Position numbers and translations under genes: made by a program. Shown here in pieces: positions 1 through 32,995 of a stretch of 32,995 nucleotides of DNA; the first letter of the stretch is position 1, and each line of letters opens with the position of its first letter. The notes beneath the pieces were generated by a model, which saw only the letters and a list, made by a program, of their open reading frames with translations, made no database searches and had not been told where the DNA came from. This DNA is from Nitrospirota bacterium (GTDB lineage Bacteria > Nitrospirota > Thermodesulfovibrionia > Thermodesulfovibrionales > SM23-35): assembly GCA_014859105.1 (NCBI GenBank), contig JACUUX010000029.1, positions 1 to 32,995 on the forward strand, read 5' to 3'.

Positions 1-32
1 GATGCAAGAATTTTCATGAGAGGAATTTTCAT
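1..32 (-). CDS. Start of an unidentified gene, cut by the window edge
   Basis: On the minus strand an AGGAGGTGG Shine-Dalgarno sequence lies about 7 nt before an ATG at position 32. The reading frame stays open to the window edge and gives MKIPLMKILA. Two lysines followed by hydrophobic residues could be the start of a signal peptide, but ten residues cannot identify a product. The very good ribosome binding site is the main reason to believe the gene is real. Confidence 0.5.
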   Translation of the reverse strand, partial: MKIPLMKILA

Positions 33-373
33 TATCTTTCCACCTCCTTTTTTTGATTTAAACATTATCAATATTAACAAATAAATGCAAGCATCTAATC
101 TTGTGATTTATGTTTGTTATCTGCAATCTCTAAGTGATTTTTTTAGTTGTATAAAAAAAGAAGAAGTTGAGTATGAAAAAAGACTTTAGAAATGTTGACT
201 TCTATTCGAACTCTTGCTCTCCAATGAAGCTCTGAGAGGCGTTTATTTCAGGAAGTAAGTGAGAATTTGACTTTCCAGAATTAGCCGTCGCCGAGAGTTA
301 TTTTGTGCACCATTTGTGCACCAATTTTTTGGGGAAATTAGCGCAAGAAGTATCTGATTCAAAAGAAGTTTCT
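33..373. other. Non-coding stretch between a partial gene and a tRNA-Leu remnant
   Basis: No convincing gene is seen in these 340 bases. The stretch is AT-rich and holds the ribosome binding site of the partial gene on its left edge and a perfect 11-nt tandem repeat at 302-323. Its right edge abuts the 3' end of a tRNA-Leu remnant. The position beside a tRNA 3' end suggests a former attachment site. Confidence 0.5.
302..323. repeat. 11-nt perfect tandem repeat next to a tRNA 3' end
   Basis: TTTGTGCACCA occurs twice without a gap. Each copy contains the 6-nt palindrome GTGCAC. It lies 50 nt outside the 3' end of the tRNA-Leu remnant. Short direct repeats flanking a tRNA 3' end are a common form of tyrosine-integrase arm-type binding sites, so this may be part of an old att site; that reading is inference. 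Confidence 0.6.
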
Positions 374-425
374 TGGTGCCGAAGGCGGGATTTGAACCTG
401 CAGGGGCAACCTTCGTGCAGAAATC
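374..425 (-). tRNA. tRNA-Leu 3' remnant (pseudo-tRNA, possible att site)
   Basis: Read on the minus strand, the stretch holds a long variable-arm region, a T-arm with GGTTCAAATCC, the acceptor strand CTTCGGC, a discriminator A and an encoded CCA (374-376). CTTCGGC-A-CCA with a long variable arm is typical of tRNA-Leu, whose 5' end would be GCCGAAG. That 5' strand, the D-arm and a proper anticodon stem are absent upstream, where the DUF72 gene ends 7 nt away. Only the 3' part therefore survives. Tyrosine integrases commonly leave such 3' tRNA fragments at element boundaries. Confidence 0.7.
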
Positions 426-431
426 GCAAGT

Positions 432-1340
432 CTATTGAACATCTTTTATCTCCCTGCCCCCCAGGAGCTCTTTCAGTCTGAGAGCATTTTTCATGGCAAA
501 ACCGCCATGGCAATTATTATACATAACGTAAGTAACCCTGGCTCTTTTATTTACATCCCGAACAGAGGGTACGAACTCTTTTAACTCTTCATCAGAATAT
601 AGATATGCAAACCTTAATGATGTCTCAATTCCCTTCTTCAGCCAGTTTTCCTTATTCCTACCATGGAACCTGAAATAGGCTATATCTGTGGTGACATTAG
701 GTATAAAAGGAACGGTTGCAAGATTCCCGTATTGTGGCTCATCTGCTGCAATGTAGGTTATCTGATTTTTTGTGAGGAAATGGAAGACTGAATCCTGTAT
801 ATCTTGTGTGAGCTAACTTCCATGCCTGAACTCTACGGCCATCGGAATGCTTTGCATGAGTTCCTTGCACAAGAGCATATAGTCCATGTTTTTCGTTCCA
901 TAATGAAACCAGGGCGGGTATTGAAAAACAAGAATACCTAACTTATGGGATCTTTGAAGGGGATGGAGGGATTCTCTAAATCTTTCCGCTATTACTTTAA
1001 GAATCAATGATTGCTTTATATACACTCGTTTCTCTGCTCTGTCTTTTTCAGAAAGAAGATTGAAGATATCCTTTGGCAGAGTTTTGGGGTCAATTCCATG
1101 TCCTGTTAATGCACCATAAACCTTAATATGAAAAATGAAGTTCTCTGGTGTCCTGTTTACCCATAAAGAAGTGTTCTTCATGTCAGGGATGGCATAATAG
1201 GTGGAATCTACCTCGACTGTTTCAAAATTAATTGAATAATATCTAAGCCTGTCCTCCGCAGTTCCGACCGTTCTTGGATAGAACTCTCCGCTTTGTATTA
1301 ATGTCTTTTCTGTCCATGAACAAGTGCCTATGCGAATCAT
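432..1340 (-). pseudogene. DUF72 family protein with one internal amber codon
   Basis: DUF72 proteins are TIM-barrel proteins of unknown biochemical role. The N-terminal 175 residues start with the family signature MIRIGTCSW and include FETVEVDSTYY, an F-x-F-H-x-K type strand and VEFRHGS. Here a TAG at 813-815 interrupts the gene. The same frame continues for 126 more codons without a stop and carries the rest of the family, including YIAADEP and AYFRFHGRN, and ends at TAG 432-434. Joined, the length is about 302 residues, normal for the family. The family usually has Trp after EFRHxS, so a TGG to TAG change is the simplest explanation. No other lesion is visible, so the mutation is recent or the codon is read through. 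Confidence 0.85.
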
Positions 1341-1343
1341 TCT

Positions 1344-1381
1344 TTGAGATTATATCATCTCAATTCATTTTTGAGATAATA
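1344..1381. repeat. Short inverted and direct repeats upstream of the DUF72 gene
   Basis: TTGAGAT (1344-1350) and ATCTCAA (1357-1363) form a 7-bp inverted repeat with a 6-nt loop. A second copy of TTTGAGAT with a similar flank follows at about 1370-1380. It sits directly before the DUF72 start codon and after the stop of the upstream small gene. It could be an operator or a small mRNA hairpin; nothing shows which. Confidence 0.4.
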
Positions 1382-1583
1382 TCTGTTCGATGGCAGCAAT
1401 TTCATTCTTAAGCACTGTAAGACTTTCCTCGTATTTTTTCACTTGCTCACCACTGATATGGGCTGACGAATAAGTGGAATTAAATTGCATTGTTTCCTCA
1501 AGATCATGCAGATTGACTCGCAGCCGTTTTAATTCTAATTTAAGTTCTGCTTTGCTTATTAAACTGTAATCTTCTTTTTTCAT
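1365..1583 (-). CDS. Small charged coiled-coil protein of unknown function
   Basis: A 72-residue product rich in Lys, Glu and Leu, with two helical stretches that look like an antiparallel coiled coil (about residues 10-32 and 44-70). I do not recognise a family. The longer ORF starts nine codons upstream at 1610, but the ATG at 1583 is preceded by GAGAGAAAAA and is the better start. It is on the same strand as the DUF72 gene, ending 25 nt before its start, so the two may be cotranscribed. No catalytic motif is visible. It could be a phage or mobile-element accessory protein given its neighbours. Confidence 0.55.
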   Translation of the reverse strand: MKKEDYSLISKAELKLELKRLRVNLHDLEETMQFNSTYSSAHISGEQVKKYEESLTVLKNEIAAIEQILSQK

Positions 1584-1646
1584 TTTTTCTCTCGATGGAG
1601 TGAGAATCATTCACTCTTGGTTTCAGCCCTGAGGCTGCCCCCCTCA

Positions 1647-2078
1647 TCATTGCGGCAGGTTGTCCCATGCATCCAAAAAGTCGTGATGAGCGAGTGTACC
1701 GTAGTTGATTCCTGGCGCAAACTCTGCGTATGGTCTCCCTCGCTTCTTCTCCGCTTCCCTTAACAATTGCTCCTGCTCCTCAACAATATCTCGAAACTGC
1801 TGGTTGTTCAGAACGAAATACTGGGGCTTTTCTGACAGGGAGGCAGGGACGAAAACAAAGACGAAGAAGCGACTTGCATTCGGTTCCAGAAGAGATTGCT
1901 GGTAAATAAAGTACGTCTTTGAACTGAGGGACTTGATCTGTACGGAGAACGCAATATCTGATGGGCTCTCGCACAAGAGATCTGCCGCAGGGGCGTTGCC
2001 CGTGGTAAAGGTGACCAAATATCCTCGACGGGTGAGCTCATGTGCGACGCCGAACTGGCCCGCCCACTGCGTCTCCAT
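1647..2078 (-). CDS. PD-(D/E)XK-like endonuclease domain protein
   Basis: The 143-residue protein has the layout of a minimal restriction-endonuclease-like fold: an N-terminal helix (WAGQFGVAHELTRRG), strand LVTFTTGNAPAADLL with Asp33, and strand FSVQIKS with Gln47-Ile-Lys49. The D...QxK triad is a known variant of D...ExK. Related small proteins (DUF4365-like) occur singly in many genomes and are poorly studied. The ATG directly follows an in-frame TGA six codons upstream and overlaps the broken tail of the terminase gene, so the first few native residues may have been replaced. A GGAAAG lies 5 nt before the start. Fold assignment is from motif spacing only; nuclease activity is not proven. 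Confidence 0.65.
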   Translation of the reverse strand: METQWAGQFGVAHELTRRGYLVTFTTGNAPAADLLCESPSDIAFSVQIKSLSSKTYFIYQQSLLEPNASRFFVFVFVPASLSEKPQYFVLNNQQFRDIVEEQEQLLREAEKKRGRPYAEFAPGINYGTLAHHDFLDAWDNLPQ

Positions 2079-2125
2079 GCAGGCTTTCCGCTGTCAAGGT
2101 AAATCTCGTAGACATACTTGCAAGC

Positions 2126-2848
2126 CTAAAAGCCATTGTAGAACTCACCACCAATGCCTTTAGCTGTGCTTTCATAGACAACAGCGGTATCTTCCTCTTT
2201 CGGAACACACTGAAGAAGAGAGATAAGAAGGGCGGATTGATTCTCTGCGGGCCACTTTGAAACCTCGCTTAAATGAAGATGATGGATTAACTGAGCACTT
2301 CCGAAGTCGGATTTACCCGCCGTACCTACCCTGATAGCAGAGTCAAGGCCATCACCGGCCTTATTGTTGAATTCAAGCATTTTGGTGTTGTTGTACTTTG
2401 TTTGTGGCTTGAACTCAGGGGGAAGGTTGTCGTGATACCTTTTCTGCATCTTGAAGAGAAAGTCGCTGGCTTCCGGTTCATGGGTGACCAGACAGCTATA
2501 ACGGTTCTTTTGATTTGCCGTCTTCCAGAAGAAACGGCCTGTAAAGTAAGTGGACACGCCCTCGCGCCTTGCCTTCAGGATGAATGCACGGATAAAGCCT
2601 GTATTATTTTCGATGTCATTGACAATTTCCTCAAGGATGTTTTGGATTTCATTGAAGTGGTAGTTGATCTTCTTACCGTCCATGGTTTGAATTTTGAGGT
2701 ATCGCTTGGCATAGGTGGGATAGTGCTGGTAGGCTTCCATAAAAAGCCGATCAAGTTCAGCTTGCTCTTGAGATATCATCTCAGGGGTTGCGATGATCTT
2801 CGTTAATCTATTTTCATCAACCCCATCCTTCGCCATTGCCTCCTGCAT
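2126..2848 (-). pseudogene. terL: Truncated phage terminase large subunit (ATPase part)
   Basis: Terminase large subunits pump DNA into phage capsids and carry an N-terminal ATPase and a C-terminal nuclease. Here a Walker A-like K-A-R-R-E-G-V-S-T is at residues 92-100, a Walker B region ending in LSE at 193-195, and the coupling motif ESTAKG at 226-231. The frame stops at TAG 2126-2128 just after GGEFYNGF. Beyond it the same frame still reads ACKYVYEIYLDSGKPAWRR before losing sense, so the nuclease half is gone. Residues 1-20 are not TerL: they look like the end of the small subunit, so a deletion has fused the two. This is a non-functional prophage remnant. Confidence 0.75.
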
Positions 2849-3075
2849 AGCAGTCCGAACCCGAGGATTCCTGAGAACTTCTGCGGTTTGATCGTTTGCG
2901 GTACTTTCCGAATATCCGGCATCGCAGCTTTCACCGTCTTGAACTTGCCGGATAAGAGGTTCTTAATCAATCTTTCCCTTTTTAATGAAGTATATTTCCT
3001 TGTCTTGTTCTGAGCCAACCCAGATGTTCCTACAGGCTCAACCTTTGATGCTCGTGCCCCTCTTTTTTGCCTCAC
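2803..3075 (-). pseudogene. terS: Frameshifted terminase small subunit-like gene
   Basis: A GTG at 3075 follows GGAGGG at a spacing of 6 nt, a credible start. The first 50 or so residues (basic N-terminus, then LKRERLIKNLLSGKFKTVKAA) read as the helix-turn-helix start of a small terminase. Near 2915-2930 the sense moves to another frame, where DAGYSESTANDQTAEVLRNP follows and runs into the ORF carrying the terminase large subunit. AGYSxxTA and VLRNPxV are characteristic of small terminases that recognise packaging sites. The 30-40 residues after the shift in the nominal frame are nonsense. One small indel explains it. Confidence 0.6.
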
Positions 3076-3087
3076 TTCTCACCCTCC

Positions 3088-3381
3088 GTCGGACTACGTG
3101 TTAATCCTTTTTTTTCAAATGCTGTGCCATAGCAATATTATAAAGTGAACGGTCGTTTACTATCAAGCGCAGATTGAAAGCTTCTTCCCAACAACTGCGG
3201 ATGTTCTTTTTGGAAATTTTGACTGTGATAAAATTGTGATAGATTTGTGATAGAAAATAGCTCAAAGTGCAGAAAATAGGGAAAGAGGCAGAAAATAGAG
3301 TAGGGCGAAAAAGTTCGAAATATCGAGATGTTACGCTCAAACTGCCGTCAGAAGCCACTTTGTTAAAATTGTTAAAATATC
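3088..3381. other. Non-coding remnant between terminase gene and tRNA fragment
   Basis: About 290 bases with no supported gene. An 85-codon ORF exists on the minus strand (3101-3358), but it has no ribosome binding site, an unlikely composition and no recognisable motif. The sequence contains near-repeats of AGAAAATAG and GTGATAGA around 3230-3300. This is probably the degraded upstream end of the prophage packaging module. Confidence 0.5.
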
Positions 3382-3422
3382 GCTCTCAAGGCTAAAACAC
3401 GGGTTCGAATCCCGCGGAGGTA
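3382..3422 (+). tRNA. tRNA-Glu(CUC)-like 3' half (pseudo-tRNA)
   Basis: The plus strand reads an anticodon-loop-like CTCTCAA, a short variable region and a textbook T-arm GGGTTCGAATCCC, then GGAGGTA. The anticodon loop would present CTC (Glu), and the order CTCTCA-n-GGCTnAAAC-n-GGGTTCGAATCCC strongly resembles bacterial tRNA-Glu. The 5' half (D-arm and acceptor strand) is not found upstream, and no CCA follows. It is a 3' fragment, facing away from the tRNA-Leu fragment at the other end of the decayed phage region. Confidence 0.55.
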
Positions 3423-3524
3423 AGTGTTAGGGTCATTGTTGCGACAAATAAGAACATCAATGAGACGTTTAAGGAAGGTCAGTTCAAGGGAGAACCTTTT
3501 TTATCGTATTCAGGTGATTCTCCG

Positions 3525-4622
3525 TCACCTGCATGCCGTTGCTGAAATTGTGTATGCTGTCGGGCTATCATCAAGTATAAACCTCACTGCATCGGCACAG
3601 GTGGTAGAAGAACTCGTTGGAATAGGCTGTGCCGTAACCGTTACCCTGTAAGTACCGCCTGCCTCAAAAGGATATGTACCAAAGACGTTCCATGTGCCGG
3701 CATTTTGCGGCTGGTGCTGGTCGACAATAAAACTTGCCGTCCCCCCGTAGTATTCGATATCTACAGGAACACTCGTGCTTCTTGAATCCCGGTATGTCCA
3801 CCACATGTACACTGCATAAGTTCCGCTCTGTGAAGGAGTGAAATACCACGTAAATGTCGGCGTCACGGATGTATTGTCTCGACTGAATACCGAGTCCACT
3901 CCCCACGAGTCCGTACCGCTTGATTTTCCCCACGCTCCAATCCATGATGTCGCAGCATCACGGTTGTCTATGATAATTTCAGTTTGCTCTTCAGGGATAA
4001 ACTCTGCTGTTACGGTCTCATCTCTGTTAATTGTTACGACGCACTCCCCGTTGCCGGTACAACTTCCACCCGCCCATCTATAAAAAAGTGAGCCCGTATA
4101 AGGTGATGCAGTTAAAGTCACGATCGAACCTTCATTATATAATTCGGCGCAATCGTTTCCGCAATAAATACCAGATGGAGATGATGTTATTTTTCCCTCT
4201 CCTCCGCCGTTCTTTTCTACTGTTAATGTATGCCCTTGAGCGAGCTGCTCAGATCCACTTATTGTCGTACTTACTTCATTGGAGAGATCGCTCTCATTTC
4301 CTGACCCGTCATATGCCGTGGCAGCAAAATAATAGGTTACCCCCTCGGTTAAATCAGAGACTGTGTAAGATGTGACATTTCCAACATCAATCGACCGTGA
4401 ATACATTCCGGAAGATGTTCCATAATAAATTTTATAGCCTGCGGGGTCGGACAGACAAGTTCCGTTGTCATTTGAGGTTGGCGCTACCCAAGACAGGGTT
4501 GCAGCTCCAGCGAAAAGAATAGATGGATTTGCCCAAAAAAGCAGTAGTGAAATTATAAGCAAAACAATTTTTTGCTTATATACTTGCTCCCGTTTTTTGC
4601 TTACTCGGATAAATTTGAACAT
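3525..4622 (-). CDS. Secreted protein: FnIII, InlB-type repeat and golvesin-like domain
   Basis: A 365-residue protein with an N-terminal hydrophobic segment (about residues 19-38) that should act as a signal peptide after a long basic leader. An FnIII domain follows (about 41-122, with GYKIYYGTSSG and SNEVSTT). A bacterial repeat of the divergent InlB B-repeat type comes next (about 131-210, with SPSGIYCGNDC, FYRWAGGSC and VTAEF; its cysteines probably form disulfides). A golvesin/Xly-like beta-sandwich closes it (about 217-350, with IIDNRDAATSW, GTYAVYMWWTY, NAGTWNVFGTYPF and CADAVRFI). Such domains bind or decorate extracellular polysaccharide. No enzyme domain is present, so an adhesin or carbohydrate-binding role is likely. 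There is no clear Shine-Dalgarno before the start at 4622. Confidence 0.8.
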   Translation of the reverse strand: MFKFIRVSKKREQVYKQKIVLLIISLLLFWANPSILFAGAATLSWVAPTSNDNGTCLSDPAGYKIYYGTSSGMYSRSIDVGNVTSYTVSDLTEGVTYYFAATAYDGSGNESDLSNEVSTTISGSEQLAQGHTLTVEKNGGGEGKITSSPSGIYCGNDCAELYNEGSIVTLTASPYTGSLFYRWAGGSCTGNGECVVTINRDETVTAEFIPEEQTEIIIDNRDAATSWIGAWGKSSGTDSWGVDSVFSRDNTSVTPTFTWYFTPSQSGTYAVYMWWTYRDSRSTSVPVDIEYYGGTASFIVDQHQPQNAGTWNVFGTYPFEAGGTYRVTVTAQPIPTSSSTTCADAVRFILDDSPTAYTISATACR

Positions 4623-4971
4623 ATTATGTTTTCTAACAAAATGTGTGCCATAGAAAGGATGTCAGCAACTGCTGGATTTTAGTATATTTTTTAAAAGAGC
4701 AGGATTTTTACAAGCCTTCTTTATGAAATTAATGCATGGATTATCATACATAAAGATACAAAATTTTTAAGCAGAATGGCTTTTGTCTAAAATCCGGTAC
4801 GCATCAAGTATGTATGATATTTGCAATATTGTCAAATCTTCGAATCAAAATAAAAAGCAGGCAGATGAAGACCCGTGTTTGTTCTATCCGTAAATAAATG
4901 CTCTTAATCGCTAATCTAACAATAGAATATGTTTCATTTTGCAGTGCGCAGACTCCTGGCGGGGATAGCGC
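4623..4971. other. Intergenic stretch without recognised features
   Basis: About 350 AT-rich bases between the start of the FnIII protein gene and the end of the ChaN-like gene, both on the minus strand. No ORF with a ribosome binding site, no tRNA and no terminator hairpin followed by a T-run was found. It should contain the promoter of the FnIII gene, but I see no convincing -35/-10 pair. Confidence 0.4.
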
Positions 4972-5748
4972 CTACTTATCGATCCAGATGAAGTCAGCTA
5001 TCCGAGAACGGTCCATCATAGGCAAGTCTATAACAGATTGGGCACAAACCACTACGGCAACTTTGATTTCTGGATGGTTCTTCTGGAGTTGATAGGGTAT
5101 TCCGAGGTGGTAGTCGGAATGAAAACGGCCGCAGCAGAAGAGGATACGGTGATCAAGAAAAGGCTCAAGTGAGGCGGCCATCACGGCGTCCTTTAGAACC
5201 TGAGCTTTGTAAAGCGCCTCAACATTCAATCCCTTCATTGGAGCCGAGTGAGGCATCTTTTTCATCCGAGCAGCAAAGCGTTCGTAATATTCCTCTGAGT
5301 CAAGGTGTAATTTCCGGGGGAGGTATTTGCTGTCTTTTCCAAGAACATCAGACGAAATCGTATCAGTCATCGCAACCACTGCAGCTGTCCTGCGGGGCAT
5401 GTTGGCCGCAATAACGGGGATTCCCCGTGCCTTTGCCAATTCAACAAGGGGCCGGTAATCCTCCTGGTAGTTCGGCCAAGGACGGGCTAGTTCAAAGAAT
5501 TTATCTTCAGAGATCGTTCCTTCGAGATAGGCATTCAGGGCATCCTGGATATCACGCTCAAACATCTCAAGGGCAAGCACGAGGCTCGCATCTCGCCATG
5601 CGAGCTCGGTAAGGAGGGTGAGTTCTCCTTCGTGGGCAACACGGGAATCGTGGTCCTCTCCAAAGAAGATAACATTATAACCCACCAGAGCTTCGAGGGC
5701 CTGATCCAGATTCAGGATCATCCCTTTGTTGGTCATCAGGTAATGCAA
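4972..5748 (-). CDS. ChaN-like haem-binding/TIKI-superfamily protein
   Basis: The 258-residue protein carries the ChaN family motifs: FFGEDHDSRVAHEGE (residues 28-42), LALEMFERD (58-66), VIAANMPRR and CCGRFHSDYHLGIP. The family belongs to the EreA/ChaN/TIKI fold; Campylobacter ChaN is an iron-regulated haem-binding lipoprotein, and other members may be hydrolases. Unlike ChaN, this copy has no signal peptide or lipobox, so it should be cytoplasmic unless its 5' end has been lost. The start is TTG: GGAGG lies 5 nt before TTG at 5748, while the first ATG, four codons later, is too far from it. It stands alone on its strand. Confidence 0.8.
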   Translation of the reverse strand: MHYLMTNKGMILNLDQALEALVGYNVIFFGEDHDSRVAHEGELTLLTELAWRDASLVLALEMFERDIQDALNAYLEGTISEDKFFELARPWPNYQEDYRPLVELAKARGIPVIAANMPRRTAAVVAMTDTISSDVLGKDSKYLPRKLHLDSEEYYERFAARMKKMPHSAPMKGLNVEALYKAQVLKDAVMAASLEPFLDHRILFCCGRFHSDYHLGIPYQLQKNHPEIKVAVVVCAQSVIDLPMMDRSRIADFIWIDK

Positions 5749-6229
5749 TTAAACCTCCAAGATAAGACGTTCCGCCGACAAAGAAGGTTAGGCTCAAACA
5801 AAGTCGATTTTTTTCATGTGTCCACCATTCTAACTCTGTGGTTATGCTGTGTGTGGTAATAATAGACGAGATTCTTTGTGTCCGCGACACTCATCCAGAT
5901 CGTCGGGCTACGCATTCTCTTCAATAGTTCTGGCTTGGCCGTTTTACTCTTTCTGTAAATCCAGAACGACACTCCCGCTTCCCTCCGCTCAATTATCGTT
6001 TGTACTCCTAACTATTTTAACAGAGAAAACTGATAAATATTTTAAGGAAGAAAAGTTCCACAAACGCAGTTTGGAAAATTCTCCCTAACTGTGGGCTGGA
6101 TTTGTAATTTGGTGTATCTGAATGCTTCGAGGTCCTCGTCCCTGCTTTATAACGACAAATAAGAGAGATATTCCTAAAGTTATATGTCTTTCGGGGTATC
6201 TGCTTTAATACAGGTCTTAACAAAAAAAC
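5749..6229. other. Intergenic stretch between divergent genes
   Basis: Roughly 480 bases between the ChaN-like gene (minus) and the TetR gene (plus). Short ORFs occur, but none has a ribosome binding site or a recognisable product. A 7-bp inverted repeat GTTCTGG...CCAGAAC (5927-5933 and 5961-5967) is visible, without a T-run. The region looks like degraded DNA in the same patchwork as the kinase and ACT remnants downstream. Confidence 0.4.
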
Positions 6230-6258
6230 TTGACGGAAAACGCAAATAATATTAAACT
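6230..6258 (+). promoter_or_regulatory. Promoter of the tetR-radical SAM pair
   Basis: TTGACG (6230-6235) and TAAACT (6253-6258) are separated by exactly 17 nt. The -35 matches 5 of 6 and the -10 matches 4 of 6 consensus bases. Transcription would start near 6265, inside the palindrome that follows, giving a leader of only about 10 nt before the first ATG. Confidence 0.5.
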
Positions 6259-6260
6259 TA

Positions 6261-6273
6261 TTTATTAAATAAA
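6261..6273. promoter_or_regulatory. Candidate TetR operator (perfect palindrome)
   Basis: TTTATTAAATAAA is a perfect odd palindrome that covers the expected transcription start and touches the first ATG of the TetR gene. TetR regulators usually repress their own promoter through such sites. A related element lies downstream of the operon at 8348-8368. AT-richness makes chance palindromes possible. Confidence 0.4.
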
Positions 6274-6274
6274 C

Positions 6275-6895
6275 ATGTTTAAAGATATGAACCGGCGTGA
6301 AGCATCAAAAAAGGAAACCAAGCGAATGATCTTAAAAGCCGCGCGCACGCTTTTTGCCAGGAAAGGGATGGAAGAATGTACTATCAGGGATATAGCCCGG
6401 AAAGCCGGGGTGTCACCTGCCTCTGTTGTTGTACATTTCAAGAGCAAGACAGCACTGCTTGAAGAGGCTCTCTGCGTAGACATTGAAATCGCTTTGTCTG
6501 AACTTGTAGCATCAATGCCTGAAGACATTGAACTCATTGACCGTTTGTTGTATTTATCGAAAGGGTTTTTCAGACTCTATGACAAAAACAGAGACCTTTA
6601 CAGGGCACTCATTCGCTCCACAGTATTTGAACCTGCAAGTGAAACCCTGATCATGTCAAATCTTTCCGAACAGTATATCCAATTCTTATCTCACATTATC
6701 GAGGAACAAAAGACGCGTGGCATCATTCGGCCTGAAGTGGACTGCAGGATTGCTGCTGCTTCTATTTTCTTTTTGTATAATGGAGCACTTATCCTGCTGT
6801 TAAGAATGCCGGAGATGACTGTCGATATGGTTTCGGATGTACTCGCTTCCATGACTGACCAATACCTTAAGGGCATCACAGGGAGTCATCAGTGA
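6275..6895 (+). CDS. TetR/AcrR family transcriptional regulator
   Basis: A 206-residue regulator. The N-terminal helix-turn-helix is typical: ILKAARTLFARKGMEECTIRDIARKAGVSPASVVVHFKSKTALLEEAL (in pieces, residues about 19-66). The C-terminal domain is helical and should bind a ligand and form the dimer; its ligand cannot be told from sequence. The gene overlaps the next one: its TGA (6893-6895) shares bases with the GTG start at 6892, so the two are translationally coupled and the regulator probably controls the radical SAM enzyme. ATG at 6287 is an alternative start; neither start has a good ribosome binding site. Confidence 0.9.
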   Translation: MFKDMNRREASKKETKRMILKAARTLFARKGMEECTIRDIARKAGVSPASVVVHFKSKTALLEEALCVDIEIALSELVASMPEDIELIDRLLYLSKGFFRLYDKNRDLYRALIRSTVFEPASETLIMSNLSEQYIQFLSHIIEEQKTRGIIRPEVDCRIAAASIFFLYNGALILLLRMPEMTVDMVSDVLASMTDQYLKGITGSHQ

Positions 6896-8268
6896 AAATA
6901 TTGCTTGTACAACCCGCAAAACCCGAGAAAGCGCTGGGAGGCGAGGATTTTCAAATTTACGAGCCTTTGGCCCTTGAATACCTTGCCGCCGGAGTTGCCG
7001 GAGACCATGACGTGCGTATCATTGATATGCGGCTCGATCATGCGATAGACTCTCACCTCCGTGAGTATCGTCCGGATGTTGTCGGAATCACGTCATATAC
7101 TGTTCACGTGAACACTGTAAAAAAGCTTTTCCAGCAAATCAAGACTTTCAGCTCTGATATCATCACTGTTGTCGGCGGACACCACGCGACAATAATGCCA
7201 GCAGATTTCTACACTCCTTTCATAGATGTCGTTATTACGGGCGAAGGTGTTTTTTCCTTCAGAGAGGTTATTGCTCGTCTGGAAATGAAAATGGACCTAT
7301 CCGGTATCCCCGGGGCGGTACTTATGGAAAACGGCGCTATTGTCATATACCAGAGAGAGCAATATATTGATCTTGACGCCCTGCCTTTTCCGAGGAGGGA
7401 TCTCACTGCCGACTACAGAAAATCATACTTCAGCGAATGGATGAGACCCATTGCGTCGATACGTACATCAAAAGGATGTCACTTCAGATGCCGGTTCTGT
7501 ACGCTTTGGAAATTAACCGGGGGGCGTTATTTTACCAGGAAGCCGGAGAGCATTGTAGAAGAGCTGGGCACGATCGAAGAGAAATATGTATTCTTTTCTG
7601 ACGATGAATCGCTGCTTGATACGAAGCGCATGGAAGCGCTTGCAGACCTCATCCGGATAGCTGGAATCAACAAGCGATATTTTCTCTACGGCCGGAGCGA
7701 TACTATATCGAGGTATCCGGAACTGGTCGAGAAGTGGAAGAAAATAGGCCTGGAACGCGTCTTTGTTGGGCTTGAATTCATGCGGGATGCGGATCTGAAC
7801 CTGATCCGCAAAGGATCAACCGTCGCAAACAACGTAAGGGCTGTTCAGGTTCTTAAAGGCCTGGAAATCGAAATATTCCCCATGTTTATTGTGAAGCCTG
7901 AATTCGAAAGGAAAGACTTCGCAGACCTGCGGAAATACTGTCTTGCCCTGGATCTTGATTTTATCGGCTTTTCAGTACTGACTCCTCTGCCGGGAACAGA
8001 CTTGTATTATGATGTCAAGGACAAGCTTATTAATTTCAATTACGACTATTTCGATTTTTTTCATACGCTTCTGCCTACCAAGCTGCCTGTAAAGGACTTT
8101 TACGGTGAGCTGGTCGCGCTCTACAATGGCTCAAGGTCATTGAAGAATCAGATCAAACTCATGCGTAAATATCGTCTCCGGGAATTGCCGTCGCTTTTCA
8201 GAATCTACGGTAACTTTATCAAGCGGCTGAAAACGCTGGCGCACGATTATCCAGCTAATTCTATGTAA
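6892..8268 (+). CDS. B12-binding domain radical SAM protein
   Basis: A 458-residue enzyme. Residues 1-140 form a cobalamin-binding Rossmann domain (start KILLVQPAKP, then RPDVVGITSYT, VVGGHHAT and VVITGEG). The radical SAM barrel follows, with Cys196, Cys200 and Cys203 in CHFRCRFC holding the 4Fe-4S cluster. Members of this class methylate unactivated carbons or close rings in lipids, tetrapyrroles and natural products. The C-terminal part (FFHTLLPTKLPVKDFY) reminds me of hopanoid C-3 methylases (HpnR), but that is a tentative resemblance and no hopanoid genes are nearby. The GTG start overlaps the stop of the TetR gene. The substrate is unknown. Confidence 0.85.
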   Translation: MKILLVQPAKPEKALGGEDFQIYEPLALEYLAAGVAGDHDVRIIDMRLDHAIDSHLREYRPDVVGITSYTVHVNTVKKLFQQIKTFSSDIITVVGGHHATIMPADFYTPFIDVVITGEGVFSFREVIARLEMKMDLSGIPGAVLMENGAIVIYQREQYIDLDALPFPRRDLTADYRKSYFSEWMRPIASIRTSKGCHFRCRFCTLWKLTGGRYFTRKPESIVEELGTIEEKYVFFSDDESLLDTKRMEALADLIRIAGINKRYFLYGRSDTISRYPELVEKWKKIGLERVFVGLEFMRDADLNLIRKGSTVANNVRAVQVLKGLEIEIFPMFIVKPEFERKDFADLRKYCLALDLDFIGFSVLTPLPGTDLYYDVKDKLINFNYDYFDFFHTLLPTKLPVKDFYGELVALYNGSRSLKNQIKLMRKYRLRELPSLFRIYGNFIKRLKTLAHDYPANSM

Positions 8269-8347
8269 AGGGGTGCCGATGGGAAATGATTTGTGCGTTT
8301 GGGTCTTTTTCTTTCACAGATTCTCTTCAGTACTATCCACCCATTAT

Positions 8348-8368
8348 TTGATTAATTAAATAAATCAA
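8348..8368. promoter_or_regulatory. Imperfect palindrome resembling the tetR operator
   Basis: A 21-nt imperfect palindrome begins TTGATT and ends AATCAA. Its core ATTAAATAAA is identical to ten bases of the palindrome at 6261-6273. It lies 80 nt after the radical SAM gene and before the kinase remnant, so a second binding site of the same TetR protein is possible. AT-rich sequence makes this uncertain. Confidence 0.3.
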
Positions 8369-8490
8369 TAAGTTGTGTCTTTGCATTTCTCTTGCTGTCT
8401 TTAAGGTAGTATTAAAGTAGTAATAACAGGCTATAATAATGCAGGTTTTGATCTGAATTCAGCAATTAGTAAAATGATTAAAGACCATAA

Positions 8491-8877
8491 AAAGGCGGAA
8501 AAGGCAAAACTTTTTTACAAACGAATTTTCTGTTCACTGAAAACGGTGGGCTGGTCGCTATAGACCTTGAGAGGATGAAGAACGGCGATATGGCATTCGA
8601 TGTCGGGATGGTCTGCTGGGAATTGAAACATGCCTTCCTTTGGCGGACGGGAAATCCTTTCAATGCAGAGCCGTTTATAAGACATTTTCTCAAGCGATAT
8701 ACTGCGCGTTTCGGCAATAGTAGGCAGGCTTTCAGAAATATCACTCTGAGAACCCCCTTCTATATGGCCCTGACTGAATTGAGGATAGCGAGAAACTTAT
8801 ATCTGGATTGGAACTACAGAAAAAGGCCTGTTCATGAAGCGATGGAATGTCTCAGATGTGGGCTTAAGCTGGAATGA
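8491..8877 (+). pseudogene. C-terminal remnant of an APH-like kinase
   Basis: The frame is open from 8491. The recognisable sequence starts before the first ATG (8575): NFLFTENGGLVAIDLERMK followed by GDMAFDVGMVCWELKHAF. This is the region after the catalytic loop of aminoglycoside phosphotransferase-like kinases; AIDLER includes the metal-binding Asp. The ATP-binding N-lobe and the catalytic HxD are missing and no start with a ribosome binding site exists, so this is a 5'-truncated gene. About 100 C-terminal residues remain. The stop overlaps the start of the HAD gene (ATGA at 8874), so the original gene was coupled to it. Confidence 0.6.
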
Positions 8878-9599
8878 AAAAAGCGGCCTTCTTTGACCTC
8901 TACGGCACCTTAATAGATATCAGGACGGACGAACACGACCCGTGGGTATACTCGGTCCTTTCACAGTACCTAACCTATCACGCCATAACAGTCGATCCCG
9001 AAGAACTGAAGAAAGCCTATTTTGAAGGCATACGCCGGTACCTGACCCAGAGCACAGAGACATACCCTGAGGTTGACATTTATAAAGTATTCGATGATTT
9101 CATGCACAAATACGGCCATGCGAGATATTCACGCCAGATAGTTCTTGATACGATTCTGCTTTTCAGGTCATTGACCATCCGGCAGTTCGGGGCTTTCCCA
9201 GGCCTATACGACATACTGGTTTCTCTGGGCAAGAAGTACAAGGTCGGGATCATCTCAGATGCACAATGGTCGTTTACTGAGTCTGAGATAACAAAGCTCG
9301 GGCTCGACCGGTTCTTCAATACCAGGATATTGTCCTCTCGATATGGATTCAAGAAGCCTGATCCGCGGATGTTCACTATTGCAATGGAAAGACTCAATGT
9401 CGGGCCCGAGGAATCTGTCTATATCGGCGACAATCCCCCTAAAGACCTCATAGGCGCAAAAAATGCAGGAATGAAGTTCATCCTTTTCAGGTCCGAATGT
9501 AAGTCTTATAATGGTTTCCAGCCTGACGCATGTTTCAATGATTACGCCGAACTTGAAAACATTCTAAAAAAAACAGTCATCACAAAGAGCGGGAGATAA
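8874..9599 (+). CDS. HAD-family hydrolase
   Basis: A 241-residue haloacid dehalogenase-superfamily protein. Motif I is FFDLYGTL with the nucleophile Asp at residue 8; the usual second Asp is Tyr, as in several dehalogenase-like and non-phosphatase members. Motif II is IISDAQ, motif III the Lys in KKPDPRMF, and motif IV YIGDNPPKDLIGAKNAG. The helical cap lies between motifs I and II, so this is a C1-type HAD. It overlaps the kinase remnant by four bases (ATGA), which suggests that the pair once acted on the same phosphorylated metabolite. With the partner broken, its own expression may be impaired. Confidence 0.85.
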   Translation: MKKAAFFDLYGTLIDIRTDEHDPWVYSVLSQYLTYHAITVDPEELKKAYFEGIRRYLTQSTETYPEVDIYKVFDDFMHKYGHARYSRQIVLDTILLFRSLTIRQFGAFPGLYDILVSLGKKYKVGIISDAQWSFTESEITKLGLDRFFNTRILSSRYGFKKPDPRMFTIAMERLNVGPEESVYIGDNPPKDLIGAKNAGMKFILFRSECKSYNGFQPDACFNDYAELENILKKTVITKSGR

Positions 9600-9600
9600 A

Positions 9601-9729
9601 GTTGCAAAAAAGATTGCAGATGCGAGCATCAATATCAATTATGTGTACGGTACAGCAGCAGGCAAATCTGCTACCCGTATCGTTTCGTCATCAAATGATA
9701 AAAAGGCATTAGAGATAATGCATCCCTAA
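9601..9729 (+). pseudogene. C-terminal scrap of an ACT-domain protein
   Basis: Immediately after the HAD stop codon, a 42-codon frame reads VAKKIADASININYVYGT, then AAGKSATRIVSS and KKALEIM, and ends with TAA. This matches the second half of an ACT domain, an amino-acid-binding regulatory fold (AxxGINIxYxY...KALEIL). There is no start codon and the first half of the domain is missing, so it is a fossil. It was probably cut when the kinase-HAD pair was inserted or rearranged. It ends 13 nt before the phosphoglycerate kinase-like gene. Confidence 0.6.
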
Positions 9730-9742
9730 AATGAGGTGATCC

Positions 9743-11050
9743 ATGAGTGTTGAATATCAAAGATTAGACAGGAGACTACCCTTAATCCAGAACGCTGACC
9801 TGAATGGCATGATAGTACTTGTCAGATTCGACCATAATGTTGTAAAGGATGGTGAAATCAGGGACCCATACAGGATCGACCGCACTTTTGGTACTCTTTA
9901 CAATATCGTGGAACGGGGTGGAAGACCGATTCTCATGACTCATGTGGGAAGGCCAAAAGATAAGAAGACACGTGAAATCAAGTGCAGACCAGGCGAGTCA
10001 GTCGAGCCGATTGTTGAATATCTCGAACATAAATTGCACACACGGTTTCATATCCCTAAATTTAATATAGATGAAAAACTCGGGATTCCCGGCATTGATA
10101 CATCAATCAACCTTGCTATCCGTGACCTCAGGGAAAGGAAGATAGGCGGGATATACCTTCCGAATACGCGCTGGTTCCAGGGTGAAGAAGCAGAAGGAGA
10201 GACCAGGGACAAATTCGCCCTCCAACTTGCGGGGCTTGCAGATATCTTCATAAACGATGCATTCGGTTCATGGCAGCCACATGCCTCAACATACGACATA
10301 ACAAAATATCTTCCTTCTTATGCAGGCTTCTTAATGCAGCAGGAGATCATCAATCTGAATTCTGTTATCAATCCTCAAAGGCCTTTTCTGGCTGTAGTTG
10401 CCGGTGCAAAATACGACACAAAGATAAAGCCACTTTATGCAATCTATGAGAAGGTTGATTGCCTTATTTTGGGTGGCGTAATATATAACACTTTTCTCTG
10501 TGCAAAGTACGGAATCAAAATCGATGGCATTCTGGAGAAAGACATCATCTTAGCAAAAGACCTTGTAGAGAAAGATAAGGCAAATAAAAAGATTATAGAG
10601 CTGCCTTTTATAGTTGAATCAGATACCATAGAAGGTAGAATCGAAGGTAAATACAGGACTGTAGCAATAAAAGACTTTACAGAAGGCAAAAAATACGGTT
10701 ATATCCTTGATATAGACCCGGGGTCATTTAATGACCTTGTCGTTTTAGAGAGCATTTCAGACGCTAAAACCATATTTGTCAATGCTGTTATGGGATATAC
10801 ACCGTATTTTACAGCAGGCTCAGAGGCTTTGGACAGGACTATAGACCAAAATAGAATAGCTATAAAGATGTACGGTGGTGGTGATACATTGCAGGAATTT
10901 AAAAACCTCTGCCCTGGTCTGTACCTGTCTGTTCTGGACAATACACAATACTATTTTTTTACAGGTGGTGGGACGGTCCTTACTGCCATAGAACAAGGTA
11001 GCCCGTATGGGCTGAAACCAGTCCAGGCTTTAATGAAAATTGGGGGTTAA
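9743..11050 (+). CDS. Divergent phosphoglycerate kinase-like protein
   Basis: A 435-residue member of the phosphoglycerate kinase family, which interconverts 1,3-bisphosphoglycerate and 3-phosphoglycerate with ADP/ATP. Substrate-site residues are present: Arg28, Asp30 and Asn32 (RFDHN), Arg44, His67 and Arg70 (THVGRP), NTRW with Arg143, and NDAFG at 171-175. The nucleotide domain keeps GAKYDTK (221-227), GGGDT (378-382) and TGGGT (407-411). However, the nearly invariant GPMGVFE is replaced by NAVMGYTPYF around 347-356, and several segments differ strongly from ordinary Pgk. GAGGTG stands 4 nt before the ATG. It may be an atypical glycolytic enzyme or a paralogue with another substrate. Confidence 0.75.
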   Translation: MSVEYQRLDRRLPLIQNADLNGMIVLVRFDHNVVKDGEIRDPYRIDRTFGTLYNIVERGGRPILMTHVGRPKDKKTREIKCRPGESVEPIVEYLEHKLHTRFHIPKFNIDEKLGIPGIDTSINLAIRDLRERKIGGIYLPNTRWFQGEEAEGETRDKFALQLAGLADIFINDAFGSWQPHASTYDITKYLPSYAGFLMQQEIINLNSVINPQRPFLAVVAGAKYDTKIKPLYAIYEKVDCLILGGVIYNTFLCAKYGIKIDGILEKDIILAKDLVEKDKANKKIIELPFIVESDTIEGRIEGKYRTVAIKDFTEGKKYGYILDIDPGSFNDLVVLESISDAKTIFVNAVMGYTPYFTAGSEALDRTIDQNRIAIKMYGGGDTLQEFKNLCPGLYLSVLDNTQYYFFTGGGTVLTAIEQGSPYGLKPVQALMKIGG

Positions 11051-11109
11051 CTATCTGTTTTGGCTCACCCAGGATTTAACCTGTAAGTAATGACGAAGGT
11101 CTTATAGGT

Positions 11110-12591
11110 CTATTTAATGCTCTCGGCAGTGAATATATACAATTCGGCGTTCTTCCATGCCCCATGGGGTAACCCGGCTTTAACACACAACTGTTCGAGA
11201 AAAGTCTCCCTGTCCCATCCATTTTCTGTTGCAACCTGTGGAAGAAGAAGCCCACGTTGCAGACCTTTCCTTATAACAAGGCCATGCTTTCCGACCTGAA
11301 TATCATTCACATTCTTCAGTGTATTCAAATGGGAGAGGATAGAAATCTCTACTTCTATATCTTCTAACTCTTCTTTTCTCAGAGGAGGAAATCTCGGGTC
11401 GCCCGAGCATGCTGCTATGGCATTTTTTACAACAGATTGATAAAGTGGCATGATTGGCTGGATATGACCTATACAGCCTCTCAGAGAGTCATTCTTTTTT
11501 ATTGTTACAAAGACAGCCCCATCAGATTTTAGCTTCGGGTTTCTTATTTCTATTGCGGGAGTCTTACCATTTGTAACATATTCGGCAACAGTGTTTCTTG
11601 CGATTGTTAGCAGTTCTGCTTTATCTGAATCTGTCAGTATGTTCTTGAATAATCCGATGGATGAATAGCCTACAACATTACTCTTTTCGCCTGTGACATC
11701 ACCTGAGTTTTCATACCTTAAGAGTAAGCCGAGATTCGCCCCCGATCTCCGGGCGACTTCTATAGTAATAAGAACAGGAAAAGCCCCGCAAAGTTCAGCC
11801 TCACCGGTTCTCAAAAGTCTTTCAGTGTCAATAACTGATAATCTTTCGATTGAGGATATAATCTTGCTGTCCATATCTTTAGCTTTTTGATACTCGTGAT
11901 AATGTGAGAGATCTGTACTGGCAATAAGCAGTGTCCTTTCATCTATTAAATCTGTCAAATTCGATACGAGGTGTTCGAAAGCCTGTCTTGTTGGGGAACC
12001 GGTCAGAACCGGTACCATTGTAAAATCTCCGAGCACTGTCTGAAGAAACGGCAGTTGAACTTCAAGGGAATGTTCTTTTTCGAAGGCATCGGGGAAAAAC
12101 CTGACGTCCGCAGCTTCATTCAATATTTCCTTTGCAAGTTTTTCGTCTATTTTTACATTCCCGAGAGGCGTCTTAAAGCTACCTTTTATGTAAACAGAAG
12201 CACCTTTAAAGCTGACACGGTGGCTTGGCCCTATCAATATAATTTTATTTATGCTGCTTTCTTTAATTTGTTTATATCCAAAGGCTGCAACCTGACCTGA
12301 ATATTTGTAACCTGCATGTGGTGAAATAAGGGCTATCAGCTTTCCGTCAGCCTTAACCTTCTCTGCTTTTGATAAAAATCCATCAACAGTTTTTTTTAGT
12401 TCACCGGGATCTGAAGGATAAAATATACCTGCCACAGCAGGCTCTTTTATATCCTCTGTGCAGCCATTAGAAACGAGAACAGTTATTAAAAGGAATAAAG
12501 CGAAGAGCAAGGAATACGGTTGCTTCCAGCAGAAGAGATTGCTTCGGGGACTTTGTCCCCTCGCAATGACGTTTTTTTGATATGTCTTCAT
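11110..12591 (-). CDS. MEMO-AMMECR1 fusion protein with lipoprotein-type leader
   Basis: A 493-residue fusion of AmmeMemoRadiSam proteins B and A. Residues about 50-310 are the MEMO domain (AGIFYPSDP, ISPHAGYKYSG, IGPSHR, EKEHSLEVQLPFL and STDLSHYH; its His residues resemble extradiol dioxygenase ligands). Residues about 325-490 are AMMECR1 with the LRGCIGH motif. Upstream is a hydrophobic segment (27-43) ending SNGC at Cys44, a lipobox-like site, so the protein may be membrane-anchored outside the cytoplasm. Residues 8-20 are encoded by a dispersed repeat at 12535-12571, so the true start may be downstream, for instance a TTG just before the hydrophobic segment. The radical SAM partner lies upstream on the same strand. 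Confidence 0.85.
   Translation of the reverse strand: MKTYQKNVIARGQSPRSNLFCWKQPYSLLFALFLLITVLVSNGCTEDIKEPAVAGIFYPSDPGELKKTVDGFLSKAEKVKADGKLIALISPHAGYKYSGQVAAFGYKQIKESSINKIILIGPSHRVSFKGASVYIKGSFKTPLGNVKIDEKLAKEILNEAADVRFFPDAFEKEHSLEVQLPFLQTVLGDFTMVPVLTGSPTRQAFEHLVSNLTDLIDERTLLIASTDLSHYHEYQKAKDMDSKIISSIERLSVIDTERLLRTGEAELCGAFPVLITIEVARRSGANLGLLLRYENSGDVTGEKSNVVGYSSIGLFKNILTDSDKAELLTIARNTVAEYVTNGKTPAIEIRNPKLKSDGAVFVTIKKNDSLRGCIGHIQPIMPLYQSVVKNAIAACSGDPRFPPLRKEELEDIEVEISILSHLNTLKNVNDIQVGKHGLVIRKGLQRGLLLPQVATENGWDRETFLEQLCVKAGLPHGAWKNAELYIFTAESIK
12535..12571. repeat. Dispersed hairpin repeat (GAGATTGCTTC...CTCGCAATGACG)
   Basis: The 37-nt element has nested inverted repeats: ATTGC with GCAAT outside, and GGGGAC with GTCCCC inside around a TTT loop. 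Elements ending in GAGATTGCTTCG and CGCAATGACG are scattered in many bacterial genomes as small non-autonomous repeats. Here it lies inside the 5' end of the MEMO-AMMECR1 ORF and would encode part of its leader. Only one copy is in this window. Confidence 0.65.
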
Positions 12592-12612
12592 AATCTTAAA
12601 TCTTACTTAAAA

Positions 12613-12744
12613 TCAATACAACCTTTTCCAGAACATGGCCTGCTTTGGTTTCGACTCAGGATTCGTTTCAGCTTTTATCTTTTTACCGAAAAGGCTCAGA
12701 ATGCTTCCTAAAAAAAATATTTTCAGAAAATCCCTTCTCTTCAT
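12613..12744 (-). CDS. 43-residue Tat-leader ORF, detached AmrS head
   Basis: The ORF begins MKRRDFLKIFFLGSIL, a twin-arginine signal with RRDFLK, then a hydrophobic core and a KKIKA junction. It ends KPKQAMFWKRLY. In AmmeMemoRadiSam radical SAM proteins that carry a Tat leader, the sequence (E)AMFxxKL comes directly before the first cysteine motif (VxCxLCPxxC). The radical SAM protein encoded just upstream starts exactly at that motif and lacks the leader. This small ORF therefore looks like its missing head, encoded separately after its 3' end. Whether it is translated is unknown; no strong ribosome binding site is seen. It sits between the radical SAM gene (15 nt gap) and the fusion gene. 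Confidence 0.5.
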   Translation of the reverse strand: MKRRDFLKIFFLGSILSLFGKKIKAETNPESKPKQAMFWKRLY

Positions 12745-12759
12745 AATGTAACCCTCATA

Positions 12760-13734
12760 TCAACTCCATATACCCGGAATGGAAGCACTGCAGAACTTGC
12801 ACTTCCCATTAGTTATATTGTTCTGTTTTACAAAATAACCTGTTCTTTCGATCAACATCTTCTTACATTCAGGACAGTATGTACTTTCAGCCTCATGTCT
12901 TATATTACCTATATAAACAAATTTCAGCCCTGCATCAATCGCTGTTTTTCTCGCCTCTGTGAGTGTTTCTACCGGTGTTGGCGGAAGATTAGTCAATTTG
13001 TAATGAGGAAAGAACCTTGAAAAATGGACTGGTACATCAGCCCCGAGGTTCTTCGCTATCCATCTGCACATATCTCTGATTTGTTTCATATCATCATTGA
13101 GGGTAGGTATCACGAGATTGGTAATTTCCAGCCATACATCTTCTTTCTTCAATAAGACGAGTGAACCGAGGACGGGTTTAAGACTGCCGTTACACATTTT
13201 AGCGTAAAAATCCTCTGAGAAACCCTTAAGGTCTATATTAGCTGCATCCATATATTTTGTTAATTTCCTGAGTGGTTTTTCATTTATATATCCGCAGGAA
13301 TGAATCGTATTCTTTATCTTTCTTTTCCTGGCGATTACTGCTGTGTCGTACATGTATTCATAAAATACAGTAGGTTCTGTATAGGTGTAACTGATTGATC
13401 TGCACTTATGGAAAATAGCATGTGTCACAACTTTATCTGGCGGGAAGTCATATGTGTCTGTATCTTCCGGTTTTGCCTGGGATATCTGCCAGTTCTGGCA
13501 AAACTTGCAGCTGAGGACACACCCGGCTGTGGCAATTGAAAATGTAGTTGTTCCGGTTAGGAAATGAGAAAATGGCTTTTTCTCAATGGGGTCTATGTGG
13601 ACTGCACAGGGTTTCCCGTAAACAAGGCTGTAAAGTGTCCCGTCTTTATTTATCCTTGTCCTGCATCTGCTGACCTGGTTGATGTCGAGAACACATGCAT
13701 TAGGGCAGAGTTCACATTGAACAGTTTTTGACAT
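12760..13734 (-). CDS. amrS: AmmeMemoRadiSam system radical SAM enzyme (AmrS)
   Basis: A 324-residue enzyme with an N-terminal cysteine motif (CELCPNAC, then CRTR), the linker LVYGKPCAVHIDPIEKKP and the radical SAM cluster motif CVLSCKFC (Cys72, Cys76, Cys79) followed by QNWQISQ. YTYTEPTVFYEYMYD and NIDLKGFSEDFY are family hallmarks. The C-terminus carries CPEC and CKFC pairs, probably a rubredoxin-like or extra metal site. AmrS always travels with MEMO and AMMECR1 proteins, and here both are fused in the gene downstream. The substrate is still unknown. A TATAAT lies 5 nt before the ATG, so the mRNA may be leaderless. Confidence 0.9.
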   Translation of the reverse strand: MSKTVQCELCPNACVLDINQVSRCRTRINKDGTLYSLVYGKPCAVHIDPIEKKPFSHFLTGTTTFSIATAGCVLSCKFCQNWQISQAKPEDTDTYDFPPDKVVTHAIFHKCRSISYTYTEPTVFYEYMYDTAVIARKRKIKNTIHSCGYINEKPLRKLTKYMDAANIDLKGFSEDFYAKMCNGSLKPVLGSLVLLKKEDVWLEITNLVIPTLNDDMKQIRDMCRWIAKNLGADVPVHFSRFFPHYKLTNLPPTPVETLTEARKTAIDAGLKFVYIGNIRHEAESTYCPECKKMLIERTGYFVKQNNITNGKCKFCSASIPGIWS

Positions 13735-13739
13735 AAAAT

Positions 13740-13769
13740 ATTATAAAACTAATTCGATTACTCTGTCAT
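13740..13769 (-). promoter_or_regulatory. Candidate leaderless promoter of amrS
   Basis: On the minus strand ATGACA (13769-13764) and a perfect TATAAT (13745-13740) are 18 nt apart. Only 5 nt separate the -10 box from the ATG at 13734, so transcription would start at or next to the first base of the start codon. No Shine-Dalgarno is present. Confidence 0.4.
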
Positions 13770-13795
13770 CGCTGATAATGTTTTTATTTCTTCTT

Positions 13796-13854
13796 TAAAA
13801 AATAAGAGCCGATATCTTTTTCAGATCATCAATTTTATAATATCGGCTCTTATT
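13796..13854 (-). terminator. Strong terminator after the hsp20 remnant
   Basis: AATAAGAGCCGATAT (13801-13815) and its exact reverse complement (13840-13854) form a 15-bp stem around a 24-nt loop. Read on the minus strand the stem is followed by a run of six T, the form of an intrinsic terminator, and it comes right after the hsp20 stop codon. On the plus strand only TTTTAG follows. The intact terminator beside a truncated gene suggests recent truncation. Confidence 0.75.
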
Positions 13855-13864
13855 TTAGTATTTA

Positions 13865-14053
13865 TTACTCAGCCTTAACAGGGATCTTCTTTGTTTCATT
13901 TATCGCCTGTGCCGTCTTGGGAAGTGTCACAGTAAGAACTCCTTTCTTAAATTGAGCCTTAACCTTATCTGTATCTATTTCTGTGGGAAGCGGGATATTA
14001 AGGCTCAATAATCCATAAGAACGCTCCATACGGTCATAATTTTTCCTTGACAA
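13865..14053 (-). pseudogene. C-terminal half of a small heat shock protein (Hsp20)
   Basis: The remaining 60 or so residues match the end of the alpha-crystallin domain: MERSYG, LPTEIDTDKVKAQFKKGVLTVTLPK (in two pieces) and the C-terminal KKIPVKAE. GVLTVTLPK is the conserved last strands of the domain. An Hsp20 protein normally has about 150 residues, so the N-terminal arm and the first strands are missing. The nominal TTG start at 14053 lies in the -35 region of the promoter for the oppositely oriented IHF gene, and no ribosome binding site precedes it. The gene was cut at its 5' end and is unlikely to be expressed. Confidence 0.7.
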
Positions 14054-14075
14054 GTACGTATGTCCTTAATATAAT
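14047..14075 (+). promoter_or_regulatory. Consensus sigma-70 promoter of the ihfA-merR operon
   Basis: TTGACA (14047-14052) and TATAAT (14070-14075) match the consensus in all 12 positions and have the optimal 17-nt spacing. Transcription should start near 14082, leaving an 18-nt leader before the ATG at 14100. No extra operator palindrome is evident. Confidence 0.85.
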
Positions 14076-14099
14076 TAAGAAAATTAAATTAGAGTTAAA

Positions 14100-14405
14100 A
14101 TGACCAAGGCAGATTTAGTAGAAAGAATTTTCGAGAAGATAGGACTTTCAAAAAAAGAAGCGCAGGAAATCATTGAAATTATCTTCGATTTCATGAAGCA
14201 GACCTTTCAAGAAGGTGAATCAATAAAAATTTCTGGCTTCGGTACCTTTAATGTCAGACAAAAAATGTCACGAAGAGGAAGGAATCCCAAGACCGGCGAA
14301 GATCTTGAGATAACCCCGAGAAAAGTAATTACTTTCAGGGCGAGTAATCAATTAAAAGCTACAATGGAGAAAGAATATGTACAAACCGATACAGGAGAAA
14401 GTTAA
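14100..14405 (+). CDS. ihfA: HU/IHF family DNA-bending protein, IHF alpha-like
   Basis: A 101-residue nucleoid protein. Helical N-terminus [21 protein letters not shown], then the IHF/HU signature [22 protein letters not shown] with the proline-tipped arm [11 protein letters not shown] that intercalates into DNA, and the end [14 protein letters not shown]. The arm sequence and the following MerR gene are the usual context of ihfA in many bacteria, so IHF alpha is preferred to HU. The last 29 bases overlap the MerR gene. The gene follows a perfect sigma-70 promoter, so it should be strongly transcribed. Only a weak ribosome binding site (AGAG) is visible. Confidence 0.9.
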
Positions 14406-14769
14406 ACCGTATACTCCTTTTCCTGATAAACTATTTTATAAGATAGGAGAGGTTAGTAAAATCGTTGGTGTTGAGCCTTACGTGTTAAGATATTGGGAGA
14501 CAGAGTTTTCTTTTTTAAAACCAAGAAAAAACAAATCCGGGCAGCGGGTATATGTGAAGAAGGATATCGAAATGCTGCTTAAGATTAAGAGACTTTTATA
14601 TCAGGAAAGATATACAATAGAGGGTGTAAGAAAGAGGCTTGGGGTCAGTTCCATAAGTGAAGAATCTAAACCTCAACAGGATACTCAGAAAAGAGAAGTC
14701 TATCAACCCTCCCGAGTGATTGATCATGTCAAAAAAAGGCTCAGGGAAATACTGAGCCAGCTTCGTTAA
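14377..14769 (+). CDS. MerR family transcriptional regulator
   Basis: A 130-residue regulator with a MerR helix-turn-helix at residues about 21-90: [22 protein letters not shown], the wing region with [20 protein letters not shown], and [13 protein letters not shown]. There are no C-terminal metal-binding cysteines, and the C-terminal 40 residues look helical ([15 protein letters not shown]), suitable for dimerisation. The start lies within the end of ihfA, so translation is coupled. The ihfA-merR pair often stands next to pheT or a tRNA gene; here tRNA-Pro follows 17 nt after the stop. The effector is unknown. Confidence 0.85.
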
Positions 14770-14786
14770 AATCAAAGAAAAAAAAT

Positions 14787-14863
14787 CGGGGCGTAGCGCA
14801 GCCTGGTAGCGCACTCGCTTGGGGTGTGAGTGGTCGCCCGTTCAAATCGGGTCGCCCCGACCA
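14787..14863 (+). tRNA. tRNA-Pro (anticodon GGG)
   Basis: A complete 77-nt cloverleaf. The acceptor CGGGGCG pairs with CGCCCCG, and the discriminator A and CCA are encoded. The D-arm holds AGCCTGGTAGCGC, the anticodon loop TTGGGGT gives GGG, and the T-arm is GCCCGTTCAAATCGGGT. It probably shares the ihfA-merR transcript. Confidence 0.97.
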
Positions 14864-14878
14864 ATAAATAAGGTAGAA

Positions 14879-15487
14879 ATGTATTCATTCTTAAACTTTC
14901 TCGTAGAAACAATAGGGTCTCTTGGATATCCGGGAATAGTGATATTGATGTTCATTGAAAGCACTTTTATTCCTTTTCCGTCTGAATTCATAATACCGCC
15001 GGCTGGTTATCTGATATCAAAAAACCAGATGACATGGACAGGTGTAATACTGTCAGGTACTGCAGGGAGCGTTATGGGAGCACTTTTTAATTATGCTATA
15101 GCTGTGTATTTAGGGAGGCCTTTTATACTCAGATACGGAAAATATTTCGGTATCACAGAGAAAAAATTCAGGAAAGGAGAGCTATTTTACCTTAAACACG
15201 GCAACATAAGTACATTTATCGGCAGACTGATTCTGGGAGTAAGGCAATATATATCTTTCCCGGCTGGACTTGCGAGAATGAACCTGAAAAAATTCTGTTT
15301 CTACACTGCTCTTGGTGCAGGTATATGGGTCTGGATATTGGCGTATATTGGTTTTTTTGCAGGCAATAATAAAGAGATGATACTTGATATGAGCAGGCAG
15401 TGGAGCATATACCTCATAATCGGGTGTGCTTTATTGGTTATCGTATATATTCTCTGGCACAAAAGAAAGCAGAAGACAATGGCCTGA
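14879..15487 (+). CDS. DedA family membrane protein
   Basis: A 202-residue VTT/DedA-family integral membrane protein. Family motifs visible are [20 protein letters not shown] in the first third, [19 protein letters not shown], and the reentrant-loop region [20 protein letters not shown]. The last hydrophobic helix is about 178-193 and a basic tail ends it. DedA proteins help recycle lipid carriers such as undecaprenyl phosphate and keep the proton motive force. An open frame extends upstream into tRNA-Pro, but the ATG at 14879, with AAGG in front of it, is the only sensible start. It follows the tRNA by 15 nt. Confidence 0.9.
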
Positions 15488-15496
15488 TATTACAAT

Positions 15497-15524
15497 TTTA
15501 AACAATCCTCTTTAAACAATCCTC
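15497..15524. repeat. 14-nt perfect tandem duplication at the end of a gene
   Basis: TTTAAACAATCCTC occurs twice back to back. On the minus strand it covers the last codons of the SAP-like gene, changing its C-terminus from a probable EDCLKL to EDCLKRIV. Slipped-strand duplication is the likely cause. Confidence 0.8.
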
Positions 15525-15689
15525 TCGCCAGAGGCAGTTGTACTGGTCACAAGTTCCTGATGTTGCAGTTCCAAAGCATTCGAAATTACCTTCAGCCCGC
15601 TGTATAGACCGGATAATATTCTCTTTTTTCATGTTTCCAACTTTTATACCATTTGCTTTCGCAATCTCTTTTATTTGTTTTACTGTCAT
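15498..15689 (-). CDS. Small SAP/Rho-N-like domain protein with cysteine cluster
   Basis: A 63-residue protein. Residues 1-33 (MTVKQIKEIAKANGIKVG, then KKENIIRSIQ) form a SAP or Rho N-terminal-like helix-extended-loop-helix, which usually binds nucleic acid. The second half holds conserved cysteines: FECFGTA, TCDQYNCLWREDC. This arrangement is shared with small uncharacterised proteins of deltaproteobacteria and Nitrospirota that I recognise by pattern only. The cysteines may bind a metal. GGAGG lies 8 nt before the ATG. It is the last gene after nadC, 42 nt away. A 14-nt tandem duplication has altered its last three residues. Confidence 0.75.
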   Translation of the reverse strand: MTVKQIKEIAKANGIKVGNMKKENIIRSIQRAEGNFECFGTATSGTCDQYNCLWREDCLKRIV

Positions 15690-15731
15690 AAACTACCTCC
15701 TCCCAGGCTATTGAATTCAGAATATACCTGA

Positions 15732-16565
15732 CTAAGTAATTATTTTCAAGCTTATGTCAGCAGCCTTAAAAGAGTGTGTAATAGCGCCGACAGAGATTAA
15801 ATCAATACCTGTCTCTGCAATTTCTCTCACATTTTCTAATGTTATGCCACCTGAAGCCTCAAGTATTACTTTACCTTGAGAAATTTTAATAGCTCCTTCC
15901 ATTTCATCGATTGACATATTGTCCAGCATAACTATATCTGCACCGGCATCTATAGCTTCCATAAGGCCCTGACGATTCTCAACCTCCACTTCAATTTTTA
16001 GAAGATGGTGACCTGTTTTTGCTCGTTCTACTGCTTTCTTGATACTGCCTACAGCCTTTATATGATTATCTTTTATTAAGATTCCGTCAAAGAGTCCAAA
16101 TCTGTGGTTACCTCCCCCGCCAATTCTTACAGCATATTTTTCCATGAACCTTAAACATGGCGTGGTCTTTCTTGTATCGACAATTTTTGCTTTTGTGCCT
16201 GCTACTTTTCCGACATATTTTCTTGTAAGATCAGCAATTCCAGAGAGCCTTTGCAGTATGTTAAGACTCAACCGTTCTCCTGCAAGAATTGCAAGTGTTT
16301 TCCCGGAAACTTCGGCAATTATATCACCTTTTTTAATTTTAGCTCCTTCATTAAAAAGGGGCTTAAACACAATTGAGCTATCGAGGATTGTAAAAACCTT
16401 TTTTGCGAAAGGGATTCCGGCAACAACAAAATCCCCCTTTGCGATAAAGATTGCCTTTGATTTGTTTTGTTCCGGTATCAGAAGGGTTGATGTAATGTCG
16501 CCAGGGCCTGTATCTTCTTCGAGTGCGCGATGAATAATATCAATTACAGCCGGGGGAATTTCCAT
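15732..16565 (-). CDS. nadC: Quinolinate phosphoribosyltransferase (decarboxylating)
   Basis: A 277-residue enzyme that converts quinolinate and PRPP into nicotinate mononucleotide, the step that joins de novo NAD synthesis to the common pathway. Motifs: EDTGPGDITS near the start, GERLSLNILQRLSGIA, DTRKTTP, KYAVRIGGGGNHRFGLFDGILIKDNH (in pieces), EVEVEN, ADIVMLDN, EASGGI and ISVGAITHS. These include the Arg, Lys and His residues that bind quinolinate and PRPP. The usual Gly after TRKTTP is Cys, a mild change. It starts 1 nt after the stop of the solenoid protein gene and shares the operon with nadE. Confidence 0.95.
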   Translation of the reverse strand: MEIPPAVIDIIHRALEEDTGPGDITSTLLIPEQNKSKAIFIAKGDFVVAGIPFAKKVFTILDSSIVFKPLFNEGAKIKKGDIIAEVSGKTLAILAGERLSLNILQRLSGIADLTRKYVGKVAGTKAKIVDTRKTTPCLRFMEKYAVRIGGGGNHRFGLFDGILIKDNHIKAVGSIKKAVERAKTGHHLLKIEVEVENRQGLMEAIDAGADIVMLDNMSIDEMEGAIKISQGKVILEASGGITLENVREIAETGIDLISVGAITHSFKAADISLKIIT

Positions 16566-16566
16566 T

Positions 16567-17055
16567 CTATTTTCTTCTGAAAAGTAAGGAAAGGAATCCC
16601 CATATTCCTCCGAAAACAGCGCCTAATGCGAGTGCAGATTTCCAGTCAAGAACAGTCGTTACATCTCCTTCGATTTTATTTGTTAAGACGAGAAAAGCCG
16701 TTGTATTTTCTGATTTGATATTTCTTGCAGCCATTACACCAATAGCTGAATTGTTAGCGGTTGTCTGTTCTCTCGAGATTGATACAGGGGAGAGAGAAAA
16801 ATTTACAGACAGATTGTCAGCAGCTGATATAGCACTTATACTTTGATTCATGTTTATATCATGGCCCCTGAGAATTGCCGCTGCACCCTGCGTAACCTCC
16901 ACCCTTTCACCATCTATACTCAGTGCGCCTACTTGCTGAAGTTCAATATGTCCTCCTTCAACCGCTCTTACGGTACTCTGTTTTATATTTACAAATTCCC
17001 CTTCAATTAAATCTAAGTCACCCTTTTCGATTTTACTTTCTTCTTTATATTTCAT
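16567..17055 (-). CDS. 15-residue-repeat solenoid protein with C-terminal membrane anchor
   Basis: A 162-residue protein with no enzyme motif. Residues 22-127 consist of seven consecutive repeats, six of exactly 15 residues and one of 16: VNIKQSTVRAVEGGH, IELQQVGALSIDGER, VEVTQGAAAILRGHD, INMNQSISAISAADN and so on. Gln recurs at 26, 41, 56 and 71, and hydrophobic residues alternate, as in a beta-solenoid. A helix at about 139-158 (ALALGAVFGGIWGFLSLLF) followed by RRK should anchor it to the membrane. Similar repeat-plus-anchor hypothetical proteins occur in Chloroflexi and elsewhere, as far as I recall; bactofilins have a comparable fold. The start uses GGAGGTG inside the end of valS and touches its TAA. 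Function unknown. Confidence 0.75.
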   Translation of the reverse strand: MKYKEESKIEKGDLDLIEGEFVNIKQSTVRAVEGGHIELQQVGALSIDGERVEVTQGAAAILRGHDINMNQSISAISAADNLSVNFSLSPVSISREQTTANNSAIGVMAARNIKSENTTAFLVLTNKIEGDVTTVLDWKSALALGAVFGGIWGFLSLLFRRK

Positions 17056-19788
17056 TTACACCTCCGCATCTAAAAGCATTTTAATACTGCCTGCAATTCT
17101 ATCTTTGACACTGATAAGTTCTTCATACTTTTCCTTTTCCTTCTCAACAACCTCTTTAGGAGCCCTCTGGAGAAAATCCTCATTAAGGAGTTTTTTATTC
17201 AGTATTGCGATTGATTCCTCCACCTTTTTTTCATCCTTTTTAAGTCTATCCACTTCTGCTTTAATATTCAAGACCCCTTTAAGAGGAACGTATATTTCCA
17301 TCGAACTTTTAACTGACGTAGCGGAGTGATCCGGTTTTTCGATAGATATCCCGATGGTTATTTCTTCAGCCTTTGCAAGCCCTTTTATATATTCAACATT
17401 TTCAAGTAATATCTTCTGTACAGTTTTAGAAAATGTCTTTATAAATATATTAAGTTTAATGGAAGGAGATATGTTCAGTTCACCTCTTATTGTCCTTGCT
17501 CCTGTTACCGCCTCTATTATATAAAACATATCTCCTTCAGCCTTATAGTCCCTCGGTAAAGACCTCGGGAAATCAGATATAGTGATGCTCTCTTTATTTT
17601 CCATAGGATGAACTTTAAAATCAGAACAGAAGACTTTAGTCTTCTGCCATATTTCCTCTGTAACGAATGGCATGAAAGGATGTAAAAGTCTCAACGAGGT
17701 ATCAAGAGTATGAAGGAGACACCACCTGACTCCAGTCTGTGAGGCTGGATTCTTAATTTCAATCTTTGACAGTTCAATATACCAGTCACAGAATTCATGC
17801 CATATGAACTGGTATATACTGCTTGCCGCATCATTAAATCTGTATTCTTCAATCGCCCTGTTTACATCATCTGTAGTAACTGCGAGTCTGCTTGAAATCC
17901 ATTTGCTGGCGAGGTCTTCTGGCCTTGAATCTTCTTTAAGATGGAGTGGCGGAATTTTAATATGAGATGAAGGATTATTTGATCCGGTCTTTAAATTCAT
18001 TATTATGAACCTTGCTGCGTTCCAGAGTTTATTGACAAAATGCCTGTATCCTTCAACCCTGTCTTCAGAGAACTTTATGTCCCGACCCTGTGCAGCGAAG
18101 GCTGCGAGTGTGAATCTGAAGGCGTCTGTGCCATACCGGTCTATCATTATTAAAGGGTCGATGACATTACCTTTGGACTTGGACATCTTTTGGCCTTTTA
18201 TATCCCTTATAAGGGCATGAATATAAACATCCCTGAAAGGCACATCCCCCATAAATTTGAGTCCCATCATAATCATTCGTGCAACCCAGAAGAAGATAAT
18301 GTCGAAAGCTGTCACGAGTACACTCGTAGGATAGAAGGTCCTCAAATCTTCTGTTTCATCAGGCCAACCGAGTGTAGAAAAAGGCCAGAGTGAAGAGGAA
18401 AACCATGTATCAAGCACATCCCCGTCCTGTTCAAGTTTTTCAGAGCCACAATAAGGACAGACCTGCGGATTTGCCGTGGATACTGTAACACCTTCCCTTA
18501 TCTTACATTTTTCGTTTCTCATTTCCTGGCAGTACCATACGGGAATTCTGTGCCCCCACCATATCTGACGTGAAATACACCAGTCCTTTATATCCCCCAT
18601 CCAGGCAAAATAAATATTTTCCCAGGTCTTTGGCATTATCCTGATTTTCCCATCCTCAACTACTTTAATAGCATCTTTGGCCATGGATTGGACATTGACA
18701 TACCATTGGAGGGTTGACAGGGGCTCAGTGATTGTTTTACACCTGTAACAGTGCCCCACTGCATATTTGTGTGATTCTTCTTTTTCTACGAGCTTAAGTT
18801 CTTTTAAGTCTTTAAGCACAATCTTTCTGCATTCATATCTATCCAGACCTGCATATCTGGCACCGGCATCTGAGGTCATCCTGCCATCTTTGCCTATAAC
18901 CGTGATGAAATCCAATGTCGGATTTTGTCTTTTTGCTATAGCCTCGTCGTTAAAGTCATGAGCCGGTGTAATTTTTACTGCACCGGTACCGAAAGAAGGG
19001 TCAACCGAATAGTCAGAAATAATTTTTATTTTTTTGTTTGTTAAAGGCAGATTGACTGTTTTGCCTATTAATTTTTTATATCTGCTGTCTTCAGGATTTA
19101 CTGCAACGGCAGTATCTCCGAGCATGGTCTCCGGTCTTGTGGTTGCAACAGTAATATACCTGCCTTTATTCTCAGAAAGTGGATATTTTATGTAGGTTAA
19201 TTTGCCTTCAAACTCCTCGTATTCCACCTCAAGGTCTGAAAGTGCAGTATGACAACGCATGCACCAGTTTATAAGACGGTTATCCCTGTAAATCAGGCCT
19301 TCTTCATAGAGCCTTACAAAGACTTCTCTCACAGACCTTGAGAGGCCTTCATCGAGTGTGAACCGCTCACGTGTCCAGTCACAGGAGGCGCCCAGCCTTT
19401 TCAATTGATGGATTATCTTTCCTCCGTATTCTGCCTTCCATTTCCAGACATATTCTATAAATGCATCACGTCCTATTTTATGTCTGTCGAGACCCTCTGA
19501 AGCAAGCTGCTTTTCCACTACATTCTGTGTTGCTATACCTGCATGATCGGTGCCGGGCAACCAGAGAACTTTATATCCTGACATCCGCCTCCAGCGAGAA
19601 AGTATATCCTGTAATACAGAATTGAGTGCGTGCCCCATGTGCAATGAGCCGGTAATGTTCGGAGGGGGAATAACTAAGGAATATGGTATACCCTTATATC
19701 CCGGGTCTGGCGTGAAAAATCCCTTAGAGACCCAGAATTCGTACCATTTTTCTTCGAGACCTTTAGGATTGAAGCTCTTCTCTAAAAT
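17056..19788 (-). CDS. valS: Valyl-tRNA synthetase with non-canonical ATT start
   Basis: A class I synthetase of 910 residues that charges tRNA-Val. The N-terminus reads LEKSFNPKGLEEKWYEFW, and PPPNITGSLHMGHAL carries the HIGH motif (HMGH). The CP1 editing domain contains TTRPETMLGDTAVAVNP and GTGAVKITPAHD. KMSKSKGNVIDP is the KMSKS loop. Anticodon-binding helices and a C-terminal coiled-coil arm (VDRLKKDEKKVEESIAIL) follow. The frame has no ATG, GTG or TTG between the upstream in-frame TAA and the HIGH motif. The only plausible start is ATT at 19788, with AAGG 5 nt before it, overlapping the stop of the response regulator. Starting at the internal ATG would remove the PPPNITGSL segment. Confidence 0.9.
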   Translation of the reverse strand: MLEKSFNPKGLEEKWYEFWVSKGFFTPDPGYKGIPYSLVIPPPNITGSLHMGHALNSVLQDILSRWRRMSGYKVLWLPGTDHAGIATQNVVEKQLASEGLDRHKIGRDAFIEYVWKWKAEYGGKIIHQLKRLGASCDWTRERFTLDEGLSRSVREVFVRLYEEGLIYRDNRLINWCMRCHTALSDLEVEYEEFEGKLTYIKYPLSENKGRYITVATTRPETMLGDTAVAVNPEDSRYKKLIGKTVNLPLTNKKIKIISDYSVDPSFGTGAVKITPAHDFNDEAIAKRQNPTLDFITVIGKDGRMTSDAGARYAGLDRYECRKIVLKDLKELKLVEKEESHKYAVGHCYRCKTITEPLSTLQWYVNVQSMAKDAIKVVEDGKIRIMPKTWENIYFAWMGDIKDWCISRQIWWGHRIPVWYCQEMRNEKCKIREGVTVSTANPQVCPYCGSEKLEQDGDVLDTWFSSSLWPFSTLGWPDETEDLRTFYPTSVLVTAFDIIFFWVARMIMMGLKFMGDVPFRDVYIHALIRDIKGQKMSKSKGNVIDPLIMIDRYGTDAFRFTLAAFAAQGRDIKFSEDRVEGYRHFVNKLWNAARFIIMNLKTGSNNPSSHIKIPPLHLKEDSRPEDLASKWISSRLAVTTDDVNRAIEEYRFNDAASSIYQFIWHEFCDWYIELSKIEIKNPASQTGVRWCLLHTLDTSLRLLHPFMPFVTEEIWQKTKVFCSDFKVHPMENKESITISDFPRSLPRDYKAEGDMFYIIEAVTGARTIRGELNISPSIKLNIFIKTFSKTVQKILLENVEYIKGLAKAEEITIGISIEKPDHSATSVKSSMEIYVPLKGVLNIKAEVDRLKKDEKKVEESIAILNKKLLNEDFLQRAPKEVVEKEKEKYEELISVKDRIAGSIKMLLDAEV

Positions 19789-20708
19789 TCTGACCTTATC
19801 CTCTCTATTTCCTTAAGAATCATGTTCTCTGCAAGGTCAGGCACGGTTTCCCAGATTACCTTTTCAACCTCTTTTGTGAGAGATTCGAGAGAGCCTTGTA
19901 ACATCTCTTTTAGCATCCTCTCAGCAAGGTCAGGAGTGACTTCCCACAGCACTTTCTCTACGGAGTCTTTCAACAAGGGCATAAGTGAGGCAATAATAGA
20001 TTCTTTTATATCAAGAGATGATAGTAATGAAGATAAATTTTCTTTTACCTTGTTTTCAAAGATTTCCCTGATTTCATCTTTTGAAGGAAGTTCTATGTCT
20101 TTAATTTCAACCTCGACTTTTTTGCTTTCTGGTTTTTCAATCACAGATGGCTCAATCTTTTCCTCAATTCCGATCATTTCTTCAGTACTTGCACCTATTC
20201 CTTGTTCTGCCGGCCAGCTTTCAATGTCTGCGGTTTCAGGGATTTCTTCTAATGCCCAGAGATCTTCTTCAGCAGTTGATTCCTCGAGACCAACTGCTTC
20301 AACTGCGGTAACTTCCTCTAATTCCTCTTCATACACAGCCTTGACCGTCAGGGCGGCGTTGATTTTACTTATTAGTTCCTGCGATTCAAATGGTTTGACT
20401 ATAAAGTCATCCGCCTTTACATGTTTAACGAGAGCTTCGTCTATTGGCTCAAATGCTCCTGTGAGCAGAATCACGGGTATACTGCTCATTACAGGATCCT
20501 GTTTTATCTTTTCACAGAGCTGGTAGCCGTTTAATTTGGGCATGTCTATATCAGCAAGGATTATATCAGGCTCGAAAGACGGAACAGCAGCAAGAGCTTC
20601 TTCGCCGCTGTTAGTTGCCTTTATCTCAAACCCTTCATCAGCAAGTATAAGTTCGACTACTTTCTGTATCGTAATACTGTCATCTGCAAGGAGAAGTTTA
20701 TGTACCAC
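19782..20708 (-). CDS. Response regulator with C-terminal helical repeat domain
   Basis: Residues 1-120 form a receiver domain: LLLADDSITIQKVV (acidic pocket), the phosphoacceptor Asp in ILADIDMPKLNG, the Thr in VILLTGAF and the Lys in IVKPFES. A long acidic linker rich in Glu and Ala follows. The C-terminus has two copies of a motif, VEKVLWEVTPDLAERMLKEM and VEKVIWETVPDLAENMILKE, both predicted helical. No DNA-binding or enzymatic output domain is seen, so it probably acts by protein contacts. GTG at 20708 with AGAGG 8 nt upstream is preferred to the GTG at 20717. Its stop overlaps the valS start. No histidine kinase is nearby. Confidence 0.85.
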   Translation of the reverse strand: MVHKLLLADDSITIQKVVELILADEGFEIKATNSGEEALAAVPSFEPDIILADIDMPKLNGYQLCEKIKQDPVMSSIPVILLTGAFEPIDEALVKHVKADDFIVKPFESQELISKINAALTVKAVYEEELEEVTAVEAVGLEESTAEEDLWALEEIPETADIESWPAEQGIGASTEEMIGIEEKIEPSVIEKPESKKVEVEIKDIELPSKDEIREIFENKVKENLSSLLSSLDIKESIIASLMPLLKDSVEKVLWEVTPDLAERMLKEMLQGSLESLTKEVEKVIWETVPDLAENMILKEIERIRSEF

Positions 20709-20762
20709 TATTCTCACCTCTTGCTTATCTTTTGAAGATTTTATTGTTAAGTGCCGAAAAAG

Positions 20763-21590
20763 TCAAGTAGTATGATTGAGGCTTTTATCGTAGAGTTCCT
20801 TTTTGCTTATCCCATATTCATCAGCGATCTTTTTCACAGCTTCCTTCCTGCTGAAGCCTTTTTTCAGTAAAGACCTTACTTCTGAAATAATATCTTCATT
20901 TATGATTCTCTTGCCGTTTCTCTTCCCTTGCAGGATTATTACATACTCACCTGATATTTTACTTTTTTCGAGTCTTTTGAGTATTTCTGATAAGCTCCCC
21001 CTTAACACCTCTTCATGGATTTTGGTTATTTCTTTTACAATCACTGCCTTCCTTTCTTCAAATATCTCCTCCATATCCATAAGTGTCGCAATAATCCTGT
21101 GCGGTGCTTCATAGAAAATAAGTGTTTTTGCCTCGAGACTTAAATCCTTAAGAAATTTCTGTCGCTGTCCTTTTTTTGACGGAAGGAAACCTATAAATAC
21201 AAATTCATCTGTTGGAAGACCTGATAATGACAATGCTGCAACAAATGCTGACGGACCCGGTATAATAACAATCTGAACGTCTTCCTCTATGGCTTTTCTT
21301 ATTATTACCGCCCCGGGGTCTGATATACCAGGAGTCCCTGCATCTGTAATTAAAGCGACAGACTGTCCTGTTTTAAGTTTTTCTATTATCTGATCAGACC
21401 TCACTTTTTCCTTCTCTTTCCAGTAACTTATCATCGGTTTTGAAATGCCATAATGGTTCAGCAGTTTTAAAGAATGGCGTGTGTCCTCTGCAGCTATAAT
21501 ATCTGCGGTTTTAAGAATCCGGAGTGCCCTTAGTGTTATGTCTTCGAGATTACCTATTGGTGTCGCAACTATATACAGGATACCTTTCAT
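20763..21590 (-). CDS. rsmI: 16S rRNA (cytidine-1402-2'-O)-methyltransferase
   Basis: A 275-residue SAM-dependent tetrapyrrole-methylase-fold enzyme that methylates the ribose of C1402 in the ribosomal P site. Motifs: YIVATPIGNLEDITLRAL at the start, AAEDTRHS, ITDAGTPGISDPG, IIPGPSA, SGLPTDEFVFIGFLP and YEAPHR. The C-terminal 50 residues form the small helical RsmI-type extension (KKGFSRKEAVKKIADEYG). Length is as expected. It is inside the nadE-nadC operon, 32 nt after a small exported protein gene and 45-54 nt before the response regulator. Confident assignment. Confidence 0.95.
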   Translation of the reverse strand: MKGILYIVATPIGNLEDITLRALRILKTADIIAAEDTRHSLKLLNHYGISKPMISYWKEKEKVRSDQIIEKLKTGQSVALITDAGTPGISDPGAVIIRKAIEEDVQIVIIPGPSAFVAALSLSGLPTDEFVFIGFLPSKKGQRQKFLKDLSLEAKTLIFYEAPHRIIATLMDMEEIFEERKAVIVKEITKIHEEVLRGSLSEILKRLEKSKISGEYVIILQGKRNGKRIINEDIISEVRSLLKKGFSRKEAVKKIADEYGISKKELYDKSLNHTT

Positions 21591-21622
21591 GTTCGGTTTA
21601 TCGAATCAGAAATCCCAACAAT

Positions 21623-21895
21623 CTATTCGATATCTAAAAGTTTCCGGAGTCTTTTATCTGCTTTGACAATCTCATCTACATCATCTCCTGTGAGGTCCCA
21701 TGTGTATTTACCGGTGGCAGTACGTTTAAGCTTGATTTTGACGGGTTTTTTAGGTTTAATATTTTGTATTTCAGTATTCTTTTTAAACTGAAAGTTCTTA
21801 TTATTTTCAGGATAGACAGGACTGAATACAAAAATTATTAAAGAGATAGAGACAATGAGTATAAATATAACATTTCGCAATTTTTTCAGGATCAT
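21623..21895 (-). CDS. Small exported or membrane-anchored protein, unknown function
   Basis: A 90-residue protein. Residues 5-29 are a hydrophobic signal sequence or anchor (NVIFILIVSISLIIFVFSPV). A basic linker follows (IKPKKPVKIKLKRTATG) and then a short acidic-basic segment KYTWDLTGDDVDEIVKADKR. The TGDDVDEIVKADKRLRK segment looks like a conserved helix. I recognise no domain. It starts 7 nt after the stop of nadE and ends 32 nt before rsmI, so it is part of the same transcript. There is no cysteine in a lipobox. Confidence 0.65.
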   Translation of the reverse strand: MILKKLRNVIFILIVSISLIIFVFSPVYPENNKNFQFKKNTEIQNIKPKKPVKIKLKRTATGKYTWDLTGDDVDEIVKADKRLRKLLDIE

Positions 21896-21902
21896 AATCT
21901 CT

Positions 21903-23648
21903 TTAATACCCTCTGTATTTATTAGTTATCGGGAACCGCCTGTCTCTTCCGAATGCCCTCCGGGTTATTTTAATTCCAGGAGGTGACTGTCTCCTCTTGT
22001 ACTCACTTTTATCGATCATTTTTATTACATTTCTGACAATTTCAGTTTCAAATCCAAGTGACACGATTTCCTTAAAACTTTTGTCATCCTCTATATATGC
22101 CTTTAATATAGGGTCAAGCAGCGAATAAGCAGGAAGTGTATCCGTATCTTTCTGATCAGGCTTAAGTTCAGCCGAGGGCTCCTTTAAAAGTACATTTTCG
22201 GGTATAACCGCAATGCCTTCCTTGTTATTCCTCCATCTGCAGAGATCATATACCATTGTTTTTGGCACATCCTTTATTACTGCGAAACCCCCTGCCATGT
22301 CCCCATAAAGTGTTGCATAGCCGACACTTAGTTCTGATTTATTCCCCGTTGCAAGGACAAGCCATCCAAACTTGTTAGAGAATGCCATGAGTATATTGCC
22401 CCTGATCCTTGCCTGAAGGTTTTCTTCGGTTACATCTGCTGGTAACCCGCTGAAGTCTCCTTTCAATGAATCGAGGTAACTGAGGAATATTTTATTAATG
22501 GGAATTTCTATTATTTTTATTCCAAGGGTGTTTGCAAGGGCATAAACATCTTCAATACTTTCCTTTGATGTATAAGGAGATGGCATGAATAAGCCGGTTA
22601 CACTGTTTTTACCCAGTGCATCGACAGCGATTGTCGCGACAAGTGAGGAGTCTATTCCGCCGCTCAGACCTATAATAACGCCCTTAAATCCGTTTTTATT
22701 GACATAATCAGATGTGCCAAGCAGAAGTGCCGTATAGACTTCTTCCAGAGGCGCTAAAACTTTATTGTCTTTTGACGGCAGACGGAGACGTGGTCCTGTC
22801 CTTTTCTTGAAGAATGTTTTTTCGACAGGGATTTCAATTTTTTCAAATGCATCCTTCTCCAGCTTTATCACTTCCTGCCTCCTGAGCGGTGAATGAAGCC
22901 TTCCCATCATTACCCCCTCGAGTTCAAGGTCAACAATGATTAGGTCCTCCTCAAACTGTTTTCCTCGGGCAATTATTTGACCGTTCTGGTTAATGATTAT
23001 ACTGTGACCATCAAACACAAGCTCGTCCTGACCTCCAACAGTATTTAAATAAGCAATTATTACCATATTGTCAGATGCTCTTGTAGAAAGCATTTGCTCC
23101 CTGAATTTTCCTTTGCCGATATGATAGGGAGAGGCATTTATATTCAGAATTATTTCGGCACCTGCAAGTGACTGTGTTCTTGAAATACCCTCCGGATACC
23201 AGATATCTTCACAAATATTCACTCCTATTTTTACGCCGCCAATATGGTATAGCGGACATCTTGTTCCAGCCCGGAAATAGCGATACTCATCAAAAACGCC
23301 ATAATTGGGAAGGTACATCTTATGATATGAATCTATCATTTTCTGGTTGTAAATTATTGCAGCAGCATTATAGATATCGTCTTTTCTGTCAACAAAACCT
23401 ACTATTGCCACTATATCATCAACATTTTTTTGTACTTCTTTTAAAGCATCGAGATTGTCTTCTATAAACTGGATTTTCAGAAGCAGGTCTTCAGGGGGAT
23501 ATCCTGTTATTGAGAGTTCCGGGAAGGCGATTAAATTTGCGCCAAAAGTTTTTGCCTTTTTAATATAACCGATAATCTTTGATACATTTTTTTCAAAATT
23601 TCCTACAGTAGGATTAATCTGTGAGAGCGCGATTCTTAAAGCTTTCAT
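21903..23648 (-). CDS. nadE: Glutamine-dependent NAD+ synthetase
   Basis: A 581-residue two-domain enzyme that makes NAD from deamido-NAD, ATP and glutamine. The N-terminal nitrilase-like glutaminase (residues about 1-270) has the triad Glu in [15 protein letters not shown], Lys in [14 protein letters not shown] and Cys in [13 protein letters not shown]. The C-terminal synthetase has the PP-loop [15 protein letters not shown] and [22 protein letters not shown]. It ends with the [21 protein letters not shown] region typical of the family. GGAG lies 5 nt before the ATG. It is the first gene of the operon that ends with nadC and the SAP-like gene. Confidence 0.95.
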
Positions 23649-23702
23649 TTATGCTCCGGAAGATTTTATCATTTTGATCAATAGAATTAATAGTTTCTGA
23701 AT

Positions 23703-23731
23703 ATTATAGCATTAGATCCGGATTTCAACAA
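23703..23731 (-). promoter_or_regulatory. Candidate promoter of the nadE operon
   Basis: On the minus strand TTGTTG (23731-23726) and a perfect TATAAT (23708-23703) are separated by 17 nt. The expected start of transcription leaves a leader of about 48 nt that contains the nadE ribosome binding site. The -35 matches only the first three consensus bases. Confidence 0.5.
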
Positions 23732-23764
23732 AAAAATCAATATAACGGATAAAATAAAGGTGAA

Positions 23765-24148
23765 ATGGCTTACCTTACATTAAGAATAATGATAAATGCT
23801 CTGTCTATCGCAATGGCTGTAACGCTTATAGATGATATAACCTTTACCGGCGAATGGTGGAAGATGATTATTATAGGAGCTGTTTTCGGGTTGGTGAATT
23901 CTCTTATAAAGCCTTTCATCACTATTTTTGCTCTTCCCTTGATTATTTTGACGCTGGGCCTGTTCACTTTAATTGTCAACGCCCTCATGCTTACGATAAC
24001 CGCAAAACTTTCCGGTCCTTTAAGTCTCGGTCTCCAGATCATCGGTTTCTGGGCTGCATTCAAGGGAGCTTTAATTATAAGTATGGTCAGCATATTACTC
24101 TCCTGGGTCACAGGGCTCAAGAAGATAAAGATTTACAGAAATAAGTGA
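23765..24148 (+). CDS. Phage holin superfamily IV (YvlD-like) membrane protein
   Basis: A 127-residue protein with four hydrophobic segments (about 5-25, 34-48, 52-80 and 92-114). The pattern VFGLVNSLIKPFITIFALPLIILTLGLFTLIVNALML matches the family once named mycobacterial 4TM holin, now seen as a widespread YvlD-like inner membrane family. Despite the name it is chromosomal and not linked to lysis. The Asn-Ser...Lys-Pro motif and the final INxLML are conserved features. AAGGTG stands just before the ATG. It is divergent from the nadE operon. Confidence 0.8.
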   Translation: MAYLTLRIMINALSIAMAVTLIDDITFTGEWWKMIIIGAVFGLVNSLIKPFITIFALPLIILTLGLFTLIVNALMLTITAKLSGPLSLGLQIIGFWAAFKGALIISMVSILLSWVTGLKKIKIYRNK

Positions 24149-24174
24149 AGCTTTCCGGGCAAGCCCGTAGCTTC
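24147..24174 (+). terminator. Hairpin directly after the holin-like gene
   Basis: GAAGCT pairs with AGCTTC on the outside and CGGGC with GCCCG inside, giving a GC-rich hairpin that starts at the stop codon. A T-rich but not pure T tract follows further on, so this is a plausible but weak intrinsic terminator. Confidence 0.45.
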
Positions 24175-24225
24175 CGTGTAAGGAAAAATTTATTTATTAT
24201 TTAATTTTTTTCTGAGGAAAACATC

Positions 24226-25299
24226 ATGCCTATAATCAATGTCTTTGATTTTTTTATACAGTGGCATCTTACAGAAAAATGCAATCTCAAATGTAAGCAC
24301 TGCTACCAGACAGATAAAAAGACGGATGAGATGTCTTTTGAGGAGATCAAGAAAACTTCAGATGAAATATCAGAAACTGTTAATGAATGGAAAAAAGCAT
24401 ATAACATAAATTATTCGTTAAGTTTTAACATAACCGGCGGAGAACCTTTTTTACGAAAAGACCTTTTCGCAATTCTCTCAGAGATTAAATACAGTGGGGC
24501 AGACGTATATCTGCTTACGAATGGTATTCTGATCGATGAAAGAAAAGCAAAAGTTCTTGCGGGTATCGGAGTTGATGGTGTGCAGGTTAGCATGGAAGGC
24601 CCCGAGAAGATTCATGACTCAATAAGAGGAAAAGGCAGTTTTTCTTCTTCTGTAAGGGGAGTAAGACATCTTCTTGATGCCGGGTTAGGGGTAACCCTGA
24701 ATGTTACATTATCTTCTGTTAATGCTGAATATTTCGAAGACATGACAGAGATCGCATTAACTCTCGGTGTTCAAAGGCTCGGCTTTTCAAGGCTTGTCCC
24801 CTCTGGAAGAGGAGAGGCAATGTTAAAGGAAATGCTGGACAAAGAAAGAGTGAGAGAACTATATGAAAAGATTTTTTCGCTGGATACCGGCAAACTCGAG
24901 ATTTTAACAGGAGACCCTGTAGCTTCCCGGATTAGAGAGAAAATTACTAAAGAGAGTACTTCTGAAAAAAATCCATTGAACGAAGATTTCGGAAACATCG
25001 CTACTGGTGGATGTGCAGCAGGCATTTCTGGTTTGACAATCCTTCCGGACGGTACGCTATTGCCATGCAGGAGATTAAATATCCCGGTAGGAAATATAAG
25101 AAAAGATTCTTTAAGGGAAATATGGGCTACATCAGGTGTTCTTGAATCACTGCGGGACAGAAGAAGATATAAGGGAAAATGCGGTATATGTAAAATGTGG
25201 GCAATCTGCAGGGGTTGCAGGGCAATAGCCTATGCTTATGCAAAAACAGAAGGAGAAGATGATTTTCTCGTAGAGGATCCGCAGTGTTTTATAGTTTAG
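24226..25299 (+). CDS. Radical SAM/SPASM protein, NirJ/AhbD-like C-terminus
   Basis: A 357-residue radical SAM enzyme. The cluster motif is CNLKCKHC (Cys19, Cys23, Cys26), followed by FNITGGEPFLRKDLF, VYLLTNGILI and VQVSMEGP. The SPASM region begins near GGCAAG...PDGTLLPCRR and ends with CGICKMWAICRGCRAIAYAYA...EDPQCF, which should hold two auxiliary 4Fe-4S clusters. The last motif strongly recalls NirJ and AhbD (haem d1 and alternative haem synthesis), whose ends read CGxC...CGGxRARAYA. No other haem gene is nearby, so the substrate is open. GAGG precedes the ATG by 8 nt. Confidence 0.8.
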   Translation: MPIINVFDFFIQWHLTEKCNLKCKHCYQTDKKTDEMSFEEIKKTSDEISETVNEWKKAYNINYSLSFNITGGEPFLRKDLFAILSEIKYSGADVYLLTNGILIDERKAKVLAGIGVDGVQVSMEGPEKIHDSIRGKGSFSSSVRGVRHLLDAGLGVTLNVTLSSVNAEYFEDMTEIALTLGVQRLGFSRLVPSGRGEAMLKEMLDKERVRELYEKIFSLDTGKLEILTGDPVASRIREKITKESTSEKNPLNEDFGNIATGGCAAGISGLTILPDGTLLPCRRLNIPVGNIRKDSLREIWATSGVLESLRDRRRYKGKCGICKMWAICRGCRAIAYAYAKTEGEDDFLVEDPQCFIV

Positions 25300-25312
25300 T
25301 TTTTTCCTTTTG

Positions 25313-25340
25313 TTGACATTAGATATCAGTGGTATATAAA
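25313..25340 (+). promoter_or_regulatory. Promoter of argS with very short leader
   Basis: A perfect TTGACA (25313-25318) and TATAAA (25335-25340) lie 16 nt apart. Transcription should start about 5 nt before the argS ATG at 25352. No Shine-Dalgarno exists between them. Confidence 0.65.
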
Positions 25341-25351
25341 CTTTTATCTTC

Positions 25352-26995
25352 ATGAAAAAGTCACTTGCAGAAATACTTCAGGATTCACTGAAGACACTCG
25401 GCATAGAAACAATTCGTCAAATCGAGATTAAAGTGCCTCCAAAGGAAAACATGGGGGATCTGGCAACACCACTGGCCATGTCTTTATCAGAGAAATTAAA
25501 AAAATCCCCAAGAAAGATAGCAGAGGAAATCGTGGCTTCTATTAAAGATAAATCTTCTTTTGAAAAAATTGATATCGCGGGTCCCGGTTTCATTAACTTC
25601 ACATTTTCAAAAGAATGCCTGTTTTCAGAAATCAAGAGATTGTTGGAACTTAAAAGCAGTTATTTAAGAGAAAATATAGGGAAGGGTAAGAGGGTGCAGA
25701 TTGAATTTATCAGTGCAAACCCGACCGGTCCGCTCCATCTCGGGCATGGAAGAGGTGGTGCTACAGGGGTAGCCCTTTCGAATCTTCTTGCGGCAGCGGG
25801 ATATGAGATTGAGCGTGAATACTATATAAATGATGCGGGAAAACAGGTGAAATTGCTTGGTTTATCAGTGTTTGCCCGCTATAAACAGTTGATCGGCATA
25901 GAATATCCCTTTCCGGAAGACTGCTATAAAGGCTTGTACATCGAGGACATTGCAAATTCAATTTTAGAAGAGGAAGGCGGGAAATATAAAAATGCTGATT
26001 TTCATGACGTGCCGGATTTTTTTATTGAGTATTCTTACCAGAAAATACTTTCCGGCATAAGGGATGATTTAAGGGATTTTGGCATCACCTTTGATACATG
26101 GCAGAGCGAAAGAGAACTTTATGAAAGCGGAGAAGTAGGAAAGGCAATCGAAGACCTGAAAATTAAAGGGCATGTATACGAGAAAGAAGGGGCATTATGG
26201 TTCAGGGCAACCGCATTCGGGGACGATAAAGACAGGGTAATTATTAAAAAGGACGGTGAATATACATATTTTACCTCTGATATCGCATACCACAGAAAGA
26301 AGATAGAAAGAAGATATGACGGGTTAATTGATATATGGGGTGCCGATCATCATGGCTATATTCCAAGGATTAAAGCAGTCATCGAGGCGCTTGGTTATCC
26401 CAAGGAGAGATTAAAAGTTTTACTTGTGCAGATGGTTACCCTGCTGAGAGGTGGTAAACCTGTGCAGATGTCTAAAAGGGCAGGTGAGTTCGTAACTCTG
26501 AGAGAGGTAATAGATGAAGTTGGCCCTGATATAACTAAATTCATTTTCCTCACGAGAAGACCTGACAGCCATCTCGAGTTTGACCTCGAAGTGGCCAAGG
26601 CACAGTCGTCTGAAAACCCGGTTTTTTATGTGCAATATGCAAATGCGAGAATAAACAGTATATTCACCCATGCAGAAGAAAATGGCATCAAAACCGATAA
26701 ACTCTATGATGCGAACTTTGAGCTGTTGTCAACTAATGATGAACTCAGAATAATAAAGAAAATCCTTATGTATCCGATGGTATTTGAAGGGTCTGTAAAT
26801 TCTTATGAGCCACACCGGATCACATTCTATTTGCAAGAACTGTCGGGCATTTTCCATCCCTATTACAATAAACACAGGATCGTCAGCGATGATGTCGAAT
26901 TGACCATGTCGAGGCTTGCATTGTGTGAAGCTATAAGGATTTTACTAAGAGAAGGGCTTCAGATACTTGGAATAAGTACACCGGAAAAGATGTAA
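25352..26995 (+). CDS. argS: Arginyl-tRNA synthetase
   Basis: A 547-residue class I synthetase. The N-terminal Add-1 domain (residues 1-95) contains VPPKENMGDLATPLAMSL and GPGFINF. The catalytic core has FISANPTGPLHLGHGRGG with the HLGH signature, YYINDAGKQ, and SDIAYHRKK. The KMSKS position reads VQMSKRAGEFVTL, with the MSKR form common in ArgRS. The DALR anticodon domain ends with RLALCEAIRILLREGLQILGI and HPYYNKHRI. Length is normal for a bacterial enzyme. It is followed after 39 nt by ilvE, with its own promoter between them. Confidence 0.96.
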   Translation: MKKSLAEILQDSLKTLGIETIRQIEIKVPPKENMGDLATPLAMSLSEKLKKSPRKIAEEIVASIKDKSSFEKIDIAGPGFINFTFSKECLFSEIKRLLELKSSYLRENIGKGKRVQIEFISANPTGPLHLGHGRGGATGVALSNLLAAAGYEIEREYYINDAGKQVKLLGLSVFARYKQLIGIEYPFPEDCYKGLYIEDIANSILEEEGGKYKNADFHDVPDFFIEYSYQKILSGIRDDLRDFGITFDTWQSERELYESGEVGKAIEDLKIKGHVYEKEGALWFRATAFGDDKDRVIIKKDGEYTYFTSDIAYHRKKIERRYDGLIDIWGADHHGYIPRIKAVIEALGYPKERLKVLLVQMVTLLRGGKPVQMSKRAGEFVTLREVIDEVGPDITKFIFLTRRPDSHLEFDLEVAKAQSSENPVFYVQYANARINSIFTHAEENGIKTDKLYDANFELLSTNDELRIIKKILMYPMVFEGSVNSYEPHRITFYLQELSGIFHPYYNKHRIVSDDVELTMSRLALCEAIRILLREGLQILGISTPEKM

Positions 26996-27025
26996 TTGAC
27001 ATTGTTTATAAGTTATTGTTATAAA
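26996..27025 (+). promoter_or_regulatory. Promoter of ilvE with nearly no leader
   Basis: Directly after the argS stop codon, TTGACA (26996-27001) and TATAAA (27020-27025) are 18 nt apart. The ATG of ilvE at 27035 is 9 nt beyond the -10 box, so the message should be almost leaderless. No Shine-Dalgarno is seen. Confidence 0.6.
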
Positions 27026-27034
27026 TAAAAACTT

Positions 27035-27961
27035 ATGATAACAAAGACAGAAAAAATATGGATGGACGGTAAGTTCGTTGAATGGGATAATGCCAATGTG
27101 CATATCCTTACACATACACTTCATTACGGCCTCGGTGTTTTCGAAGGAATACGTTGTTATGAAACAAAAAAGGGGTCTGCAATATTCCGGCTTTATGAAC
27201 ATATTGACAGACTTTACAGTTCATCTCACATTTTTTTAATCGATATCCCTTACTCAAAGAAAGAGATTAAAGATGCAATAATCGAAACAATAAAAGTGAA
27301 TAACGTTAAAGAATGCTATATCAGGCCACTTGTTTATATCGGATATGGTGCCATGGGTCTTTATCCTAAAGAAAACCCTATCAAACTTTCTATAGCGGTA
27401 TGGCCATGGGGAACTTATCTCGGTGAAACGGGTCTTAAAAATGGAATCAGAGTGAAAACTTCTTCTTTTATCAGGAACCATGTGAATTCGAATATGTCGA
27501 GAGGCAAAATATGCGGATACTATGTAAATTCACAGCTCGCTAAAAAAGAAGCTATCTCATGTGGATATGATGAAGCACTTCTACTTGATGCAGAGGGTTA
27601 CGTTTCTGAGGGAAGCGGTGAAAACATCTTTATTTCGAGAAACGGTGTATTAAAGACTACACCACTCACCTCTATACTCGAAGGTATAACAAGAAACAGT
27701 ATTATTCAGATAGCAACTGATGAAGGTATAAAGATTAAAGAGGAAAGATTTACAAGGGACGAAATTTACATTGCCGATGAAGCATTCTTTACAGGTACAG
27801 CCGCAGAGGTCATTCCAATAAGGGAGTTAGACGGGAGAATTATAGGAAATGGTAACCCTGGTGTGTTAACAAAGAAACTTCAGTCAATCTTTTTTGATAT
27901 TGTAAAAGGAAAGAATAAAAAATATGAATCATGGCTTACAAGGGTTCATAATGCGCTGTGA
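27035..27961 (+). CDS. ilvE: Branched-chain amino acid aminotransferase
   Basis: A 308-residue fold-type IV PLP enzyme that transaminates Leu, Ile and Val with 2-oxoglutarate. Motifs: [45 protein letters not shown], and the catalytic Lys in [19 protein letters not shown] (Lys of the YVNSxLAK segment). The cofactor-binding [11 protein letters not shown] and [15 protein letters not shown] follow, then [12 protein letters not shown]. These fit IlvE rather than D-amino acid transaminase or PabC. A bidirectional terminator follows the stop. Confidence 0.93.
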
Positions 27962-27972
27962 TTTGAAGTAAT

Positions 27973-28003
27973 AAAAAGGGGTATAGAAAATATACCCCTT
28001 TTT
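27973..28003. terminator. Bidirectional intrinsic terminator
   Basis: AAAAAGGGGTATA and its exact reverse complement form a 13-bp stem around GAAAA. T-runs flank the stem on both strands, so it can end transcription of ilvE (plus) and of the cytochrome gene (minus), which converge here. Confidence 0.88.
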
Positions 28004-28014
28004 ATTTACTGAAA

Positions 28015-28395
28015 TTATTTATTCTCAGGTTCTGCTGCCGGTGCTTCTGCTGGCGGTGCTTCTTCGCCCTTCTTGTGACATTTCGTACAGGTTGAGAAAT
28101 CCGGTGTAAAAACTGCAAAAGCCTTTTCCCCATCATGACATGCGCCACAGTTTTTGCCTTCAATCATGTCGGCCTTATTGTATGTGCCGGCAGGAGACTT
28201 CTTCATCGGGAAAAGTGCAGGATGACAATCAGGGCATTTCATTTCCTTCTCAGGACCATGAATCGTTCCATCATATAAAACGTTTCCTGCCCATCCACCT
28301 TCATACTCTACATTTTTCCCAGCAGGAGTTGCCATTACATTACCAACAAATGCAAGAGCTACAATAATAACAACAGCGAGTACTTTAATTTTCAT
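28015..28395 (-). CDS. Triheme c7-type cytochrome c
   Basis: A 126-residue exported electron carrier. Signal peptide: MKIKVLAVVIIVALAFVG, with cleavage probably after VMA (residue 22). Three haem sites are present: CPDCH (54-58), CGACH (83-87) and CTKCH (103-107). His46 and another upstream residue could give distal ligands. The size and haem spacing fit the c7-type triheme periplasmic family of metal- and sulfate-respiring bacteria. The C-terminus is an Ala-Pro-Glu-rich tail (GEEAPPAEAPAAEPENK), probably flexible. A GGGGGTG ribosome binding site precedes the ATG. It stands alone, ending at a shared terminator. Confidence 0.88.
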   Translation of the reverse strand: MKIKVLAVVIIVALAFVGNVMATPAGKNVEYEGGWAGNVLYDGTIHGPEKEMKCPDCHPALFPMKKSPAGTYNKADMIEGKNCGACHDGEKAFAVFTPDFSTCTKCHKKGEEAPPAEAPAAEPENK

Positions 28396-28610
28396 TGTTT
28401 TTCACCCCCTTTCCTTAGAAACTAAAAACAGAAACCTGACAATCAGAAAACAAATTCCGTGCCAGTAAATCCTGAGCATTATAAAACAAATTTCAAGAGA
28501 TATCTTCCTGAAAAAGGAACGTATTTCTTTTTCAGGAAAAGAACTAAAGAAATATAATCTAAAATGTTAACATTGTCAAGTAGATAAATGCTAATATTTA
28601 ACGCTGTTTC

Positions 28611-28639
28611 TTGAATTAAAAAGGATATTTATGTAATAT
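28611..28639 (+). promoter_or_regulatory. Candidate promoter of galU
   Basis: TTGAAT (28611-28616) and TAATAT (28634-28639) are 17 nt apart. The start of transcription would fall about 8 nt before the galU ATG at 28654, and no Shine-Dalgarno is seen. The boxes match consensus only in part. Confidence 0.35.
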
Positions 28640-28653
28640 GGTATTATAAAACT

Positions 28654-29541
28654 ATGAAAGAAAAAATCAGAAAAGCCATATTGCCTGCCGGGGGTCTTGG
28701 GACAAGGTTTTTACCGGCAACAAAGGCGTCTCCAAAGGAGATGCTTCCTATCGTAGATAAGCCCATGATTCAGTATGCTATTGAAGAAGCCCGCGCCTGT
28801 GGTATCAATGAATTCATAATAATTACCGGAAAATACAAACGGGCTATTGAAGATCATTTTGATTCAGCTTACGAATTAGAAGAAAGTCTTAAAAAGACAG
28901 GCAAAAAAACTCTTCTTGAAGAAATAAGCAGGCTGAATAATCTTAATTTTGCATATATCAGACAAAAGGCAGCCCTTGGACTTGGTCATGCAATATATTG
29001 TGCCAGACCTTTTGTAAAAGACGAGCCCTTTGCAGTTTTATTAAGTGACGATATTATTGACCCTGAGACACCTTTACTTAGAAATATGATTAATCTTTTT
29101 AAGAAACTGGATTCTCCCATTCTTGCACTTGAGAAAGTACCTATGTCTGAAATAAGCAGATACGGAGTTATAGAAGGAGTGAGCGATGGAGAAGAGAATT
29201 TATTTAGAATAAACAAACTTGTAGAAAAGCCCCCGCCAGCAATTGCACCTTCTGATATGGCCATAATTGGAAGGTATATTCTAACGCCGGATATATTCGA
29301 TATACTCGAAGGAATAGGCCCTGGCAAGGGAGGAGAGATACAATTGACAGATGCACTTTTTGGTTTATTAAAAAAACGCCAGATATATGGCTATCTATTC
29401 ACAGGACAGAGGTACGATGCCGGAGATAAATTAGGTTATCTTAAGGCAACTGTAGACATTGCATTGAAGAGGCCTCAAATTTCAGAACCTTTTAAAAACT
29501 ATATAATAGAACTTGCAGATAGAATTAAACTTAATATATAG
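28654..29541 (+). CDS. galU: UTP-glucose-1-phosphate uridylyltransferase
   Basis: A 295-residue nucleotidyltransferase that makes UDP-glucose for surface polysaccharides and glycolipids. The start [18 protein letters not shown] is the nucleotide-binding GGxGTR motif; [20 protein letters not shown] follows. [11 protein letters not shown] has the metal-binding Asp, and KLVEKP and [11 protein letters not shown] are typical of GalU, as is [12 protein letters not shown]. Length is normal. The lon start codon lies 8 nt after its stop, so the two genes share a transcript. Confidence 0.95.
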
Positions 29542-29549
29542 GAGTGAAT

Positions 29550-31961
29550 ATGGCAGACGTTTTAGATGTTGAACAGAAGATAGAAAAGGAAATCGAAATA
29601 CCCGATGAATTACCTGTACTCCCGGTAAGGGATATAGTTGTGTTCCCTTACATGATCCTCCCTCTTTTTGTCGGCAGAGATATGTCTATAAAAGCTATTG
29701 AGCATTCACTGAGTACGAACAGAATGGTTCTTCTCCTCACGCAGAAGGACCTGAATATAGAAAATCCGGGGCCCGAGGACCTCTTTTCCATAGGGACGAT
29801 CGCTATTATAATGAGAATGCTCAAACTCCCTGACGGAAGAGTAAAAATACTTGTGCAGGGAGTAAGCAAGGCCAGGGCATTAAACTATTCTCAGACGGAA
29901 CCTTTCTTTAAAGTCAAAATCGAAAAGATGAGCGATCCAAAAATTCCAGCACTTACAATAGAAGACGAAGCACAGATAAGAACTGTTAAAGAACAACTGG
30001 AGAAGGTTATCGCTCTTGGCAAAACAATACTCCCTGATGTTATGGGTATAGTTGAGAATATAGAAGACCCGGGAAGGCTTGCAGACCTTGTGGCATCAAA
30101 TCTTGGTCTGAAAGCTGAACAGGCACAGGATATTCTCGAGATGATAGATCCCATACACAGGCTGAAACGGGTTAGTGAAATATTAGCAAGAGAGATAGAA
30201 TTATTAACAGTGCAGCAGAAGATTCAATCCGAGGCTCGCGGGGAAATAGACAAGACACAGCGTGAGTATTTCCTTAGAGAACAGCTTAAAGCCATACAGA
30301 AAGAACTGGGTGATATTGACGAAAGGGCTGAAGAGATAAAGGAGTTCAGAAAAAACATAGAGGAAGCAAAAATGCCCGAAAAGGTTATGAAAGAAGCCGA
30401 GAAGCAGCTCAAAAGGCTCGAAAAAATGCATCCTGACAGCGCAGAAGCAGCAACGGTAAGAACATACCTTGACTGGCTCGTCGAAATTCCATGGTCAAAG
30501 TCCACAACAGATAATCTTGATATAAAGGCAGGAGAAAAAGTTCTTAATGAAGACCACTATGATCTTGAGAAGGTAAAAGAAAGGATACTGGAGTACCTCA
30601 GCGTGAGAAAATTAAAGGAAAAGATGAAAGGTCCCATCCTTTGTTTTATCGGCCCACCGGGTGTTGGTAAGACATCTCTTGGAAAATCGATTGCCAGGGC
30701 ATTGGGAAGGGAATTCGTCCGTATGTCACTGGGCGGAGTAAGAGATGAGGCTGAGATTAGAGGACACAGAAGAACCTATGTCGGGGCCCTGCCGGGAAGG
30801 ATCGTACAGGGCATAAAAACAGCAGGGACAAACAATCCAGTTTTTATGCTGGACGAGATAGACAAAATAGGGATGGACTTCAGAGGAGACCCATCTTCAG
30901 CACTTCTAGAGGTGCTGGATCCCGAGCAAAATAATACATTTACTGATCATTATCTCGGGGTTCCCTTTGACCTATCAAAGGTAATGTTTATTACAACCGG
31001 TAATCTTGTCGATACAATACCAAGACCTTTAAGAGACAGAATGGAAATAATCTATCTTTCAGGATATACAACGGAAGAAAAACTCGGGATTGCAAAAAAT
31101 TATCTTATACCAAAGCAGTTGGAAGAACATGGGATCAGCAGTAACATACTGAAAATAACTGACCCCGGTCTTTTCATAATAATTTCACAGTATACGAGAG
31201 AAGCAGGTGTAAGAAACCTTGAAAGGGAGATTGCAAACCTGTGCAGAAAAGTAGCCAAGCAAATAGCCGAAGGTAAGGAGAAACTCTTTGTTATAAATGC
31301 GCAGAACGTTCATAGATATCTTGGAGTACCCAAATATTTACCAGAAGAAGAAATGGAAAAGGACGAGGTTGGCGTATCTACCGGTCTTGCGTGGACAGAA
31401 ACAGGCGGTGATATCATTTACGTAGAGGCAACGACTATGAGGGGTAAAGGCCAACTTACCCTTACGGGACAGCTTGGAGACGTTATGAAAGAATCAGCAC
31501 AGGCCGCACTGAGTTATGTGAGGTCTAAAGCAACGTTACTTGGAATCAAGGATGATGTTTTCGCCAAAACCGATATGCACATACATGTCCCTGCAGGAGC
31601 GATACCAAAAGACGGACCTTCTGCCGGTATCACTATGGCGACTGCGATTGCTTCGGCTTTAACAGGGAAGCCTGTAAATAAGAACATTGCAATGACAGGA
31701 GAAGTTACACTGAGAGGCAGGGTTCTTCAGATAGGGGGACTGAAAGAAAAGACCCTTGCTGCAAGGAGGCTGGGAATCAAAAAGGTTATTATTCCAAAGC
31801 GGAACAAAAAAGACCTTGAAGATATACCGAAGTACATAAAAAAAGACATGGAATTTATTTTTGTAGAGACTATGGATGAAGTTCTCAAGGTAGCTATAAA
31901 AAAAGTTGATGACAAAAACGTTCAAAAACGCTCCTTGCACGCCGGAAAAAAATCAAAATAA
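29550..31961 (+). CDS. lon: ATP-dependent Lon protease
   Basis: A cytoplasmic AAA+ protease of 803 residues that degrades damaged and regulatory proteins. The N-terminal substrate-binding domain starts [20 protein letters not shown]. The ATPase has Walker [10 protein letters not shown] (about 368-376) and Walker [10 protein letters not shown]. The proteolytic domain carries the Ser in [11 protein letters not shown] (about 691) and the Lys in GGLKEK (about 732), the Ser-Lys dyad of LonA. A long coiled-coil lies around 220-300. The ATG at 29550 follows GGAG at 5 nt and is preferred to the upstream GTG at 29544. No heat-shock promoter is obvious; it is cotranscribed with galU. Confidence 0.96.
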
Positions 31962-31991
31962 AGACCAATAAAAACTCCCGTTGAATTTATT

Positions 31992-32995
31992 ATGAAACTT
32001 TCTCAGATAGGCGAACTTTACCTTTTAGAACGGATCAGGAAAAATTTCTCAAAAAAATCAAAAAATATTCTTGTGGGGATAGGTGATGACGCGGCCGTAA
32101 TAAGTCCTATCACTAAAAACACGCTTTTAACGACTGACATGATGGTCGAAGGGATACATTTTGATCCATCCTTTATAACTCCTTACCAACTCGGATTTAA
32201 ACTAATATCTGCGAATGTAAGTGATATTTATGCTATGGGAGGAAAACCCCTCTATGTCCTGCTGAATATAGCTTTGAAGAAAGATACGACGCTTGAATTT
32301 GTTGATAATTTTTTTGAGGGTATCAGGTTTGCAAATAAACATTATGGCACTATCCTTGTTGGAGGCGATATTTCAGCAACACATACGAGTTTATCATTCT
32401 CTGCAACGCTTCTCGGGTATGCTGAAAGATATTTAAACAGAACTGGAGCATGTATTGGAGACAGAATCTATGTCACAGGAAATCTTGGAGATTCGGCCTG
32501 CGGCCTTGCGATACTGAAGAGAATAAAAAAACAGGTGCCTATTAACGACATAGTCTATGAAAAAAAAATTAAGAGAGATATCTTGAAGGGATTATCATGG
32601 AAAACCATCGAACCATTACTCAGAAGGCATCTTATGCCCGAAGCAAGAAATCCAGAGAAAATTATCTATAAAGCAACATCCATGATAGATATAAGTGACG
32701 GGCTTCTGATTGATTTAACCAGGTTATGTAATGAGAGCAAGGTTGGAGCAAAAATATGCCTGGATAAGATTCCTCTGTCTGCGGCGATTAAGAGAACATC
32801 TGAATATTTGGGTATTTCTCCTGTAAGGTTAGCGCTGGCAGGTGGAGAGGATTATGAACTTCTATTTACTGCATCTCCAGGGAAAAGAGTTAAGGCAATA
32901 TGTATAGGGGAAATAACAAAATCAGAAAGAGTTATAATAGACAGTCACGGAAAAAAGAAGCCTTTTTCAGTTGAAGGTTACCAACACTTCGGTTC
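31992..32995 (+). CDS. thiL: Thiamine-monophosphate kinase, 3' end outside the window
   Basis: The frame runs from ATG 31992 to the window edge without a stop, 334 codons. ThiL phosphorylates thiamine monophosphate to the active diphosphate. Motifs: MKLSQIGELYLLERI, VGIGDDAAVI, LLTTDMMVEGIHF, KLISANVSDIYAMGGKP, TILVGGDIS, GDRIYVTGNLGDSACGL, MPEARNP, SMIDISDGLLIDL and LAGGEDYELLFT. The last visible residues GYQHFG match the usual C-terminus, so only a few codons are missing. It follows lon by 30 nt but has no clear Shine-Dalgarno. Confidence 0.93.
   Translation, partial: MKLSQIGELYLLERIRKNFSKKSKNILVGIGDDAAVISPITKNTLLTTDMMVEGIHFDPSFITPYQLGFKLISANVSDIYAMGGKPLYVLLNIALKKDTTLEFVDNFFEGIRFANKHYGTILVGGDISATHTSLSFSATLLGYAERYLNRTGACIGDRIYVTGNLGDSACGLAILKRIKKQVPINDIVYEKKIKRDILKGLSWKTIEPLLRRHLMPEARNPEKIIYKATSMIDISDGLLIDLTRLCNESKVGAKICLDKIPLSAAIKRTSEYLGISPVRLALAGGEDYELLFTASPGKRVKAICIGEITKSERVIIDSHGKKKPFSVEGYQHFG

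Follow-up and report, generated by a model that had tools for sequence, protein, structure and literature searches.

A predicted beta-solenoid of 15-residue coils with a candidate tail anchor, encoded between valS and nadC in Thermodesulfovibrionia

Bactofilins (PF04519; BacA, BacM, CcmA) polymerise nucleotide-independently into non-polar filaments. They form beta-helices which associate with the membrane, and the membrane is bound by either an N-terminal peptide or an N-terminal transmembrane helix (PMC12448750). An orphan gene, here called X, was found in the window, i.e., the whole stretch of 32,995 nucleotides analysed in this work. Like bactofilins, its product is a small bacterial protein with a predicted beta-solenoid, a disordered N terminus and, presumably, membrane association, and the predicted solenoid is close in size to the compact right-handed triangular bactofilin beta-helix (about 110 aa). 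It differs from them in its 15-residue coils, each of which we infer to consist of two strand segments, in the lack of PF04519 or profile similarity, in carrying its putative membrane helix at the C terminus, where bactofilins have a targeting peptide at the N terminus, and in occupying one fixed locus.

Three other groups of proteins are comparable in part. The C-terminal domain of cyclase-associated protein and tubulin cofactor C (CAP/TBCC) is a parallel beta-helix of similar size, and these proteins are not known to carry a membrane helix. Antifreeze beta-solenoids, such as spruce budworm AFP and Lolium IBP, have coils of 14-15 residues, near the coil length of X; unlike them, X is putatively membrane-anchored and not threonine-laddered, and antifreeze proteins are not among the fold matches listed for it. 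Bacterial tail-anchored proteins (SecE; Streptomyces PkaB and SCO7133; PMC3087755) resemble X in lacking an N-terminal signal and in ending with a single hydrophobic helix, but the soluble part of X is a predicted beta-solenoid and its membrane insertion is only presumed.

The features of the locus are collected in Table 1. As the original prediction had it, X touches the valS stop and lies 1 nt from nadC: its start codon (17055) immediately follows the valS stop codon (17056) on the minus strand, and a single nucleotide separates its own stop from the nadC ATG (16565). The dN/dS ratio was 0.05-0.29 in ten close pairs, showing that X encodes a genuine protein on which purifying selection acts. 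A scan of genome contigs gave 29 homologues with about 48-75% identity, and a profile search located X in 136 of 230 Thermodesulfovibrionia genomes, always in a single copy except for two genomes that have it in fragments. X thus represents an unannotated protein family maintained by purifying selection through most of the class. In a sample of 396 Nitrospirota genomes, the same search found no member in any genome of another class, and a peptide-pattern scan of the whole contig collection had matches only in records titled as Nitrospirota-type or unnamed bacteria. Similar short-period tail-anchored proteins are suspected among the hypothetical proteins of Chloroflexota or Actinomycetota.

Table 1. 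Position of gene X, its predicted parts and its neighbours in the window
Feature	Coordinates	Strand	Description and basis
Gene X (orphan)	16567..17055	minus	162 aa, ATG start; ORF and translation
Domain order of X		minus	disordered N-terminal region, then beta-solenoid, then candidate membrane helix at the C terminus
Beta-solenoid of X	16645..16995	minus	residues 21-137, ~8 coils of 15 (one of 16); AlphaFold2, lag-15 z 6.9
Most conserved distal coils of X	16882..16959	minus	residues 33-58 (EGGHIELQQVGALSIDGERVEVTQGA); low column entropy
Hydrophobic helix of X, candidate tail anchor	16576..16644	minus	residues 138-160, then RK tail; AlphaFold2, 19-residue Kyte-Doolittle window (KD19)
Glycine zipper of X, G145xxxG149xxxG153	16597..16623	minus	in the membrane helix; homologue conservation
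valS (valyl-tRNA synthetase)	17056..19644	minus	directly upstream of X; PF00133, PF08264, PF10458
nadC (quinolinate phosphoribosyltransferase)	15732..16565	minus	directly downstream of X; PF01729, PF02749
Receiver-domain protein	19782..20717	minus	upstream of valS; acidic linker, C-terminal segment; PF00072

The 15-residue periodicity is the most regular property of the protein. Hydrophobic residues V22, I37, V52, I67, L82, T98, I113 and I128 form a register with spacings of 15, 15, 15, 15, 16, 15 and 15, in agreement with the six 15-residue units and one 16-residue unit counted earlier between residues 22 and 127; the Gln residues reported at positions 26, 41, 56 and 71 are also there. Self-similarity of residues 16-137 of the single protein at lag 15 gives z=6.9, a value reached by none of 2000 shuffles even when the maximum over lags 5-30 is taken. 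The family profile gives z=8.2 at the same lag (0 of 1000 shuffles). Adjacent lags show no peak; the one at lag 30 is a harmonic of 15. Lag 15 is the top lag (range 8-40) in all 90 distinct homologues, with a mean z of 7.0 and a minimum of 5.6, so the exact period claimed for one protein extends to the family and no homologue without it was seen among the 90. For comparison, only one unrelated ORF among 297 from the neighbourhoods exceeded z 4.0, at its lag 19.

The structure of X was modelled by AlphaFold2 using a 29-row alignment of homologues (mean pLDDT 81.7, pTM 0.67). The model has beta-strands spanning residues 28-137 (from E28-33 to E127-137), with pLDDT block means of 92-97 over residues 51-130, a helix at residues 138-160 and a disordered N terminus, residues 1-24 being unmodelled. 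Strands of about 13 residues alternate with turns of two residues located at the Gln positions, which is our basis for two strand segments per coil. The regular short period and the predicted parallel coils are both characteristic of beta-solenoids, and the small solenoid that had been anticipated from the sequence, with coils of 15 residues and a helix at its C-terminal end, was indeed returned by structure prediction and is kept across homologues. The fold model depends on the homologue alignment, as prediction from the single sequence gave a pLDDT of 39, a common outcome when no alignment is supplied. Between residues 18 and 137, 81 of the 90 homologues have no indel relative to the window protein and the other nine differ by exactly one residue; the coil number is thus constant. 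Overall, the predicted architecture, a 15-residue solenoid combined with a glycine-zipper tail, is confident and unusual.

Conservation along the protein is divided into three zones (mean column entropy in 90 homologues). The distal coils at residues 16-60 are conserved (0.81-1.12 bits, narrowing to 0.81-1.06 bits for the coils at residues 31-60), the middle residues 61-120 are variable (1.70-1.98 bits) and the membrane-proximal coil with the helix, residues 121-150, is conserved again (0.93-1.35 bits). Residues 33-58 are a candidate face for docking or dimerisation. The reason why the distal coils are so conserved could also be structural, namely the Gln ladder, and not functional.

No relative of X was found in the family, structure, phage and plasmid libraries searched. 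The X protein has no Pfam match at E<=10, and the Pfam, NCBIfam and PHROGs searches with X and 29 homologues yielded only chance-level or generic matches, none to a family that would describe it. We consider three of these to be repeat or composition noise: Beta_helix (best E 0.0034, 7 members), an Rz-like spanin PHROG (best E 0.0004, 8 members) and YqgE (E 0.006). Searching PDB by sequence gave nothing convincing, and Foldseek comparison of the model with PDB and viral models gave nothing at E<=0.001. The first and several further PDB matches listed by Foldseek are CAP/TBCC (CARP) structures (1kq5, 1k8f, 1k4z, 2b0r), none of them a significant match (E 0.38-5.2, TM 0.29-0.34, 7-12% identity; best E 0.38 at TM 0.30). 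Tblastn against plasmids and phages and a scan of viral contigs found no relative either, so X bears no sign of mobile origin. We found nothing relevant in the literature on a gene associated with valS-nadC or on such an architecture.

A bactofilin-like scaffold, as had been suggested for X, does not agree with these searches. PF04519 (IPR007607) is absent from the matches of X at E<=10 and from the families matched by 29 members at E<=1; hhalign of the X profile against seven bactofilins of the class gave a probability of 1.4% over 26 columns, and none of the Foldseek PDB matches listed is a bactofilin. No N-terminal membrane targeting of the bactofilin type was detected in 89 homologues, whose hydrophobic helix is C-terminal, i.e., at the opposite end, and the occurrence of X does not follow that of bactofilins (see below). 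The true bactofilin of the source genome is encoded elsewhere (C108). We therefore class X not with the bactofilins but as a separate, unnamed family of beta-solenoids, which varies a known type of fold.

In all 89 homologues evaluated, the C-terminal helix has the sequence properties expected of a tail anchor. The best 19-residue Kyte-Doolittle window has a mean of 1.91 (minimum 1.48) and ends within 4 residues of the C terminus (median 3), making it a single hydrophobic helix at the extreme end of the protein. There is no hydrophobic N-terminal segment, the maximal score in the first 78 residues being 1.10, and hence no N-terminal signal sequence is apparent. Within the helix, G149, G150 and G153 are present in 97-98% of 90 homologues, and a strict GxxxGxxxG is found in 78 of them.

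Two observations bear on the topology. The net charge is +2.9 in the last seven residues vs +0.15 just before the helix, and by the positive-inside rule such a tail favours the C-in, N-out orientation. In one genome (locus L019, identical to L066) valS and X are joined into one 1055-residue frame (L019:5950-6060), with X complete and ValRS connected in frame to its N terminus. Compared to the sister locus L085, it lacks 31 nt that include the stop codon of valS and the start codon of X, so the fusion, which is known from one metagenome assembly, is not a single-base slip. If expressed, it would place the N terminus of X on a cytoplasmic enzyme, favouring a cytoplasmic solenoid. Judged from sequence, fusion and charge bias would therefore favour opposite topologies, N-in and N-out, respectively.

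The neighbourhood of X is nearly invariant. The surroundings of X were retrieved from 90 genomes. In 89 of them valS immediately precedes X (the exception is a contig end), and in 89 nadC immediately follows it; the X start often overlaps the valS stop. The directon continues as nadC - purM - M23 peptidase - true bactofilin at L015:6489-9614 and likewise at L016, L017, L028 and L029. In X-negative genomes of the class with a complete locus, valS and nadC are separated by roughly 0-65 nt, and in the sampled genomes of other Nitrospirota classes valS abuts nadC and X is absent. When presence and absence of X were mapped on a valS+nadC tree (125 rows), 12 changes were needed, of which at least 9 are forced by starred branches, vs 33 in shuffles. 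The simplest reading is a single gain, at the base of the class or close to it, followed by about eleven precise losses; this direction is deduced from the outgroups, which have valS-nadC alone, as the change count itself gives none. Since about 11 losses leave valS-nadC intact, X is accessory and dispensable to ValRS and NadC, and its fixed locus is a matter of vertical inheritance in a stable operon. The earlier description of X as locked between valS and nadC thus holds for its position, and the survey of gene neighbourhoods placed X between the two in practically every genome, but the functional link to tRNA charging and NAD synthesis does not follow, valS-nadC being older than X and surviving its losses. 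Comparison with empty sites is instructive here: constant neighbours may hint at a functional connection for which the losses give no support.

The receiver-domain gene upstream of valS was also considered. Its product has a long linker and C-terminal IWETVPDLAE-type motifs, and the gene is conserved beside valS across most of the class. It is still there in most X-negative genomes; not being co-lost with X, it was rejected as an obligate partner.

We tentatively favour, at somewhat less than even chances, a reading of X as an accessory tail-anchored membrane post which docks or organises something at the membrane. This model builds on what was computed (the gene and its conservation, the periodicity, the predicted solenoid with its hydrophobic tail, the fixed locus and the history of gain and loss) and supposes membrane insertion, topology, oligomerisation and the docking role. 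X would be made in the cytoplasm, its C-terminal hydrophobic helix then inserting into the inner membrane, where the glycine zipper may pack it with the helices of other X copies. The eight-coil solenoid, about 4 nm long if each coil contributes about 0.48 nm, would act as a rigid post of fixed length. Its variable middle coils would serve as a spacer and the conserved distal coils (33-58) as a working face, either docking a partner or pairing with another post, so that X could organise or recruit something at the membrane; the valS-nadC operon would serve it for expression only. A more specific version, i.e., a class-specific membrane organiser in which a fixed-length post of 15-residue coils oligomerises through its glycine zipper and exposes a conserved docking face to the cytoplasm, is rather doubtful; if true, X would be a membrane organiser of a new kind.

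Some of the same observations may be read otherwise. Beta-solenoids are common in exported proteins, and the positive charges after the helix fit a periplasmic solenoid (N-out), in which case X would be an envelope protein, for instance a stalk or spacer that extends to the outer membrane or the peptidoglycan. We consider this unlikely, given that X lacks a signal peptide-like segment, that a folded 15-kDa domain would need to cross the membrane N terminus first and that the single ValRS fusion puts this terminus on a cytoplasmic enzyme. It is quite improbable, too, that X is a non-canonical polymer-forming cytoskeletal element whose solenoids stack end to end under the membrane in a bactofilin-like manner. 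The N-terminal end of the solenoid appears open in the AlphaFold2 model, bactofilins are likewise membrane-associated beta-helices (PMC12448750), and some relatives encode X, nadC, purM, an M23 peptidase and a true bactofilin in one directon. The C-terminal end of the solenoid, however, continues directly as the membrane helix, and this would prevent tail-to-tail stacking; X has neither a sequence or fold match to bactofilins nor its anchor at the same end. No association between the two was seen: bactofilin is absent from 6 of 30 tested X-positive and 4 of 28 X-negative genomes, and MreB, present in all 58, does not correlate with X.

Tethering of ValRS and/or NadC to the membrane by X, or their regulation by it, would be in line with the conserved flanks, with the frequent overlap between the X start and the valS stop and with the one genome in which the two genes are fused. 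However, the valS-nadC pair is older than X and stands alone in outgroups, it persisted through the losses, and adjacency is explained by vertical operon inheritance. We know of no such membrane-tether dependence for ValRS or NadC, and regard this role as very unlikely.

The start of valS in the window deserves a separate mention. Neither ATG nor GTG nor TTG occurs before its PPPN...HIGH region, and the coding region probably begins at ATT 19788-19786 (minus strand). In most other class members the gene starts with ATG or another canonical codon, located about 41-43 residues ahead of PPPN. ATT is present at the homologous position in all 14 sampled sequences (the window genome and 13 relatives of its family), where it overlaps the stop codon of the upstream gene (ATTTTAG) within the nearly invariant AGGTCAGAATTTTAG. 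One of these relatives, L005, also has a TTG further upstream, and a basal member of the family, L021, has an ATG start. On this pattern, valS is possibly AUU-initiated in this genome and the 13 relatives. AUU is known as a start codon from infC; if true, its conserved use for an aminoacyl-tRNA synthetase would be unusual.

Elsewhere in the window, short ORFs at 2126-3075, the larger of them without a Pfam match, resemble by eye a phage terminase fragment and may be a prophage remnant. A tRNA-Pro (ggg) gene at 14787-14863 lies between a MerR-like ORF and a gene for a DedA-like membrane protein. A Memo-AMMECR1 fusion is encoded beside a radical SAM protein at 11110-13734, an arrangement of the AmmeMemoRadiSam type.
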